From Halopelagius longus (GTDB lineage Archaea > Halobacteriota > Halobacteria > Halobacteriales > Haloferacaceae): 64,000 nucleotides of DNA. Position numbers and translations under genes: made by a program. Positions 1-64,000 of this stretch are shown here, in pieces; the stretch's first letter is position 1, and each line of letters starts with the position of its first letter. The notes below the pieces were generated by a model. The model did no database searches, had not been told where the DNA came from, and worked only from the letters and a program-made list of their open reading frames with translations. The stretch covers positions 1,054,001-1,118,000 of the forward strand of contig NZ_FNKQ01000001.1 of the NCBI RefSeq assembly GCF_900100875.1, written 5' to 3'.

Positions 1-345
1 GAGGAACTGGAGTACGACGAGTACGACGAACCCGGAGCGGACGCCACCCACTTCGTCGCCTACGACGACGGCGAAATCGTCGGCGCGGCGCGACTCCGCG
101 AGGCCGACCCCGGCGTCGGAAAGGTCGAACGCGTCGTCGTCGCCGAACGTCGGCGCGGCGAGGACTGGGGCAAGCGCGTGATGGAGGCCGTAGAGGCGAC
201 GGCCCGAGAGCAGGGATACGAGAAACTGAAACTCCACGCCCAGACGCGCGTCGAGGGGTTCTACGAGTCGCTGAACTACGAATCGGTCGGCGAGGAGTTC
301 GTCGAGGCCGACATTCCGCACGTCGAGATGCGAAAACCGCTCTGA
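1..345 (+). CDS. GNAT-family N-acetyltransferase, 5' end missing
   Basis: The last 114 residues of an acyl-CoA-dependent N-acetyltransferase; the start lies before the window. The GNAT core is visible: a strand with YDDGEIVGAARLRE, the strand-turn-helix acetyl-CoA loop VVVAERRRGEDWGKRVMEA (the R/Q-x-x-G-x-G/A type motif in slightly altered form), then HAQTRVEGFYESLNYESVGEEF, which is the usual C-terminal 'FYesLGYexvGeef' segment. The ending IPHVEMRKPL resembles the ElaA-like subgroup. The substrate cannot be told from sequence. It converges with the MscS gene, with only 9 bp between the two stop codons. Confidence 0.85.
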   Translation, partial: EELEYDEYDEPGADATHFVAYDDGEIVGAARLREADPGVGKVERVVVAERRRGEDWGKRVMEAVEATAREQGYEKLKLHAQTRVEGFYESLNYESVGEEFVEADIPHVEMRKPL

Positions 346-354
346 GAACTGCGG

Positions 355-1572
355 TCAGTCGTCGATCGTCTTCGACACTCGTTCGCCGTCGCGGTCGGGT
401 CGTTCCTCGAAGGCCCCCTCCGAGCGTCGGACGCGGAACCCGCCGGTCTCCGCGCGGCCCTGTAGTTCTCGCTGCGGGTAGGGGATCTTGATCCCCTCGC
501 TGTCGAACGCCGTCTTCACCGCGCGGACGACGGCGGCGCGGGCGCGGGCGCGCCGCGGCGCGGAGGGGTTCTGTATCCAGAACCGGACTTTGAGCCCCAC
601 GGCCGAGTCGTCGAACGTCGCGGGCAGGACTTTCGGCGAGGGCACCTCCGCGACCATGTCCGCGCCCTCGATCGCCGCCTCCGCGATTTCCTCCGCGCGT
701 TCGAGGTCGGTTCCGTAGTCCACGCCGACGTCTACGGTCAGGCGGAGTTGGCCCCGGCGCGTCCGGTTCGTCACCGTCGCGTTCGTCACCCGGTCGTTCG
801 GGAACACGATCTCCTCGCCGTCGAAGTTCCGCAGGCGGGTGTTGACGATGGTGATGTCCGAGACGATGCCCTCCTCGCCGTCTATCTCGACCCAGTCTCC
901 GATCTCGAACGGCCGGGAGAACATGAGGACGAACCCGGCGATGAGCGACCCGAGCGTCTGTCTGGCGGCCATCCCGACGACGATGCCGAGGAACCCGGCC
1001 CCGACGAGCAGTCCGCCGATTTCGACGCCCCAGACGGCCATCGTGCTGAGACCGACCGTCAACAGGACGACCAGTTGGAGGACGCGGAAGACGATACCCT
1101 CCTGGTGTTCGTTTATCTGCTCGGAGTCGGAGGCGTAGTCTTCGAGCCACGATTCGAGGAGGTCGATGACGACGACGGCGGCGGCCAGAAGCACCAACGT
1201 CACCGCCGCGCGGGCGAGGTACGGCGCCAACGTCGCGAGAATCACCGCGCCGCCGAACGCGACTTCCTCGAACCCCCAGACGACGAGGAGGGCCAGACTC
1301 GTCGCCGCGAGGACGCCGCCCTGCAGGAGGCGGATGACGGCCGTCGGCGGGAACATCCACGTCACCTCGTCTATGACGGCCGGAACGTTCGGGTGCGAAA
1401 TCACCCGTTCGCGGAGTTCCCGCGCCACCCGGGAGACGACTCTGGGCGCGACCAGCAGGCTGGCCAACACCGCCACCGCCAGTAGCGCCGCCGTCGCCGC
1501 CAGACGCGCCTCCGTGGACGCGAACTGCGCCAACGCCGACCGAACCGACGTCAGCCACGTCGAAAGGTTCAC
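355..1572 (-). CDS. MscS-family small-conductance mechanosensitive channel
   Basis: A 405-residue membrane channel expected to open on hypo-osmotic shock and release solutes. Hydrophobic helices lie at roughly residues 20-45, 80-105, 110-145 and 165-200. The pore-lining TM3 segment is Gly/Ala rich (VGAGFLGIVVGMAARQTLGS), followed by the MscS beta domain signature (SRPFEIGDWVEIDGEEGIV) and the NTRLRNFDGEEIVFPN motif near residues 215-270. The C-terminal alpha/beta domain follows, then a charged tail. Family members vary in N-terminal helix number; this one has about four to five. It is a single gene, convergent with the acetyltransferase and followed upstream by a gene-free 366 bp stretch. Confidence 0.9.
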   Translation of the reverse strand: MNLSTWLTSVRSALAQFASTEARLAATAALLAVAVLASLLVAPRVVSRVARELRERVISHPNVPAVIDEVTWMFPPTAVIRLLQGGVLAATSLALLVVWGFEEVAFGGAVILATLAPYLARAAVTLVLLAAAVVVIDLLESWLEDYASDSEQINEHQEGIVFRVLQLVVLLTVGLSTMAVWGVEIGGLLVGAGFLGIVVGMAARQTLGSLIAGFVLMFSRPFEIGDWVEIDGEEGIVSDITIVNTRLRNFDGEEIVFPNDRVTNATVTNRTRRGQLRLTVDVGVDYGTDLERAEEIAEAAIEGADMVAEVPSPKVLPATFDDSAVGLKVRFWIQNPSAPRRARARAAVVRAVKTAFDSEGIKIPYPQRELQGRAETGGFRVRRSEGAFEERPDRDGERVSKTIDD

Positions 1573-1841
1573 GCTTCACACTCCGTTTCGCTGCCGATAC
1601 GTACCGCTTCCCCCGTCCCCTTCATCGTCAGTACTCCTCTTGAGCGGTTACAAAACGTCTACGGTATTACCTTTTTCTGCATAAAGAGACAGTCTCTAGA
1701 AACTACCGATGTTCGGAAATTCTCCGGTCGGACGAGAACGGGCCGCCTCGAAGGCGCGTACTCCACGTTCGCGGTTGCGGTATTTTTCTGCCGGGACTTG
1801 GCGGGAGCGCGTAGCGCCCCGAGAAAAAGCGACGGAACGCT

Positions 1842-1875
1842 CGCTACCCGTCTTAGAGACGCTTCGAGACGTACG
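1842..1875 (-). repeat. Duplicated 3' end of elp3 (34 bp, copy A; copy B is 1928-1961)
   Basis: Positions 1842-1875 and 1928-1961 are direct repeats of 34 bp with three mismatches. Copy B is the true end of elp3 and encodes YVSKRL plus stop TAG. Copy A, 86 bp further downstream, again encodes YVSKRL followed by a stop (TAA). The repeats therefore preserve coding sense and stop. Such a 3'-end duplication is what an integrase using a gene end as attachment site, or a local duplication, would leave behind. Confidence 0.6.
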
Positions 1876-1883
1876 AACCCACT

Positions 1884-1914
1884 TTTTCCGGCCTCACTCC
1901 GCTCGGCCGGAAAA
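1884..1914 (-). terminator. Hairpin downstream of elp3
   Basis: Perfect 10-bp inverted repeat TTTTCCGGCC / GGCCGGAAAA with an 11-base loop, 25 bp beyond the elp3 stop. The A/T ends of the stem give a U-rich side in the minus-strand transcript, so it could aid termination or 3'-end stability of elp3 mRNA. It lies exactly between the two copies of the elp3 3' end. Confidence 0.5.
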
Positions 1915-1938
1915 CCTGGTGGAAAAACGCTACCCGTT

Positions 1939-3609
1939 CTACAGACGCTTCGAGACGTACGGGCCGTCTTGGTGGTAGCCGAGTTTGTTCTTGTAGTACT
2001 CGCGGACGCCGATACCGCTGATGATGCTGAGTTTGTCGTAGCCGGCGTCTCTGGACATCTCTTCGGCGCGTTCGACGAGTCTGCGGCCGTACCCCTTGTG
2101 CTGCCAATCCCCTTCTCCACCGATACCGACTTCGCTCCCGTAGACGTGGAGTTCGCGGACGAGGGCGGCGTTCTCTAACTCCCTCCGAACCGGGTCGTTC
2201 GGGAACCGGAGGCGACAGAAGCCGACCAGAAGGTCCTTCTGTCGGTCCTCGAAGGAGACGAACCGTTCGGTGCCGCCGGCCACCTCGTACTCCATCACGT
2301 CGAGTTCGACGTTCTCGGGGTCGGGGTCCTCGTCGTTCATCCCCACCTCGCGGGCGCGGATGTCGTTTATCTCGATGCCCTTCTCCTCGGCTTTCTGTGC
2401 GGCCAGTTGCCGGAGGTTCGACTTCCAGACGCCCGCGTCGATGAAGTCCGCGGGGATGTCTCGCTGGACGCGTTGGAGGCGGGTGTACTTCGGAATCATC
2501 CCCATCACCTCCGCGACTATCTCCGCGGCCTCCTCGTTGCCGAGGGGTTCGAACTCGTCGCGCCGCCACTGGTCGTAGATGCGCGTCCCGCGGACGACGA
2601 GCGTCGGGTATATCTTCAGGTAGTCCGGCCGGTAGTCCTCGTTCTCGAATATCTGCCGGAAGTCTTCGAGGATCATCTCCTTCGTCATCCCGGGTTGCCC
2701 CGGCATCATGTGGAAGCCCACCTTGAACGCGGCGTCGCGGAGGCGGCGGTTCGCGTCGATTGAGGCCTGTACGCCGTGGCCGCGGTGCATCTCGCGGTTG
2801 ACGCGTTCGTACGTCGTCTGGACGCCCACCTCCACCTTCGTCGCGCCCAAATCGAGCATCCGGTCTATCTGCTCGGGGTCGCACCAGTCGGGCTTCGTCT
2901 CGAACGTCGTCCCGATGTTGCGCACATCGGCCGTCTCGTTCTCCGCGATGACGTCTTCGAGGTATTTGAACTCGACGTCCTCGGGGTCGGGCTTGAACGA
3001 CTGGTCCTCGGCCGGAGTCGGTTCGGAGTCTACGTCGTAGTCGTTCATCGCCTCCAACGCGCGCTTGACGAACCACTCTTGGTAGTCGTGACTGCGCGCG
3101 GTCATCGTCCCGCCCATCAGGATGAGTTCAACCTTGTCGACGGGGTGGCCGATGTTCCGCAACTGTTCGAGGCGGAGCGTCACCTGCCCGTAGGGGTCGT
3201 AGTCGTTCTGGACGCCGCGGGCGGCGGCGGGTTCGTGACCCGTGTACGACTGCGAGGAGGAGAACTCCGAGGCGGGGCCGCCGGGACAGTAGAGACATTT
3301 CCCGTGCGGGCACATGTGCGGCGACGTCATGATGGCCACCGGCGAGACGCCCGACGCCGTGCGGACGGGCTTTCGCATGACCACCTCTTTGACCTCCTCG
3401 CGGCGCGCCTCGGGCGCGTATTCGAGGATGTCCGAGTTCTTCGGCACCTTCGGCGAGGAGTGGTTCGAACAGGCGTTCAGTTTCGCCGATTCGAGGTCGT
3501 CGCGCTCTATCTCGCCGTCGAGGATGCGTTCGACGAGTTCCTCGCACGTCCGGCGGAACGCTTCCGTCTCGGTGGGGTCGTCCGCTTCGGGTTCGGCGTC
3601 GGCGCTCAC
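1939..3609 (-). CDS. elp3: tRNA uridine-34 5-carboxymethyl-modifying enzyme Elp3 (radical SAM/acetyltransferase)
   Basis: 556 residues, the normal archaeal Elp3 length. It makes the 5-carboxymethyl side chain on wobble uridine-34 of tRNA. The N-terminal tRNA-binding region is followed by the radical-SAM [4Fe-4S] site with the Elp3-type spacing, CPHGKCLYCPGGP (around residue 100), the HDYQEWF and DLGATKVEVGVQTTYE segments, and a C-terminal GNAT domain (about 400-556) with GEGDWQHKGYGRRLVERAEE as acetyl-CoA loop. The start is a GTG (MSADAEPEADD). Archaea use a single Elp3 without Elongator partners. Its 3' end is duplicated just downstream. Confidence 0.95.
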   Translation of the reverse strand: MSADAEPEADDPTETEAFRRTCEELVERILDGEIERDDLESAKLNACSNHSSPKVPKNSDILEYAPEARREEVKEVVMRKPVRTASGVSPVAIMTSPHMCPHGKCLYCPGGPASEFSSSQSYTGHEPAAARGVQNDYDPYGQVTLRLEQLRNIGHPVDKVELILMGGTMTARSHDYQEWFVKRALEAMNDYDVDSEPTPAEDQSFKPDPEDVEFKYLEDVIAENETADVRNIGTTFETKPDWCDPEQIDRMLDLGATKVEVGVQTTYERVNREMHRGHGVQASIDANRRLRDAAFKVGFHMMPGQPGMTKEMILEDFRQIFENEDYRPDYLKIYPTLVVRGTRIYDQWRRDEFEPLGNEEAAEIVAEVMGMIPKYTRLQRVQRDIPADFIDAGVWKSNLRQLAAQKAEEKGIEINDIRAREVGMNDEDPDPENVELDVMEYEVAGGTERFVSFEDRQKDLLVGFCRLRFPNDPVRRELENAALVRELHVYGSEVGIGGEGDWQHKGYGRRLVERAEEMSRDAGYDKLSIISGIGVREYYKNKLGYHQDGPYVSKRL

Positions 3610-3801
3610 GGCCGACTCACCTCCGCGGACGGGGCAAGCAGAGAGACGTGTTTCATTACCGGGGAATCGACGCGTTTCGGGGTTAAGGGTGTCGCTCGCG
3701 GTGGACCGAGAGCGGAGACTGAGAGCGAAGACGGAGAGGGTCGCGGAGCCGTCGCTGGGAAGGAGAGAGGACGAACGGACGGAGGACGCGATGTCCGTGC
3801 G

Positions 3802-6006
3802 TTAGAACTGGTCGACGACGGCGTCGATGACCGCGTCGATGACGTCGTCGCGTGCGCCGGAGAGGAACTCGATGCGGTTCTCGCGGACGCCGACGGCGGT
3901 CACGCCGCCCTCGGGGACGGCGTCGCGGGCGGCCTCCGCGGCGGTGCGCACGTCGATGTCGGCCGTCGAACGGACGAACAGTTCGTCCATCGAGGCGGCG
4001 ACGGTGACGTACCGGTCGCCCTCGCGGTTGCGACGGTGGAGTTCGTCCACGAGGAGCGACGTCGGCGGGAAGTCGTACCGGTGCGTGTAGGAGTCGGCGT
4101 CGAGGACGGCGACGGTGACGCCCTCCACGTCGCGCGTCTCTAAGTTCGCCTGCGCCGTCTCGACTTCGTCGTCCAGCTTGATGCGGAACTGCTCGGCGAT
4201 GTGGCCGGCGAGTCCGTCGCTATCGACGGCGTCGCCCTCCGAGCGTTGCGCGCCGGGCGCGACGCCGTCCTCGAACAGGAGGTCGGTGACGAGTTCGCGC
4301 TTGTCCTCGTAGGACTGGTAGTACGCTTCCAAGGCGACGGCCTCGCGGAGTTCGCGGACCCGCTCTGCGTCGTATCCGGCGTTCTCGGCCAGTTCGACGT
4401 ACGATTCGGGCGCGTCCTCCCAGTAGCTCGCCGCGGGCAGGTGCGCGAGTTCGTCGGCCACCTCGTCGTTGACGGTCGCCGCGAGGTTCGCGCCGAGTGC
4501 GCCCGTCGAGAGGTCGTGGGCGTCCGCGCCGGCCAGGCCGGGGTTGACGAGCACTTCCGCCTCTTCTGCGACTTCCTCGTCGGCGTCGGCCGCCTCGACC
4601 ACGACGCGTTCGGCGTCGTAGACGCCGAGGAGACCGAGGCCGTCGAGCGATTCGGTGGTGCCGCCGGTGCCCACGAGCAAGACGAGGGGGAGCTTCTCGT
4701 CGTGACGGTCGCGGTCCTGCAGCATCCGGGTCACGTCGTTCGTCGCGGCGTCCATGCCGTAGACGGACTCGTCGAGGGGACGACGGACGAAGTAGTGGTA
4801 CTGCGCGTCGTCGCGCGCGTGTTCGTCCTCGATGAGGGGGAGAACCGCGCGTTCGACCGCGGCACCGGCGACGTAGCCGTCGGCGGTGGCGGCGTGGCGG
4901 ACGACGATGGGACGCGACTGGAGGACGGCGCGGCGGACGGCCTCCGCGGCGTCGAGGAGTTGCTCCGAGACGGCGTCGACGGGGTCGTGCGCCGCGAGGG
5001 GGGTCACGCCGTCGGGACGGGCCTTCGCGGAGAGGGCGTCGTCGAGTCGCTGTTCGACCTCGTCGGCCTCCTCGCTCGAGAGGACGGTGAGGTCCTCGGT
5101 TTCGACCTGCAGTTCGCCGCGGCGGCGTTCGACTTCGCCGGTGAGTCGGACGACGTCGCCCTCGCCCGCCTCGGGGTAGGCGCGGACGCCCGCCTCGACG
5201 AAGGCGGCGCAGTCGACGGTCCCCGTCTCGTCGCGCAGTTCGAAGATGGTCGGTCCGCCGGTCTGGCGAGCGCTCTCGATGATGCCCTCGACGGTGACGG
5301 TGTCGCCCACGCGGTCCGAGAGGGAGTCGATGCCGACGCGTTCGGGGACCTCCTCGGAGTCGGACGCAGCGTCGGATTCGGGCTCCGAATCGGATTCGGC
5401 GTCCGCGTCGGAGTCGGAGTCAGATTCGGACTCGGAGACCTGTTCCGCGGACCGGCCGGGCGTCTCGGCGGTCGAGGAGTCGGAGTCGGACGCCGACTCG
5501 TCGTCTTCGGCCGACGCGGAGGCGGAAGCGGAGGCGGAGACGGTTTCGTCGCCTTCGGTCGCCTCGTCTTCGCCGTTCTGCGAACGGGAAGAGGAAGACG
5601 AGGAGGAGGACATCCCCTTCGGCTTCGTCTTCACCGGGCCGTCGTCGTCGTCGGTGGAGGTTATCTTCTCGCCGTCGGCGTCGCTGTTCGGGTCGTGAAC
5701 GCGCGCGCCGCGGAACTCGCGTTCGCTCTGGCGGATGGACCACCCGAGGTCGATGTTACCGTTGTCTCGGATGTTCTTCACCTGCACGAACACCGTGTCG
5801 CCGGGTTCCCAATCGAGGCTCTCGAGTCTGCGGTCGAGTTCGCTCCGGTGGAGGAGACCGGTGACGCCGGGAGAGAGGTCGACGAACACACCGAATTCGG
5901 CGAAGCCGTCGACGGTACCCTTGTAGTACCGCCCGGGAGTGAGTTGCTGTGGGGAGTCGCCCCTGAAATCGAACCACACGTCTTCTTCGTGCGTTATCCA
6001 ATCCAT
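3802..6006 (-). CDS. RecJ-like DHH-family protein with S1 and OB domains
   Basis: 734 residues. An S1 RNA-binding domain (about 22-95: GRYYKGTVDGFAEFGVFVDL) is followed by a very acidic, Ser/Asp/Glu-rich linker (about 115-225), an OB-fold domain (about 230-305: DTVTVEGIIESARQTGG) and a C-terminal DHH/RecJ-like region (about 345-734). The DHH motif is degenerate (VVRHAATADGYVAGAA instead of a canonical DHH triad), so nuclease activity is uncertain. Haloarchaea carry several RecJ-like paralogues of this layout, thought to work in nucleic-acid processing or with replication factors. Low-complexity repetition in the linker is normal for halophilic acidic spacers. It stands alone, flanked by about 190 bp gaps. 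Confidence 0.8.
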   Translation of the reverse strand: MDWITHEEDVWFDFRGDSPQQLTPGRYYKGTVDGFAEFGVFVDLSPGVTGLLHRSELDRRLESLDWEPGDTVFVQVKNIRDNGNIDLGWSIRQSEREFRGARVHDPNSDADGEKITSTDDDDGPVKTKPKGMSSSSSSSSRSQNGEDEATEGDETVSASASASASAEDDESASDSDSSTAETPGRSAEQVSESESDSDSDADAESDSEPESDAASDSEEVPERVGIDSLSDRVGDTVTVEGIIESARQTGGPTIFELRDETGTVDCAAFVEAGVRAYPEAGEGDVVRLTGEVERRRGELQVETEDLTVLSSEEADEVEQRLDDALSAKARPDGVTPLAAHDPVDAVSEQLLDAAEAVRRAVLQSRPIVVRHAATADGYVAGAAVERAVLPLIEDEHARDDAQYHYFVRRPLDESVYGMDAATNDVTRMLQDRDRHDEKLPLVLLVGTGGTTESLDGLGLLGVYDAERVVVEAADADEEVAEEAEVLVNPGLAGADAHDLSTGALGANLAATVNDEVADELAHLPAASYWEDAPESYVELAENAGYDAERVRELREAVALEAYYQSYEDKRELVTDLLFEDGVAPGAQRSEGDAVDSDGLAGHIAEQFRIKLDDEVETAQANLETRDVEGVTVAVLDADSYTHRYDFPPTSLLVDELHRRNREGDRYVTVAASMDELFVRSTADIDVRTAAEAARDAVPEGGVTAVGVRENRIEFLSGARDDVIDAVIDAVVDQF

Positions 6007-6198
6007 TGAGTGCTACAAAAGTCCGCGGCCTAAAACGATTGTCGAAACATCTGCGAAAACTACGCCCTCGTACCGAGGCGCGACCGATTTTCCCGAAAAC
6101 CTCGTATATTGCCGGTAACAGCGTCATACGTGCGACATCTCCGTCAGCGAGAGCCGTCGTCTCGGACGGAACCGGTTCCGTCGCCGTACTTTCAGCCG

Positions 6199-6801
6199 TC
6201 AGAGAACGCCGGCCGCCCGCAGGACCGCTTCGAGTGCGGCGAACCCTCCGAATCCGTATCCGAAGAGGAGTGCGGCGGGGACGGCCGCGGCGGCGGCCGC
6301 CCGGGGGAGCGTCGTCCCGTGAACCTCGGCGACGCCGAGGACGAGCAACGCCGCGCCGTAGACGGTACAGACGACCCGGAGTCCGGCGACGGGGAGTCCG
6401 GCGAAGACGCACGGCGCGGCGGCGTAGGCGAGGACCTGCACCGTCTCGCTGACGCCCCCGCGGTCCCGCACGAGTGCGATGAGAAGCACCGTCTGCAACG
6501 CGGCGGTCAGGTGGAGGACGGCGGGCGCGACGAGGAGGGCGACGACGGCGAGGGCGACGAACGCCGAGACGGCCGGGCCGCCGCCGAGGGCGGGGAGTCT
6601 GCCGGGGACGAACGCGAACAGACCCGCCGCGTACGCGACGGCGACGGCGACGGCGAAGACGAGGCCGGGGGCTTGATCGCCCGGCGCGACGCCGTTTCGG
6701 AAGAACCGGCGGGGGCGGACCAACACCTCGACCCACGCCCGCGCGACACCGCGCGGTCCGCGTTCGCGCCCGCCCTCCGGACTCTGGACCCACGTGGTCA
6801 C
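6199..6801 (-). CDS. YIP1-family integral membrane protein
   Basis: 200 residues with about five hydrophobic helices (around 45-65, 75-100, 105-130, 135-155 and 165-195). The N-terminal VEVLVRPRRFFRNGVAPGDQAPGL matches the start of prokaryotic YIP1-domain proteins. Function is unknown; related proteins sit in the cytoplasmic membrane. A GTG start is used. It lies 9 bp after the thymidine kinase gene on the same strand, so the two are probably cotranscribed, though no functional link is evident. Confidence 0.75.
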   Translation of the reverse strand: MTTWVQSPEGGRERGPRGVARAWVEVLVRPRRFFRNGVAPGDQAPGLVFAVAVAVAYAAGLFAFVPGRLPALGGGPAVSAFVALAVVALLVAPAVLHLTAALQTVLLIALVRDRGGVSETVQVLAYAAAPCVFAGLPVAGLRVVCTVYGAALLVLGVAEVHGTTLPRAAAAAAVPAALLFGYGFGGFAALEAVLRAAGVL

Positions 6802-6810
6802 GTCGTCGGA

Positions 6811-7398
6811 CTATTCGCGTCGGAACGTATGACAGTTCCGACACCGCGCCTCGTAGGACTCCTCGGCGCCGACGAGGTAGGTCGGTTCGTCGGCGTGGGC
6901 GGGTTCGCCGTCGATGAGTCGCTGGTTCCGCGTCGCGGGTTCGCCGCAGACGGTACAGATGGCCTGCAGTTTGTCGACGTACTCCGCCACCGCCATCAGT
7001 TGCGGCAGGGGTTCGAACGGTTCGCCGCGGTACGTCTGGTCGGTGCCGGAGACGAGGACGCGCCGGCCGTCGTCTGCGAGGTGTTCGCACAGTTCGACGA
7101 GTTCGTTCGAGAAGAAGTTCGCCTCGTCTACCGCCACGACTTCCTCGCCGTTCAGCGCGTCGAGGGCGTCCCAGATTCCCTCGCCCTCGGCGGGGATGAC
7201 CGTCGCCTCCCACTCCCGACCCACGTGGGACCCGACGATGGTCTCGCCGTACCGGTCGTCGAGTTCGGGCTTGAACGCGGCGACGTCCTGCCCCGCGATT
7301 TCGGCCCGTCGGAGACGGCGGAGCAGTTCCTCCGTCTTCCCCGAGAACATCGACCCCGAGATGACCTCTATCCACCCACTGTTCGTGATGGCGTGCAT
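6811..7398 (-). CDS. tdk: Thymidine kinase
   Basis: 195 residues, typical of the type II (cytosolic TK1-like) kinase that phosphorylates thymidine with ATP for the salvage pathway. Visible elements are the P-loop GSMFSGKTEELLRR near residue 15, the VVAVDEANFF Walker B/catalytic segment near 85, the lasso-region ESYEARCR, and four cysteines (CTVC and CRNC) of the structural zinc site. thyA and DHFR elsewhere in the window supply the de novo route. An ATG start fits the conserved N terminus. Confidence 0.95.
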   Translation of the reverse strand: MHAITNSGWIEVISGSMFSGKTEELLRRLRRAEIAGQDVAAFKPELDDRYGETIVGSHVGREWEATVIPAEGEGIWDALDALNGEEVVAVDEANFFSNELVELCEHLADDGRRVLVSGTDQTYRGEPFEPLPQLMAVAEYVDKLQAICTVCGEPATRNQRLIDGEPAHADEPTYLVGAEESYEARCRNCHTFRRE

Positions 7399-7650
7399 AT
7401 CTCCTTCGGGCGTGAAGGAAGGTCAAAACGATTGTCTCTTGGAGTCGGCGTTCGAGTGTCCGTGACACACCCTCTGGCCTCGGTCGGACTACTCCCCTTC
7501 GGTCCCGACGTTCGAAAGCGCGGAGAACGTCGCCGGGTCGGGTCGGATGTCGGCGAAGCCGACGGTCCGCCGCCCGTCCCGTCCGTCGCCCGTCGTCGCG
7601 TCGTCGCTCCGAGAGGACGTACTGTTCCTTCTCATACATTCTCCAAAAGG
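7399..7650. other. Intergenic region between tdk and the PGA hydrolase
   Basis: Divergent promoter region. A 61-codon minus-strand ORF (7489-7674) exists but has no recognisable domain and includes the hydrolase promoter, so it is not called as a gene. Confidence 0.4.
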
Positions 7651-7658
7651 CATATATT
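7651..7658 (+). promoter_or_regulatory. TATA box of the PGA hydrolase gene
   Basis: CATATATT lies about 33-40 bp upstream of the GTG start, which predicts a transcript with a leader of only about 10 nt, normal for haloarchaea. Confidence 0.45.
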
Positions 7659-7690
7659 CGCCCAGAGAACCCATCGAACGGTACTGATCC

Positions 7691-8668
7691 GTGAAGTTCT
7701 ATAAATATACGAACGAATGTGTCGGGAGGCGGAGCGTACTGTCCGCCGTCGCCGCGAGTCTCGCAGTCGGCGCGAGCGCGGCGGGAGTGAGTGAAGCGAA
7801 GATGGACCGTTCCGGAATCACGGTCGAGAAGAACAACGGCGACGCCGTCGTGCGGAGCGACGAGGAACGGTGCAACGTCAGCGACGCCGTCCTCGACGAG
7901 GCGGGCGTCTCGACGGGCGAGCAGATTCGCGTCCGGGACGAGGGCGGCGCGTCGAAGTACACCTCCGGCCTCTACACCGTCGCCGGGAACTGCCGGCGGG
8001 CCGACACCGTCGAGATGGGGACGGACGGCCTCCGTCGGATGGCGTTCGACCGAGGGGCGGCGGTGAGCGTCCGCGCCGGCGCGCCGCACCCCGCCTACGA
8101 GACGAGGGCGGAGGCGAGGGCGAACGACGAGTACGTCGAACTCCTCCGCGACGGCGGGTCCGGTCTGGTCGCCTGTGCGCCCCACGGCGGGTACATCGAG
8201 TACAGAACCGACCGGCAGGCGGCGCGCGTCGCCGAGACGCTGGACGCGACGGAGTGGTCCTGCGTCGGTTACAACGACGGCGGCGGCGCGTACGACCGCT
8301 GGCACGTCGGTTCGACCGACATCGACCGGCGGTCGTTCCCGAAGTTAGACGAGATAGCCGACAGGGGGTTCGACCACGCAGTGAGTTTCCACGGCTTCTC
8401 GACGGACGCGATAGCCGTCGGCGGCGGCGCACCGGAGCCTCTCCGACTGGCGGTCCGCGACGCGATCGACGAGGCCACCGGCGGGCGGTACGACGTCCGT
8501 CTGGCCGACGAGGACGGCCCCTACGGCGGCGACTCCCCGGAGAACTTCGTCAACTGGCTCACCGCCGACGGGAACGGCGTTCAGATAGAGCAATCGAGCG
8601 ACGCGCGGTCGGACGACTGGGATACTATCGCGGACGCCGTGGCCGAGGTGTACGAACCGCGCCTGTAA
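7691..8668 (+). CDS. Tat-exported poly-gamma-glutamate hydrolase family protein
   Basis: 325 residues. A twin-arginine signal (GRRSVLSAVAASLAVGASAAG, about 12-32) directs the folded protein across the membrane. The mature part matches the phage-type poly-gamma-glutamate hydrolase family, zinc enzymes with a carboxypeptidase-like fold: VACAPHGGYIE (about 160) supplies the His/Glu zinc ligands, HAVSFHGFS (about 235) another His, and GVQIEQS (about 300) the conserved Glu segment. It is predicted to cut gamma-glutamyl polymers outside the cell. Its stop is 9 bp from the stop of pgsB on the opposite strand, placing degradation and synthesis genes together. The GTG start is chosen because it gives a full Tat signal. 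Confidence 0.85.
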   Translation: MKFYKYTNECVGRRSVLSAVAASLAVGASAAGVSEAKMDRSGITVEKNNGDAVVRSDEERCNVSDAVLDEAGVSTGEQIRVRDEGGASKYTSGLYTVAGNCRRADTVEMGTDGLRRMAFDRGAAVSVRAGAPHPAYETRAEARANDEYVELLRDGGSGLVACAPHGGYIEYRTDRQAARVAETLDATEWSCVGYNDGGGAYDRWHVGSTDIDRRSFPKLDEIADRGFDHAVSFHGFSTDAIAVGGGAPEPLRLAVRDAIDEATGGRYDVRLADEDGPYGGDSPENFVNWLTADGNGVQIEQSSDARSDDWDTIADAVAEVYEPRL

Positions 8669-8677
8669 CGCCTCTCG

Positions 8678-11131
8678 TCACTTCTCGGCTGACACCTCTC
8701 CTTCCGGACGCTTCCGGCGTATCTCCGAGAGCGCGGCGTTCAGCGACTCCACGTCGTCTATCCGCTTCGACTCCTCGCGTATCTCTCGGAGGAGTCGCTC
8801 GCGTTGGACCTCCTGCAAGGACGCGATTCGATCGCTGTTCTCGGAGACGGTCGCTTCGAGTTTCCCGACTCGCTCGGACGTTCGCTCCCGAATCTCCGCC
8901 AACTCGTCGCGAACGTCGTCCAGTCGGTCCGCGTTCGTCTCCGCGTCCGACCGAACGCCGGACAGTTCCTCGCGTATCGCGTCCGTCTCGGCCGCCTCGG
9001 CCGCCTCGCCCACCTCGGATTCGAGGTTCTCGACGCGGCTTCGGAGGGCCGCCACGTCGGATTCGAGAGAACCGAGTATCTCCCCCGCCGTCCCCTCCTC
9101 GTCGAGGAACTCCTCCAACGCGTCGATGTACGCCGTGAGGTCGGCGACCTGCGACTGGAGGTGGCGCATCTTCGCCCGTTCGTGGACGGGAACCGCGCCC
9201 ACGCTGTCGGCCAGTATCTCCGTCTCCGACTCAGAGAGGTCGTACTCGTCGAGTTCGTGGAGCAACACCGGTAACACGTCGCCTCTGTTCTCTATCCGCG
9301 GGTTGCTCTCGACGGCCGCATCCGCGGTTTCTCGCCCGTTCGCAGAGTCGGACGCGGCCGTCGAACGGCGCGTCGATACCTCCGTCGTCTCGTCGGTGTT
9401 CTCGGAATCGTCGTGCATTGTCGTCCCCTCCAGCGTCGCTACCGGTGCGTTCACCCCCGCGTTCGCTTCCGATTCGACAGCCGTTTCCTCCGTTCCAACC
9501 GCAGTCGCCTCCGCTTTGACCGCCGTCGCGGCCGATTCGGCCTCCGCCGCTTCCGTCTCCCACGGGAGGGCCGCGGGTTCGGTATCGGACAGGTGGATGG
9601 CCCGCCGCGCCCGGCGGTCTACCTCCTCCTCGAACTGTCGCATGAACTCCGCGACGGTGTTGCCCATCGACACTATCGGCAGTCCGGTCGAGAGGAGGTG
9701 GTCGAGTACCTCTTCGGGGTCGGCGTCCGGGCCGTACCGCGTCACCGGCGCGTTCACGTTCGCCGCGAAGACGTTCGTGTAGTCGCCGGCGGCGACGACG
9801 GTTTCGACCAACCCTCGCTCTACGAGCGTGTTCACGTAGTCGGCGAACGAGGCGGTCCGACTCCGGCGGTCCCCGCGGAGGTAGACGAACGGGACTATCG
9901 GGTCGTCGCCGACGAGGGCCCGACGGACGGCCTCGGTGCTCTCTATGTCGTTGACCTCCGCCGCGTTGAATATCCGCCCGCCGCCGGGAAGCGGCGTCCA
10001 CTCGGGCTGAATCGCGTCGAGATACCCCGCTACTTCCTCCTCCGGAAGCGGGTCCTGTCCGAGGTACTCCAACACTTCGTTGACGGCGTGGACCGTCTCG
10101 GCCCCGATGAGAGAGGCGTTCTTCTCGGGGATGTCGACCTGTTTGAGCGTTCCGCCGACCCGCTCGACTTCCTGCTTCAGGTATTCGTGCAGGACCGGGT
10201 GCTGTTCTCCGCTGACGACGTGTGCGCCCTCCGGGACCGACCGCGCGAAACTGCGCGCGATGTCTTGGCGCGTCTTCCCCATCGTATCTTGGTGGTCCTG
10301 CCGGACGTTCGTCAGGAGGATGACGTCGGGGTCGACGAACCGTTGATTGAACATCCGAGTCGTGTACTCCGTTATCCCCTGATTCTCGAACACGCCGACG
10401 CCCTCCGGCGAGTACGAATCGAGGACGGGGATGAACCGCCAGAACGTCTTGATGTTCTCGTACAGCGTGACGCGCGGGCCTTTTCGCTCGATGGGGATGT
10501 AATCGCCGTTGTGGAGGACGTGCGGTCGGTTCCCCGTTATCTTCACCAGCGTGTCGTACCCCCGGCGGTCGAACACGTCCGCGATGCGGCGCGTCGTCGA
10601 GGACTTCCCGCGGATGCCCATCACGACGATTCGCGCGTCGAGTTGGTCTAAGAACTCGTCGTGGCGTCGTCCCCGGTTCAGAATCGACCTCACGGAGCGT
10701 TTCAGTCGGTCCGTGTCGATGGCGAACGGGTGGCGTTCGGTCGTCTCGTCGCTTCCGCCGTAGAGGACGGGTACCGTCCCGACGGCGAGTTGCGTGACGC
10801 GTTCCGCGACCGCCCGCGTGTGCGCTTCGGACTCGTAGGTGGCCGGGGGGATGGCGACGACGTCGTTGCCCGCCCGCAACTGCCAGCGGAAGACGCCGTC
10901 CGTCTCCACGATGGGGAGCGATACCGGCTTCTCGACCTGTATGTGCCGACTGCGCAGGGAGCGCCGGTTCAGTTTCGAAGCGTAGAGCCGAGTCCGCTCG
11001 ACGTGTTCGCGGGCCTCCTCCGGCGAGTCGAACGTCTCCGCCGAGTGAGCGAGATACGTCTCGCCGTCGCGGAGTCGCCACCGCCACCAGCCCTCTTGCC
11101 CGACGATTTCGAAGGCGGCCTGCTGTATCAC
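8678..11131 (-). CDS. pgsB: PgsB/CapB-type poly-gamma-glutamate ligase, enlarged fusion
   Basis: 817 residues, about twice the roughly 390 of Bacillus PgsB. Two N-terminal UPF0339-like modules (about 7-52 and 74-117: GWWRWRLRDGETYLAHS and GVFRWQLRAGNDVVA) precede the Mur-ligase-like core with P-loop GIRGKSSTTR (172-181), ITGNRPHVLHNGDYIPIERKG-type region, and LLTNVRQDHQDTMGKTRQDI, all typical of PgsB. A low-complexity Ala/Glu/Thr linker and a long C-terminal coiled coil (about 630-817) follow. The start is a GTG overlapping the pgsC stop (GTGA), with a GGAGGTG ribosome site 8 bp before it, so translation is coupled. Predicted role: ATP-dependent gamma-linkage of glutamate at the membrane with PgsC. 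No pgsA is seen nearby. Confidence 0.85.
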   Translation of the reverse strand: MIQQAAFEIVGQEGWWRWRLRDGETYLAHSAETFDSPEEAREHVERTRLYASKLNRRSLRSRHIQVEKPVSLPIVETDGVFRWQLRAGNDVVAIPPATYESEAHTRAVAERVTQLAVGTVPVLYGGSDETTERHPFAIDTDRLKRSVRSILNRGRRHDEFLDQLDARIVVMGIRGKSSTTRRIADVFDRRGYDTLVKITGNRPHVLHNGDYIPIERKGPRVTLYENIKTFWRFIPVLDSYSPEGVGVFENQGITEYTTRMFNQRFVDPDVILLTNVRQDHQDTMGKTRQDIARSFARSVPEGAHVVSGEQHPVLHEYLKQEVERVGGTLKQVDIPEKNASLIGAETVHAVNEVLEYLGQDPLPEEEVAGYLDAIQPEWTPLPGGGRIFNAAEVNDIESTEAVRRALVGDDPIVPFVYLRGDRRSRTASFADYVNTLVERGLVETVVAAGDYTNVFAANVNAPVTRYGPDADPEEVLDHLLSTGLPIVSMGNTVAEFMRQFEEEVDRRARRAIHLSDTEPAALPWETEAAEAESAATAVKAEATAVGTEETAVESEANAGVNAPVATLEGTTMHDDSENTDETTEVSTRRSTAASDSANGRETADAAVESNPRIENRGDVLPVLLHELDEYDLSESETEILADSVGAVPVHERAKMRHLQSQVADLTAYIDALEEFLDEEGTAGEILGSLESDVAALRSRVENLESEVGEAAEAAETDAIREELSGVRSDAETNADRLDDVRDELAEIRERTSERVGKLEATVSENSDRIASLQEVQRERLLREIREESKRIDDVESLNAALSEIRRKRPEGEVSAEK

Positions 11132-12342
11132 GCGTCCCCACCTCCGGAGAGAATCGACGCCTCGAAGACGTCCTCGTCGGACGGGCGGTGGACGGTGTAC
11201 AGTTCTGCGAACGCCACGCAGACCACCACGATACCGGCACCGACGGCGAGTTCCGCGACACTCAGTCGCTGCGGGATGCCGTTCGGAAGGACCGTCCCGA
11301 GATACCGCGAGGCGGCGAGCATCGGGAGGAACGCCGCCAGTTGCAGAGGCGGAATCAACACCCGGTACTTCGGTGCCGTCACGTGTGCGCTGTAGGCGTT
11401 TATCCCCGCCAGAATGGCGACGAAGTACGCCGAGAGGCCGCGGACTATCGGAATCTGCAGGACTAACGGAACGGCGGCGACGAGTCCGAGACCGGCCGAG
11501 ATGCCGATGAGAACTCGGCCGTACAGCATCGTAGATCGGTGTATCGCCGAGATGGCGACGTACGTCAGCGCGAAGATGACGACGTAGAGGACGACGAGCC
11601 AGACGGACGCCAGCGCGTACACGGCGAGAAGTCCGACGGCGATGACGCCGATTCGGACGTCGTACCGTCGACGAATTCCCTCCGAGGCGGCCAGCGCGCC
11701 ACCGAAGATGCCGACGAGGAGTTCCCGGGGCAGGATGATGGGCTGTAACTGCTCGGAGACGACTGCGCCGCGCCAACGCGCCACGTCCGCGGTTTCGCTG
11801 TACAACACCGGCGGCGTCAGCGACCCCACGACGGGTCGGAGTTCCGGCGACACGAGAAGTACTCCGAGGGCCGTGAGGACGGCGAAGAGCGCGACAGACG
11901 TGACGATGTCGGCCTTTCGGTACTTCGGTTTGAGTTGGTGGAAGTTGAACGCCGCTAAGCCCGGGAGGATGCTCCCGATGAAGAGCACCGTTCGCATACG
12001 TTCCGCGACGAACGCCTCGAGGAGGAGCAACAGCCCCAACGGTATCGCACTCCCGATGAGTATCGCGGCGAGGAGTTCGTCGCGCCCGTAGATGAGCGTT
12101 CGCTTCTTCAGGAGGTCGAGCCCGAAGTACGCGATGAGTGTGCTCAGAACGAACACCGGGAGCGTGACGACGTTCTTGAGCGTGTACACTGCGAGTACGG
12201 GGATGGTGATGGTCCCCGAGAGACGATAGCCGAACACCTGCGTGGTCACCGCGACGGCGAAGAGACCGAGAACTGTCACTCCCGCCGCGACGATCATCGA
12301 GTAGCCGCCCCCATGGATTAGTTCCATAAACCCCGGCGCCAT
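11128..12342 (-). CDS. pgsC: PgsC/CapC-type poly-gamma-glutamate biosynthesis membrane protein
   Basis: About 404 residues of mostly membrane segments (around ten helices), longer than the roughly 150-residue Bacillus PgsC. The N-terminal half carries the CapC-like pattern VTVLGLFAVAVTTQVFGYRLSGTITIPVLAVYT-type helices and LLKKRTLIYGRDELLAA; the second half repeats a similar tract (MLYGRVLIGISAGLG), which suggests an internal duplication. It probably forms the membrane complex through which PgsB exports the polymer. Candidate starts are ATG at 12342 (MAPGF, chosen), ATG at 12327 (MELIH) and a TTG at 12378. The 3' end overlaps pgsB by 4 bp. Confidence 0.8.
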   Translation of the reverse strand: MAPGFMELIHGGGYSMIVAAGVTVLGLFAVAVTTQVFGYRLSGTITIPVLAVYTLKNVVTLPVFVLSTLIAYFGLDLLKKRTLIYGRDELLAAILIGSAIPLGLLLLLEAFVAERMRTVLFIGSILPGLAAFNFHQLKPKYRKADIVTSVALFAVLTALGVLLVSPELRPVVGSLTPPVLYSETADVARWRGAVVSEQLQPIILPRELLVGIFGGALAASEGIRRRYDVRIGVIAVGLLAVYALASVWLVVLYVVIFALTYVAISAIHRSTMLYGRVLIGISAGLGLVAAVPLVLQIPIVRGLSAYFVAILAGINAYSAHVTAPKYRVLIPPLQLAAFLPMLAASRYLGTVLPNGIPQRLSVAELAVGAGIVVVCVAFAELYTVHRPSDEDVFEASILSGGGDA

Positions 12343-12599
12343 TTCAAATTGTGGGCTGAAATCGGCAACTAGTGGCAATGAAATGGCAATATCTGAGAAT
12401 GAGAAACCACTAGCAAGTTTTCGTGTCGTTCGGAAAAACGGGAACGTACTAAGAGGATGAGTCGGGACGCGTCGTCCGTCGGACCGAGGTGGGGCGTATC
12501 CGCTTCGGCAGAGCGAAGAGGGAGTCGAAACGGACGATACTGTAGTCAGACGGAACTATATCGTTTTCTTACACCACGAACGACGGTGTTAGGACCGTG

Positions 12600-12607
12600 A
12601 ATTTATC
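12600..12607 (+). promoter_or_regulatory. TATA element of the histidine kinase gene
   Basis: AATTTATC is centred about 30 bp before ATG 12633. This favours the MSNRAGG start and a leaderless or nearly leaderless message over a GTG 36 bp further upstream. The rest of 12379-12632 holds no gene; a second AT-rich element (CTATATCG) is near 12555. Confidence 0.4.
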
Positions 12608-12632
12608 CTGTTCGGTGCTCTTTACCGCTGGT

Positions 12633-15600
12633 ATGAGCAACCGGGCTGGTGGCACCGGGTCGGCGTTTTGGGGAGACGGAGACGACGGAGGGGCCTGCGA
12701 ACGCTATCGGACCCTCGTGAACGCGGTGGACGACGGTATCTACCAACTCGACGCCGAGGGGACCGTCGTCGCGGCCAACGACTCTCTCGCGGAGTTGACG
12801 GGACGGACGCGCGAGGAACTACTCGGCGAACGCGCCTCCGTCGTCTTCGGCGACGGTGGCGGGTCGGCCGTCGAACGCGAACTCGACCGCCTCCGGACGA
12901 CCCCCGGCGAGCGAAGCGCCCGTCTCGAACTCACAGCCCGGACCGCGGAGGGCGAACGAGTTCCCTGCGACGTGCGGATGAGCGCGCTCGAATCCGACGG
13001 TACCGTGGAAGGCGCCGTCGGCATCGTCCGGGAACGGGCCGGCCGCGAGGGACGCGAGACCGACGAGGGAGGGATAGACCGAAAGCGCATGGTCGAAGCG
13101 CTCGAAGCCGCACGCGAAGGTATCAGCCTGCTCGACGCCGACGGCGAGTTCGTCTACGTGAACGACGCCTACGCCGAGACGTTCGGATACGACCCCGAGG
13201 AGATGGTCGGCGAACACTGGGACGAACTCGGCATCGAGGCCGACCCCGAGCGGTTCTACGGCCGGATTCTGCCGACTATCTCGGAGGAGGGCCAGTGGAC
13301 GGGGACGACGACCTGCGTCCGGAGCGACGGGAGTACGTTCCGCAGTCAGCATTCGCTCGTCTCCACCGGGGAGGGCGAACTCATCTGCCTCGTCCGGGAT
13401 ATCACCGAACGGAGAGAGCGCGAGCGTCGACTCCGGCGGTCGGAGCGTCGGTACCGAACGCTCGCCGAGCACTTCCCGAACGGGTTCGTGACGCTGTTCG
13501 ACGACGACTTGGAGTACACGCTGGCGGCGGGCCGGGGGTTCGAGCGGATTCCCCTCGAACCCGAAGCGGTCGAGGGCAGCCGGGTCGGCGAAGTCTGGGA
13601 GGGGGCCGCCGCCGACGCGCTCGAACCCCTGTTCCGCGGGGCGCTCGACGGCGAGGAGGGGACGGTCGAGGTGAGTTACGCGGACCGCGAGTGGGTGGTC
13701 CACGCCGTCCCGGTCACCGGCGAACGCGGCGACGTCTTCGCGGGCATGACGATGGCCCAAGACATCACCGAACGCAAGGAACGCGAACGCGAACTCGACG
13801 AGACGGTCCGCGAGTTACGCGAGAGCGAGACGCGGTTGCAGATAGCCCTCGAAGCCGGGGAGATGGGGATGTGGGAGCTCGACCTTCGGACCGGCGAGTC
13901 GCCCGTCCGGTCGCCGCAGCACGACCGTCTCTTCGGCTACGAGGAACCGATCGACGACTGGGGGTTCGAGCGGTTCCTCGACCACGTCCACCCGGACGAC
14001 CGAGAGCGGGTGGCCCGGACCTTCGAGGAGGCCCACGAGACGGGCGAGTGGCGGTTCGAGTGCCGAATCGTCCGGACCGACGGCGAGCGACGGTGGATAT
14101 CGGCGGACGGGGAGTTCTACGACGACGACGGCGGCGAACCCGTCCGCGCCGTGGGAACCGTTCGGGACGTCACGGAGCAGAAGGAACGCGAGCGGTATCT
14201 GCGCGACGCGAAGTCGCAACTGGAAGCCGCGGCCGAGGCCGGTGCGGTCGGAACGTGGGAGTGGTACATCCCCGACGACGAGTTCGTCACGAACGCCTCG
14301 CTCGCGCGGACGTTCGGCGTCGACCCCGAGGCGGCGCGCGAGGGCGTCTCGCTCGACCGCCTCCTCTCGTCTATCCACGAGGCCGACCGTGAGCGCGTCG
14401 AACGGGAGATAGCGGAGGCGATCGAGTCCTGCGGCGAGTACGAGTCGGAGTACCGCGTCCGCAACGCCGACGGCGAGATTCGGTGGGTCGTCGCCCGCGG
14501 TCACGTCGAGTGCGACGAGGACGGATTCCCGGCGGTGTTCCCCGGTGCGCTCACCGACATCACCGAGCGCAAGGAGGCCGAACGCAGAATCGAGGAGTCC
14601 GAACGGCGCTACCGGGCGCTCGTGGAGAACTTCCCGAACGGCGCGGTGGGACTGTTCGACGAGGAGTTCCGGTACACCGCCGTCGGCGGACAGCTCTTGG
14701 ACGAGGTCGGAGTTCCGAAGTCGGACCGAATCGGACGTAGCGTCTACGAGATATATCCGGACGAACTCCTCGAGGACATCAAGCCGTACTTCCGGGCCGC
14801 GCTCGACGGCGAGACGAACTCGTTCGAGGTCCAGTTCCACGACCGCCAGCTCTTCGCGTACACCCTGCCCGTCAGGAACGCCGACGACGAGGTGAACGCG
14901 GGGATGCTCGTCGTCCAAGACGTCACCGAACGCCGGGAGGCCGAACGGGAACTCCGCGAGAGCGAAGCGAAGTTCCGGATGCTCGCCGAGAACCTCGACG
15001 AAATCGTCTGGATGGCGACCGAGGACGGCGAGGAGTTCGTCTACATCAACCCCGCGTTCGAGGAGGTGTGGGGGATCGACAGGGAGACCCTGTACGACGA
15101 GCCGCTCTCCTTCCTCGACGCCGTCCACCCCGACGACCGCAGCCGCGTCCGAGAGGGGTTCACCGCGCTCCCCGAGACGGATTACGACGAGGAGTTCCGG
15201 GTCGTCCGGCCCGACGGCGAGGTCAGGTGGGTCCACGCGCGGGGAGCCCGCGTGTACGACGAGAGCGGGGAGATGTCCCGCATCGTGGGCATCGGCGAGG
15301 ACGTCACTGAGCGAGTCGAGCGCGAACGCGAACTCGAACGGAGCGAGCGTCGCTACCGGACGGTCGTCGAGAACTTCCCGAACGGTGCCGTGGGCCTCGT
15401 CGACGAGGAGATGCGGTACGTGACCATCGGCGGGAACCCGCTCACCGAGTCCGACCTGACGGCCGACGACCTCGAAGGGCGGCCGGTGCGGGAGGTGCTG
15501 TCGCCGGTGTTGGCCGACCACCTCGCGCCGCGGTACCAGGCTGCGCTCGACGGCGAGGCGAACACGTTCGAGTACGCGCACGAGGACGGGAGGTACACCG

Positions 15601-16796
15601 AGTTCCGCACGTTCCCCGTCCGAGACGACGACGGTACCGTCTTCGGCGCGATGGGGATGTCGCAGGACATCACCGAACGGGTCGAACGCGAGGCCGAACT
15701 CGAACGGGCGCTCGACTTGCTCGGGCGGACCGAACAGATAGCGGACGTGGGCGGGTGGGAGATAGACCCCGAGACGAGGGACGTGTTCTGGACCGACCAC
15801 ATCTTCTCCCTCCTGGAGGTGGACGCCGACGAGGAACCGCCGCTCGAGGAGGCCCTCGACATGTACCACGAGGAGGACCGGCCGATAGTCGAGGACGCCG
15901 TCGAGGAGGCGTTAGCCTCCGGCGAGCCGTTCGACGCCGAGGTTCGACTCCGAACGGCGGCCAGCGGCGAGGTGCGCTGGCTCCGGCTTCAGGGCGTTCC
16001 GCAGACGGTGGACGGCGACGTGGTCTCCCTCCGCGGGGCGGCCCAAGACGTCACCGATCGCAAACAGCGCGAACGGCGACTCGAAGAGCTGATAGAGCGG
16101 TTGGAGGAGTCCAACGAGCGGTTAGAGCAGTTCGCCTACGCCGCCTCCCACGACCTGCAGGAACCCCTGCGGATGGTGTCGAGCTACCTCCGACTCGTGG
16201 AGCGACGGTACGCCGACGAACTCGACGAGGACGGCCGGGAGTTCGTCGAGTTCGCCGTCGACGGGGCCGACCGGATGCGCGAGATGATAGAGGGGTTGCT
16301 CCAGTACTCCCGGGTCGACTCCCGCGGAAACCCCCTCGAACCGGTCGAGTTGGACGCCGTTCTCGCGGACGTTCGCGACGACCTACAGGTTCGGATCGAG
16401 GAGACCGACGCCGAGATTACCGCCGAGTCGCTCCCCCGCGTCGAGGGCGACGGCGGGCAGTTGCGCCAAGTGTTTCAGAACCTGCTCGACAACGCTCTCG
16501 AGTACAGCGGCGACGAACCGCCGCGGGTGCACGTCTCGGCCGAACGGGACGGCCAGCGGTGGGAAATCTCGGTCGCTGACGAGGGAATCGGCATCGACCC
16601 GGAGGACGCCGACCGCGTCTTCGAGGTGTTCGAGAGCCTCCACGCCCCCGACGAACACTCGGGGACGGGAATCGGCCTCGCCCTCTCGGAGCGGATACTC
16701 GAACGACACGGCGGCGACATCCGGGTCGAGTCCGAACCGGGCGAGGGAGCGACGTTCACGTTCACGCTCCCCGCCGACGGCGAGGACGGGAAGTGA
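12633..16796 (+). CDS. Multi-PAS sensor histidine kinase (about nine PAS domains)
   Basis: 1387 residues, soluble: no membrane helix is apparent. Nine PAS-type units can be counted from their openings, e.g. RYRTLVNAVDDGIYQLDAEG, AAREGISLLDADGEF, three copies of a (Y/F)R.LVENFPNGAVGL-like start, two GTWEW/GMWELD PAS_3-like units, and an (E)IADVGGWEIDPE unit; several end in DVTER-type PAC segments. The HisKA box (FAYAASHDLQEPLRM) contains the phospho-accepting His, followed by HATPase N box NLLDNALEYS, G1 VADEGIGIDP and G2 HSGTGIGLALS. Its phospho-partner is unknown; no receiver domain is fused or adjacent. Likely integrates redox, light or ligand signals in the cytoplasm. Confidence 0.92.
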   Translation: MSNRAGGTGSAFWGDGDDGGACERYRTLVNAVDDGIYQLDAEGTVVAANDSLAELTGRTREELLGERASVVFGDGGGSAVERELDRLRTTPGERSARLELTARTAEGERVPCDVRMSALESDGTVEGAVGIVRERAGREGRETDEGGIDRKRMVEALEAAREGISLLDADGEFVYVNDAYAETFGYDPEEMVGEHWDELGIEADPERFYGRILPTISEEGQWTGTTTCVRSDGSTFRSQHSLVSTGEGELICLVRDITERRERERRLRRSERRYRTLAEHFPNGFVTLFDDDLEYTLAAGRGFERIPLEPEAVEGSRVGEVWEGAAADALEPLFRGALDGEEGTVEVSYADREWVVHAVPVTGERGDVFAGMTMAQDITERKERERELDETVRELRESETRLQIALEAGEMGMWELDLRTGESPVRSPQHDRLFGYEEPIDDWGFERFLDHVHPDDRERVARTFEEAHETGEWRFECRIVRTDGERRWISADGEFYDDDGGEPVRAVGTVRDVTEQKERERYLRDAKSQLEAAAEAGAVGTWEWYIPDDEFVTNASLARTFGVDPEAAREGVSLDRLLSSIHEADRERVEREIAEAIESCGEYESEYRVRNADGEIRWVVARGHVECDEDGFPAVFPGALTDITERKEAERRIEESERRYRALVENFPNGAVGLFDEEFRYTAVGGQLLDEVGVPKSDRIGRSVYEIYPDELLEDIKPYFRAALDGETNSFEVQFHDRQLFAYTLPVRNADDEVNAGMLVVQDVTERREAERELRESEAKFRMLAENLDEIVWMATEDGEEFVYINPAFEEVWGIDRETLYDEPLSFLDAVHPDDRSRVREGFTALPETDYDEEFRVVRPDGEVRWVHARGARVYDESGEMSRIVGIGEDVTERVERERELERSERRYRTVVENFPNGAVGLVDEEMRYVTIGGNPLTESDLTADDLEGRPVREVLSPVLADHLAPRYQAALDGEANTFEYAHEDGRYTEFRTFPVRDDDGTVFGAMGMSQDITERVEREAELERALDLLGRTEQIADVGGWEIDPETRDVFWTDHIFSLLEVDADEEPPLEEALDMYHEEDRPIVEDAVEEALASGEPFDAEVRLRTAASGEVRWLRLQGVPQTVDGDVVSLRGAAQDVTDRKQRERRLEELIERLEESNERLEQFAYAASHDLQEPLRMVSSYLRLVERRYADELDEDGREFVEFAVDGADRMREMIEGLLQYSRVDSRGNPLEPVELDAVLADVRDDLQVRIEETDAEITAESLPRVEGDGGQLRQVFQNLLDNALEYSGDEPPRVHVSAERDGQRWEISVADEGIGIDPEDADRVFEVFESLHAPDEHSGTGIGLALSERILERHGGDIRVESEPGEGATFTFTLPADGEDGK

Positions 16797-16820
16797 CTCG
16801 AACGCCGCCGTCTCCGTCTC

Positions 16821-17801
16821 TCACCGGCGGAGTTTAGCGAACGTCTCGCCGTCGCGGTCCTCGATTTCGACCAGTCCGTCGTCGTCTAGATCCGCCACCA
16901 GTTCGCGAAGCCACTCTCGGCCGTACTCCCCGCCGTAATCGACCCGAATCCGCGGCCCCAGTTCGTCCAACGGCAGTTCGTCGTACTCGCCGAGGGTTCG
17001 GACGACGCGCCCCCGGAACTGCCGCCGGCTCCCCTCGAAACTCGGCTGTTCGGGCACGTCCGGCGCGGTGAAGTCGCCCGTCTCGTAGGCGTGACACCAC
17101 CGACGCCACGGACACCCCGACTCGTCGCACGTCGGCGTCTTCCCGCAGGCGACGCCGCCGAGTTCCATGACGGCGTTGTTCCACACGCGGGACTCGCCCT
17201 CGGGCATGAGGAACGACGCGACTCGTTCGAAGGCGGCGTCGTCATCGGGGGCGTCGAAGGCGCGGTGGAGGACGCGCTTTACGTTCGTGTCCACCACCGC
17301 GTCGCCGTTGTTGAACGCGAACGAGGCGACGGCGTTTGCGGTGTATGGGCCGACGCCCATCAGTTCCGACAGTTCCTCGGGCGTCTCGGGGAACTCGCCG
17401 CCGTAATCGTCGCGGACCTGTCGGGCCGCCTCGTGGAGGTACTTCGCGCGGTTGTTGTATCCGAGCGAGTGGTCCGTCCAGAAGGAGACCACCTCGCTTC
17501 TGTCGGCGGCCGCCAACTCCGAGACGGTCGGCCACCGATCGAGGAAGTCCTCCCACGCGGAGACGACGCGGCCTAGTTGCGTCTGTTGGCTCATCACCTC
17601 GGAGACGAGAATCTCGTAGGGGTCCTCGGTCCGCCGCCACGGGAACTTGCGGTGGTCCGCCTCGTACCACTCGACGAGTGCCTCGCGGACGGCATCCACG
17701 TCTTCGGGGAGGGCGGGGGCGTCGCCGTCTTCGAGAGCGTCGGAGGCGTCGCCGGACGTAGTCCGGCGGCCCGACGAACGGCGTTCGTCGTCGTCGGTCA
17801 T
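16821..17801 (-). CDS. mutY: A/G-specific adenine DNA glycosylase MutY
   Basis: 326 residues. Removes adenine mispaired with 8-oxoguanine in base-excision repair. The helix-hairpin-helix with catalytic Asp is clear (LMGVGPYTANAVASFAF then DAVVDTNVKRVL), as is the early RKFPWRRTEDPYEILVSEVMSQQTQ segment containing the catalytic Glu. The iron-sulfur cysteines are CGKTPTCDESGCPWRRWC, with spacing x5, x4, x5 rather than the bacterial x6, x2, x5, a variant I take to be a haloarchaeal form. The first 30 residues are a Ser/Asp-rich leader. The C-terminal NUDIX-like 8-oxoG recognition domain of bacterial MutY is absent or much reduced. Confidence 0.93.
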   Translation of the reverse strand: MTDDDERRSSGRRTTSGDASDALEDGDAPALPEDVDAVREALVEWYEADHRKFPWRRTEDPYEILVSEVMSQQTQLGRVVSAWEDFLDRWPTVSELAAADRSEVVSFWTDHSLGYNNRAKYLHEAARQVRDDYGGEFPETPEELSELMGVGPYTANAVASFAFNNGDAVVDTNVKRVLHRAFDAPDDDAAFERVASFLMPEGESRVWNNAVMELGGVACGKTPTCDESGCPWRRWCHAYETGDFTAPDVPEQPSFEGSRRQFRGRVVRTLGEYDELPLDELGPRIRVDYGGEYGREWLRELVADLDDDGLVEIEDRDGETFAKLRR

Positions 17802-17923
17802 CGTCGGTTCGTGGGCGCGAGGCGGTTTATCCCCCTCGGTTCGACCGGACGCGCGGCGCGCGAACCGCCGAGGCCGGGCGCGAGGCGAAAACGGTATCCG
17901 CCGACCGGCCCTCGGGCCGCGAC

Positions 17924-18247
17924 ATGGGACTCGACGAACTCACCGCCGACGTGGAAACCGCGTTCAAGGAGATAGACGACGAGGAAGCCGTCGGACTCGA
18001 CCGGGAGACGCGACACGAGTTGGCGATGCTCGCGGCCGTCTTCGACACCGACGGCACCGACGAACTCGTCCGCCGGGCGGTCCACCTGCTGTTTCAGACC
18101 ACCGTGGACCGCGGAAACCTAGATTTCCACCTCCGACAGGGGTACGACGTGACGTACGACGAGTACCTCTCGGGGATGACGTACGACGAGATGACCGGCC
18201 AGAACCAGTACCCGCAACGCGACGACGAACGCCGCTACCAGATGTAG
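17924..18247 (+). CDS. Conserved haloarchaeal protein (DUF5806-like)
   Basis: 107 acidic residues with no signal or membrane helix. It looks largely helical; the C-terminal third (LRQGYDVTYDEYLSGMTYDEMTG) is rich in Tyr and Asp. I recall this family from haloarchaeal annotations as DUF5806, but its function is unknown. It precedes bolA by about 75 bp on the same strand and may be cotranscribed with it. Confidence 0.7.
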   Translation: MGLDELTADVETAFKEIDDEEAVGLDRETRHELAMLAAVFDTDGTDELVRRAVHLLFQTTVDRGNLDFHLRQGYDVTYDEYLSGMTYDEMTGQNQYPQRDDERRYQM

Positions 18248-18322
18248 ACGGGCGGGCGTTCCGTCGCCGCCGTCGTCGTCGACTCCGGAGGGTTTTATCC
18301 GAGAGCGACGTACGGTACGGAC

Positions 18323-18580
18323 ATGGACACCGCGGACGTCGAACGTCTCATCGAGGAAGGTATCGAGGACGCGGAGGCGACGGTGACGTTGCCCCGCGCG
18401 CCCGACGAGGAACACGAGGACGCTCACTTCGCCGCCGTCGTCGTCTCGCCGGCGTTCGAGGGTAAGAGCCTCGTGCAACAGCACCAGATGGTGTACGACG
18501 CCGTCGGCGACGCGATGACGACGGACATCCACGCCTTAGAGATGAAGACGTTCACGCCCGAAGAGTACGAGGGGGCGTAA
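18323..18580 (+). CDS. BolA-family protein
   Basis: 85 residues, the usual BolA size. Residues form the alpha-beta-beta-alpha-alpha-beta BolA core, with FAAVVVSPAFEGKSLVQQHQMVY (FEGKSLVxxHQxVY is the family hallmark) and the terminal MKTFTPEEYEG matching the 'alkxxTpeE' ending. BolA proteins usually partner monothiol glutaredoxins in iron-sulfur handling; no glutaredoxin is seen next to it here. Convergent with the ABC ATPase gene, with 8 bp between stops. Confidence 0.85.
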   Translation: MDTADVERLIEEGIEDAEATVTLPRAPDEEHEDAHFAAVVVSPAFEGKSLVQQHQMVYDAVGDAMTTDIHALEMKTFTPEEYEGA

Positions 18581-18588
18581 ACGCTAGT

Positions 18589-19734
18589 TCAGAGTCGCGG
18601 TTCGGTCTCTTCGAGTTCGTCGAGCGACCGGTTCTTCAGCGCGTGGCCGCTGTCCGTATCGAAGAGGTGAATCGCCGACTCGGGGAAACGCGCGACGGCG
18701 GGCTGGCCGCCCTCCATCGAACGCATCCCGGTTATCGTCGCGACGAAGTCGGCGTCGCCGCCGGACTCGAACGAGAGGTAGACGTTGTTCTCGTTGCCCA
18801 TCGGTTCGACCACGTCGACGACCGTCTCGAAGTCGTGGTCGCCCGAAGCCGACCCCGAATCGAGGAGTTCGATGTCCTCGGGTCGGACGCCGAGGGTGAC
18901 GTGCGTCGAGTCGCCGACGGCCTCCCGCGTCTCCTGCGAGAGCGGGTAGTCGAAGTTCTCCGCGACGAGTCTGTCGCCCTGCAGTTCCGTCTCGAAGAAG
19001 TTCATCGACGGTTCGCCGATGAAGCCCGCGACGAACAGGTTCGCGGGTTGGTGGTACGCCTCCAACGGCGTCGCCACCTGCTGGAGGACGCCGTCGTTGA
19101 GGATGGCGATGCGGTCGCCCATCGTCATCGCCTCCGTCTGGTCGTGCGTGACGTAGACGGTGGTGACGTCCAAATCCTCCTGCAGACGCTGCAGTTCCGT
19201 CCGCATCTGCGAGCGGAGCTTCGCGTCTAAGTTCGAGAGCGGTTCGTCCATCAGGAACACCTTCGGGTCGCGGACGATGGCGCGCCCGAGGGCGACACGC
19301 TGCTGTTGCCCGCCGGAGAGTTCGCCGGGCTTCCGGTCCAAGAGCGGCGAGATACCGAGCATCTCGCCCGTCTCCGTGACGAGCGACTCGATTTCGTCGT
19401 CCGACTTCTCCGTGGACTCTTCGAGCCCGAAGGACATGTTCTGCCGGACGGTCATGTGCGGGTACAGCGCGTACGACTGGAACACCATCGCGATGTCCCG
19501 TTCCCGCGGCGGCCGTCCGTTGATGACTTGGCCGTCGAGACGAATCTCGCCGCGCGACACCGTTTCCAACCCCGCAATCATGCGGAGGGTAGTCGACTTA
19601 CCACACCCCGAGGGGCCGACGAGGACGAGGAACTCACCGTCCGCGATGTCGACGGAGACTTCGTCGACCGCGACGATGTCCTCCCCGCCGTCGTCGAACA
19701 CCTTCGTTACGTTGTCTAGTACGAGTTCTGACAT
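18589..19734 (-). CDS. Sugar ABC transporter ATP-binding protein (MalK/UgpC type)
   Basis: 381 residues. The nucleotide-binding domain shows Walker A GPSGCGKST (about 40), the Q-loop VFQSYALYPH, signature LSGGQQQR, Walker B KVFLMDEPLSNLD and the switch His in TVYVTHDQTEA. The C-terminal about 140 residues form the TOBE/OB regulatory domain of carbohydrate importers. It energises import with the two permeases and binding protein upstream. Its ATG overlaps the preceding permease stop by one base. Last gene of a four-gene operon. Confidence 0.95.
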   Translation of the reverse strand: MSELVLDNVTKVFDDGGEDIVAVDEVSVDIADGEFLVLVGPSGCGKSTTLRMIAGLETVSRGEIRLDGQVINGRPPRERDIAMVFQSYALYPHMTVRQNMSFGLEESTEKSDDEIESLVTETGEMLGISPLLDRKPGELSGGQQQRVALGRAIVRDPKVFLMDEPLSNLDAKLRSQMRTELQRLQEDLDVTTVYVTHDQTEAMTMGDRIAILNDGVLQQVATPLEAYHQPANLFVAGFIGEPSMNFFETELQGDRLVAENFDYPLSQETREAVGDSTHVTLGVRPEDIELLDSGSASGDHDFETVVDVVEPMGNENNVYLSFESGGDADFVATITGMRSMEGGQPAVARFPESAIHLFDTDSGHALKNRSLDELEETEPRL

Positions 19735-20630
19735 TATGTGTTACCTGCGACTCCTTCTGCGAACTGTTCACCGAACAGGACGTACACCAGAAGCGTCGGA
19801 AGCGCCGCGACGAACGCGGCGGCCATCTGGATGTTGTACTGCTGGACCATCGACCCCTGCAGTTTGTTCAGGGCGATGGTCGCGACTTCGTTGCTCGGCG
19901 ACGATACGAGGACGAGTGCGAACAGGAAGTCGTTCCACACCTGCGTGAACTGGTAGATGAGCACCACCGCGAACATCGGCTTCGACAGCGGGAAGATGAT
20001 GCGACGGTAGATGCTCGTGAACGTCGCGCCGTCTATCCGGGCCGCCTCCAGCATCGAGTTGTCGAAGCCGGAGTAGTACGACCGGAACAGGATGGTACAG
20101 ATGGGAATCCCGTAGGCGGTGTGAGTGACGACGAGTTGGATGAGTCCGACGCGCGTGCTGAGGAACGGGACGCCGGCGAGGATGTCCCTGAGACCGACGA
20201 TGCTCCAGAACCGGGTCAGCGGAACGAGCACGGACTGGTAGGGGACGAACATCCCCGCGACGAACAGCATCAGCACGCCGGCCTGTCCGCGCCAGTTGAG
20301 GTTCGTGAGGCCGTACGCCGCGACGGACCCGATGAACCCCGAAAGCACCGTCGCCGGAACGGCGACGAACATGCTGTTGTACATCGCGCCGGAGAAGTTC
20401 GTCAGCGGTCCCTGCATGCGCGCCCACGCCTCGAACCACGGGTCGAGGGTGAAGCCCTCCCCGAGGGGCGGGACGAACGGCGTCGTCGAGAAGAACGCGT
20501 CCTGCGTCTTGATGGCGGTCATGAGACCGCTCTCCAAGGGCGCGAGGTAGAACGCCGCCATCGCGAGGAGGACGGTGTACAGCGCCGCCCTCGACGCGGC
20601 GACGGACCGAACGCTGTCGCGGACGCTCAT
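19734..20630 (-). CDS. Carbohydrate ABC transporter permease (MalG type)
   Basis: 298 residues with six hydrophobic helices and the coupling EAA loop EAARIDGATFTSIYRRIIFPLSKP-type sequence near residue 195-218. It forms the membrane channel together with the MalF-type permease whose gene overlaps it by 4 bp. The N-terminal helix follows a short cytoplasmic tail. Confidence 0.93.
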   Translation of the reverse strand: MSVRDSVRSVAASRAALYTVLLAMAAFYLAPLESGLMTAIKTQDAFFSTTPFVPPLGEGFTLDPWFEAWARMQGPLTNFSGAMYNSMFVAVPATVLSGFIGSVAAYGLTNLNWRGQAGVLMLFVAGMFVPYQSVLVPLTRFWSIVGLRDILAGVPFLSTRVGLIQLVVTHTAYGIPICTILFRSYYSGFDNSMLEAARIDGATFTSIYRRIIFPLSKPMFAVVLIYQFTQVWNDFLFALVLVSSPSNEVATIALNKLQGSMVQQYNIQMAAAFVAALPTLLVYVLFGEQFAEGVAGNT

Positions 20631-21643
20631 AGGTCACCCCGCTTGTACTGCACGTACAGGTACGGTCCGATGACGACCAGCGCCAATCCGAACAGGACCG
20701 TGGCTATCGCCGCACCGTACGCCCAGTTTGAGTTGCTGAATGCTTGTCTGAACATCATCGTCGCGAGAATGTCGGCCGCCGGGCCGGGCGTGTCGCCGAA
20801 CATGACGTACAGGAAGTCGAACGCCTTGAGCGCGAACACCATCAGCACGACGGCGGCGCTCATCGTCGAGGCCCGCAGTTGCGGGATGATGACGCGCCAG
20901 TACATCCGCACGGTCGAGGCGCCGTCGATGCGGGCCGCCTCGAACTGGTCGTTCGGGATGGCGCGCAGACCGGCGAGGTAGACGACCATGCAGTAGCCAC
21001 TGAACTGCCACATCAGCGCGAAGATGACCGCCGCCAGTTTGGTCTGCGGGTTGCTTATCCACGCCGTCGTGACGAAGTCGAGTCCGATTCCTCGGAGGAC
21101 GACGTTGACGAGGCCTATCTCCGGGTTGTACATCCACGCCCAGAAGATGGCCGTCACGACGAACGAGAGGCTCATCGGCAGGAGATAGATGGTCCGGAGC
21201 GTGTTCTCGAACCGTATCCCCCGGTCGATGAGGATGGCGATGAGGAGGCCGGCGACGAGTGAGACGACCGTAAACACCACGAGCAACACGACGGTGTTGC
21301 GCGCGGCCGCCATGAACGACGGGTCCGCGAGCATCCGCGTGTACATCGAAAAGTCGAGGGAACCGTAGTCGGGCGTCCCGAAGCCCTCCCACTCCGTGAG
21401 GGAGATGATGGCGTTCCAGCCGATGGCTCCGTAGACGAACAGTCCCATCAGAAGCGCGGGCGGTAGCCAAAACGGAAGCGACCGGACGAACTCGCTGTCG
21501 CGCCACGACCGGTCGGACTGTGTGGTAGTCGCGCCCGTCGCGGGTGATTCGGTCACGGTTCCGCCGTCGGTTCGCACGCCGTTCTCGTCACTGTCGTCCC
21601 CCCACCGGTCGCTCACGAGCCTTTTAAATAGTGAGTTGGACAT
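20627..21643 (-). CDS. Carbohydrate ABC transporter permease (MalF type)
   Basis: 338 residues. A hydrophilic Ser/Thr/Asp-rich leader of about 65 residues precedes six membrane helices; the EAA loop is EAARIDGASTVRMYWRVIIP (about 245). It heterodimerises with the MalG-type permease. Fifteen bases separate it from the binding-protein gene upstream, so the four genes form one operon. Confidence 0.93.
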   Translation of the reverse strand: MSNSLFKRLVSDRWGDDSDENGVRTDGGTVTESPATGATTTQSDRSWRDSEFVRSLPFWLPPALLMGLFVYGAIGWNAIISLTEWEGFGTPDYGSLDFSMYTRMLADPSFMAAARNTVVLLVVFTVVSLVAGLLIAILIDRGIRFENTLRTIYLLPMSLSFVVTAIFWAWMYNPEIGLVNVVLRGIGLDFVTTAWISNPQTKLAAVIFALMWQFSGYCMVVYLAGLRAIPNDQFEAARIDGASTVRMYWRVIIPQLRASTMSAAVVLMVFALKAFDFLYVMFGDTPGPAADILATMMFRQAFSNSNWAYGAAIATVLFGLALVVIGPYLYVQYKRGDL

Positions 21644-21658
21644 TGCGTGACCCGTCCT

Positions 21659-23032
21659 CTATTCGGAGAACGCGTTCACGAGGCCGTTGTACGCGGAGTC
21701 GACGTTCCACTGCCCGTTGAAGCTGGCGAACACCTCGTCGATGTTGCCGTGGACTTCGGGCGTGACGGCCGTCCCGTGAGCGATGGTCGGCGGTTGCGAT
21801 TCGGAGTTCTTGAACGCTTCAATCTGCGACTGCAGGAACGGACCGAACGGGTCCGTCGGCACGTCGGTTCGCGGCGGGATGGACCCCTTGATGGGGTTGA
21901 AGCGCTTCTGGGCGTCCACGGTGCCGCAGTACTGGAGGAACTTCTTCGTCGTCTCCGGCGACGGGTTGTTCTTCGGGAAGACGAACGAGTCCGTGACGAC
22001 GGAGTACATCCCCTCGGTTCCGGGGAACGGCACCATGCTCCAGTCGGAGTCGTACTCGAAGCCGTCGGCGGACTGGTACTGTCCCGCGGCCCAGTCGCCC
22101 TGGTGGATGAACGCGGCGTTGCCGTTGACGACCTTGCCGTTCGCCTGGTCCCACGCGATGGACCCGGCGTCCTCGTTGAAGTACTGGCTGTAGTCCTTCA
22201 GCGTCTGCAGGGACTCCCTGACGGCGTCCTCCTGTTTGGAGACGTTCCCCTCGGTGAACGACGTGTAGGCGTCGAGTCCGTTGTAGCCGAGGAAGATGTT
22301 CTCCCACAGCTGGACCGACGACCACGGGGACTGCGTCTGGTGGGCCAGAGGCACGGCGTCCGTGTTCTCGGAGACCTTCTTGAGGGCGTCCGTGAACGCT
22401 CCGGGGTCGGAGATGCTCGAGGGGTCCACGCCCGCCTCTTCGAGGACGGAGACGTTGTAGAACAGGTTGTTGAGCCGGTGGATGTTGATGGGAACCGCGA
22501 CGAAGTTACCGCCGGGCTTCGAGAGGTCCTGTACGCCCTGCCGGTAGGCGTTGCGCATGTCGTCGTTCCACACCGAATCGCTGATGTCGCGGAGCACGTC
22601 GCCGTCGACGTACTCGGTCAGCGCCTTGCCGGGCCAAATCTGGAAGGTGCTCGGAGGGTTCTGGTTGAGGACGCGGTTCTTGATGACCGTGTCCAGCGCG
22701 GAGCCCGCACCGCCGGGCGCGGGGTTGTTGTTGACCTGCGCGTCGGGGTGCTTCTCTTTGAATCCTTCGAGGAGGGCGTTGAGAGCGTCCTGCTCGCCGC
22801 CCGCCGTCCACCAGTGGACGATTTCGAGGGCGTTGCCGCTGCCGCCCTGCGTGTTCTCGCCTTCGGTCGTCTGTTCGCCGCCGCCCTGCGTGTTCTCGCC
22901 CTCGGTCGGGCTGGAGCCTTCGTTACCGCCGCCCGCACAGCCTGCGACGATTCCTGTGGCACCCGCGATACCGCTCAGCTTGATGTACGTCCGACGGGAG
23001 ACGCCGTCGTCCGCATCGTGATTGTCCTTCAT
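21659..23032 (-). CDS. Sugar-binding lipoprotein of an ABC importer
   Basis: 457 residues. A Tat motif (SRRTYIKLSG) and lipobox (GIVAGCAGGG, Cys near residue 34) predict export in folded form and lipid anchoring outside the membrane. A flexible linker containing two copies of a GENTQGG-type stretch follows. The mature domain is a family-1 solute-binding protein; the opening IVHWWTAGGEQDALNALL and the IWPGKALTEYVD segment resemble glucose/mannose-binding proteins, but the ligand is inferred only. First gene of the operon. On the minus strand a TATA-like element (around 23076-23085) lies about 45-50 bp before the start. Confidence 0.92.
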   Translation of the reverse strand: MKDNHDADDGVSRRTYIKLSGIAGATGIVAGCAGGGNEGSSPTEGENTQGGGEQTTEGENTQGGSGNALEIVHWWTAGGEQDALNALLEGFKEKHPDAQVNNNPAPGGAGSALDTVIKNRVLNQNPPSTFQIWPGKALTEYVDGDVLRDISDSVWNDDMRNAYRQGVQDLSKPGGNFVAVPINIHRLNNLFYNVSVLEEAGVDPSSISDPGAFTDALKKVSENTDAVPLAHQTQSPWSSVQLWENIFLGYNGLDAYTSFTEGNVSKQEDAVRESLQTLKDYSQYFNEDAGSIAWDQANGKVVNGNAAFIHQGDWAAGQYQSADGFEYDSDWSMVPFPGTEGMYSVVTDSFVFPKNNPSPETTKKFLQYCGTVDAQKRFNPIKGSIPPRTDVPTDPFGPFLQSQIEAFKNSESQPPTIAHGTAVTPEVHGNIDEVFASFNGQWNVDSAYNGLVNAFSE

Positions 23033-23389
23033 AATCGTTCCTCTGTAGGAGTTTCACTCTACCATTCCACACGATTAACTTAAAGATTTCTACTAGTTTA
23101 CTTATTTGTGAGTCAGTTTTTAGTTCCGGCTCCGAGAAGGGAATATTGTGGGTATAGAGACGGTTTTACGGCGTATTTAGGGTCGTCCGCCCAGCGAGCG
23201 CACGGCCGAGTAACGATTCGTCCCATTATAAATCCTCGTACAGTTTTTGCACCCGCGCGTCGAATCCGTGAGGGGACCGTTCACCGCCTCTCTGTGCCTT
23301 CGTCGCCGGGCCGACTCGGGCGGGGGTCGTACCCTGACGATAGATTCGTATCAATGGGTTTTACGCGCCCGCCCGTCGTGCCCCCGGAC
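23033..23389. other. Divergent intergenic region, ABC operon and fumC
   Basis: About 357 bp, AT-rich at the ABC side. It holds the minus-strand TATA candidate near 23076-23085 and, for the plus strand, ATTATAAATCC at about 23223-23233. No supported gene: the reading frame of fumC stays open across much of it, but that part has no fumarase homology and basic composition. Confidence 0.5.
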
Positions 23390-24799
23390 ATGAGCGACGA
23401 CGACTATCGCATCGAACGGGACAGTCTCGGCGAGATGGAAGTGCCGGCGGACGCGTACTGGGGCGCACAGACCCAGCGTGCGGTGGAGAACTTCCCCATC
23501 TCCGGAATCACGTTCGGGCGGCGGTTCGTCCGCGCACTCGGCGTGGTGAAGAAGGCCGCCGCGCAGGCGAACCGCGACTTGGGCCTCGTCGAGGACGACG
23601 TGGCCGACGCCATCGTGGAGGCGGCCGACGAGGTCATCGCCGGGGAACACGACGAGGAGTTCCCGGTGGACGTGTTCCAGACGGGGTCCGGCACCTCCTC
23701 GAACATGAACGCGAACGAGGTCATCGCCAACCGCGCCGCCGAACTCATGGGCGAGGGCATCGGCGACCGGGTGGTCCACCCGAACGACCACGTCAACTAC
23801 GGGCAGTCCTCCAACGACGTGATTCCGACGGCGATGCACGTCGCCGCCCTCGAAGCGGTCGAAAAGGACCTCGTGCCCGCCTTGGAGACGCTTCGGAACG
23901 CGTTAGAAGAGAAGGAAGACGAGTTCGACGGCGTCGTCAAGACGGGTCGGACCCACCTGCAGGACGCCACGCCAGTCCGCCTCGGGCAGGAGTTCGGCGG
24001 CTACCGCACGCAGGTCGAGAAGGGTATCGAACGCGCCGAGAACGTCCAACCGCACCTCTCGGAACTCGCACTCGGCGGCACCGCCGTCGGGACGGGCCTC
24101 AACACCCACCCCGAGTTCCCCGCGAAGGCCGCCGAGTACATGTCCGAGGAGACGGGCGTGGAGTTCTGCGAAGCCGACGACCACTTCGAGGCGCAGGCGG
24201 CCCACGACGCGATGAGCGAGGCCCACGGCGCGCTTCGGACCGTCGCGGGTTCGCTGAACAAGATCGCGAACGACCTGCGACTCCTCGCTTCGGGCCCCCG
24301 TAACGGCCTCGGCGAGATAGAACAGCCCGAGAACCAGCCCGGGTCGTCCATCATGCCCGGCAAGATAAACCCCGTCGTCGCCGAGGCGGTCAATCAGGTC
24401 CACAAGCAGGTCGTCGGTAACGACGCCGCCGTCTCCGCCGGGGCCGCCGAGGGGCAGATAGACCTCAACCTCTACAAGCCCGTCCTCGCGCACAACTTCC
24501 TGCAGTCGGCGGAACTGCTCTCGAACTCCGCGGAGGTGTTCGCAGAGCGGTTCGTCGCGAAGTTAGAGGCCAACGAGGAGCACTGCGAGACGCAGGTCGA
24601 ACAGAGCATGGCGCTGGCGACGGCGCTCAACCCCGCCATCGGCTACGACAAGGCGTCGAAAGTCGCGAAGAAGGCGCTCGCGGAGGACAAGACGGTCAAG
24701 GAAGTCGCCGTGGACGAGGGCTACCTCACCGAGGCGGAGGCCGACGAGGTGCTCGACCCCGAGAAGATGACCCACCGCGGCATCCTCGGCGACGACTGA
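23390..24799 (+). CDS. fumC: Class II fumarate hydratase
   Basis: 469 residues. Interconverts fumarate and malate in the citric-acid cycle; homotetramer in the cytosol. The family signature GSSIMPGKINPV, the TGRTHLQDATPVRLGQEFGG active-site region, GSGTSSNMNANEVIANRA and HPNDHVNYGQSSND are all intact. The frame is open 94 codons further upstream, but homology starts at MSDDDYRIERDSLGEMEVP, so ATG 23390 is chosen. Iron-free class II enzyme, therefore oxygen-tolerant. Confidence 0.96.
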   Translation: MSDDDYRIERDSLGEMEVPADAYWGAQTQRAVENFPISGITFGRRFVRALGVVKKAAAQANRDLGLVEDDVADAIVEAADEVIAGEHDEEFPVDVFQTGSGTSSNMNANEVIANRAAELMGEGIGDRVVHPNDHVNYGQSSNDVIPTAMHVAALEAVEKDLVPALETLRNALEEKEDEFDGVVKTGRTHLQDATPVRLGQEFGGYRTQVEKGIERAENVQPHLSELALGGTAVGTGLNTHPEFPAKAAEYMSEETGVEFCEADDHFEAQAAHDAMSEAHGALRTVAGSLNKIANDLRLLASGPRNGLGEIEQPENQPGSSIMPGKINPVVAEAVNQVHKQVVGNDAAVSAGAAEGQIDLNLYKPVLAHNFLQSAELLSNSAEVFAERFVAKLEANEEHCETQVEQSMALATALNPAIGYDKASKVAKKALAEDKTVKEVAVDEGYLTEAEADEVLDPEKMTHRGILGDD

Positions 24800-25005
24800 A
24801 CGACGATCCGAACCTCGCCGACCCCTCGCGTCCGCCGGTTGTCGTCCGTCTGCCGTCGGAGAATCGCCCGCCGGGGGGACGACGACCCCCGTTTTTCGAA
24901 CCGGCCTGAGAGTTCGTCGGCGAGCGAATGTCCGGGAGAGAGAATCAGTCACACATCCGGCGAAGAACCGATATTTTCAAGATACAATCACTCAAAATTG
25001 GAATC

Positions 25006-25170
25006 ATGCCGAGCCTTCAGTACCGGCGGGAAAGCGGCCGAGACATGCTCGAATGTCGAAGCTGCGGAGCCACGTTCCCGGAGGGGCGAGCGACGAACGA
25101 CGGATGGCACTTCGAGTGTCCCGAGTGCGACGAAGGCCGAGGAATCGGTCAAGGGCTGCGTCGCGTCTGA
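25006..25170 (+). CDS. Small zinc-ribbon protein
   Basis: 54 residues. Two CxxC knuckles (CRSCGATF and CPECDEG) spaced about 20 residues apart bind one zinc. The start MPSLQYRRESGRDMLECRSC is chosen because an AT-rich promoter-like stretch (GATATTTTCAAGATACAATC, 24970-24989) ends about 17 bp before this ATG. Haloarchaea carry many such mini zinc fingers of unknown role. It stands between fumC and gatE. Confidence 0.7.
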   Translation: MPSLQYRRESGRDMLECRSCGATFPEGRATNDGWHFECPECDEGRGIGQGLRRV

Positions 25171-25337
25171 ATCGTCGGCCGACGACCCGGAATCGAACGA
25201 CACGGCTCGCACGAGTTCGCCCCCCACGGTGCGACGGTCCGACGGAACTCCCGTCGGGTCCTTCCCGCCGGCCCTCCCGCGCGGCCCGCGTCGCGGACTG
25301 AATCCTTTTTTACTCCCCGCACTCGCAGTTGGCACCA

Positions 25338-27206
25338 ATGAGCGAGTACGACTACGAGAGTTTGGGGCTCGTCGCGGGGTTGGAGATACACCAGCAACTC
25401 GACACCGAGACGAAGCTGTTCTGTGAGTGCCCGACGGAGATTCGAGAGCCCTCGGAGTCCGAGCATCGGTTCACCCGCTTTCTGCACCCGACGAAGAGCG
25501 AACTGGGCGAACTCGACGAGGCCGCCCTCGAAGAGAGCCGCGTCGAACGCGAGTTCGAGTACCTCGCGTACGACACGACCTGTCTGGTCGAGGAGGACGA
25601 GGAACCGCCGCACCGCCTCGACGAGGAGGCGCGCGAGGTGGTCCTCCAGATTGCTTCGCTTCTGGACATGGAGACCGTAGACCAAGCCCACGTCATGCGG
25701 AAACTCGTCATCGACGGGTCGAACACCTCGGGCTTCCAGCGCACGTCGCTCGTCGCGCAGGACGGCGAAATCTCCACGAGCGACGGTCCCGTCGGCGTCG
25801 AGGACCTGATGCTCGAAGAGGAGTCGGCCCAACGCGTCGAGGAGACCGAGGAGGGCGTCGTCTACTCGCTCGACCGCCTCGGCATCCCCCTCGTCGAAAT
25901 CGGCACCCGACCCGACATCTCCTCGCCAGAACAGGCCCGCGAGGCCGCAGAAACCATCGGCATGCTCCTCCGTTCGACCGGGACGGTCAAGCGCGGACTC
26001 GGCACCATCCGGCAGGACGTGAACGTCTCCATCGAAGACGGCGCACGCGTCGAAATCAAGGGCGTGCAGGCGCTGGATCAGATAGACGAAATCGTCCGCC
26101 TCGAAGTCGGCCGGCAGGTCGAACTGCTCGACATCCGCGACGAACTCGACTCGCGTGACGCCTCGGTCGGCGAGACGACGGACGTGACCGACGTGTTCGA
26201 GGACACCGAAAGCGGCGTCGTCGGCGGCGCGGTGAACTCCGGCGGGAAGGTGACGGCCGTCCCCCTCTACGGCTTCGACGGACTCGTCGGCCGGGAGATT
26301 CAGCCCGACCGTCGCCTCGGCACGGAGTTTTCCGACCACGCGAAGCGTCACGGCGCGGGCGGCATCTTCCACACGGACGAACTCCCCGCCTACGGCGTCA
26401 CCGAGGCGGAAGTCGCGGACCTGAAAGAGGCCGTCGGCGCGGGCGACGACGACGCCGTCGCCATCGTCGCCGCCGACGCCGAGACGGCCGAACTCGCCAT
26501 CGAGGCCGTCGCCGAACGCGCGGAGACGGCCCTCGACGGCGTCCCCGAGGAGACGCGCGGCGCGAACGAGGACGGCACGACGCGCTACCTCCGTCCCCTG
26601 CCGGGCGCGGCGCGGATGTACCCCGAGACGGACGTGCCGCCGGTCGAACTCGACGAGAGCGAGGTGGAGACGCCCGAACTGCTCACCGAGAAGGTCGAAC
26701 GCTACCAATCCGAGTTCGGCCTCGGCCCGGGACTGGCCGAACAGGTCGCCTACGGCCGGCGGATGCCGCTGTTCGAGCAGGCGGTTTCGGAGGGCATCGA
26801 CGCCACGTTCGCGGCCGGGTTGTTGGAGTCCACGATGACGGAGTTGCGGCGCGACGACGTGCCCGTCGAAAACGTCACCGAGGACCACCTGCTCGACGTG
26901 ATGCGCCTCGTAGAGGACGACGAACTCGCCAAGGAGGGCGTCAACGACGTCCTCGAAACGGTCGCCGAGGACCCGACGCTCACCGCCGAGGAGGCAATCG
27001 AGGAGGCCGGACTCTCTGGCGTCTCCGAGGAGGAGGTCCGCGAGGCCGTCTCCGGCGTCGTCGAACGGAACGAGGGGCAGGTGAAAGAAGAGGGGATGGG
27101 CGCGTTCTCCGCCCTCATGGGCGAAGCGATGGGCGCGCTTCGCGGGCGCGCGGACGGCGAAATCGTCAGCGACGTGCTCCGCGAGGAGATTCAAAAGCGC
27201 GCCTGA
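25338..27206 (+). CDS. gatE: Glu-tRNA(Gln) amidotransferase subunit E
   Basis: 622 residues. With GatD it converts misacylated Glu-tRNA(Gln) to Gln-tRNA(Gln), the archaeal route to glutaminyl-tRNA. The kinase-like GatB/E core opens with LVAGLEIHQQLDTETKLFC and carries HRLDEEAREVVLQIAS, RTSLVAQDGEIS and RLGIPLVEIGTRPD; an inserted AspRS-like GAD domain is around 260-410; the tail is the helical tRNA-binding YqeY domain. A frame-linked TTG lies 9 bp upstream; ATG 25338 (MSEYDYESLG) fits the family start. gatD is not in the window. Confidence 0.96.
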   Translation: MSEYDYESLGLVAGLEIHQQLDTETKLFCECPTEIREPSESEHRFTRFLHPTKSELGELDEAALEESRVEREFEYLAYDTTCLVEEDEEPPHRLDEEAREVVLQIASLLDMETVDQAHVMRKLVIDGSNTSGFQRTSLVAQDGEISTSDGPVGVEDLMLEEESAQRVEETEEGVVYSLDRLGIPLVEIGTRPDISSPEQAREAAETIGMLLRSTGTVKRGLGTIRQDVNVSIEDGARVEIKGVQALDQIDEIVRLEVGRQVELLDIRDELDSRDASVGETTDVTDVFEDTESGVVGGAVNSGGKVTAVPLYGFDGLVGREIQPDRRLGTEFSDHAKRHGAGGIFHTDELPAYGVTEAEVADLKEAVGAGDDDAVAIVAADAETAELAIEAVAERAETALDGVPEETRGANEDGTTRYLRPLPGAARMYPETDVPPVELDESEVETPELLTEKVERYQSEFGLGPGLAEQVAYGRRMPLFEQAVSEGIDATFAAGLLESTMTELRRDDVPVENVTEDHLLDVMRLVEDDELAKEGVNDVLETVAEDPTLTAEEAIEEAGLSGVSEEEVREAVSGVVERNEGQVKEEGMGAFSALMGEAMGALRGRADGEIVSDVLREEIQKRA

Positions 27207-27212
27207 CCCGCG

Positions 27213-27446
27213 CTACTTCTTCGGAATCGTCGCCACGAACTCGTCGGGGCCGACTCGGTCCACCTCGTACGCCTCGGCGTCGAACGCCTCCACCTCGGCG
27301 TCCATCTGGTAGTACAGCGGTTTCGGGTCGTGGTCGTTGACGATGGTGAGACGCTCGCCGCTGTCGAGGCCCTCGAACGCCTCGAAGATTTTCGGGTGCC
27401 GCTCCGGCGGGGGAACGTCGCGTAAGTCGAGTTTTCGGTCCGACAT
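27213..27446 (-). CDS. DUF2249-domain protein
   Basis: 77 residues making up a single DUF2249 (TusA-like fold) domain: LDLRDVPPPERHPKIFEAFEGL, then LTIVNDHDPKPLYYQ. Proteins of this kind occur near redox and denitrification genes but lack the TusA cysteine; function is uncertain. A second, more divergent DUF2249 gene lies 49 bp upstream on the same strand, so the pair is probably one transcription unit. Its stop is 6 bp from the gatE stop. Confidence 0.8.
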   Translation of the reverse strand: MSDRKLDLRDVPPPERHPKIFEAFEGLDSGERLTIVNDHDPKPLYYQMDAEVEAFDAEAYEVDRVGPDEFVATIPKK

Positions 27447-27495
27447 GCGGTCGGAGATTCCGCGCCGGGCGGGGAGTCGATTACCCCGAATATGT

Positions 27496-27729
27496 TCAGG
27501 CGGGCGTGATTTCCACGTGCCACTCGTCGGGTGCGACTTCGGTCGTCTCGTAGTGGAAGCCGCGGCGTTCGAGGACGGCGTACAGCGGTTCCGGCTCGAA
27601 ACTGTTCACCAACAGGAGCGTCTCCCGTTCGCCGAGTTCGTCGAGGGCGTCGGTGACGTGAGAGAACGGTTCGCCGTCTATCTCTCTGACGTCGAGGGTT
27701 CGAGCGGTGGCGTCGGTTGCGTCGGACAT
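27496..27729 (-). CDS. DUF2249-domain protein, second copy
   Basis: 77 residues, same fold and length as its neighbour: LDVREIDGEPFSHVTDALDEL and LLLVNSFEPEPLYAVLERRG. The start MSDATDATARTLDVRE is chosen to match the sister protein; the frame is open far upstream but only in arginine-rich nonsense antisense to the protease gene. The two likely arose by duplication and diverged. Confidence 0.78.
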   Translation of the reverse strand: MSDATDATARTLDVREIDGEPFSHVTDALDELGERETLLLVNSFEPEPLYAVLERRGFHYETTEVAPDEWHVEITPA

Positions 27730-27779
27730 GGCCGAACGTCGGACGAGGACGGTATTGGGTGTTCTCCCGATAGTGTTCG

Positions 27780-28745
27780 CTACCGCACATCCACCCCGAC
27801 GCGGCCGGAGTCGGCGCGCGAGCGCAACCGTTCGACGCGTTCCTCGGTCCGGGGGTGCGTCGAGAACAGGTCGCGCAATCTGTGTTCCTCCTCGGACTCG
27901 ACGTCGCCGTACACCCACAGGGGAGAGAGGAGGCCGAACTGCGGTTCGGCGGTGTGCTCTATCTTCCGGAGGGCGCGGGCCAACGCCAACGGTCGCCCCG
28001 TCACCTCGGCAGCCCTGTCGTCGGCGGCGAACTCGCGGCGACGCGAGTGCGCACGCGTGAAAAGCGTGATACCGAGCATGAGGACGGAGACGGCCTCCTC
28101 GATTCGCCTCCTGAGGCGACCCGGAAGCGTCCGCGGCCACGACGAGGGGTCGCCGCGAACCCACGCCGCCGCGAGGGCGAGTCCCGTCACGAGGAAGACG
28201 GGCGGGGCGACGAGGAGCGAGAGGATTCCAACGGCCGTCTGGAGCGTCGTGAACGCGAGCGTCTGCACGAGACTGTCTCTGCTCTCTAAGTGTGCGAGTT
28301 CGTGCGCCAACAGTCCCTCGAACTCCTCGCGGTCCAACAGTCGGAACAGGGCGGCGTCGAGGACGACGGTGTCGCGCCCCGCGGTGTCGAGTGCGAACGC
28401 GTTGGGGACGGAGAGCCGCGTCACCAGAAGCCGGGGCGTATCGACGGACATCTCCGCCGTCAAGCGGTCCAAGATGCCGTAGACGCCCGGATACCGCACC
28501 CTCGGGAGTTCGCGCGCGTCGAGGCGCGAGAGGAGGCGGCGCGTTCCGAACCGGAGACTCGCGTACCCGAAGAGGACGGCCGTCGCGCCGACGACGAGTC
28601 CGGTCGTCACCGGGTCGGGGCGCAACCGCCAGACGGTGACGATGAGGACGTAACTCCCGTACGAGAGGAGCGAGTAGAACGCCAGAATCGACACGCCCAC
28701 CAACAGCATCAAGGGGCGGAGTCGCCGGGGCGGACGCCTGCTCAT
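27780..28745 (-). CDS. HtpX-like M48 zinc metalloprotease, membrane-bound
   Basis: 321 residues. Two N-terminal membrane helices (about 12-35 and 45-62) are followed by the metallopeptidase domain with zinc site LLAHELAHLESRD (HExxH near 150), two further hydrophobic stretches (about 165-190), and the third-ligand region RRREFAADDRAAEVTGRP. Expected to degrade damaged membrane proteins, as HtpX does. Ends with FSTHPRTEERVERL, typical of the family. Confidence 0.9.
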   Translation of the reverse strand: MSRRPPRRLRPLMLLVGVSILAFYSLLSYGSYVLIVTVWRLRPDPVTTGLVVGATAVLFGYASLRFGTRRLLSRLDARELPRVRYPGVYGILDRLTAEMSVDTPRLLVTRLSVPNAFALDTAGRDTVVLDAALFRLLDREEFEGLLAHELAHLESRDSLVQTLAFTTLQTAVGILSLLVAPPVFLVTGLALAAAWVRGDPSSWPRTLPGRLRRRIEEAVSVLMLGITLFTRAHSRRREFAADDRAAEVTGRPLALARALRKIEHTAEPQFGLLSPLWVYGDVESEEEHRLRDLFSTHPRTEERVERLRSRADSGRVGVDVR

Positions 28746-28916
28746 ACTCGCTCGGTAGGGTCGGGACGTGCAAAACGGTTACCGAGAGGCGCTTCTGGCG
28801 GGGATTCCGTCCGTCGCACCGTCGGCGGTGCGGACTTCTGCCCTCGGTGGGGCGGACATCCGGCGTCGCCGTTCGTCACCCGCACGTACTTGCCGGCGGC
28901 GGACGACGCGTCTCGC

Positions 28917-29390
28917 ATGACGACGTTCTTCGAGGACCTCTCCGTCGGCGACGAAGAGGAGTTCGGCGAGTACGAGGCGACGGAGGAGGAGATTCTGGAG
29001 TTCGCGGAGAAGTACGACCCGCAGTGGTTCCACACCGACCCCGAACGGGCCGAAGCGGAGTCGATGTACGGCGGCCTCATCGCCAGCGGGTGGCACACCG
29101 CCGCGATGACGATGCGGATGCTCGTCGAGGAGTTCCTCTCGGAGTCGGCGTCGCTCGGCGCGAAGGGCGTCGACGAACTCCGCTGGCGGCGACCCGTCGA
29201 ACCGGGCGACACGCTCTCGGTCCGGACGGAGGTGCTCGAAAAAGTCGAGGAGACGCCGAGTCGCGGACTCGTTCGCGTGCGGATCACGACCCTGAACGGG
29301 GACGGCGAGGAGGCGTGCTCGATGGTGGCGCTGACGATGTTCGCCCGGCGCGACGGCGGGAACGGCGACCGGAGCGACGGCGAGAACTGA
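28917..29390 (+). CDS. MaoC-family (R)-specific enoyl-CoA hydratase-like protein
   Basis: 157 residues, a single hot-dog domain. FFEDLSVGDEEEFGEYEATEEEI opens the family profile; YDPQWFHTDPERAE carries the catalytic Asp/His (DP..FH) and YGGLIASGWHTAAM the following helix. Predicted to hydrate a 2-enoyl-CoA, for example in fatty-acid or polyhydroxyalkanoate metabolism; substrate unknown. The ATG at 28917 is chosen over a much longer upstream frame of shadow sequence. Confidence 0.88.
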   Translation: MTTFFEDLSVGDEEEFGEYEATEEEILEFAEKYDPQWFHTDPERAEAESMYGGLIASGWHTAAMTMRMLVEEFLSESASLGAKGVDELRWRRPVEPGDTLSVRTEVLEKVEETPSRGLVRVRITTLNGDGEEACSMVALTMFARRDGGNGDRSDGEN

Positions 29391-29425
29391 GTCGGCGACG
29401 GTGCGGCGAATCGAGGACGCCGCGG

Positions 29426-30253
29426 TCAGTCGTCGTCCGGTCGCGGTTCGGCGTTCGTCCCGGCGTCCGGCGTCGCGTCGGCGGCGTCCGAATCGGCGGC
29501 GTCCGAGTCGTCCGGGTAGGCGCGTTCGCCGAGGTATCGGTTCGCCCGGCGGAAGATGCCGATGAGGGTGTGTACCTCCCGTTCGGTCGGGTGGGCGCGG
29601 CCGAGCAGTCGGCGCATCATCCGCATCGTCTTCGGGCGCTTGTGGTCGCGGTGTTCCACGGAGTCGAGGAACTCCGAGAAGAAGTCGTAGAAGCGGTCGA
29701 TGTCCGCCTCGTCGGCGCGTTCGCGTTCCACGTCGGGCAGTTGCGTCTCCTCGACGGTGAGGCTCCGCAGTTCGTACATGAGTACGGTCGCGGCCTGCCC
29801 GAGGTTCAGGACGGGGTACTCCGAACTCGCGGGGATGGAACACACCTCGTCCAGTTGCGCCAGTTCCTCGTTGTTGAGGCCCTTCCCCTCGCGTCCGAAG
29901 ACGAGCGCGGTCTTCGTCTCGACGGTTTCGAGGCTCTCGCGCACCTCGACGGGCGTCTTGTACGGGAAGCGGACGTGCCGGCGACTGTCCTCGTTCGTTA
30001 TCGCCGTCGTCCCGACGGTGTGGTAGTTCTCGACGACTTCCTCGAAGGTGACCTCTTCTGCGTTCGGGAGGACGTCCTCGCGGGCGTGGCCGGCGAAGCC
30101 GTACGCCTCGCTGTCGCGGTCCATCTCCGGCGGGTCCACGAGTTTCAGGTCCGTGAGCCCGAAGTTCTTCATCGCGCGGGCGATGGTCCCGATGTTGCCG
30201 GGCGTCTTCGGTTCGACGACGACGACGACGGGTTTCCGTTGTCTCGGCGGCAT
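29426..30253 (-). CDS. TrmJ-type SPOUT RNA 2'-O-methyltransferase
   Basis: 275 residues. The SPOUT knot is clear: VVVVVEPKTPGNIGTIARAMKNFG at the start, LVFGREGKGLNNEEL (about 115) and IPASSEYPVLNLGQAATVLMYEL (about 140-163), the three TrmH/TrmJ motifs. Probably methylates tRNA position 32 ribose, as archaeal TrmJ does. The last 30 residues are Asp/Ala repeats, a halophilic tail. It directly abuts the upstream gene (no gap), suggesting coupling. Confidence 0.9.
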   Translation of the reverse strand: MPPRQRKPVVVVVEPKTPGNIGTIARAMKNFGLTDLKLVDPPEMDRDSEAYGFAGHAREDVLPNAEEVTFEEVVENYHTVGTTAITNEDSRRHVRFPYKTPVEVRESLETVETKTALVFGREGKGLNNEELAQLDEVCSIPASSEYPVLNLGQAATVLMYELRSLTVEETQLPDVERERADEADIDRFYDFFSEFLDSVEHRDHKRPKTMRMMRRLLGRAHPTEREVHTLIGIFRRANRYLGERAYPDDSDAADSDAADATPDAGTNAEPRPDDD

Positions 30254-30862
30254 CTACTTCGTGGGGTACTCTCGGTCGAAGTCGATGTCCACGTCGTCCA
30301 TCGCCTCGGCGGAGTCGTCTTCGTCGTCGGCCTCCGCGCCGGGTTCGTCGTAGGTGACGGTTCCCGACTCGAAGTCGATGCGCTTTCGCTTCCCGCCGTA
30401 GTTCTCGTTGAGTCGGCGGTTCAACTCGTCGGGGTCCGGCGGCGACGGGAGTTCGCTCGGGTCCGTCTCGACGTGTTCGAGTCCGCCGTACCCCTCCGGG
30501 GCGCGGCCGCCGTCGGCGAACCACTCGTGGAACTCGTCGCGGAACTCCTCTTCTCCGCGAAACTCGCGGCCCCCCGCCTCGCGGTACCAGTAGAGGAAGT
30601 CCGCCTCGTGGTCCGCACAGAGGAGCACTTCCTCCATCGGTTCGCCGTAGACGATAGCCGCCTGATTACACCGGCGTTTCTCCGCCTCGCCGTGGACGAG
30701 ATAGCAGGCGTCGCACGGTTTCCCCACGAGATAGCTGAGGCGGATGAGTCGCCGCCGCGCGTCCTCCGGCACCTCGTCGAGCGGTTTGAACTCCTCGCTC
30801 TCGGTGAACACCTCGGACTCCTCGAAGCGCCACCCGCGGAGTCCGATACTGACCTTCGCCAT
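30254..30862 (-). CDS. Conserved haloarchaeal protein with zinc-type cysteines
   Basis: 202 residues, no membrane helices. I do not recognise a characterised family. The middle holds [16 protein letters not shown] and [14 protein letters not shown], a C/C/C/CxxH pattern that could bind zinc; the C-terminal third is acidic and disordered. The ATG at 30862 ([15 protein letters not shown]) is chosen; upstream in-frame sequence is not protein-like. Its stop adjoins the trmJ-like start exactly, so they share a transcript, possibly linking it to RNA modification. Confidence 0.7.
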
Positions 30863-31024
30863 TGGCCGACCGTAACCGACGGACGGATAAAAAGAGCGTG
30901 ACTTCCCCGCCTCGGGCCGCATCAGAGACCGCTTCCGCGGGGCGTTCGCGGGTCCGCGACTCGGCGGCCTCGCGGAGCGACCGGGACCGTGCGGACTATG
31001 TAACCGCCGTCCTTCCGCCCCGAT

Positions 31025-32167
31025 ATGCAGAACGTCGACGCGGCCGGACTCGGCATCGGCGACGACTACCCGCCCCGAATCATGGGCGTCCTGAACGTCT
31101 CCGAGGAGTCGCCGTACGACCCGAGCGTGTTCAACGACGCCGGCGACGCCGCCGAGTACGTCGACGCCGAACTCATCGACGAGGGCGCAGACATCGTCGA
31201 CGTGGGCTTGGAGTCGGCGAACAAGCGGTTCGAGGTGCTGTCGGCCGAGGAGGAACTCGACCGACTCGACACGGCCCTCGACGTCGTAGAGAGCGTCTCC
31301 GGCGACGCCGTCTTCTCCATCGAGACGCGCTACCACGAAGTCGCCGAGGAGGCCCTCTCGCGTGGGTTCGACATGGTGAACGACATCTGCGGGTTCGCCG
31401 ACCCGGAGATGCCGCGCGTCTGCGAGGAGTTCGACGCCGCGGTGGCGAAGATGGCGAGTCCGCCGGACTTAGAGCGACCGGGGGCCGTCGAGGACGTAGA
31501 CGACATCTACGAGGCGTTGCAGATGAACGGCCTCACGGACAAGACCATCGTCGACCCCGCCTTCGGCGGGTGGTCCGAGGCGAAGACGCTCGAAGACGAC
31601 CGGGAGACGTTCCGCCGCCTCCGGGAGTTCCGCGGCCTCGACCGGCCGATTCTCGTCTCCATCAACCGGAAGAACTTCCTCCGGGAGTTCGCCGGGCGTT
31701 CGACCGAGGAGGCGTTGCCGGTGTCGCTCGCGGCCACGTCGATGGCCGTCGAACGCGGCGCGCACGTGATTCGGACCCACGACGTTCGGGAGACGCGCGA
31801 CGCCGCCCTCATCGGCGAGGCGTTCGCCCGCGACAGGGTGCGCACCGGCGGCGGCGTCTCCGTGGAGGAACTCGACGCGACGACGCCCCGAGAGGTCGAA
31901 CGCCACCTCGAACGCCTCGGCGTCGAGGACGACGTGACGGGCGACGCCGTCGTCAGGGTCTTCGAACTCGACGGCCTCTCCGCCGCCGACGAACGGACCG
32001 TGGCCGCGGCGGCGTCGGACGGCGGCGCGACGTTCGTTCGCGGGAGCGACGGCGGCGCACTCCTGTTCGGGACGCCGGACGCCCTGCGGGCGACGCGCGC
32101 GGCGGCGGACTCGCCCTCGGACGCGGCGGCGGCCGCACTCGACGCCGTCGTCTCGGAGACGAGGTGA
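31025..32167 (+). CDS. folP: Dihydropteroate synthase (archaeal type)
   Basis: 380 residues, longer than bacterial FolP (about 280). The TIM-barrel starts with [17 protein letters not shown], the DHPS signature in variant form; [45 protein letters not shown] and the terminal [14 protein letters not shown] are matching strands. The last 110 residues form an extra acidic domain of unknown role. Predicted to join the pterin diphosphate made by MptE to an arylamine. It precedes mptE by 253 bp on the same strand, so both act in one pathway. Confidence 0.85.
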
Positions 32168-32241
32168 CCGAACGATGCGGACGACGCCGGGGCGCGAACG
32201 ACACCGGCCGGGGGCCGCCGGGGCGTGTCAGACGCGTGTCA

Positions 32242-32262
32242 GGGGTTACCGCGGATAACCCC
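32242..32262 (+). promoter_or_regulatory. Palindrome between folP and the mptE leader ORF
   Basis: Perfect 7-bp inverted repeat GGGGTTA / TAACCCC around a CCGCGGA loop that is itself nearly palindromic. It is preceded by two copies of CGTGTCAG 10 bp apart (32224-32241). It could terminate folP, or be an operator or RNA structure in front of the small ORF and mptE; the sequence does not decide. Confidence 0.4.
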
Positions 32263-32313
32263 CGCCAAACGGGCGTTCGTCCCGGATACGAGGACTCAGT
32301 TAAGAGAAAACTT

Positions 32314-32418
32314 ATGTCGGACGGACCTAAAACGCACCACTGGACGCCGGAAGGGCATACGGGTAGGGGTACTTGGTGCCATTCCGGCCCACACCGTATT
32401 ATCTTGGGAGAGCAGTAG
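32314..32418 (+). CDS. 34-residue ORF abutting mptE
   Basis: A short ORF starting ATG (MSDGPKTHHW) and ending 2 bp before the mptE GTG. It is rich in His, Trp and Cys (HHWTPEGH, TWCHSGPH) and less GC-biased than real neighbours. A GAGA stretch 6-10 bp before the ATG could serve ribosome binding. The tight junction with mptE suggests translation is coupled. I do not recognise the product; it may be a leader peptide, a tiny metal-binding protein, or an accidental frame inside a regulatory leader. Confidence 0.4.
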   Translation: MSDGPKTHHWTPEGHTGRGTWCHSGPHRIILGEQ

Positions 32419-32420
32419 CC

Positions 32421-33104
32421 GTGCGGTTCGAAGACTGGGAACCGGTGTACGAGTCGATCCTCGCGGCGTTCGGCTACCCCCGGAGCGGCGACGAACGCGC
32501 CAGAGACGTCCTCGCGGAGTACGCGACGCCGTTCGACGTCGAGCGACTCGACTGTACCGGCCGGACCGTCGCCGTCGTCGGCGCGGCCCCGTCCCTCTCC
32601 GAGGAAGTCGAACGCGTCGGCGACGCCGACCGGGTGTTCGCCGCCTCCACCGCCGCGGACGCGGTTCGAGACGCCGGGTTCGACGTGGACCTGATGGTGA
32701 CGGACTTGGACAAAAATCCCGAGACGGCGCGTGAACTGACGCGCGAGGGGACGCCCGTCGCGGCCCACGCCCACGGCGACAACGTGCCCGCGGTGCGCGA
32801 GTGGGTCCCGCGGTTCGAGTCCGAACACGTCCTCGCGACGACGCAGGCGGCACCCGTCGATGCGGTCTACAACTTCGGCGGATTCACCGACGGCGACCGC
32901 GCGGCGTTCGCCGCCGACGCCTTCGGCGCGGACGAACTCCGGTTCGTCGGGTGGGAGTTCGACGACGCCGCCGTCTCGGAGTCGAAGGCGCAGAAGTTGC
33001 GGTGGGCGGAGCGTCTGCTCCACCTGTTGGAGCGTCTCCGGGGAGAACGGTTCGGGGTTCTCGACGGACGGCGCGACGCCATCGACCCCCTCCCGCGACC
33101 GTAA
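32421..33104 (+). CDS. mptE: 6-hydroxymethyl-7,8-dihydropterin pyrophosphokinase
   Basis: 227 residues, the archaeal (MptE, DUF115-like) replacement for FolK. It activates 6-hydroxymethyldihydropterin with ATP. The motifs VAVVGAAPSLSEEVE and LMVTDLDKNPE (metal-binding Asp pair) and a conserved HAHGDN and YNFGGFTDGDR support this. GTG at 32421 is chosen because the protein then starts MRFEDWEPVYESIL, as in relatives; the frame is open 16 codons upstream. It follows folP and the small ORF, consistent with pterin metabolism. Confidence 0.87.
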   Translation: MRFEDWEPVYESILAAFGYPRSGDERARDVLAEYATPFDVERLDCTGRTVAVVGAAPSLSEEVERVGDADRVFAASTAADAVRDAGFDVDLMVTDLDKNPETARELTREGTPVAAHAHGDNVPAVREWVPRFESEHVLATTQAAPVDAVYNFGGFTDGDRAAFAADAFGADELRFVGWEFDDAAVSESKAQKLRWAERLLHLLERLRGERFGVLDGRRDAIDPLPRP

Positions 33105-33105
33105 C

Positions 33106-34242
33106 CTACAGTTCGATATCCGCGTCGGCGTGTCGGCTCTGCGGGTCGACGCGTCCGTCGGCTATCTCTGCCGCGAACACGTCCGCGCCGCAGGCCTGAC
33201 ACGTCGAGGCGAGGACGATGGCGTCGCCGAGGGAACCTCGGCGGCCCGACGGACGACGCCCGTCGGCGTCGCCGGAACGCGAAGCGTTCCGGTTGGCAGA
33301 CGAGATGCGTCGCGTCTCGTCCACGTCGCCGGTTCGCGCGGGTCGGCGGTCGATTCTGAGCGACCCGTCGCAGACGGGACACCAGTCGAGACAGAGTCTG
33401 AGCGCCGCGAGGACGCGCGTCCGCATCGACGGAGAGAGCGACCACCACTTCGGAAACGCGGACCGGAACTCCGCGACGGCGGTCACGTCTGCGACGAACG
33501 CCGCCCGCGAGGGCCAGTTTCCGGCGCGTTCGCCGCGGACGAAGGCGACGAGCGCCGATTCGGCGGGGTCCCACTCAAGTTCCACGTCCTCCTCGGGGAC
33601 TTGAAGCAGGGACGCCAGCGCCGCGGTGTCGCCTTCCCGCCCGTCCATCTCGACGATTCGACGCCGCCACGCCGACTCGAAGTCCCGCGCGAGACGGGGC
33701 AGGGAGTCGGTGTCCTCCGACGACGTTCGGTCGGCCGCGGCGGCCTCGGCTGTGTCGCGAGACTGCACCCCGCGGTCCGAAGAGAGTCGCTCCGCGATGT
33801 CGCCCGCCGCCGACAGGGGGGCCGACGAGCCTCGTTCGCTCGCGTCGTCCGCGAGCAGTCCCGCCTCGTGTAGGAGTCGTTCGGCCGAGGTGTCGCTCCC
33901 CTCCGACTCGGAAGGGGAGGTCGGCTCGCCTGCCGTCCGGCCGCCGACCCGTCGCCGGAACGTCGCCGAGAACGCCCGGAGCGTCCCGTTCCGGAACTCC
34001 GATGCGCCGGGGGCCGCGTACACCGCCGCGAGCGTCGCCGCGATGACGAACGCGAGGACGACGCCCGCGAGAGGCCACCGCGCGACGAGTCCCACGGTGA
34101 CGCCCGCGACGACGGCGAGCGTCGCCGTCGCGAGTACGATGACGCGCGGATCTTTGCGACGCCTCATCGCCGTCGCTGTCGACCGAATCGACCCGAACAG
34201 AGACGCGATGCGCCGCGCCACGTCGTCGATAGTTCTGTCCAC
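33106..34242 (-). CDS. Membrane protein with two CxxC motifs, function unknown
   Basis: 378 residues from a GTG start. Two adjacent membrane helices lie at about 35-55 and 58-78. A long Ser/Glu/Arg-rich linker is followed by a region with a CPVCDGSLRI knuckle near 290 and CQACGADVF near 350, which could together bind one zinc. I recognise no named family, though similar haloarchaeal proteins exist. It converges with mptE, with a 1-bp gap. Upstream (34265-34335) are several inverted repeats: GGTATG/CATACC about 35-50 bp before the start and CGACATGTCG at 34301-34310. Confidence 0.65.
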   Translation of the reverse strand: MDRTIDDVARRIASLFGSIRSTATAMRRRKDPRVIVLATATLAVVAGVTVGLVARWPLAGVVLAFVIAATLAAVYAAPGASEFRNGTLRAFSATFRRRVGGRTAGEPTSPSESEGSDTSAERLLHEAGLLADDASERGSSAPLSAAGDIAERLSSDRGVQSRDTAEAAAADRTSSEDTDSLPRLARDFESAWRRRIVEMDGREGDTAALASLLQVPEEDVELEWDPAESALVAFVRGERAGNWPSRAAFVADVTAVAEFRSAFPKWWSLSPSMRTRVLAALRLCLDWCPVCDGSLRIDRRPARTGDVDETRRISSANRNASRSGDADGRRPSGRRGSLGDAIVLASTCQACGADVFAAEIADGRVDPQSRHADADIEL

Positions 34243-34539
34243 TACGTCTCCCCCAGAAGCGTTTCCCGCCGATAGGTATGGACCGCATACCCACGATTCC
34301 CGACATGTCGTCGGATTTTTGTCCGCCCCTATCGGTTCTTAACGGCGACCGAACCGAGAGACCGGCCGCTAATCTCTCGCTAGCGGGGCCGTAAAGCTCA
34401 CGAAACTTGACAGGCCCGCGATACGAACGACGGCGTCGCGGAGACGGCCGCCGGACGGTAAGGATATCCGAACTGTTTCAGGCGACGAGGCAGGTTCACC
34501 GGCGCCGCCGCGACCTGCGGGCGGTCGTTCCGCGACGCC
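34243..34539. other. Intergenic region upstream of the photolyase remnant
   Basis: Contains the promoter-side inverted repeats noted for the membrane-protein gene (arms CCGATAGG at 34269-34276 and CCTATCGG at 34328-34335 among them). No open gene of convincing character; the short frames here are shadow-like. Confidence 0.4.
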
Positions 34540-34783
34540 GTCGTCCACGAACAGGGTTCGATAACGACGAACGCGGGGGGAGCGGTACGACCCGAACGCG
34601 GAGTACATCAACGAGTACGTGCCGGAACTGCGCGGCGTCACGCCGAGGAGATTCACCGGTGACCCGGACTGTCGCAGACGCGGCGCGAGGAGTTAGCCGA
34701 GTCGTACCCCGGCCCACCGCGGACCACGCGGAAGCCGCGAGGAGGGAATTGCGACGTTCGAGGCGGCCCGCGGCGACGGGTAG
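34540..34783 (+). pseudogene. Remnant of a DNA photolyase/cryptochrome C terminus
   Basis: A frame at about 34580-34645 reads ERYDPNAEYINEYVPELRG, the strongly conserved C-terminal segment of class I photolyases. After it, a shifted frame gives EEIHR then a stop, then SQTRREELAESYPGPP, again the photolyase order, and a third frame gives TFEAARGDG with a stop at 34783. At least one in-frame stop and two frameshifts separate pieces that should be continuous, and the rest of the gene (over 400 residues) is missing. The left limit is uncertain. A decayed gene fragment, not functional. Confidence 0.7.
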
Positions 34784-34819
34784 GCGAACGAATTTACCGC
34801 TGCGCGGCCACTACCTATC

Positions 34820-35455
34820 GTGTACAACGTTAGCATCCTGCTCTACGACGGGTTCGACGAACTGGACGCCATAGGGCCGTACGAGGTGTTTCGGACGGCA
34901 GCCGGGTTCGGCGCGGACTGCGACGTACGACTCGTCACCCTCGACGAACGGGAGACGGTCACCGCGAATCACGGGATGGAGGTGGTCGTCGGCGGCCAAC
35001 TGGACCCCGAATCCTCGGTGTCGACCGACCTCATCCTCGTCCCCGGGGGCGGGTGGAGCGACGCCACGAAACCCGGCGCGGGGATGGAGGCGAAGAAGGG
35101 CGATATCCCCGGCGCACTCGCGGCGTTCTCGGAGTTCGGGATGACCGTCGCGGGCGTCTGCACCGGCGGGATGCTTCTGGCCCGCGCGGGCCTCCTCGAG
35201 GACCGGCCGGCGGTGACGCACCACTCCGCGCTCTCTGACCTCGAAGACGCCGGGGCGAAGGTGCGCGACGCCCGGTTCGTCGACGACGGCGACGTTCTCA
35301 CCGCCGGGGGCGTCACCTCGGGCATCGACTTGGCGCTTCACGTCGTCGAACGGGAGTTCGGAAGCGACATCGCCGCCGAGGTGGCCCGGGAGATAGAGTA
35401 CGACCGCCGCAAGTCGTCGTCGGACGCGGTCGAAGTCGATCGAAGCGACGACTGA
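34820..35455 (+). CDS. DJ-1/PfpI-family protein
   Basis: 211 residues. The alpha/beta PfpI fold is shown by VSILLYDGFDELDAIGPYEVF at the start, DLILVPGGGW near 75 and the nucleophile-elbow VAGVCTGGMLLARAG (Cys near 115), followed by THHSALSDL, where the second His is the usual partner. Members include glyoxalases, deglycases and AraC-like regulator domains; activity is unknown. GTG start at 34820. It lies directly after the photolyase remnant and before sod. Confidence 0.88.
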   Translation: MYNVSILLYDGFDELDAIGPYEVFRTAAGFGADCDVRLVTLDERETVTANHGMEVVVGGQLDPESSVSTDLILVPGGGWSDATKPGAGMEAKKGDIPGALAAFSEFGMTVAGVCTGGMLLARAGLLEDRPAVTHHSALSDLEDAGAKVRDARFVDDGDVLTAGGVTSGIDLALHVVEREFGSDIAAEVAREIEYDRRKSSSDAVEVDRSDD

Positions 35456-35490
35456 GACGACTGTTCCCCGACGGTGAAAGTGGCCCGAAA

Positions 35491-35514
35491 GTATAATTTG
35501 GTTAACATTTAACC
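35491..35514 (+). promoter_or_regulatory. sod promoter with palindrome next to the TATA box
   Basis: GTATAATTT (35491-35499) is a good TATA box. It is followed at once by a perfect inverted repeat with arms GGTTAA and TTAACC separated by CAT (35500-35514). A start site near 35521 is expected, so the palindrome lies between TATA and start, the classic position for a repressor. Confidence 0.55.
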
Positions 35515-35546
35515 GGGTGTCCGTCGTGGGTTCGTTCGAAGTACCC

Positions 35547-36173
35547 ATGGCCACCTACGAACTTCCGGAGCTTCCGTACGACTACGACGCGCTCGAACCG
35601 GTCATCGACGAGCGAATCATGGAGCTGCACCACGACAAGCACCACCAAGGATACGTGGACGGTGCGAACTCGGCGCTGGAGCAGCTCGAACAGATGCGCG
35701 AAAGCGGCGACATGGGCAACATCAAGGCGGTAAAGCGGAATCTCGCGTTCAACCTCTCGGGGCACGTGAACCACACCGTCTTCTGGGAGAACATGAGTCC
35801 CGACGGCGGCGGCGAACCCGGCGGCGAACTCGCCGACGCGTTCGACGAGCAGTTCGGCGGGTTCGAGCAGTTCAAATCCGACTTCGCGGCCGCCTCGAAG
35901 GGCGTCGAAGGGTCCGGATGGGGACAGCTCGTCTACGACCACGCCGCCGACAGACTCATCGTCACCGCCGTCGAGAACCACCAGAACCAGCAGGCGTCCG
36001 GTTCGACGCCGATTCTCGTCCTCGACGTCTGGGAGCACGCGTACTACCTCCAGTACGAGAACAACCGCGGCGAGTACGTCGATAGCTTCTGGGACGTCGT
36101 CAACTGGGACGACGTAGCTCAGCGGTACGAACAAGCCCAGAACGCCGACGTCGTCGGCCAGCACACCCACTAA
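35547..36173 (+). CDS. sod: Superoxide dismutase (Mn/Fe family), first copy
   Basis: 208 residues. Converts superoxide to oxygen and peroxide in the cytosol. Metal ligands are at His-28 (MELHHDKHH), the His in SGHVNHTVFW, and Asp/His in LDVWEHAYY. MATYELPELPYDYDALEP is the standard start; the frame's earlier start is not conserved. The acidic surface is halophilic. A T-run (36190-36195) soon after the stop may terminate it. A paralogue follows 243 bp downstream. Confidence 0.95.
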   Translation: MATYELPELPYDYDALEPVIDERIMELHHDKHHQGYVDGANSALEQLEQMRESGDMGNIKAVKRNLAFNLSGHVNHTVFWENMSPDGGGEPGGELADAFDEQFGGFEQFKSDFAAASKGVEGSGWGQLVYDHAADRLIVTAVENHQNQQASGSTPILVLDVWEHAYYLQYENNRGEYVDSFWDVVNWDDVAQRYEQAQNADVVGQHTH

Positions 36174-36189
36174 CACCTCCGCGCTCCGC

Positions 36190-36195
36190 TTTTTT
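36190..36195 (+). terminator. T-tract after first sod
   Basis: Six Ts 17 bp beyond the stop, after a GC-rich stretch; archaeal termination often needs only such a tract. Confidence 0.4.
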
Positions 36196-36416
36196 GCGAC
36201 CGGTTGCGGCTGAATGGGTCACCCCGAAGTGTGGCGTTTGTGACATTACACCGCGACCGCTAAGTGTAGCCCGACGGACGGATTCCCGAACCGCCTTCCA
36301 GCCTGTACCGTGGCGCGGCGATCACCGGCGGTTCGGACCATATTACGCCATACGTTACCATACGACTTCTCAAACTTTATCAGAATTGTCAACGTACAAT
36401 AGGGCGAGGTATTACT

Positions 36417-37016
36417 ATGAGCTACGAACTCGACCCCCTTCCGTACGATTACGACGCGCTGGAACCGCACATCTCCGAGCAGGTGCTGACGTGGCACCAC
36501 GACACCCACCACCAGGGCTACGTCAACGGCTGGAACTCCGCCGAGGAGACGCTCGAAGCCAACCGCGAGGACGGCGATTTCTCCTCCTCGCCCGGCGCGA
36601 TTCGGAACGTCACCCACAACGGGTCGGGGCACATCCTCCACGACCTGTTCTGGAACTCGATGTCGCCGGAGGGCGGCGACGAACCCTCGGGCGAACTCCG
36701 CGACCGAATCGAGGAGGACTTCGGCTCCTACGACGCCTGGAAGGGTGAGTTCGAGGCCGCCGCGGGCAACGCCGGCGGCTGGGCGCTCTTAGTCTACGAC
36801 TCGTTCTCGAACCAACTGCGCAACGTCGTCGTCGACAAGCACGACCAGGGCGCGCTCTGGGGCACCCACCCCATCCTCGCGCTCGACGTGTGGGAACACT
36901 CCTACTACCACGACTACGGCCCGGCCCGCGGCGACTTCGTCTCGAACTTCTTCGAGGTCGTCGACTGGGAGGAGCCGTCCGCGCGCTACGAGCAGGCCGT
37001 CGAACTCTTCGAGTAG
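36417..37016 (+). CDS. sod: Superoxide dismutase (Mn/Fe family), second copy
   Basis: 199 residues, shorter than the first copy and clearly diverged from it, but with all ligands: LTWHHDTHH, GSGHILHDLFW and LDVWEHSYY. Tandem sod genes are known in some haloarchaea. It has its own AT-rich promoter region (for example CAAACTTTATCAG about 40-50 bp upstream, around 36370-36382) and a T-tract after its stop. Differential regulation is likely given the separate promoters; the first copy's palindrome is absent here. Confidence 0.95.
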   Translation: MSYELDPLPYDYDALEPHISEQVLTWHHDTHHQGYVNGWNSAEETLEANREDGDFSSSPGAIRNVTHNGSGHILHDLFWNSMSPEGGDEPSGELRDRIEEDFGSYDAWKGEFEAAAGNAGGWALLVYDSFSNQLRNVVVDKHDQGALWGTHPILALDVWEHSYYHDYGPARGDFVSNFFEVVDWEEPSARYEQAVELFE

Positions 37017-37034
37017 ACGACTTCGTACACCCCG

Positions 37035-37041
37035 ATTTTTT
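37035..37041 (+). terminator. T-tract after second sod
   Basis: TTTTTTC run 18 bp past the stop, in the gap before the convergent gene. Confidence 0.4.
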
Positions 37042-37130
37042 CTTCGCGACTCGCCCGGAAGCGTCGGCTCCGTCGTCCGAGAGCGGTTCGAGAAGACGAA
37101 GGCGGAGGCGGAAGCGCGAGGACGGGAGCG

Positions 37131-37544
37131 TCAGTCCTCCGAGGGCGCGAACGCGCCGGCGTCGAACTCCCGGGCGACCGACTGTATCGACTCGTGCAGG
37201 GCGGCGTAGTCGTAACAGTCGTCGGCCGGGTCGAAACTGGCGAACACGCCCACGGGTTCGTCGCCGAGGAACGTCCGGAACTGCTCGAACGCCGAGAGGC
37301 CGCGGACCGTGTAGCCGTAGTCGGCGTAGTAGAGGGACTCGTACGTCTGGCGGGTGACGAACCCGTAGCGTTCGTTGTCCACGAAGCGGGCGACGTCGAG
37401 GCCGTCCGATTCGAGCCGTTCGGCCACGTCCGGGCGGACGTACAGTTCGTCGAAGTCGCGTTCGTCGAACGCCCACACGTCCCTGAGGGCGTCACCGGCG
37501 AACTGCTCGAACACCGAGACGAGGCGCTCTTTCGGACGGGTCAT
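37131..37544 (-). CDS. Conserved haloarchaeal protein of unknown function
   Basis: 137 residues, no membrane helix. Alpha/beta pattern with Tyr/Phe-rich motifs YGFVTRQTYESLYYADYGYT and FASFDPADDCYDYAALHES-like segments. I do not recognise a characterised family and would not assign function. It has the acidic composition and codon use of its neighbours, so it is a real gene. ATG start, 37544. Confidence 0.7.
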   Translation of the reverse strand: MTRPKERLVSVFEQFAGDALRDVWAFDERDFDELYVRPDVAERLESDGLDVARFVDNERYGFVTRQTYESLYYADYGYTVRGLSAFEQFRTFLGDEPVGVFASFDPADDCYDYAALHESIQSVAREFDAGAFAPSED

Positions 37545-37634
37545 GGCAACAGGACTCTATCGACTCCTGTTAACGGTTGTGATTCTCCGGGGTGGAGCGG
37601 CGGGATTTTCCGCGCGGGCGGAGAAAGAGCGGTC

Positions 37635-37940
37635 ATGCCCAGACCGAAAGACGACTTCGAGACGCTCTACCCGTACCGCCTCTACGAACCCCGCGAAATC
37701 CTCGAAGAGGAGATGATGTACACGGTGTCCGAGATTGCGCGCCTGCTTCAGGGCCTTCCCGCGGACGCGGAGTTAGACGCCGACACGGAGGAACGGGTCG
37801 TCGCGTGGACGATTCCGTGGCTGATGAAGCACGCGGACGAACTCGTCATCAACGACCCCGTCGGCGACGAACCCGGTTACTTCGGCGTCGTCTCCGAGGA
37901 CCGCGAACCCGACGAGATTCCCGAGGGCGCAGACGAGTAG
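37635..37940 (+). CDS. Conserved haloarchaeal protein (DUF5827-like)
   Basis: 101 residues beginning MPRPKDDFETLYPYRLYEP, then a helical stretch EEEMMYTVSEIARLLQGLP. I recall this pattern as DUF5827 from haloarchaeal annotations; function is unknown. Its stop touches the stop of the convergent metallo-hydrolase gene with no gap. Confidence 0.7.
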   Translation: MPRPKDDFETLYPYRLYEPREILEEEMMYTVSEIARLLQGLPADAELDADTEERVVAWTIPWLMKHADELVINDPVGDEPGYFGVVSEDREPDEIPEGADE

Positions 37941-38558
37941 TCACCCCATCCGCGCCGCGCGGCCGGCGAACTCGATGTCCTCGGCGGGGCGGTCCTCGAC
38001 GCTCGGGCCGTGGCCGGTGTGCATCGCCCCGAGGTCGGACCCGACCGTCTCGCGGACGCGGTCGATGCTCTCTATCAGCGTCGGGCGGTGTCCCTCCGCT
38101 AAATCGGTCCGGCCGAAGCTTCCGTTCGCGAATATCAGGTCGCCCGCGAACAGCGTCCCCGCCTCGCGGGAGTAAAAGCAGAGGTGGTCGTCCTTGTGAC
38201 CCGGCGTGTGCATCGCGAGGTAGTCGTCGTCGCCGATTTCGACCGTCTCGCCGTCCTCGATTTCGTTATCGACGAGGGGGTTGTCCGCGTCGAACCCCCA
38301 CGTCTCGACGCCGAACGCGTCGCGGACGGCATCGACGTTGCCGACGTGGTCGTCGTGCGTGTGGGTGAGGTAGATTCGGTCGAGTTCGTCCGCGTGCTCT
38401 CGAATCGCGGCGACGACGTCGAAGTTCGCGCCGGTATCGACGAGAGCGGTCGTCTCGCCGGTGACGAGGAAGGCGTTGCTGGTGAAGGCGTCGACGCCGC
38501 GGGCGAGGTTGGTTATCACGGGCGGAGGTAGGCGGGAACGGGCCTTTCCTCTTTCCAT
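37941..38558 (-). CDS. Metallo-beta-lactamase-fold hydrolase, glyoxalase-II-like
   Basis: 205 residues. The THTHDDHVGNVD zinc motif (HxHxDH), MHTPGHKDDHLCFYS and LFAGDLIFANGSFGRTD are the glyoxalase II-type pattern, with a late MHTGHGP His. Predicted to hydrolyse thioesters or similar substrates in the cytosol. ATG 38558 (MERGKARSRL) is chosen; the frame continues 36 codons upstream without conserved features. Confidence 0.88.
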   Translation of the reverse strand: MERGKARSRLPPPVITNLARGVDAFTSNAFLVTGETTALVDTGANFDVVAAIREHADELDRIYLTHTHDDHVGNVDAVRDAFGVETWGFDADNPLVDNEIEDGETVEIGDDDYLAMHTPGHKDDHLCFYSREAGTLFAGDLIFANGSFGRTDLAEGHRPTLIESIDRVRETVGSDLGAMHTGHGPSVEDRPAEDIEFAGRAARMG

Positions 38559-38578
38559 GCCGGACGGGACGGGAGTCG

Positions 38579-39592
38579 CTACGACGAAGGGAGAGTTCGC
38601 CAGACGGACCGTCCCGGCGTGTGAGCGACCCACGGGTCGTCGCCGAGTAGCGTCCGCCGTCGCCACCGAAAGCGGGCGTTACCGACGTACCCGAACGACG
38701 ACGGGCGGTCTTCGAGGGAGACGACGGTTCGCGCGCCGACCGTCAGGGACCGGCGCGCGTCCGCGTTCTCGGCGGAGAACGTGTGCGTCACCCTGTTCTC
38801 CTCCTCGTTCGTCTCTTCGGTGACCGCGTACGCGTCCGTGGTCTTCCCCGCGGGACCGGTCGCGTCGACGGGCACCCCCTCGAACGCGGTCTGAATCGAC
38901 ACGTCGTCGACGAGATACCCGTCGGGGAACGACGCGTCAACGGTGGTCACCGTCGCCGTCGTCTCCACGACGGCCTGCGACCGGTCCGGCAGGAGCGTCA
39001 CGCGGTCCCACCGGTCGTAGTCGCCCGCCTTCACGCGGCCGCGCGTCCGCACCTCGCCGAGTTCGACGCCCCCGTCCGGGCGCGGCGGGTCGGAAATCGA
39101 GAACTCGGGCGGTCGACCGTCGAGAATCTCGCCGACGGCCCACGGCAGTCGCGCTTCGAGGGCGGCGTCGCGGCGCGGTCGCAGATACTGCACGTCGAGT
39201 CGGTCCTCGACCGGGACGACGGCGGCGATTCGGTCTATCGGCGACCAACTGTCGCTCGGGAGACCGTACCGACGCCCACTCCGTTCGCAGACGCGTCGGG
39301 CGTACAGAGGGGCGTCGTCTCCGGCGACGATTGCGGGCGTCCCCCGTTCGAGGGCGTCGAGCGCGGACTCGTAGTGGGCGTCCGACGCCGGGAGGACGAA
39401 CGCGTCGGCGTCCGCGGGACGGGAGGTCACCGAGACGCCGGACACCGGCGGGAACGACACGTCTCCGGCGACGCCGACGGTTCGGCCGGAGAGCGGAGCG
39501 TCGGTCGTTCGCTCGGACTCGTCCGATTCTGCACCGCATCCGGCGAACGGCGCGGCCGCGAGAAGGGCGAGTACGTGGCGGCGGGAAGGCAT
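38579..39592 (-). CDS. Secreted lipoprotein of unknown function
   Basis: 337 residues from MPSRRHVLALL. A Tat signal with twin Arg (SRRHVLALLAAAPFAG) ends in a lipobox (FAGCG, Cys near 19), so the mature protein is lipid-anchored outside. The mature region has no domain I recognise; it includes beta-rich segments such as VVETTATVTTVDASFP and is not transport-binding-like. It precedes thyA divergently. Confidence 0.7.
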   Translation of the reverse strand: MPSRRHVLALLAAAPFAGCGAESDESERTTDAPLSGRTVGVAGDVSFPPVSGVSVTSRPADADAFVLPASDAHYESALDALERGTPAIVAGDDAPLYARRVCERSGRRYGLPSDSWSPIDRIAAVVPVEDRLDVQYLRPRRDAALEARLPWAVGEILDGRPPEFSISDPPRPDGGVELGEVRTRGRVKAGDYDRWDRVTLLPDRSQAVVETTATVTTVDASFPDGYLVDDVSIQTAFEGVPVDATGPAGKTTDAYAVTEETNEEENRVTHTFSAENADARRSLTVGARTVVSLEDRPSSFGYVGNARFRWRRRTLLGDDPWVAHTPGRSVWRTLPSS

Positions 39593-39710
39593 CGGCGAGA
39601 TATTCCTAGAGAGGAACATAAACCTACGGACGGGGACACCGGTAAGGGAGGGGCAGAAACGTCATCCTCTTAGACCAGTACGCTGGAGAACACCGTAACC
39701 CGAGTCCACC

Positions 39711-40712
39711 ATGCGCCAGTATCTCGACTTAGTGACGGACATCCTCGCGGAGGGGCAGCACAAACCGAACCGAACGGGCGTGGACACCATCTCGGCGTTC
39801 AGCCAGCACTACGAAATCGACCTCGCGGAGGGCTTTCCGCTCCTGACGACGAAGGACCTCTCGGGGTTCCGCTGGAACTCGCTCATCCACGAGTTCGTCT
39901 GGTACCTCTCCGGAGAGGAGCACATCCGGACGCTCCGCGAGGAGACGGGCATCTGGGACGCGTGGGCCGACGAGGAGGGTCGCCTCGACACCGCCTACGG
40001 GCGGTTCTGGCGGCGCTTCCCCGTCCCCGAGGAGGGCCTGCCCGGCGAGGCGTGGCCCGAGGACGACCACCGCTGGATGAACGACGACGAACGCACGTTC
40101 GACCAGATTCAGTATATTATCGACCAACTGCGCGAGAACCCCTCCTCGCGCCGCCTCGTCGTCAACGCGTGGCACCCCGCCAACGCCGCCGTCTCTACCC
40201 TGCCTCCCTGTCACTACTCGTTCGTGTTCAACGTGCAGGGCGACCGGTTGAACCTCCACCTCACCCAGCGTTCGGGCGACACCGCGCTGGGAATCCCGTT
40301 CAACATCGCCGCCTACTCGCTTCTGCTCACCGCCGTCGCCCAGCGAACCGGCTTCGAACCCGGGACGTTCGCCCACACCGTCGTGGACGCCCACATCTAC
40401 TGCGGCGAGGGCGAACGCGGCGCGTGGTACGCCGAGAACCTCTCCGAACTCCAGTCGCGTCTGGCCGACGTCGAAGAGCGTTCGGAGTACCTCGACGTTC
40501 GCGAGTGGTTGGTCGAGTCCGCGCCCGCCGAATCCGAGGACGCGCAGGACTACGACCACGTCCCCGGCCTCCTCGAACAGTGCTCGCGGACGCCCCGCGA
40601 ACGTCCCACCATCGAGGTGGCGGACAAGCCCCTCGACGAACTGACGTACGACGACATCGAACTCCGCGACTACGACCCCGCGGAGGGTATCCGATTCGCG
40701 GTGGCGGAGTGA
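39711..40712 (+). CDS. thyA: Thymidylate synthase
   Basis: 333 residues. Methylates dUMP to dTMP with methylenetetrahydrofolate. The catalytic segment is LPPCHYSFVFNV (nucleophilic Cys); RSGDTALGIPFNIAAYSLL and HTVVDAHIYCG bind dUMP and folate. Folate and dUMP loops (TGVDTISAF, FPLLTTKDLSGFRWNS) are conserved. It is somewhat longer than the 264-residue E. coli enzyme, because of an inserted loop near 90-150 and a C-terminal extension. Its stop overlaps the DHFR start by one base (TGATG), so the two are translationally coupled. Confidence 0.97.
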   Translation: MRQYLDLVTDILAEGQHKPNRTGVDTISAFSQHYEIDLAEGFPLLTTKDLSGFRWNSLIHEFVWYLSGEEHIRTLREETGIWDAWADEEGRLDTAYGRFWRRFPVPEEGLPGEAWPEDDHRWMNDDERTFDQIQYIIDQLRENPSSRRLVVNAWHPANAAVSTLPPCHYSFVFNVQGDRLNLHLTQRSGDTALGIPFNIAAYSLLLTAVAQRTGFEPGTFAHTVVDAHIYCGEGERGAWYAENLSELQSRLADVEERSEYLDVREWLVESAPAESEDAQDYDHVPGLLEQCSRTPRERPTIEVADKPLDELTYDDIELRDYDPAEGIRFAVAE

Positions 40713-41302
40713 TGGCCGACGACTCCGCCGGGACGGACGCCGAGGGGTCCGACGCCGGCGAAATCGAGTACGTCCTCGTCGCCGCGGTGGCGAGAAACGG
40801 CGTCATCGGGCGCGACGGCGAGATGCCGTGGTACCTCCCCGAGGACATGAAGCAGTTCAAGCGGACGACGACGGGCCATCCGGTCGTCCTCGGGCGGAAG
40901 ACGTACGAGAACGTCGTCGAGGCCCTCGGCGAACCGTTCCCCGGGCGGACGAGCGTCGTCCTCTCGACGCGGGACCTCGACTTGCCGGAGGGCGCGGTGC
41001 TGGCGAACTCCGTCGCGGAGGCGACTGCGCGCGCGGAGGCGGCCGCCGCGGAGATGGGCGTCGAGACGGCGTACGTCGTCGGCGGCGCGACCGTCTACGA
41101 GGCGTTCCTCCCGCGCGCCGACCGCATGGTGCTCACGGAACTGCACGACGACTACGAGGGCGAGACGACGTTCCCCGAGTTCGACGAGAGCGCGTGGGAG
41201 GAAGTCGAACGCGACGGACGCGAGGCGTTCGACTTCGTCACCTACGAACGGGCGGCGGACGCCGACGCCGACTCCGACGCTTCGGGGGGTGAGAATCGAT
41301 GA
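40712..41302 (+). CDS. Dihydrofolate reductase
   Basis: 196 residues with a 17-residue acidic leader before the DHFR core LVAAVARNGVIGRDGEMPWYLPEDMKQFK. GRKTYENV and VVGGATVYEAFLP are the NADPH-binding parts, and the WYLPEDMKQF region holds the acidic catalytic residue. It regenerates tetrahydrofolate used up by ThyA, whose gene overlaps it. Haloferax carries a thyA-linked DHFR (hdrB), which this resembles. The C-terminal tail is a short Asp/Ser-rich extension. Confidence 0.95.
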   Translation: MADDSAGTDAEGSDAGEIEYVLVAAVARNGVIGRDGEMPWYLPEDMKQFKRTTTGHPVVLGRKTYENVVEALGEPFPGRTSVVLSTRDLDLPEGAVLANSVAEATARAEAAAAEMGVETAYVVGGATVYEAFLPRADRMVLTELHDDYEGETTFPEFDESAWEEVERDGREAFDFVTYERAADADADSDASGGENR

Positions 41303-41496
41303 AGTGGGAGTACAAGATAATCCGAACCTCCGACGGCGGCCTGTTCAGCGGCGACACCGGGCCGATGGAGCACGCACTCAACGAACTGGGCGACGCCGAG
41401 TGGGAACTCGTCGCCACCCTCTCGGACGGCCGCCCGTCGGCGGGAGCGAACGGCGCGACGGCGCTCGTGTTCAAGCGCCCGAAACCGGACGGCTGA
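41299..41496 (+). CDS. DUF4177-type small protein
   Basis: 65 residues that match the DUF4177 outline: MKWEYKIIRT at the start, a short helix (MEHALNELGDAEWELV) and a final beta strand (ALVFKRP). Function unknown. Its ATG overlaps the DHFR stop (ATGA), so it belongs to the thyA-DHFR operon. Confidence 0.75.
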   Translation: MKWEYKIIRTSDGGLFSGDTGPMEHALNELGDAEWELVATLSDGRPSAGANGATALVFKRPKPDG

Positions 41497-41622
41497 CGCC
41501 GATTCGGAGCCGAATGGAGCGAGAACGGGATTCTCTTCGGGCGTTCGCCGCGGGGCGACGCCGCCGCGCGACCAAACTATGGAGGCGCTACGTTCAGGTC
41601 CGAGAGCGACGTGTCGGGCGGT

Positions 41623-41949
41623 ATGTCCAACTCGTCGTCCGCCCGAGACGCCGGTACACCGCGGTATCGTCCCGCCGAGTCGCGGCAACGGAACGCGCTC
41701 GCCGTCCTGCGTCGGGCGACGCCGCCCCTCTCGCTTACCGAACTCGCGTTCGGCGTCGCCGCCCTCGAAGGCGCGACGGCCGACGGACCGTTGAGCGAGG
41801 CGGACAGGACGGCGCTGGAACTGTCGCTCCACCACGACCACCTCCCCCGACTGGACCGCGCGGGAATCGTCGCGTACGACGCGAAGAACCGCGTCGTCAC
41901 CGCCCGGCGGCGGGCGATGCCCGTCGGCGGGTGGGCGACGCCGGAGTAG
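41623..41949 (+). CDS. DUF7344-like winged-helix protein
   Basis: 108 residues. RNALAVLRRATPPLSLTELA, then LSLHHDHLPRLDRAGIVAYDAKNRVV form the winged-helix pattern of haloarchaeal DUF7344 proteins, thought to bind DNA or protein partners. No membrane part. The ATG at 41623 (MSNSSSARDAG) is chosen; a GTG 12 bp earlier is possible. Confidence 0.7.
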   Translation: MSNSSSARDAGTPRYRPAESRQRNALAVLRRATPPLSLTELAFGVAALEGATADGPLSEADRTALELSLHHDHLPRLDRAGIVAYDAKNRVVTARRRAMPVGGWATPE

Positions 41950-42052
41950 CGTTCGCGGTCCCCGGCGCTCCGAACCGCCTCGCGTCTCCGCGGTTCGCGT
42001 TCCCCCGCCGACCGGCGACGATTCTTTACGTCTGGGGTCCAACCGGGTACGA

Positions 42053-42691
42053 ATGGATGCCGACGACGTTCGGCGGCGGTGGGAAACGCTCTCCGGGGAG
42101 TACTCTCCGGACTACTACGCGTACTACGGCCCGAACGAGACGAGCGAACGCCTCCGCGAGGTTATCGATTCGGTCGTCGGTCCCGACGGGTCCGTCTTGG
42201 AACTCGGCTGTAGCGCGGGGCGGCACCTCGCGCACCTCCGCGAGGGCGGCTACCGGAACCTCTCGGGCATCGACCTGAACGAGGACTCCTTCGACGTGAT
42301 GGCCGAGGAGTACCCCGAACTCGAAGCGGAGGGGACGTTCTACGCCGACTCGATAGCCGGACGCGTCGGCGAGTTCGAAGACGGGGAGTTCGACGTCGTC
42401 TACTCGGTGGAGACGCTCCAACACGTCCACCCCGACGAGGAGTGGGTGTTCGAGGAGATAGCCCGAATCGCGGACGAACTCGTCGTCACCGTGGAGAACG
42501 AGGGCGGCGGAAGCGAACGCGACGGCGCGTCCACATCCGGCGACGGTGACGGCCCGGCGGTGAACTACGTCGACGAGCAGATGCCGCTGTACTACCGGAA
42601 CTGGCGGAAGATATTCACCGACCTCGGCCTCGCGGAGGTCGAAACCGTCTCGCTGGAGAGAGACACGTTCCGGGCGTTCCGACGGCAGTAA
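42053..42691 (+). CDS. Class I SAM-dependent methyltransferase
   Basis: 212 residues. The SAM-binding motif is LELGCSAGRHLAHLR (about 50), with the acidic ribose-binding SGIDLNEDSFDV, and motif GEFDVVYSVETLQHVHPDE. Substrate unknown. Starts ATG at 42053, just after the gap from the DUF7344-like gene. Confidence 0.85.
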   Translation: MDADDVRRRWETLSGEYSPDYYAYYGPNETSERLREVIDSVVGPDGSVLELGCSAGRHLAHLREGGYRNLSGIDLNEDSFDVMAEEYPELEAEGTFYADSIAGRVGEFEDGEFDVVYSVETLQHVHPDEEWVFEEIARIADELVVTVENEGGGSERDGASTSGDGDGPAVNYVDEQMPLYYRNWRKIFTDLGLAEVETVSLERDTFRAFRRQ

Positions 42692-42754
42692 GGGGCCGAC
42701 TCGGTCGCGCGCTTCTGCCGACGCGTCCGACCGGATACCGACGTTTCGAGGCCG

Positions 42755-44101
42755 TTACGGTCGAGGGTCGCCCTCGACGACGGCGTTTTCGCCCCGTTGT
42801 GCCCACCGGTCGAACGCGTCCATCACCGGGCTCGAACTCACGCCGTGCAGGATTATCGACAGCAGGACGACGAACCCGACCAACGCCCACAGTTCCTCGG
42901 CCGCGACGGCGAGTTCCCGTTCCCGAAACGACGCTTCCGCCAACGCGTGCGAGAGGTAGTAGAACGACCCGATGCCCCGGATGCCGAAAAAGGAGATGAT
43001 GGCCCGTTCCGGCCACGAGGCGGGAGTTCCTACGAAGCTGAGAGCGCCGGCGAGCGGTCGGACGAGAAACAGGAGAGCCAGACCCACGACCGCCTGCGGG
43101 ACGGTCAGCGGCCAGAGCAGTCCGCCGGCGATGGCACCCCCGAACAGGAGGAGCACCGTCGCCATCAACACTCGCTCCGTGAGCACGGCGAAGTCGTGAA
43201 GCTCCACGTAGTAGTCGTGCTCCCACTCGAAGCGTCGAAGCGCCAGTGCGGCCACGAAGACGGCGATGAAGCCGTACCCGCCGAGCAGTTCGGTCACGCC
43301 GTACGCGATGAGCGTCGTCGCCAACGCCTCGACGCCCGCCATCACGTCCTGTCCGTGCATCATCTCGGCGACGCTCTCCGGAATCGGCAGGCGAAACAGG
43401 AACCGGGCCATGACCTGTCCGATCACGTACCCGAGGACGAGTCCCGCGCCGATTTTGTAGAGGACGTCGACGAGGAACCACTCCAACAGCCACGACTGCC
43501 CGTCGGCCGGCGACCCCCCGGCGACAGTAGCCCCGGCGACGACGATGGCCAAGTTCGTCAGCGGGAACGCCAGCCCGTCGTTGAGGCCGGCTTCCGAGGT
43601 GAGCGCGAACCGAACCGACCCCCACCTGTAGCGCGGGTCGGCCTCCTCCTCTAACTCCGTCAGCGGTGCGCCGGCCTCGATTCCGGACGCGAGCACCGGG
43701 TCCGTCGGCGCGAGGACGGCCCCCAGTAGGATGGCCGTGGCCGGCAGGAGGCCGAGGAGTCCCCACGCGAGAACCGCCACCGCCGCGGCCGTAAGCGGCA
43801 GTGCGACGCCGAGTAGCCGCCACGTCGCGGACCACGACCACAGGGAGAAGGGGCGGTCTATCTTCAACCCCGCGCCCATGAGCGATATCAGGACGACGAG
43901 TTCGGTGAGCCGTTCGGTCAGATAGGAGTTCGCGACCGGGTCGAGGGCTGGTGCGCCGGGGACGACTGCGAAGAGGAGCGTTCCGACGGCGACGTACACG
44001 AGGGGAAACGACAGGGGTTGGTGTTCGAGCAGTCGCGGCAGGACGGCGGTCCCTAACAGTGCGATGCCGACGAACAGGAGACCGATTTCGTACGCTGCCA
44101 T
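42755..44101 (-). CDS. CPA1-family Na+/H+ antiporter
   Basis: 448 residues with about 12 membrane helices. The cation-binding LAPTDPVLASGI and conserved SFFGIRGIGSFYYLSHAL are hallmarks of monovalent cation:proton antiporters of the CPA1 group. Expected to extrude sodium, a normal task in high salt. ATG 44101 (MAAYEIGLLFVG) is chosen; the frame extends 31 codons upstream but lacks a membrane-like start. No soluble C-terminal regulatory domain is present beyond a short tail. Confidence 0.9.
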   Translation of the reverse strand: MAAYEIGLLFVGIALLGTAVLPRLLEHQPLSFPLVYVAVGTLLFAVVPGAPALDPVANSYLTERLTELVVLISLMGAGLKIDRPFSLWSWSATWRLLGVALPLTAAAVAVLAWGLLGLLPATAILLGAVLAPTDPVLASGIEAGAPLTELEEEADPRYRWGSVRFALTSEAGLNDGLAFPLTNLAIVVAGATVAGGSPADGQSWLLEWFLVDVLYKIGAGLVLGYVIGQVMARFLFRLPIPESVAEMMHGQDVMAGVEALATTLIAYGVTELLGGYGFIAVFVAALALRRFEWEHDYYVELHDFAVLTERVLMATVLLLFGGAIAGGLLWPLTVPQAVVGLALLFLVRPLAGALSFVGTPASWPERAIISFFGIRGIGSFYYLSHALAEASFRERELAVAAEELWALVGFVVLLSIILHGVSSSPVMDAFDRWAQRGENAVVEGDPRP

Positions 44102-44235
44102 AATTTCTCTGAGGAGTCCGGCGACGGACGGGTAAAAGCCGTCGCCCTCGCATCTAAGGTGGCGGTGCCGTCCGGAGTCGCCTCGCGTCGTCACCGCCGC
44201 CGACGTTTTAGTTCGCCCGCGCCCAACAGCGAGGC

Positions 44236-44415
44236 GTGTCAGCGACGTTCGAGCTCTACGAGGACACGGTCGGACAGTACCGATGGCGGCTCGTCCACGA
44301 CAACGGAAACGTCATCGCCGACAGCGGAGAGGGGTACGCCTCGAAGCAGAAGGCGAAACAGGGCATCCGGAGCGTGAAGTCGAACGCGCCGGAGGCGACC
44401 ATCGAAGAGCTGTGA
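44236..44415 (+). CDS. UPF0339/DUF1508 small protein (HVO_2922-like)
   Basis: 59 residues from GTG: a single module FELYEDTVGQYRWRLVHDNG, then VIADSGEGYASKQKAKQGI, the UPF0339 signature (WRxxxxNGxxIAxSxEGYxSxxxA). It forms a small beta-alpha dimer in known relatives; function is unknown. It lies directly before the proteasome alpha gene, a neighbourhood I recall from Haloferax (HVO_2922 and psmA2). Two copies of the same module open PgsB in this window. Confidence 0.8.
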   Translation: MSATFELYEDTVGQYRWRLVHDNGNVIADSGEGYASKQKAKQGIRSVKSNAPEATIEEL

Positions 44416-44533
44416 CGGTCGCGTAGCGGGGTGAGTCGTCGCGGTGATATCTGAAGCGGCGGTTTTCGGCGAGATGCGGTAATATCGTGCTCCGGTGGTG
44501 GCTTTATCAGTACTCGGGCCGGATGGGTAAGCG

Positions 44534-45322
44534 ATGAACCGTAACGACCAGCAGGCGTACGACCGAGGGACGTCTCTGTTCTCCCCCGACGGACGTATCT
44601 ATCAGGTCGAGTACGCCCGCGAGGCGGTCAAGCGTGGCGCATCGAGCGTCGGCGTGCGGACGACGGACGGCGTGGTCCTCGCCGCACAGCGACGGACGAG
44701 TTCGAGCCTCATGGAGACCGAGAGCATCGAGAAGTTACACAAACTCGACGACTACCTCGGCGCGGCGAGCGCGGGTCACGTCGCCGACGCCCGGCAACTC
44801 GTCGACGACGCCCGGACGGAGGCCCAGCGGAACCGACTCCGCTACGGCGAACCGCTCGGCGTCGAGACGCTGACGAAGTCGCTCTCCGACCAGATTCAAG
44901 AGAGCACGCAGATCGGCGGGACGCGCCCGTTCGGCGCGTCGCTTCTCATCGGCGGCGTCGAGGGCGACCTCGGCCAGCCGAGTCCGCCGGGCCGCGAGGC
45001 GGACACCGACCGAGGAGAGGTCCGGGCCCGACTGTTCCAGACGGACCCCTCCGGCGCGCCCCAAGAGTGGAAGGCCGTCGCCATCGGCGCGAACCGCGGA
45101 GACATCCAAGAGTTCCTCGAAGAGGAGTGGGACGACAACCTCTCCGTCGACGACGGCGTCACGCTGGCCATCCGCGCCCTCCTCGTCGGCGAGGAGGAAC
45201 TGGCGGCCGGCGAAATCGCCATCGCCACCATCTCCGGCGAAGGCTACCACGAAGTCGAAGAGGACGACGTGGCGGCCATCGTCGAGGAGTTCGGCGGTTC
45301 CGACGACGACGAAGAGGAGTAA
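44534..45322 (+). CDS. psmA: Proteasome alpha subunit (psmA, alpha-2-like)
   Basis: 262 residues. The 20S alpha family opens with the gate segment YDRGTSLFSPDGRIYQVEYAREA and carries the alpha helix and IGGVE and VAIGANR strands. Alpha subunits form the outer, non-catalytic rings of the proteasome. Two odd points: the usual VVLAADRR is replaced by VVLAAQRR, and there is an inserted loop (about 145-165, GQPSPPGREADTDRG) relative to family members I know. Haloarchaea have two alpha subunits; the partner UPF0339 gene suggests this is the alternative one. Confidence 0.9.
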   Translation: MNRNDQQAYDRGTSLFSPDGRIYQVEYAREAVKRGASSVGVRTTDGVVLAAQRRTSSSLMETESIEKLHKLDDYLGAASAGHVADARQLVDDARTEAQRNRLRYGEPLGVETLTKSLSDQIQESTQIGGTRPFGASLLIGGVEGDLGQPSPPGREADTDRGEVRARLFQTDPSGAPQEWKAVAIGANRGDIQEFLEEEWDDNLSVDDGVTLAIRALLVGEEELAAGEIAIATISGEGYHEVEEDDVAAIVEEFGGSDDDEEE

Positions 45323-45460
45323 CCGCGACCGACGGCGGGACTCCGCCGACGGCGACGGAGGTTTCGGTCGGTCGGACAGAGTCCGACGACGACTCTCTTC
45401 TGCGACCCGCGCTACCGCTACCCGGAGGTTTAGGCCGGCCGGTGGCGAACCGCCGGCAGT

Positions 45461-46651
45461 ATGAGTAGCCTGTACGTACTGGCCGGAGGCCGCGTCGCAG
45501 ACGCGAACGGAACGCGCGACGCCGACGTCGCTCTCTCGCCGGCGGAGGGTCGAATCGTCGCCGTCGGCGACGACGCGGAGGACGCGGCCGCCGACGCCGA
45601 CGACGCGGAGACCGTCGACGTCTCGGGGAAGGTAGTCGCGCCCGGTCTGGTGGACGCGCACGTCCACCTGATGATGGACGGCCGCCCGGACGTGACGACG
45701 GCGAACGCCGAGAGCCGAGAGCTTCTGAGTTACCGCGCCGCCGCGAACCTCCGCGCGAACGTCGAGGCGGGCGTCACCGCCGTCCGCGACTTGGGCGCGC
45801 CGGGAACGCTCGCACTCGACGCCGGAACCGCCGTCGAGACGGGCGTGTTGGACGGTCCGCGGGTCGTCGCCTGCGGCGAGAACGTGGTGATGACCGGCGG
45901 GCACGGACACTGGTTCGGCCGGGAGGCCGACGGCAGAGCCGAGGTTCGGAAGGCGGTCCGAGAGCAACTGAAACGCGGCGCGGACGTGGTGAAGTGCATG
46001 GCGACCGGCGGCGTCCTCACCGAGGGCGCACAGACCGGCGCGCCGGAACTCACGCCCGAGGAACTCGAAACGGTCGTCGAGACGGCGGCGGCGAAGAACG
46101 TCCCGACGGCGGCGCACGCCCACGGCCAGCGAGGGATTCAGAACGCCGTCCGCGCGGGCATATCGAGCGTCGAACACGCGACGTTCATGGACCGCGAGAC
46201 GGCCGAGTTGCTGGCCGAGGAGGGGACCTACTGGGTGCCGACCGCGAGCGCTCTGGAAGGTATCGTCGAGAACGGCGTCGAGGGGGGAATCCCCGAGGAG
46301 GCCGTCGAGAAGGCCGAAGACGCCCGAGACAGGTTCGAACGCGCGTGGGAACACGCCCTCGATGCGGGCGTCACCGTGGCGATGGGAACCGACGCGGGGA
46401 CGCCGTTCAACTTCCACGGCGAGAACGCCCTCCGGGAGATGGAACTGATGTGCGAGTACGGCATGTCGCCGGAGGCGGCGTTGGAGGCGGCGACGGTGAC
46501 CGGCGCGGAGTTGCTCGGACTCGACGATGCCGGCCTCGTCGAACCGGGCTACCGCGCCGACGTGGTCGTCCTCGACGCCGACCCGACCGAAGACGCCTCC
46601 GCGTGGCGCGAGTCGGAGGCCGTCTTCGCCGCGGGCGAACGAATCGTCTAA
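45461..46651 (+). CDS. Metal-dependent amidohydrolase (imidazolonepropionase/prolidase-like)
   Basis: 396 residues of the amidohydrolase superfamily. GLVDAHVHLMMDG carries the first HxH zinc pair; VVKCMATGG the carboxylated Lys; AAHAHGQRGI and SSVEHATFMD the further His ligands; and GTDAGTPFNFHGE the final Asp. Substrate could be a peptide, N-acyl amino acid or cyclic amide. It stands alone, 138 bp after psmA. Confidence 0.88.
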   Translation: MSSLYVLAGGRVADANGTRDADVALSPAEGRIVAVGDDAEDAAADADDAETVDVSGKVVAPGLVDAHVHLMMDGRPDVTTANAESRELLSYRAAANLRANVEAGVTAVRDLGAPGTLALDAGTAVETGVLDGPRVVACGENVVMTGGHGHWFGREADGRAEVRKAVREQLKRGADVVKCMATGGVLTEGAQTGAPELTPEELETVVETAAAKNVPTAAHAHGQRGIQNAVRAGISSVEHATFMDRETAELLAEEGTYWVPTASALEGIVENGVEGGIPEEAVEKAEDARDRFERAWEHALDAGVTVAMGTDAGTPFNFHGENALREMELMCEYGMSPEAALEAATVTGAELLGLDDAGLVEPGYRADVVVLDADPTEDASAWRESEAVFAAGERIV

Positions 46652-46673
46652 AAAAGCGACGGTTCCGAGGCGG

Positions 46674-46883
46674 TCAGTACGTCGTCTCTCTGTCCGTCTC
46701 CTCGCGTCCCGTCTCCTTCTCGCGGGTGCCGTACCAACCCGCCAACCACGTGACTGCGGCGACCAGAATCAGCACCATCCCGATGAACGACGTGGTCGGT
46801 TCCGGGAAGAAGAACAACAACGCGCCGATGACTAGCAGTTCCGCGACGCCTACCGCACCCCAGTACTTTGTCCAGTCAACCAT
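46674..46883 (-). CDS. Small two-helix membrane protein, tandem copy 1
   Basis: 69 residues: two membrane helices (VAELLVIGALLFFFPEP and FIGMVLILVAAVTWLAG) and a charged tail (REKETGREETDRETTY). Function unknown. The downstream paralogue (47036-47257) is nearly identical in the first 60 residues. ATG 46883 is chosen; a copy of the same promoter-like stretch precedes both. Confidence 0.8.
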   Translation of the reverse strand: MVDWTKYWGAVGVAELLVIGALLFFFPEPTTSFIGMVLILVAAVTWLAGWYGTREKETGREETDRETTY

Positions 46884-47035
46884 ATTACAACTAATCCGGC
46901 AGACGGTGAAATGGATAGTGGCCGCCGGAGAGACTATCGGTGGAGACTACACGTGCGGCGAGAACGAGTTCGAATCGGTTCGCCGAGCGTCGCCGGTGGG
47001 CATCGCTCGGCGTCGGCGATGCAGACGCGCGACGC

Positions 47036-47257
47036 TCAGTACGTCGTTTCCGTCTCCGCGTACTCGTCGTCGTATTCGTCGCCGTCGTTGTCGTCGCCGC
47101 CCCTGAGCCATCCCGCCAGCCACACGACGACGGCCGTCGCTATGAGGGCGATTCCGATGACCGACGTGGTCGGTTCCGGGAAGAAGAACAGCAACGCGCC
47201 GATGACAATCAGTTCGCCGACACCTATCGCGGCCCAGTATTTCTTCCAATCAACCAT
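47036..47257 (-). CDS. Small two-helix membrane protein, tandem copy 2
   Basis: 73 residues, starting MVDWKKYWAAIGVGELIVIG and then FFFPEPTTSVIG and a second helix (ALIATAVVVWLAGWL), with an acidic tail ending ETTY. Starts at ATG 47257 rather than an upstream in-frame ATG, because the upstream 40 bp (TGTAATATG with the block before it) matches the block in front of copy 1 almost base for base. So gene plus promoter were duplicated. Confidence 0.8.
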   Translation of the reverse strand: MVDWKKYWAAIGVGELIVIGALLFFFPEPTTSVIGIALIATAVVVWLAGWLRGGDDNDGDEYDDEYAETETTY

Positions 47258-47376
47258 ATTACAACAGTCCGAGCAGACGGTAAAATGGATAGTGGCCGCC
47301 GAAGTGACTGTGTGTCGGAGCGACAGTTCGGCCGGATGCGTACGTTTTTGTATCAACTGAGCGAAAGTTAGGGGCG

Positions 47377-48156
47377 ATGCGTCCCCGCTTCCCCTCCGGC
47401 GACGGGTTCGCCATCTCCGTCGGCGTCTTCACCGTCGCCACGACGTACTTCGGGCTCTCCACGTTCGATTTCGCCGTCGCTCCCGCAGACGAACTCCCCG
47501 CGGCGGTTCTCCTCGGACTCCTCGCGTGGGGAGCGGTCGAACAGATTCCGAATCTCGTGGACGAGTTCGTCCTCGCGCGGGGGTATCTCGCCGTCGGTGC
47601 CCTCGCGGTTCTCCCCGTCCTCGGCGTCGTCGCCGCCCGTCTCGCCGGGCGGCCGGAGCGAGTCGAACCGTTCGTCCTGCCGACCCTCGGGCTGGCCCTC
47701 GTCGGGTTGCTCGTCGTCGGAACCGGGTCGTCCCGGCGGGCGGAGCAGTTCCTCTCGGCGGAGACGGAACACCTCGCTCTCAGGGGGACGATTTCTCGCC
47801 GGTACCACCTCGCGGAGATGGTTTTCAGCGTCGCCCTCGGCGTCCTCGTTCACTTGGCCTTCGACGACACGGTCACCGCCGGGACCGTTCTCGGTTCCCT
47901 CGTCGCCTTCGCCTTCGCCAGCGGCGACCAGTCGTTCGAGGCGACGGTCATCGACTCGGGACTCGTCGTCAGTCGGCGCGGTTCGAAGGGCAACTCCCTC
48001 GTTCCGTGGCATCGCGTCCGCGCCGTCGACGTGGACGGCGACACCGTCCTCGTCCGTCGGGCGTTCCCGCGATTCGTCACCTACCGGTTCGACCGGTCGG
48101 TGGCCGACGACGCGAAGGAGGTCGCGGACGTGCTCCGCCGGTGTCGGCGGCGGTGA
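47377..48156 (+). CDS. Membrane protein with C-terminal PH-like domain
   Basis: 259 residues. Six or so hydrophobic stretches in the first 190 residues, then a soluble beta-rich region (SLVPWHRVRAVDVDGDTVLVRRAFPRF) which resembles the PH-like domains of bacterial and archaeal membrane proteins (DUF304-type). I cannot name a function. It ends convergent with the transporter gene, 18 bp from its stop. Confidence 0.72.
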   Translation: MRPRFPSGDGFAISVGVFTVATTYFGLSTFDFAVAPADELPAAVLLGLLAWGAVEQIPNLVDEFVLARGYLAVGALAVLPVLGVVAARLAGRPERVEPFVLPTLGLALVGLLVVGTGSSRRAEQFLSAETEHLALRGTISRRYHLAEMVFSVALGVLVHLAFDDTVTAGTVLGSLVAFAFASGDQSFEATVIDSGLVVSRRGSKGNSLVPWHRVRAVDVDGDTVLVRRAFPRFVTYRFDRSVADDAKEVADVLRRCRRR

Positions 48157-48174
48157 GAAGAGAACCGAACGCGT

Positions 48175-49206
48175 TCAGTCGGAGTCGAACACTCTGCCCC
48201 GGCGTTCTTCGGTCACGTCCCGCGAGTCGTCCGACGGGGCGCGGTTGACGAACGTCGCGGGGAGGTGCCGCCGCGAGGAGACGGAGACGGTCCGGCGCGC
48301 CTTCGCGCGGAGGCCGTCCACGTCCACGGACTCGCTTCCGAGCACCGCGAACCCGGCGAAGATGACGCCGAACCCGACCAGCGCCGAGAGCGGGATGGTC
48401 TCGCCGAGGAACGCCGCCCCGCCGAGCGTCGCCACGACGGGCACGACGTAGAACACCAAGTTCGCCCGGATGGCCCCGGTGTCGTCGATGAGTCCGAAGT
48501 AGGTGATGTACGCCACCGCGCCAGCGAAGATGCCGACGTACGCGAGCGCGAGCACCGCCGTCGGCGTCCACGCGATGGCCGCCGCCGACTCGCCCGCCGA
48601 CCAACTGAGGAGGTGACAGAGCGCCGCGGCGAACGGGAGGCCCCACGCGGTGCGGACCGTACTCGACAGGCCGCCGTCGGCCCAGCGGATGAGGACGCTC
48701 CCGAGTGCGCCGGCGACGGCGCCGGTGAGCAGAATCACCTTGCCGAACCCGCCGGCGAGGAGGTTCGCCGGGTCGGGGTTGACGACGAGTCCGACGCCGA
48801 CGAGCGCGAGAATCATCCCGGCGACGCCGCGGGCCGAGAGGCGTTCGTCCGAGAGGAGAGCCGCCGCGAACACCGGCGTCAGGACCGGGTTGAGGCTGAA
48901 GACGATGGAGGCGACGGCGCTCGTGGCGTACTGCTGGCCGACGAACAGGAGCGCGTTCGTCAGGCCGATGGCGAGGATGCCCGTCGAGAGGATGCCCACC
49001 ACGTCGCCGCGCGTCCGGGGGAGCAGTCCGTCTCGCGACGTCGTGAGAATCGCGTAACTCGCGAGTACGACGGCCGCCACGTCGAACCGGAGCGCGACGA
49101 ACAGAAGCGGCGGGAAGTAGCCGAGTCCGGCCTTCGCCGCGACGAACGTCCCGCCGAAGAAGACGCTCGTCAGGGCGAAGAAGGCGAGCGTGCGGCGTTC
49201 GACCAC
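48175..49206 (-). CDS. DMT-family (EamA) transporter
   Basis: 343 residues with ten predicted helices in two EamA repeats (about 5-135 and 145-280). FFGGTFVAAKAGL near the start, and GAVAYITYFGLIDDTGAI and FLGETIPLSALVGFGVIFAG in the second half are typical. Probably exports small metabolites or amino acids; substrate unknown. The C-terminal 60 residues are a soluble Arg-rich tail. GTG start (49206). Confidence 0.85.
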   Translation of the reverse strand: MVERRTLAFFALTSVFFGGTFVAAKAGLGYFPPLLFVALRFDVAAVVLASYAILTTSRDGLLPRTRGDVVGILSTGILAIGLTNALLFVGQQYATSAVASIVFSLNPVLTPVFAAALLSDERLSARGVAGMILALVGVGLVVNPDPANLLAGGFGKVILLTGAVAGALGSVLIRWADGGLSSTVRTAWGLPFAAALCHLLSWSAGESAAAIAWTPTAVLALAYVGIFAGAVAYITYFGLIDDTGAIRANLVFYVVPVVATLGGAAFLGETIPLSALVGFGVIFAGFAVLGSESVDVDGLRAKARRTVSVSSRRHLPATFVNRAPSDDSRDVTEERRGRVFDSD

Positions 49207-49429
49207 TTACGCCCACCCCCCGTCGATTCCGAACGCGTGCGCCGTGTCCGCAGAGAACGGCTCGTGAGAGGGAAGAATCATCTTACTCTTCGATAGGGGC
49301 CTCACGCTTATAGTTTAATTCAGAAATCCTTTCACGGCAAGAAATATCGCGGACGCGCGACAGCGCTTCGGGGGGTGAAACGTTTTCACGGTGCGAAAGT
49401 GGTTTACCGCGACGGCCACCAGAGGCGGT

Positions 49430-50224
49430 ATGGAATCCGCGCTGGAGGAGATAGAGTTTCTCGCGCTCTCGTCGAACCGGGTCGAGGTGCTTCGTCTGCT
49501 CTCCGAGGGGCCGCGGACGCGGAACGAACTCGCGTCGGAGACCGGCGCGTCGCAGGCGACGCTCGGCCGGATTCTCGGCGACTTCGAGGAGCGGTCGTGG
49601 GTGCGACGCGACGGGGGCGAGTACGAGGCGACGGCGACGGGACGACTCGTCTCGCGGGGGTTCACCGACCTCTTGGAGATTTTAGAGACGGAGGGGGAAC
49701 TGCGCGGTATCGTCCGCTACCTGCCGACGCAGGCGATGGACTTCGACCTCAGACACCTCGCGGACGCCACCATCACCGTCCCCAGCGAGACGCGGCCGAA
49801 CGCGCCGGTCCAACGCGTCCTCGACCTGTTGGACGACGCCGACGAGGTGCGGGCGTTCTCCCACGCGTTCAACGAACAGAGCCTCACCGTCGTCCAAGAG
49901 CGGACCACAGCGGGCGAGCAGACGTTCGAGGCAGTCCTCTCGAAACACGCCGTTTCGGCCCTCGCGGAGGACTCGACGCTCCGGCGACGGCTCGAATCCC
50001 TCCTCGACGCCGACGCCGCGGAGATTCGCACCCGGAGCGAGGACATCCCGCTCGCCGTGACTATCGTCGACGACGTGGTACACCTGTTGGTGCGCGACGA
50101 GAACGGCGTCCTGCGCGCGTCGGTGGACACCGACGACGAGACGGTTCGGTCGTGGGCGCAGGACGCCTTCGACGAGTACTGGAAGTCGGCGTCTCCGCTG
50201 GACCGAGCGGAACTCTCCTCGTAA
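49430..50224 (+). CDS. Haloarchaeal HTH regulator (FilR1/DUF1724-like)
   Basis: 264 residues. An N-terminal winged HTH (LALSSNRVEVLRLLSEGPRTRNELASETGASQATLGRILGD-type region, about 8-55) precedes a C-terminal domain similar to the FilR1/DUF1724 sensor. It probably represses or activates in response to an unknown ligand. ATG 49430 is selected as MESALEEIEFL; the GTG 39 bp upstream is possible. Confidence 0.8.
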   Translation: MESALEEIEFLALSSNRVEVLRLLSEGPRTRNELASETGASQATLGRILGDFEERSWVRRDGGEYEATATGRLVSRGFTDLLEILETEGELRGIVRYLPTQAMDFDLRHLADATITVPSETRPNAPVQRVLDLLDDADEVRAFSHAFNEQSLTVVQERTTAGEQTFEAVLSKHAVSALAEDSTLRRRLESLLDADAAEIRTRSEDIPLAVTIVDDVVHLLVRDENGVLRASVDTDDETVRSWAQDAFDEYWKSASPLDRAELSS

Positions 50225-50336
50225 GCGCCTCCGTCTCTGCCCGTCGAATGCCGGTTCGTCGCTCGTCACGGAACGGCACGGTCGTCTCGAAACGGAACCG
50301 TTTTACACGTCCCACCAATATCCAGAATTGCAAGAC

Positions 50337-50411
50337 GCTCCGTTGGTGTAGTCCGGCCAATCATCTTGCCCTCTCACGGCAAGGACCAGGGTTCGAATCC
50401 CTGACGGAGCA
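50337..50411 (+). tRNA. tRNA-Glu (CTC)
   Basis: 75-nt cloverleaf. The acceptor pairs GCTCCGT with ACGGAGC plus discriminator A; the anticodon loop CTCTCAC gives anticodon CTC, decoding GAG; the T arm shows GGTTCGAATCC. No CCA is encoded. Its 3' end is partly duplicated about 1.09 kb downstream (see the att-like repeat). Confidence 0.95.
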
Positions 50412-50416
50412 TTTTC
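50399..50416 (+). repeat. att-like repeat, left copy (tRNA-Glu 3' end)
   Basis: 18 bp spanning the last 13 bases of tRNA-Glu and the next five. Fifteen of eighteen bases recur at 51490-51507. Integrases commonly use tRNA 3' ends as attachment sites, restoring the tRNA on insertion. Confidence 0.4.
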
Positions 50417-50567
50417 TGGCTTCGTGCTCTACTAGTTCGTCTATATTGTAGTTCACCGCCAAAATATCGCTATACTGCTTCTGAGGAGAGTGTCGTAGAC
50501 GGGGCTTTGCCGCTCTCCTCTTCGGGTGAGAATACTCTTTTATCCCATTTGTTTCCGTAATGACACT

Positions 50568-51395
50568 GTGAAAGTCACACTCCTCGGCTCGGGAGAGGCT
50601 GTCGGTGTTCCTGCTCCGCTCTGCGAGTGCCGATACTGCGATGAGAGTCCCACGCGGCGACGCCCCGGACTGTTAGTGGAAAGCGAACAGGCAACCGTCG
50701 TCCTCGATGTTTCTCCGGACATCAAAGACCAACTCCATGCCACGAATACGACAAACGTAGACGCCTTCTTCGTCACCCACAATCACTTCGACCACGTGGG
50801 CGGGATGAACGAACTCCACCACGCCGCGATGACGTTCGACGAACACGTCGGTATCGAAGGCGGATACCTCGACTCGGAGACGTTCACCGACTCGGAAAAG
50901 CCGGACGACCCTACATTCGCGGTCTACTTCTCCGAGCGCGGACTCGATATCTTCGAGAGCTCGTCCGCTCATCTCGTGGATTCGCTCGAACTACGGACGA
51001 TGGAACACGGAGAGTCAGTCGAAGTAGGGGATATCCGAGTCGTCCCGTTCCCCGTGCGGCACGCACGCCCGGCGTTCGACACCCTCGGGTTCGCCGTCTA
51101 CCACGAGGGCGCAAAGGTCGTCTACGCGCCGGATATGTGGGAGTTCGCGGACGACAAGGAACACGAAGGTGCAGATGTTCTTTTCGCCGAAGGTGCGGCA
51201 CTCTTCCGGACGTTCGGCCACGGAGCGGAGTCCGATCTCCGGTCGGCGCTCCGGAGCGCTGACGCGGATCAGACCGTGCTTCTCAATCTCAACGAACACC
51301 TCCAGCGGATGACGACCGACGAACTACGTGACGCGCTAGGCGAGATGGACGTGGACGGTGAACTCGGGGAAGACTTCGCTACGTATCGGTTGTAG
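50568..51395 (+). CDS. PhnP-like metallo-beta-lactamase-fold hydrolase
   Basis: 275 residues. The opening VKVTLLGSGEAVGVPAPLCECRYC has the CxCxxC zinc site of PhnP-type enzymes; THNHFDHVGGM is the HxHxDH motif and VPFPVRHARPAF and LLNLNEHLQRM carry later His residues. PhnP cleaves cyclic phosphodiesters; the substrate here is unknown. GTG 50568 is chosen (a TATA-like TTTTAT at 50538-50543 lies about 27 bp upstream, implying a leaderless transcript), not an upstream start at 50526. Its codon and GC use differ from neighbours, a sign of recent arrival. Confidence 0.85.
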   Translation: MKVTLLGSGEAVGVPAPLCECRYCDESPTRRRPGLLVESEQATVVLDVSPDIKDQLHATNTTNVDAFFVTHNHFDHVGGMNELHHAAMTFDEHVGIEGGYLDSETFTDSEKPDDPTFAVYFSERGLDIFESSSAHLVDSLELRTMEHGESVEVGDIRVVPFPVRHARPAFDTLGFAVYHEGAKVVYAPDMWEFADDKEHEGADVLFAEGAALFRTFGHGAESDLRSALRSADADQTVLLNLNEHLQRMTTDELRDALGEMDVDGELGEDFATYRL

Positions 51396-51474
51396 CCCTC
51401 CTTCTCAATCGGCTGTTCGCTCACCTCGCTACCAGTAGTGTCGTCGGGAGCGACCACAAATCACGACGAACGAC

Positions 51475-51482
51475 TATAAATA
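51475..51482 (+). promoter_or_regulatory. TATAAATA box just before the right repeat, orphan
   Basis: A strong consensus TATA box that has no gene on the plus strand beyond it; the next gene runs the other way. It may be a leftover of an integration event or drive an antisense RNA. Confidence 0.3.
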
Positions 51483-51489
51483 CACCCAT

Positions 51490-51507
51490 CCTCGACAGAG
51501 CATTTTC
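51490..51507 (+). repeat. att-like repeat, right copy
   Basis: Matches the tRNA-Glu 3' end copy at 15 of 18 bases, including an uninterrupted GAGCATTTTC. See the element entry. Confidence 0.4.
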
Positions 51508-51556
51508 CGAACGACGTAACGAAGACGCGAGACGGTCCTCCGTATCCTTCGAAACG

Positions 51557-52372
51557 CTACTCTTCGGCGACGTCTACGACCTCGTAGCTGACGTTCTGTT
51601 CGCGGAGTTTGTCCGTGTGCGACGAGAGCACGTCCGTCGCGGCCAGCAACAGGACGCTGAGTCCCTTCGCGGCCGCCTCCTGAACGGCGGCGGCGCTCCC
51701 GAATCGGATGTCGGGGTCGAGATTCGCGGTATCGGCCGCGGCGATCGCTTCGACGCCGGCGACGGCGACCATATCGTGGTCGTCGGCCATCTCCACGATT
51801 CGCTCGGTCGACACCGCCGAACTGCCTCCGTCCCGGACGTTCGGAATCGCGACCACCGTCACGGTCCCGAGGTCGTAGTCGACGACGCCGTCGAAGTTCG
51901 TAATCCCCACGTCCCGACCCGGGTCGGCGTCGGTCACCGCAACCGCGGTTGCGCTCCCCGTACTCCCGGACATGGCGCGCAGAACGCCGTCCCGCATCGT
52001 CAGCGAGACGGTCTGTCCCTCCTCGATGTCCGTCGTGGCGAGGGCAGTCTCGATTTCGACCTGTCCGATGACGTCCTCGGAGACGTGCTGGACGAAGTGG
52101 CGCAGTTCGTCCGTCTGCGATATCAGCCAGTCGACGCCCTCTTTGGTCACCTCGTACCGACCGCGACCGTGCTTGTTGACGTACTCGTGTTCGATCAGGT
52201 CCTGTAGGTAGTCGCTTACGGCTTGGGCGGTGATGCCGATCGCGTCGGCGATCTCCTTTTGGTTCACCGCGGGCTGCCGCTTCGCGATCTGTACCAGAAT
52301 CTGATATCTGGTCGCGTTCCGCTTGCTCCGGAGAACGCCGAACTCCTCGGCGTCGTCTCCATTCTTCGCCAT
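51557..52372 (-). CDS. Winged-helix regulator, divergent from the cobalamin operon
   Basis: 271 residues. A MarR/ArsR-type winged helix (about 20-85: TRYQILVQIAKRQPAVNQKE, then IADAIGITAQAVSDYLQDLIEHEYV) is followed by a C-terminal domain with a repeated alpha/beta pattern of about 170 residues which I recall as DUF7839; such domains are expected to sense a ligand. It reads away from cbiT, with 147 bp between the starts, so regulation of the cobalamin genes is plausible but unproven. ATG 52372. Confidence 0.75.
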   Translation of the reverse strand: MAKNGDDAEEFGVLRSKRNATRYQILVQIAKRQPAVNQKEIADAIGITAQAVSDYLQDLIEHEYVNKHGRGRYEVTKEGVDWLISQTDELRHFVQHVSEDVIGQVEIETALATTDIEEGQTVSLTMRDGVLRAMSGSTGSATAVAVTDADPGRDVGITNFDGVVDYDLGTVTVVAIPNVRDGGSSAVSTERIVEMADDHDMVAVAGVEAIAAADTANLDPDIRFGSAAAVQEAAAKGLSVLLLAATDVLSSHTDKLREQNVSYEVVDVAEE

Positions 52373-52392
52373 TGCGCTTTCTTCGAGTCGAA

Positions 52393-52416
52393 AACTAAAG
52401 TAATTTTGCCTTAGTT
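52393..52416 (-). promoter_or_regulatory. Palindrome 21-44 bp upstream of the regulator gene
   Basis: Arms AACTAAAG and CCTTAGTT (7 of 8 pair) around an 8-bp AT-rich centre. The position suits autoregulation of the divergent regulator. Confidence 0.4.
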
Positions 52417-52472
52417 CGCGTTAGATTGAGGAGAGAAGCTCGCAGCGGCCGGTTAAGCAAGTCAGTTTTCTC

Positions 52473-52494
52473 TAAAACAACCAAAATTGTTTTA
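52473..52494 (+). promoter_or_regulatory. Palindrome 26-47 bp upstream of cbiT
   Basis: Perfect 8-bp arms TAAAACAA and TTGTTTTA around CCAAAA. It overlaps the position where the TATA box and BRE would lie, so a protein bound here would block the cobalamin operon. It is the best operator candidate in the window. Confidence 0.5.
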
Positions 52495-52519
52495 CGCTCC
52501 ACGATAGTTGTTTCCGTCG

Positions 52520-53134
52520 ATGGCGCACGTATCGCTCCCCCACGACGCGAAGGCCGGCCCGACGAAACCGGAGGTCAGGGCCGTCCTTCTCGACAAACTC
52601 GACCTCGGTCCGGCCGACCACTTCGCGGAAGTCGGCTCCTGTACCGGTGCCGTCACCATCGAGGCGGCGCGGCGCGCCGGCCGGGTCACCGCGCTCGAAC
52701 GAAAGCCGAATCGGCTCGAAACCACCCGAAAGAACCTCGCCGCCAACGATGTGACCGCCGAGGTAGACCTCCGAGAGGCCGAGGCGCCGGAGGGCCTCCC
52801 GGAGGACGCGAACGTCCTGTTCCTCGGCGGGAGTCGGAACTATGAGGCGGTCCTCGACCGCGCGGTCGAAGCGGGCGTCGACCGCGTCGTGATGAACGTC
52901 TCGCGCCTCGAAGTCGCCGGGGCCGCCACCGAAGCGTTCCGCGAACGGGGCCTCCTCGACGAGGTGATCCAGTTTCAGGTGAGTCACGGCTACGAACTCG
53001 CCGGCGCGACGAGTTTCGACTCGGAGAACCCGGTGTACATGCTTGTCGGGGGAACCGCCGAAGTCGCGACCGACGGCGGACGGCGACGCTCCGGACCGCA
53101 ATCGGCGCGACGCCCCGACGGGAGACGGCGATGA
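52520..53134 (+). CDS. cbiT: Cobalt-precorrin-6B C15-methyltransferase (decarboxylating)
   Basis: 204 residues. CbiT methylates C15 and decarboxylates the acetate side chain. The Rossmann fold SAM motif is HFAEVGSCTGAVTIEAAR (in place of the usual GCGTG) preceded by GPTKPEVRAVLLDKL, a family feature. First gene of the operon, with ATG 52520. The last 25 residues are Arg-rich and disordered; its stop overlaps the next start. Confidence 0.92.
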   Translation: MAHVSLPHDAKAGPTKPEVRAVLLDKLDLGPADHFAEVGSCTGAVTIEAARRAGRVTALERKPNRLETTRKNLAANDVTAEVDLREAEAPEGLPEDANVLFLGGSRNYEAVLDRAVEAGVDRVVMNVSRLEVAGAATEAFRERGLLDEVIQFQVSHGYELAGATSFDSENPVYMLVGGTAEVATDGGRRRSGPQSARRPDGRRR

Positions 53135-53994
53135 CGCTCTACGGCGTCGGACTCGGCCCCGGCGACGCCGACCTCGTGACGGTTCGCGGGCGTCGCGTAC
53201 TCGAAGAAGCGGACGTGGTGTACTCGCCCGGACGCCTCTCGCGGTCGGTGGCGACCGAACACGTCCCCGAGGACCGAATCGGGGACGTCGACTTCCCGAT
53301 GACCCGCGACGAGGACGAACTCCGGCGGGCGTGGAAGGAGGCCGCCGCGGAAATCGCACCGCGTGCGCGCGAGGGGACCGCCGCGTTCGTCACGCTCGGC
53401 GACCCGAACGTCTACTCGACGTTCGGTCACCTCCGGCGGACGCTCTCGGCGTTCCACCCGGAGGTCGAACTCGACGTCGTCCCCGGAGTGAGCGCCGTGA
53501 CCGCCTTCACGACCGCCCTCGGCGTCGAGATCTCGTCCGGATCGAGCGTCGCGCTTCACGAAGCGGCGCGCGGCGCCGCCCCGACCGGCCCGGACCGGAT
53601 GGTCCTGTTCAAGGTGACCGACGTTCCGGCGACGCACGAACGACTCACCGACGCCGGGTACGACGTGGTGTACGGCCGGCGACTGTACATGGAGCAGGGC
53701 GAGACGGTCGTGACGGACGACCCAGAGGCCCTGAGCGAACGCGACTACTACACGCTGGCCTACGCGGAGAAGCGCGACGTCGACTCAGAGCCCGCGACGG
53801 CGACGTTCGAGGAGCGAACGCGGGAGCGTCGGTCAGACGGGGAACCGGCGACGACGGACGGCGGGCCGCGAGGCGGTGCCGAATCGGAGCGCGGCCGAAC
53901 CGCAAGCGGACGGACGCCGACCCGCGTCGAACGGGAAGAACTCGCCGAGGGCGAAGCCTGCGGCGACGAACCTGCGGAGGTGCAGTCGCGGTGA
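53131..53994 (+). CDS. cbiL: Cobalt-factor II C20-methyltransferase
   Basis: 287 residues. The tetrapyrrole methylase core begins MTLYGVGLGPGDADLVTVRG and includes VTLGDPNVYSTFGHL and VVPGVSAVTAF, standard CbiL motifs. It transfers the C20 methyl group early in the anaerobic pathway. About 65 residues of acidic/Arg-rich extension follow the enzyme domain. Its start overlaps the cbiT stop (ATGA) and its stop overlaps the cbiF start (GTGA). Confidence 0.93.
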   Translation: MTLYGVGLGPGDADLVTVRGRRVLEEADVVYSPGRLSRSVATEHVPEDRIGDVDFPMTRDEDELRRAWKEAAAEIAPRAREGTAAFVTLGDPNVYSTFGHLRRTLSAFHPEVELDVVPGVSAVTAFTTALGVEISSGSSVALHEAARGAAPTGPDRMVLFKVTDVPATHERLTDAGYDVVYGRRLYMEQGETVVTDDPEALSERDYYTLAYAEKRDVDSEPATATFEERTRERRSDGEPATTDGGPRGGAESERGRTASGRTPTRVEREELAEGEACGDEPAEVQSR

Positions 53995-54857
53995 CCGACC
54001 CCCAAGACGCCATCGACGCGGCGGCGGACGCCCGAGCGACGGAGCGAGACCCCCGAATCGACGAGCGAACCGCCGGCGAGGTGCAGGAGGGCGTGCCGTT
54101 CATCGGCGCCGGTCCGGGCGACCCCGGACTCCTCACCGTCACCGGGAAGGAACTCGTCGAGTCGGCAGACCTCGTCGTCCACGCCGGATCCTTGGTCAAC
54201 AGCGAACTGCTCGAAGCGTACTGCGCGGACGCGGAGCAGGTGTCGAGCATCGGCAAGGACTTAGAGGAGTTGGTGCCGCTGATGCGGGACGCCTACGAGG
54301 ACGGACGGAACGTCGTCCGCCTCCACAGCGGCGACCCGGCCATCTACGGGGCGGCCCTCGAACAGATGGACGCGCTGGAACACGAGGGCGTCCCGACGTA
54401 CGTCGTGCCGGGCGTCACCTCCGCGTTCGCCGCCAGCGCGACGCTCCGAACCCAACTCACGCTGAACGGCGTGGCCAACCACGTCGCGTTCACCCGTCCG
54501 CAGGGGAAGACGCTCGACCCCGAGGACGACCACATCGGCGAGTTCGTCGAGATGGGCGACGTGACGACCTGCATCTACCTCGGAACCCACGCCGTCGGCG
54601 AGACGATGGACCGACTCCTCGAAGACGGCCACGACCCCGAGACGCCGGTCACCGTCGTCTACCACGCGTCGTGGCCGGACGAGGAGGTCATCGAGGGGAC
54701 CATCGGTACCATCGGCGACCGACTGGCGGAGGCGGGCTACCGCGCCTCCGCGCTCGTCATCATCGGCGACGCGGCGCGGAAGGCGGGGTACGAACGCTCC
54801 TACCTGTACGGAGACTGGGCGAACCGCGGTTCCGCGGAGACGGAAGCGGACGACTGA
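53991..54857 (+). CDS. cbiF: Cobalt-precorrin-4 C11-methyltransferase
   Basis: 288 residues. The core motifs VPFIGAGPGDPGLLTVTG, VRLHSGDPAIYGAALEQ and VPGVTSAFAASATL, and the VVYHASWPDE segment mark CbiF/CobM. A leader of about 35 residues (Asp/Ala/Arg-rich) precedes the domain. GTG start overlapping the cbiL stop. Confidence 0.94.
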   Translation: MTDPQDAIDAAADARATERDPRIDERTAGEVQEGVPFIGAGPGDPGLLTVTGKELVESADLVVHAGSLVNSELLEAYCADAEQVSSIGKDLEELVPLMRDAYEDGRNVVRLHSGDPAIYGAALEQMDALEHEGVPTYVVPGVTSAFAASATLRTQLTLNGVANHVAFTRPQGKTLDPEDDHIGEFVEMGDVTTCIYLGTHAVGETMDRLLEDGHDPETPVTVVYHASWPDEEVIEGTIGTIGDRLAEAGYRASALVIIGDAARKAGYERSYLYGDWANRGSAETEADD

Positions 54858-54866
54858 TTTTCACTC

Positions 54867-55847
54867 ATGAGTACAGACACGAACGACACGGAATCGGGCG
54901 AATCGGGCGGCCACTGTTCGACGCCGGACTCGGACGGCGAAGTGGCCGAAGAGATAGCGATAATCAGCTTCGAGCGGAAACTCGACACCGCACGCGAGAT
55001 AAAGGAGGGGATCGGCGACGGCTACGAGCGGGTGGACATCGTCGAGTACCACGGCGACGTGTTCGAAGAGCACTGGGGCGAGTACGACTGCTTCGTCGGA
55101 CTGATGGCCTCGGGCATCGCGATGCGGAAGACCGCGCCCCTCCTCGACGACAAGTGGGACGACCCCGCGATAGTAGTCGTAGACGAGGAACTCACGTGGG
55201 CCATCCCCATCACCGGCGGCCACCACGGCGCGAACCAAGTCGCCCACGACCTCTCGCAGTTAGGCGCGGTGCCCGCGATGACCACCGCGAGCGAAGCCGC
55301 GGGCAAGCAGGGCGTCGAGAGCAAGGCGAAAGCGCTCGACACCCACGTCGTCAACGGCGATTCGACGGTCGCGACGAACCTCGCCGTCCTGAACGACGAA
55401 CTCGGGCCGGTCGCCCGCCTCGACGGACCGAAAGCGGTCCTCGTCGGCGACGACGTGACCGTCCTCAAGCGCAACGCCGACGACGGCGTCGTCCTCGGGA
55501 CCGGAACCGTCTCGGGGGTGAAGAAGTCGCAGGTGCTCGACGCGTGGGAGGCCGCCCTCTCGGACCTCGGGTTGGAGTTCTCGGACGTGGACTTCGTCGC
55601 CACGGGCACCCGAAAGGAGGGCGAAGAGGGGCTGTACGACGCCGCACAGGAGATCGGCGCGGGCGTCGTCCTCTTCGAGAAGGAGACGTTAGCGGAGTTC
55701 GAGGGGCCCTCGCCCTCTCGGTCGAAGGAACTCATCGGCTGGCCGGGCATCGCCGAGGCGTCGGCCATCGCCGGCGGCCGCGAGCACGAACTCGCCCGCG
55801 AGAAAGAGCGGTTCGACGACGCCGTGACGGTCGCGGTGGGGCGGTAA
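54867..55847 (+). CDS. cbiG: Cobalt-precorrin-5A hydrolase
   Basis: 326 residues. CbiG opens the lactone ring and releases acetaldehyde after ring contraction. The central region FVGLMASGIAMRKTAPLL, ITGGHHGANQVAHDLSQLGA and the C-terminal VATGTRKEGEEGLYDAA match the family. The N terminus has a low-complexity HCSTPDSDGE stretch. It follows cbiF by 9 bp. Confidence 0.93.
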   Translation: MSTDTNDTESGESGGHCSTPDSDGEVAEEIAIISFERKLDTAREIKEGIGDGYERVDIVEYHGDVFEEHWGEYDCFVGLMASGIAMRKTAPLLDDKWDDPAIVVVDEELTWAIPITGGHHGANQVAHDLSQLGAVPAMTTASEAAGKQGVESKAKALDTHVVNGDSTVATNLAVLNDELGPVARLDGPKAVLVGDDVTVLKRNADDGVVLGTGTVSGVKKSQVLDAWEAALSDLGLEFSDVDFVATGTRKEGEEGLYDAAQEIGAGVVLFEKETLAEFEGPSPSRSKELIGWPGIAEASAIAGGREHELAREKERFDDAVTVAVGR

Positions 55848-55848
55848 G

Positions 55849-56784
55849 ATGAGCGGGACGGACGCCCCGAACGACGCCGCCGCGGAGGACGCCGCCGACG
55901 CCGCGGGCGATTCGATGGGGACGCTCTACGTCGTCGGTATCGGCCCCGGTCTGCCGCACGCGATGACCCAGCGAGCCAAAGACGTCATCGCCACCGCAGA
56001 CTGCGTCGTCGCGTCGAACCTCTATCAGGAGTTCCTCCGGCGCGACGGGACGCTCCCGCCCGAGAGCGCCGAAGTGGAGGCGGCACCCGACGGCGGGACG
56101 ACGGCCAGCGGCGACCCCGGAACCGTCTTCGAACGGCGCGGGGGGACCCGGCAGACGGTCGTTCGCTCGACGATGGGGCGACAGATAGAACTGGCCCGCG
56201 AGGCGTTCGAACGCGTCCGCGCGGGCGAGGATGTCGCCCACGTCTCGGGCGGCGACCCGAACGTCTACGGCAAGAGCGACCTGCTGTTCACGATGGCCGA
56301 GGAGGAGGAGGCGTACGACGTTCCCATCGAAGTCGTCCCCGGCGTCACCGCGGCCCTCGGCGGGGCGGCGAACCTCGGCGCACCGCTCTCGAACGACTTC
56401 TGCACCGTCTCTCTGTCCGACAAGTGGCGAGGCTGGGACGAAATCGAGGAGAAACTGCGCGCGGCCGCCATCAGCGGGTTCGTCATCGTCCTCTACAACT
56501 GCTGGCGGGACTACCAGCGCGCCATCGACGTGATTCGCGAGGAACGGGCCGACGACGCGCCGGTCGGCATCTTCAACGACGCCGGGCGGAGCGACGCGGG
56601 CCGGAACCTCGACGACGAGACGCACACCATCACCACCCTCGGCGAGGCGAACGACCACGAGGACGAAGTCGGCGGGATGGGCACCTCCATCCTCGTCGGC
56701 AACCACGAGACGGCGGTCTGGGAGAACGACCACGGCAAACACCTCGTCACCCCGCGCGGCGGGCGTGACGTCGACGACTTCTGA
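55849..56784 (+). CDS. cbiH: Cobalt-factor III C17-methyltransferase-like protein (CbiH, first copy)
   Basis: 311 residues. Motifs LYVVGIGPGLPHAMTQRAKD, HVSGGDPNVYGKSDL, VPGVTAALGGAANLGAPL and FVIVLYNCWRDYQRA fit the C17-methylating, ring-contracting CbiH/CobJ family. A second CbiH follows; the substrate split between them is unknown. One-base gap after cbiG. Confidence 0.88.
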   Translation: MSGTDAPNDAAAEDAADAAGDSMGTLYVVGIGPGLPHAMTQRAKDVIATADCVVASNLYQEFLRRDGTLPPESAEVEAAPDGGTTASGDPGTVFERRGGTRQTVVRSTMGRQIELAREAFERVRAGEDVAHVSGGDPNVYGKSDLLFTMAEEEEAYDVPIEVVPGVTAALGGAANLGAPLSNDFCTVSLSDKWRGWDEIEEKLRAAAISGFVIVLYNCWRDYQRAIDVIREERADDAPVGIFNDAGRSDAGRNLDDETHTITTLGEANDHEDEVGGMGTSILVGNHETAVWENDHGKHLVTPRGGRDVDDF

Positions 56785-56786
56785 CA

Positions 56787-57854
56787 ATGAGCACTGACGA
56801 CACCACCGAACGGAGCACAGACGCAGAGAGCGAATGCGGAGCGAGCGACGCCGCCAACGCGGCCGACGGCGCGACCGACGCGGCGTCGAGTTCGAAGTGC
56901 GGAGCCTCGAAATCGAAGGCGGACGGCGGCGTCGCGAGTAGCGCCGAAACGGAGGCGAGCACCGACGAGACGGCGTCGAAGTGCGGAGCCTCCGGGTCCT
57001 CGTCTTCGTCCGGGTGCGGCGCCTCGAAGACGTCCGCGACCGACGAGAAGGTCGGGTCGACCGTCGACGACTTCGAGGCCGACCCCGGCCGACTCGTCGC
57101 CGTCGGGTTAGGCCCCGGCCAACCGGAGGGGATGACCCAACGCGCCCGCGCGTCGCTCTTGGAGGCGGACCACATCGTCGGCTACACCACGTACGTCGAA
57201 CTCCTGCCGGAGGAGGTCACGGAGTCGGCCGAGGAACTGTACGACACGCCGATGTGCGGCGAAGTCTCCCGCACGGAGGAGGCGATAGACCGCGCCCTCG
57301 CCGGGAACGACGTCGCCATCATCGGGAGCGGCGACCCGAACGTCTACGCGCTGGCCGGACTCGCGCTCGAAATCCTCGAATCGAAGGGAGCGACCGCGAG
57401 CATGGTCGATTTCGAGGTGGTCCCGGGCGTGCCGGCCGCCCAGTCCTGCGGCGCGCGGTTGGGCGCGCCCCTCGTCAACGACACCGTCAGCATCTCGCTT
57501 TCGGACCACCTGACGCCGATGCCGACCATCGAGTCCCGCCTCCACGCCGTCGCGGGCGAGGGCTTCACCATCGCCATCTACAACCCGTGGAGCCGAAAGC
57601 GCCGGGAGAACTTCGAGAAGTGCTGCGAGATTCTGCTGGAACACCGCGCGCCGGACACCCCGGTGGGCATCGTCCACGGCGCGGGACGCGACGACGAACG
57701 GGTCGAAATCGTCGAACTGCGGGAGTTAGAGGAACTCGGCGAGACGGACCTCATCGACATGACCACGACCCTCTTGGTCGGCAACGAGGAGACGTACGTC
57801 TGGGACGACCGGATGGTGACGCCGCGGGGGTACGAGTCCAAGTATGACTACTGA
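56787..57854 (+). CDS. cbiH: Cobalt-factor III C17-methyltransferase (CbiH, second copy, cysteine-rich N tail)
   Basis: 355 residues. The core starts at about residue 96 (LVAVGLGPGQPEGMTQRARA) with GSGDPNVYALAGLALEI, VVPGVPAAQSCGARLGAPL and IAIYNPWSRKRRENFEKCCEI. The first 90 residues are Ala/Ser/Asp rich with four spaced CGAS motifs (near 15, 34, 62 and 73): this unusual tail could bind iron-sulfur or another metal. CbiH enzymes with an added iron-sulfur domain are known in some bacteria. Overlaps the ferredoxin-like gene downstream by 11 bp. Confidence 0.88.
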   Translation: MSTDDTTERSTDAESECGASDAANAADGATDAASSSKCGASKSKADGGVASSAETEASTDETASKCGASGSSSSSGCGASKTSATDEKVGSTVDDFEADPGRLVAVGLGPGQPEGMTQRARASLLEADHIVGYTTYVELLPEEVTESAEELYDTPMCGEVSRTEEAIDRALAGNDVAIIGSGDPNVYALAGLALEILESKGATASMVDFEVVPGVPAAQSCGARLGAPLVNDTVSISLSDHLTPMPTIESRLHAVAGEGFTIAIYNPWSRKRRENFEKCCEILLEHRAPDTPVGIVHGAGRDDERVEIVELRELEELGETDLIDMTTTLLVGNEETYVWDDRMVTPRGYESKYDY

Positions 57855-58113
57855 GTACCGGGTCCGCCTCGACCGACGCGCCTGCGACGGCGTCTTCGCC
57901 TGCCTCGTGCGCGACGACCGGTTCGCCGAGGCGACGGACGGTCTGGCGACGATAGACGGCGGCGACCGAGGCGGCGACGACGGAGACGCCGACGGCGACG
58001 ACGCCGACGAGATGGTCGTGGCGTTCGCGGACGACCGACTGGCGGACGCAGAACAGGCCGCCCGCGCCTGTCCCGTCGGCGCTATCGACGTGACCGAGGT
58101 GGACGATGAGTGA
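57844..58113 (+). CDS. Ferredoxin-like protein of the cobalamin operon
   Basis: 89 residues. YRVRLDRRACDGVFACLVRDDRF and ARACPVGAIDVTEV match the two halves of a single-cluster ferredoxin, but only three cysteines are visible (C, C and the CP motif). This suggests a [3Fe-4S] cluster or a non-Cys fourth ligand. The middle has a long Asp/Gly insert. It overlaps cbiH by 11 bp and may give electrons to a Cbi enzyme. Confidence 0.8.
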   Translation: MTTEYRVRLDRRACDGVFACLVRDDRFAEATDGLATIDGGDRGGDDGDADGDDADEMVVAFADDRLADAEQAARACPVGAIDVTEVDDE

Positions 58114-58822
58114 CTCGGCCGCCGAAGCGCCGACGCCCGATCCCGTCGAGGACCTGCTCTCGGCGACGGCGGCGACGGCGTACTTCTGGGGTCGCGTGGC
58201 GGGCGACGGCGAACTGACGCGGGACTGCGTGACCGTCCGGACGGAAGACGGCACGTCCGCCGACGCGTTGGCGGCCGTCGCCGGCGCGGGCCGGACCGAA
58301 AACGAGCACCGCGTGGCCGCCCGCGAGTCGGCGCACGACGCCTCCATCGTCCGCTTCGAGGACGAGTACGAACTGCAAGTGTTCGGCGCGCCGGCCGGCC
58401 GCGCCGGTGCCGCCCTCGGCCTGCCAATCGACGGACAGCCCGGCGGGTACCGGTTCGACACGTTCTCCGACCACCGCGCGCAACTCGTCCGGGGACTCCT
58501 CGAAGCCTGCGGCACCGTCTGTTTCCGCGAGTCCTCGGCGTCGGTCGGCGTGTCGTTCGTCCACGACGACGAGACGCTGCTTCGGACGGTCCGGTCGCTT
58601 CTCGACGCCGCCGAACCGCACGTCCCGACCGACGACCTCTCGGAGACGTCCTCTGGGGGCTACTGGTTCGGGCTGGCCGACGACGCCGACACTGCGGCGT
58701 TCGCGGAGTGGGTGTACGACGGCAGCGACGAGACGGGACTGTACTCGGCGGAGCGACGCCGGAAACTCCGCCGGAGCGTCGAGCGCGCGACCGGAAGCGA
58801 GGTGGGAGAACTCTCCCGATGA
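58106..58822 (+). CDS. Cobalamin-operon protein with LAGLIDADG-like repeats
   Basis: 238 residues. Two repeats look like the dodecapeptide helices of LAGLIDADG proteins: AYFWGRVAGDGELTRD near residue 26 and LVRGLLEACGTVCFRESS near 130, each followed by a beta-rich half (e.g. VSFVHDDETLLRTVRSLL). Catalytic acids are partly kept in the first repeat (Gly-Asp-Gly-Glu) but lost in the second (A-C-G-T). It is unlikely to be a homing endonuclease here, as the genes around are intact and it is conserved in haloarchaeal cobalamin clusters as I recall. Function unknown. Overlaps both neighbours by a few bases. Confidence 0.6.
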   Translation: MSDSAAEAPTPDPVEDLLSATAATAYFWGRVAGDGELTRDCVTVRTEDGTSADALAAVAGAGRTENEHRVAARESAHDASIVRFEDEYELQVFGAPAGRAGAALGLPIDGQPGGYRFDTFSDHRAQLVRGLLEACGTVCFRESSASVGVSFVHDDETLLRTVRSLLDAAEPHVPTDDLSETSSGGYWFGLADDADTAAFAEWVYDGSDETGLYSAERRRKLRRSVERATGSEVGELSR

Positions 58823-60045
58823 CCGCGAACGCGAAAGCGGCCCCGGTCGGACTGGACGACGAGGCCGTACTGCTCGTCGGCCACGGCTCCCGCCGCGAGA
58901 AGTCCAACGAGCAGGTTCGCACGCTCGCCGCCGAGTTGGAGGGCCGACTGGGCGTCCCGGTGGACGCGGGCTTTCTCGAACTGGCGAAGCCCTCGATACC
59001 GGACGCCATCGCGGGACTGGCGGCGAGCGTCTCGCGAGTCACCGTCGTCCAACTCTCGCTGTTCGCGGCGAGTCACGTCAAGAACGACGTTCCGCTGGCG
59101 GTACAGGAGGCCCGCACGGACCACCCCGAACTCACGGTACACACCGGGGCGCACCTCGGCGTCCACCCCGCACTCGTCGATATCCTCGACGACCGGGCCG
59201 CGGCGGTAGAGGCGGAGTTGGGCGTGGACCGCGAGGAGGACGACGTGGCGGTGGTGCTCTGCGCCCGCGGGTCCAGCGATCCGGACGCGAACGCCGACGC
59301 GCACAAACTCGCCCGGTTACTGTACGAGGGGCGGTCGTTCGACCGCGTCGAAACGTCGTTCGTCGGCGTCACCGAACCACGCCTCGACGAGACGCTGCAC
59401 GCGGTGGCCAAGCACCGTCCGGACGCCGTCGTCGTGCTCCCGTACATGCTGGGCGACGGCGTTCTCACGGGGCGCATCCGCGACGGCGCGGACGAATTCG
59501 ACGACGAGTACCCGTACGTCGCCGCCGCCGCCGGCGACCCGCTGGGAACCGACACGCGTCTGTTGGACGTTCTCGGCGACCGCTGGCAGGAAGCGCGCAC
59601 CGACAGCGTGGACATGTCCTGCGACACCTGCAAGTACAAGGTCGAACTCGACGGCTACGAGGAGGACGTCGGCGGCGCGCGTGCGATGCTGCGGGCGATG
59701 ACGCACCTCGAATCGCACGCCGACCGCGACGACGTGGACGAGGATCCGCACGCCCACGACGCCCCGGAGAAACACGTCGCGGTGTGTACGAACCAGACCT
59801 GCGCCGCCGACGGGTCGCCGGCCGTGCTCGAACGGTTGCGGCAGGAGGCACGCGACTCCGACGCCTGCGACGCCCGGATCACGCGCTCGTCCTGCCTCGG
59901 TCGGTGCGGCGACGGCCCGATGGTCGCCGTCTACCCCGACGGCGTCTGGTACGGCGGCGTCGACCGAAGCGACGCGGAGCGAATCGTCTCGTCCCACCTC
60001 GACAGGGATCGCATCGTCTCGGATATCGTCGATCAGACGCTATAA
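58819..60045 (+). CDS. cbiX: Sirohydrochlorin cobaltochelatase CbiX with [2Fe-2S] ferredoxin domain
   Basis: 408 residues. Inserts cobalt into sirohydrochlorin to begin the anaerobic pathway. Two CbiX domains are fused: the first with VLLVGHGSRREKSNEQ (catalytic His, about 20), the second with VVLCARGSSDPDANADAHK. A middle SCDTCKYKVELDGYEED motif and a C-terminal thioredoxin-like ferredoxin (about 310-408) with CTNQTCA and SSCLGRCGDGPMVAVYPDGVWY. The latter gives redox sensing or electron input. Overlaps the previous gene by 4 bp. Confidence 0.93.
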   Translation: MTANAKAAPVGLDDEAVLLVGHGSRREKSNEQVRTLAAELEGRLGVPVDAGFLELAKPSIPDAIAGLAASVSRVTVVQLSLFAASHVKNDVPLAVQEARTDHPELTVHTGAHLGVHPALVDILDDRAAAVEAELGVDREEDDVAVVLCARGSSDPDANADAHKLARLLYEGRSFDRVETSFVGVTEPRLDETLHAVAKHRPDAVVVLPYMLGDGVLTGRIRDGADEFDDEYPYVAAAAGDPLGTDTRLLDVLGDRWQEARTDSVDMSCDTCKYKVELDGYEEDVGGARAMLRAMTHLESHADRDDVDEDPHAHDAPEKHVAVCTNQTCAADGSPAVLERLRQEARDSDACDARITRSSCLGRCGDGPMVAVYPDGVWYGGVDRSDAERIVSSHLDRDRIVSDIVDQTL

Positions 60046-60049
60046 TACA

Positions 60050-60421
60050 ATGAGCTGCTACGAAATCGAAGCACTACGACTCGGACTGATGAACGTCCTC
60101 GGAACCGAAGACCGGAGCGCGCGCGAACACGCCGAGAAAGAGCTCGACGGGCACCTCGACGGACCCGTCGAGGCTTTGGCGAACGCCGCGACGCTCTCGG
60201 AGATTCAGCGACACCTCGACGCGGCGCTGGTGGACCTCGAAGAGGAGATAGCCGCGACGGACGCCGACGATCCGGAGTACGACTACCTCCGCGGACGGTT
60301 GGTAGCCGTTCGGGACGCCGAGCGCGCCGTCCGCAGGCTAACCGACCAGGGGGAGAGCGTCCTCGGCGGACTGGGCGAGGCCCACGACGTACTCCACGAG
60401 ACGTTCCCCGTCGATGAGTGA
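60050..60421 (+). CDS. DUF3209 protein
   Basis: 123 residues, all helical by appearance, starting MSCYEIEALRLGLMNVLG. DUF3209 proteins are mostly found beside CbiX in archaea and bacteria and may assist cobalt handling; this rests on context. Four bases after cbiX and overlapping the next start by 8 bp, so cotranscribed. Confidence 0.85.
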   Translation: MSCYEIEALRLGLMNVLGTEDRSAREHAEKELDGHLDGPVEALANAATLSEIQRHLDAALVDLEEEIAATDADDPEYDYLRGRLVAVRDAERAVRRLTDQGESVLGGLGEAHDVLHETFPVDE

Positions 60422-61649
60422 CGCGGGAGAACCGTGCGCGGTCGAACTCGGCGAGGTGACGCCGGCCCGGTCCCGCCACGCCGGCAGACGGTCGGCGGTC
60501 GAACTGCGCGACGAACTCCTGGTCGTCGGGACGGCCGCCGGCGACGTACTCGCGTACGACCGGTCCACGCTCGACGAGCGTTGGAGCGCCGAAACGCGGA
60601 GCGAGAGCGCGTCCGTCGTCTCGGCGGCGTCGTTCGGCGACGGCGTCGCGGTCGGCGAACGCGGCCCCGAGGGACGCATCCGGGTCTACGACGCCGCGAC
60701 CGGCGAACGTCGCTGGACGTACGACACGGCGGCCGACGTGGGGACGCCCCAGAAGGAGTCGCGCTTCTTCCTCCCGTTCGTCGCCGACGTCGCGTCCGGC
60801 GGCGACCGACTGTACGTCGCCGCTCGGCGCTACGAACGCGACGGCGACCGCCGCTCGTTTTCCAGCGCGGTGTACGCCTTCGACGTGGAGGGAGAGGCGG
60901 TCTGGACGTACGAGACCGACGCCTCCCCGATCAGCATCGACGCCGACGGGCGACGCCTCGGGATCGCCTACAACCGCTGTCCGGGCGCTCACCAGCACGG
61001 CCTCGTCGTCCTCGACGCGGAGACGGGCGAGGTTCGGTGGGAGTGGGACCCCGGAACCGACGGTCAGCGACGCGTCGGCGACGTCTCCCTCGTGGACGAC
61101 GGAGCCGTGGTCGCCAGTCACGGCGACTACCGCGGCTACCGCCTCGGCCGAGGCGGTGCCGAGGAGTGGCGCGTCGACGTAGCGACGCCGACGACCGTCG
61201 GCGACGAGACGCTGTACGCGTATCCGAATCACGCGCACGCGACGAGCGAGGGCGTAGTCTTCGTCACGGGGAACACGTACTCGACGGAGGGCCGCGAGAC
61301 GGAGTCGTTACACCCGCGGGAACACACCGCCGTCGGCTACACCCCCGACGGCGAACGCGCGTGGACGGCCTCCGTCGGCGGGTTCGCGAGCGAACTCGGG
61401 ACGGCAGGCGGACGCGTCGCCGTCCCCGGAGCGCAGCACTTCCGGACGCGCGACGCCGACGTGCACGGCCTGCGACTGTTCGGTACGGACGCCGGCCCCG
61501 AGACGAGCCTCGAAACCGACGGCGTCGTCACGGCCGTCGCACTCGACGGCGAGGCGTTCGCCGCCGTCGAAGAGCCCGTCGTCTACCACGACGACGGCGC
61601 GGAACGAGGCACCTACCGGGTGCTCCTCGGAACCGAAGAGCGAGCGTAA
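60414..61649 (+). CDS. PQQ-like beta-propeller protein
   Basis: 411 residues of repeated WxY-type propeller blades (YDRSTLDERWSAETR, YDAATGERRWTYDTAADV, LDAETGEVRWEWDPGT). No signal peptide, so cytoplasmic. Probably a binding or scaffold protein; its role in cobalamin synthesis is unknown, although it belongs to the operon by overlap. The last gene of the plus-strand run. Confidence 0.85.
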   Translation: MSDAGEPCAVELGEVTPARSRHAGRRSAVELRDELLVVGTAAGDVLAYDRSTLDERWSAETRSESASVVSAASFGDGVAVGERGPEGRIRVYDAATGERRWTYDTAADVGTPQKESRFFLPFVADVASGGDRLYVAARRYERDGDRRSFSSAVYAFDVEGEAVWTYETDASPISIDADGRRLGIAYNRCPGAHQHGLVVLDAETGEVRWEWDPGTDGQRRVGDVSLVDDGAVVASHGDYRGYRLGRGGAEEWRVDVATPTTVGDETLYAYPNHAHATSEGVVFVTGNTYSTEGRETESLHPREHTAVGYTPDGERAWTASVGGFASELGTAGGRVAVPGAQHFRTRDADVHGLRLFGTDAGPETSLETDGVVTAVALDGEAFAAVEEPVVYHDDGAERGTYRVLLGTEERA

Positions 61650-61741
61650 CACACTCGGCCGCGTCGCTCGTCGGAGACGTAGCGTCCGGTTCTTCTCGGA
61701 AAACTCGACTTCCTCGGACGACTGTCGAACGGTCCGCAGAA

Positions 61742-62101
61742 CTACTCGTCCGGCCGAGCGTCGTCTCCTCGGCGGACTCCTAACTCCGTCGCGTCCGGAC
61801 CGAACTCGCCTTCGAGCAGGTCCGGAACGTCCTCCGGGCGCACGTCCGAGTACCACCGACTGCGGGGGTGGATAGCCACCGCGGTGCCCTCCGCGCTGCA
61901 CAGTCCGAGGCAACTCGTCTCGGCGACGTGGACGCGCGACCAGAAGACGTCTCGCTCCCGCAACCACGATTTCACCGCGTCGTACACGTCCGCGCCGTGC
62001 GCCTCCGCACAGCAGGCGTACTCCGAGTCCCGCGCGTTCGTACAGACGAGCACGTGGTCGGAGAACCCCTTTTCTGCGACCTCTTCGGTTCGCGGTCGCA
62101 T
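61742..62101 (-). CDS. [2Fe-2S] thioredoxin-like ferredoxin
   Basis: 119 residues. VLVCTNARDSEYACC and ETSCLGLCSAEGTAVAIHPRSRWY show the thioredoxin-like ferredoxin pattern (CX..CC...SCLGxC) shared with the C terminus of CbiX. Its ATG overlaps the cbtA stop, so it is coupled to cobalt uptake. It probably passes electrons or senses redox in cobalamin synthesis. Confidence 0.85.
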   Translation of the reverse strand: MRPRTEEVAEKGFSDHVLVCTNARDSEYACCAEAHGADVYDAVKSWLRERDVFWSRVHVAETSCLGLCSAEGTAVAIHPRSRWYSDVRPEDVPDLLEGEFGPDATELGVRRGDDARPDE

Positions 62102-62865
62102 CAGTCCGCTCCGAGCGTCGTCTCCGCGTTCGGCGTCGAAGGCTCGGACGCCCGACCGTCCGTCGCGCGGCGACCGAGTAAGGCGTGCGTGCCCGCGAGG
62201 ACCAGCCAGAGCAACGCCTGCCCGAACACGACCATCCCGGTCAGCCCCACCGCGAACTCCGACGGAAGCGCGCTCTCGACCGAGTTCGACGGCGCGAGCG
62301 CGACCGGAATCGCGAGCAGACCGAAGGGGAACACCGCGACGACTGCGGCGGTGGCCCGCCCGTACTCGCCACGGAGGCGGTCGTACGCGAACCCCGAGAG
62401 CAGGCAGACGAACGCGCCGGCGACCATCATCCCCCCGTAGACGAGGAGGCGGGTGTCGGTGGGGAGCGACTGCTCGGCGCCTATCTGGGGCGGTAAAGCG
62501 AGCCACGGCGCGCCCGATGCGGTGACGAAGCCGGCGACGGCCAACAGATAGCTCTTCGTGCCGCCGGTCCCCGGTATCGCGGGTTCGAGGAAGTAGTAGG
62601 CGACGCCGAAGACCACCCCGCCGAGGAGGACGCCCCAGAGGACGCCGGAGACGACGCTCACGGCGTTCGTGACCGCCGCGGAAACGGCGCTGTCGTGGTG
62701 GGATTCGCCCGTCTCGTGGGTGTGGCCGTCCGCGTGGTGGCCCGCTCCGCCGAACTCGTCGGCGAACGCGATGAACGGGTTTCCGACGAGGGCCACGAGC
62801 AGGCCGAACACGAGTCCGGCGACGACGCCCGCCTTCACGCCTCGCTTCACGTACGTAAAGAACAT
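62101..62865 (-). CDS. cbtA: Cobalt transporter subunit CbtA
   Basis: 254 residues with about six membrane helices (for example VKAGVVAGLVFGLLVALVG at 10-28). A His-rich loop near 40-60 (GHHADGHTHETGESHH) fits metal binding. CbtA works with CbtB and is usually linked to cobalamin genes. Its start lies 2 bp after cbtB. Confidence 0.9.
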   Translation of the reverse strand: MFFTYVKRGVKAGVVAGLVFGLLVALVGNPFIAFADEFGGAGHHADGHTHETGESHHDSAVSAAVTNAVSVVSGVLWGVLLGGVVFGVAYYFLEPAIPGTGGTKSYLLAVAGFVTASGAPWLALPPQIGAEQSLPTDTRLLVYGGMMVAGAFVCLLSGFAYDRLRGEYGRATAAVVAVFPFGLLAIPVALAPSNSVESALPSEFAVGLTGMVVFGQALLWLVLAGTHALLGRRATDGRASEPSTPNAETTLGAD

Positions 62866-62867
62866 GA

Positions 62868-63056
62868 TCAGTGACAGGTGACGCCCGCCGCGTGCCGGAA
62901 GTTGTGCATCGAATCGTGCACCATCGGCTCCTGCACGAACAGCAGTGCGAACCCGAGCGCGACGACGAGAGCGAGTCCGGTAGCCATCTGCGCCGGGGTC
63001 AGTTCCGCGCGAGCCTGTTCGATACGACCGTGAACGGTGTTGTTGGCAGTCGCCAT
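62868..63056 (-). CDS. cbtB: Cobalt transporter subunit CbtB
   Basis: 62 residues: one membrane helix (MATGLALVVALGFALLFVQ) and a His-rich ending HDSMHNFRHAAGVTCH that fits the CbtB metal-binding tail. ATG 63056 (MATANNTVHG) is chosen. First gene of the cobalt uptake set; two inverted repeats lie upstream. Confidence 0.88.
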   Translation of the reverse strand: MATANNTVHGRIEQARAELTPAQMATGLALVVALGFALLFVQEPMVHDSMHNFRHAAGVTCH

Positions 63057-63066
63057 TCTAAACCAC

Positions 63067-63098
63067 ACTTGCACAACAACAAGTAGATTTGTAAATCT
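63067..63098 (-). promoter_or_regulatory. Palindromes upstream of cbtB
   Basis: An ACTTG/CAAGT repeat (63067-63084) directly joins a perfect AGATTTGTAAATCT palindrome (63085-63098), about 11-42 bp before the cbtB start, covering the place of the TATA box. A repressor controlling cobalt uptake could bind here. Its sequence differs from the palindrome before cbiT. Confidence 0.45.
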
Positions 63099-63107
63099 TC
63101 CGAGTGT

Positions 63108-63125
63108 GCGAAACCTAGGTTTCGC
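63108..63125 (-). terminator. 18-bp perfect palindrome at the end of the vWA gene
   Basis: Perfect self-complementary repeat (arms GCGAAACC and GGTTTCGC around TA) covering the last codons and stop of the chelatase-like gene and the following bases. Could act in termination before cbtB, or as a protein site for cbtB. Confidence 0.35.
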
Positions 63126-64000
63126 GAGCGGCGCCGACGGCGGCGTCTATCCGTTCGGCCGAGAGCGCCGAGAGCGGAACGCGTTCGCCGCCCGTCTCGT
63201 CGGCGATCGTGCCCGTCAGTCCGGCTCTGTCGTCGTCGCCGGCGTCCACGACGACGACGTGCGCGCCGAGTTCGGTCAACCGCCGCGCGGCCGCGCGCGT
63301 CTCGCGGACCGGACTCCCCTCCGCGACGTTCGCCCGCCCGTCGGTGACCAGGACGACGACGCCTGCGGCCGGGTCGGCGCGTTCGAGCACGTCGCCGGCG
63401 GTCCGGAGTCCGGCGGGGAGGGGCGTCCGGTCGCCCGTCGGCAGGTCCTTCAGGTGCCGGGCGGCGAGGGTGACGCTGTTCGTCGGCGGGAGGAGGACGT
63501 CCGCCTCGTCGCCGGCGAAGGCGACGAACGCGACTTCGTCGCGCTTTTGGTACGCGTCTTTCAGGAGTTCGAGCACGGTTCCCTTCGCCGCGCGCATCGC
63601 GGGCAGCATCGACGCGCTGGCGTCGACGGCGAACAGCACGAGCGCCGAGGCGTCGCTCCGACGGACGGACTGACGCAGGTCGCGCGACTCGACGGACGGC
63701 GCCCCGCGGGCGGTCGCCGCGCGAACCGACGCCGCGGCGTCGATGCCCCGGTTCGAATCCGCGCGCTGACTTCGTACGCGGGCCCCCTCGTCGTCCACGC
63801 TCGGCCGCGTTCGCGACCGAGACCCGCCCCCCGCTTTCCCCCGTTCGACGGCCTCCGGCGCGGACAGGTCGGGGGCGGCCGCCTCCCCCACGCCGGCGCG
63901 GGACTGCCCCGGCACTATCGGGGTACCCTCCGTTTGCTCGTCGCTCTCGCCCGATTCTCCGTCGCTTTCGTCCGTCTCCCCGTCGCTCCCGTCGGTGTTC
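63115..64000 (-). CDS. vWA-domain chelatase-like subunit (ChlD/CobT type), 5' end missing
   Basis: At least 295 residues; the start lies past the window end (a GTG at 63915 reads in frame but the frame stays open up to 64000). An acidic, Ser/Gly/Asp-rich linker is followed by a von Willebrand A domain with MIDAS DASASM (LFAVDASASMLPAMRA), then the T/D loop VVVLVTDGRANVAEGS. Such vWA subunits work with AAA+ subunits in magnesium or cobalt chelation; the neighbours suggest cobalt. Its stop lies 58 bp before cbtB on the same strand. Confidence 0.8.
   Translation of the reverse strand, partial: NTDGSDGETDESDGESGESDEQTEGTPIVPGQSRAGVGEAAAPDLSAPEAVERGKAGGGSRSRTRPSVDDEGARVRSQRADSNRGIDAAASVRAATARGAPSVESRDLRQSVRRSDASALVLFAVDASASMLPAMRAAKGTVLELLKDAYQKRDEVAFVAFAGDEADVLLPPTNSVTLAARHLKDLPTGDRTPLPAGLRTAGDVLERADPAAGVVVLVTDGRANVAEGSPVRETRAAARRLTELGAHVVVVDAGDDDRAGLTGTIADETGGERVPLSALSAERIDAAVGAARET

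Follow-up and report, generated by a model that had tools for sequence, protein, structure and literature searches.

The window analysed here is a stretch of 64,000 nucleotides from the genome of Halopelagius longus (3.87 Mb in 8 contigs). It carries pgsC and pgsB on one strand, with a hydrolase gene converging on pgsB and a large histidine kinase gene diverging from pgsC (Table 1). The TGA stop of pgsC and the GTG start of pgsB overlap by 4 nt in a shared GTGA, with a GGAGGTG site 7 nt upstream of the GTG, while the stops of the hydrolase gene and pgsB are separated by exactly 9 bp (8669–8677). An earlier note, made from the sequence alone, had described this pgsC–pgsB coupling, the convergent Tat-exported hydrolase with its 9-bp gap, and a PgsB of 817 residues; all three were confirmed, the length from coordinates 8678–11131. 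Its assignment of the locus to the poly-γ-glutamate type is also supported, through family matches to CapC, TIGR04012 and Gamma_PGA_hydro.

Table 1. Features of the pgsC–pgsB locus. Positions are those of the window; residue numbers refer to PgsB.
Feature	Position	Strand	Basis
pgsC, double-length CapC-type membrane protein, 404 aa, ATG start	11128..12342	(-)	Pfam Caps_synth_CapC
pgsB, 817 aa, GTG start	8678..11131	(-)	TIGR04012; relatives at 42–55% identity
Tat-exported poly-γ-glutamate hydrolase, 325 aa, convergent with pgsB	7691..8668	(+)	PF05908
PAS-rich histidine kinase, 1399 aa, divergent from pgsC, possible regulator	12597..16796	(+)	
UPF0339 module 1, aa 5–54	10970..11119	(-)	HVO_2922 model 1.1e-5; AlphaFold model
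UPF0339 module 2, aa 74–125	10757..10912	(-)	DUF1508 23.0 bits; AlphaFold model
ATP-dependent γ-glutamyl ligase core, aa 155–513, P-loop GIRGKSST	9593..10669	(-)	TIGR04012; invariant columns; Foldseek
Acidic low-complexity linker, aa 514–618	9278..9592	(-)	AlphaFold pLDDT under 50 at 539–631
Haloarchaeal coiled-coil-associated module, aa 609–699	9035..9307	(-)	matches in 271/292 haloarchaeal genomes
Predicted long helices / coiled coil, ~aa 619–807	8711..9277	(-)	AlphaFold model
Possible internal start, ATG at 9418–9416 (codon 572), GGAGG at 9431–9427	9416..9431	(-)	

The ligase core of PgsB was matched by TIGR04012 over aa 155–332 (E 7.4e-25), with a score of 87.5 bits that lies below the NCBIfam equivalog cut-off of 222.7. 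PgsC matched Pfam Caps_synth_CapC in two separate stretches (2.7e-29, 102.4 bits; cut-off 27) and is likewise under its own NCBIfam equivalog cut-off. Because both proteins miss these cut-offs, they are described here as divergent homologues with probable PgsB- and PgsC-like functions. The GIRGKSST motif and the invariant ligase columns are kept in an alignment of 43 PgsB relatives, and an adjacent CapC/PgsC gene, by which PgsB/CapB proteins are recognised, is present in the overlapping pgsC. The top Foldseek matches of the core were folylpolyglutamate synthases (4.4e-11), the nearest folds being those of FPGS and the Mur ligases, and in its predicted structure the core is folylpolyglutamate-synthase-like. 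The double length of PgsC is the norm throughout the sampled haloarchaea, compared with ∼154–201 aa from stop to stop in distant archaea, and pgsC precedes pgsB in nearly all homologous loci.

The hydrolase, which bears a twin-arginine signal (GRRSVLSAVAASLAVGA) but lacks a lipobox cysteine, scored 54.3 bits against Gamma_PGA_hydro (PF05908; 1.6e-14, gathering cut-off 22) and matched YndL at 3.2e-6. Its APHGGYIE and FHG motifs align with AIHGGGIE and LHG of YndL, and form a His/Glu/His site whose residues would, by analogy with the family, be the metal ligands. The APHGGxxE and FHG motifs are kept in this protein, the only PF05908 gene product of the genome, and lost in some relatives. Elsewhere in the sample, a hydrolase gene beside pgsB occurs mostly at loci of the short form of PgsB (lacking UPF0339 modules), and the window holds the only long-form locus (with these modules) to have one. 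A second PF05908-like type was seen beside pgsB at five loci (L102–L104, L109 and L113); the Glu of the site is replaced there, as is the second His in some, and this type is possibly non-catalytic.

The N-terminal region of PgsB had been proposed to consist of two UPF0339-like modules. For the window protein alone the sequence evidence is modest: module 2 reached a borderline 23.0 bits against DUF1508 (PF07411; cut-off 22) when the N terminus was scanned on its own, and the full-length scan gave only 15.9 bits, under the same cut-off. Evidence across the relatives is stronger, with module matches at E up to 0.1 in 22/24 for the HVO_2922 model and 19/24 for DUF1508 (best 7.3e-8). Against solved structures, the module profile found HVO_2922 (6q2z) at 9.8e-5 and, weakly, NMB1088 (3bid) at 0.021.

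Structure prediction had been named beforehand as the check on this region, a fold other than UPF0339 being the outcome that would count against the proposal. The AlphaFold model (pLDDT 85, pTM 0.77) has the twin β-β-β-α fold of E. coli YegP, to which it aligned with a Z score of 13.0 (2k8e; rmsd 2.1 over 110 residues; Foldseek 5.5e-5, probability 1.00). Shewanella SO3888 (2k49) gave the same Z of 13.0, and unrelated rows scored well below. The predicted structure thus identifies the N terminus as a twin, YegP-like UPF0339 unit. Since the solved relatives are themselves twin units of this fold, the region may be read as a compact pseudo-dimer that would contact the ligase or PgsC.

UPF0339 sequences also occur in other settings. 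The window contains a stand-alone UPF0339/DUF1508 gene at 44263–44412 (+; 82.5 bits), and no other PF07411 match in this genome exceeds the cut-off. A 932-aa haloarchaeal protein (L176, 992–3790, +) has N-terminal TM segments followed by about ten tandem UPF0339-like repeats, and similar frames of ∼930–1000 aa are widespread.

The spread of the modules was followed among PgsB relatives; a contig search with the single protein found none, and an alignment-based search gave 63 loci. The sample comprised 96 distinct archaeal PgsB sequences, the window protein included, in which modules were called by motif: they were present in 36, absent from 58 and undecidable in 2. The long form occurs in Halorubrum, Haloferax, Halopenitus, Natrinema, Natronomonas, Halobellus, Halorussus, Halohasta, Haloprofundus, Halomarina, Salinibaculum, Halovenus, Halonotius, Halobaculum, Halorientalis, Haloplanus, Salarchaeum and Methanohalophilus. 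On a maximum-likelihood tree built from the ligase core, with the UPF0339 modules left out, its distribution required 2 changes, whereas shuffled labels needed 22 on average. Long-form sequences make up nearly a single clade, the containing node of which has moderate support (92/84); the sole 'short' row inside it (L100, Methanococcoides) is a truncated sequence in which module 2 is retained. The simplest reading is that the N-terminal modules were gained once in archaeal PgsB.

Relatives of pgsB were also found in the Methanosarcinaceae (Methanohalophilus and Methanococcoides; L097, L100, L115 and L117). L115 and L117 were left off the tree, and L097 and L100 are nested among the haloarchaeal long-form sequences, a position suggestive of transfer of pgsB between haloarchaea and Methanosarcinaceae; the window PgsB is placed beside this methanogen pair with weak support (83/83). 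One further protein (L177, G116:C2:18000-28000, PgsB at 3324–5378, −) has the N-terminal twin unit and, in addition, two C-terminal DUF1508 modules (62.8 bits), a second, independent association of UPF0339 with PgsB. Individual pgsB loci are also interrupted, by an IS1595-family transposase gene between pgsC and pgsB in Salinigranum marinum (L040, 6091–6975) or by a split of pgsB into two annotated pieces in Halobellus sp. DFY28 (L042, 2456–3768).

At the other end of the protein, PgsB extends 319 aa beyond the last conserved motif of the core, compared with a median of 29 and a next longest tail of 182 (n = 96), and none of the 95 other sequences in the comparison carries this long coiled tail. 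The AlphaFold model shows the linker as disordered and places helices at 648–675, 682–712 and 716–806. The C-terminal coiled coil of the earlier note is therefore upheld by long helices predicted at 648–806, and the AlphaFold models agree with its domain order of two UPF0339 modules, ligase, linker and coil; its suggestion of envelope anchoring by the coil is without sequence support, no TM segment or signal being present there. The note had called the four-part fusion unusual. This stands for the C-terminal part, which is unique in the sample, and not for the N-terminal modules, which are the mark of what is essentially one clade: a search for the same domain order across haloarchaea recovered the modules in many genera and the tail in the window protein only, and relatives lacking the added parts, named in advance as evidence against the proposal, were found for the C-terminal part and not for the N-terminal one. 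The note knew of no description of the fusion, and no paper on a PgsB–UPF0339 fusion was found among the open-access papers searched.

Residues 609–699 matched in 271 haloarchaeal genomes (of 292), mostly at one place per genome and in unrelated proteins, with identities of up to 47% over nearly the full length in the best rows. A plain coil with chance matches was accordingly rejected for aa 609–699, given the near-full-length alignment and the single locus in most genomes; the helix downstream is generic. In the homologues that were read, the module is preceded by an acidic stretch and, at the N terminus, by an unrelated, conserved domain. That domain is absent from PgsB, which has only the module and coil of those proteins and is therefore a carrier of the fused part, not a member of their family. 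From these matches the C-terminal part looks like a lineage-specific fusion of a copied haloarchaeal module, not an anonymous coil. No Pfam family beyond generic coils was found for the module, and some other module-bearing proteins gave sub-threshold matches to DUF7310 in Pfam. The genome's own near-universal haloarchaeal protein (L180, G000:C2, 3747–5435, +) has a coiled coil joined by an acidic linker to a conserved N-terminal domain, with no fitting Pfam or NCBIfam family beyond generic coils.

An in-frame join made during assembly, or a neutral fusion devoid of function, is a doubtful explanation of the C-terminal part. In its favour are the restriction of the tail to one genome and the low complexity of its linker; however, the conserved pattern of the module is kept, and neither the reading frame nor the composition by codon position shows a break. 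Along the entire pgsB ORF, GC at the third codon position remains between 0.72 and 0.95 with no frame switch, and for this reason a frameshift artefact was rejected as the source of the 817-aa frame.

We consider it unlikely that the locus yields two products, the full-length PgsB–coil and a separate coiled-coil protein of ∼246 aa started at ATG 9418, the fusion having arisen by recent loss of a stop codon between neighbours. This reading draws on an in-frame ATG with GGAGG at 8-nt spacing just before the C-terminal module, and on the ends of all other PgsBs, which lie before the codon-572 region or soon after it. However, the signal is not significant, since a site just as good is found at 6.6–7.4% of internal ATGs, and a stand-alone orthologue of exactly the C-terminal part was looked for and not found. 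The internal Shine-Dalgarno and ATG were thus not accepted as proof of a second product and, given the ∼7% background, the codon-572 start is only a lead.

Taken together, the locus is best read as an archaeal PgsB–PgsC-type poly-γ-glutamate synthase with a conserved UPF0339 accessory unit and a lineage-specific C-terminal fusion, to which we give a probability of about 0.65. PgsB would use ATP to join glutamate through γ-amide bonds in its FPGS-like core. The double-length membrane PgsC would be its partner and presumably passes the chain outward, where the Tat-exported hydrolase may trim or release the polymer outside the cell. The twin UPF0339 unit most likely sits against the ligase or PgsC, and there it would tune assembly or handle substrate or chain; the C-terminal module most likely provides oligomer or scaffold contacts for PgsB in the cytoplasm, and the coil can be passive. 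As PgsB and PgsC do not reach their equivalog cut-offs, the product may instead be another γ-glutamyl or amino-acid polymer, or the locus may modify an acceptor and make no free γ-PGA, which would also suit the nearness of the core to FPGS and Mur ligase folds. That seems improbable given the CapC partner and the exported, convergently encoded PGA-family hydrolase, which has intact motifs and is the only one of the genome.

The earlier note had remarked that no pgsA was nearby. This is correct locally, as no adjacent capA/pgsA was found within the window locus, but it is not a special trait: a CapA-like gene (PF09587, 229 bits) lies ∼1.06 Mb away at C1:6133-6873, and the lack of pgsA at the locus is ordinary because most homologous loci, long- and short-form alike, have no detectable adjacent capA. 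The CapA profile, built from four sequences, may overlook divergent genes; with it, adjacent capA was detected at long-form L034, L041, L087 and L177 and at short-form L036, L105, L106 and L126. In B. subtilis, PGA was over-produced with pgsBC in the absence of pgsA, in contrast to earlier findings (PMC6029982). That the UPF0339 modules stand in for PgsA/CapA, as the absence of detectable capA beside pgsCB in most long-form loci might imply, is very improbable and without support from gene neighbourhoods, since four long-form loci do have capA, most short-form loci lack it too, CapA is exported and PgsB cytosolic, and this genome has its CapA-like gene elsewhere. In Haloplanus sp. GDY1 (L034), two complete pgsCB sets lie on one plasmid with capA between them. 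In a large subclade of long-form loci, pgsC has a response regulator gene as its neighbour, in some cases along with a histidine kinase gene; together with the divergent PAS kinase gene here, this hints at two-component control of the locus.

UPF0339/DUF1508, a family of unknown function, is hereby tied to a concrete enzyme in a clade of haloarchaea and a methanogen, and its function therefore becomes testable by truncation of a polymer-making enzyme. In the papers searched, this UPF0339–PgsB clade seems to be undescribed; it is a more general finding than the coil fusion, which is a private variant. Different fused modules are tolerated at the C terminus of archaeal PgsB, a point that matters for understanding how the synthesis of PGA is organised where no linked PgsA is present. 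Speculatively, UPF0339 units might be dedicated regulatory or chain-handling modules of a γ-glutamyl polymerase, gained once N-terminally in the archaeal clade and again C-terminally in L177, with the private coil tethering the synthase to a scaffold also used by the near-universal haloarchaeal coiled-coil protein.

Compared with known systems, the locus shares with Bacillus PgsBCA / CapBCA a Mur-ligase-type P-loop PgsB, a CapC membrane partner, an adjacent gene pair and a nearby hydrolase. It differs in the order C–B, the double-length PgsC, the twin UPF0339 N terminus, the fused C-terminal coil, the absence of an adjacent pgsA and scores under the equivalog cut-offs. Haloarchaeal CapB/CapC are known, for example, from Haloquadratum walsbyi (PMC1544339). 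In this species and in Haloarcula hispanica (L036) the pgsC–pgsB order, double-length PgsC and homologous ligase core are the same, whereas their PgsBs are of the short form without UPF0339 and, in Haloarcula, capA lies directly downstream. FolC/FPGS, the best Foldseek match of the core, is also a γ-glutamyl ligase but is soluble, acts on folate substrates and has no CapC partner. The hydrolase resembles the YndL / PghP-type PGA hydrolases (PF05908) in its APHGGxxE and FHG motifs and its score above the family cut-off, and is distinguished by its Tat signal and by an additional ∼100 aa at the N terminus. Finally, YegP (2k8e), SO3888 (2k49) and HVO_2922 (6q2z) have the same twin β-β-β-α modules as the PgsB N terminus, but these are stand-alone small UPF0339 proteins of unknown function, whereas in PgsB the modules are fused to a ligase.
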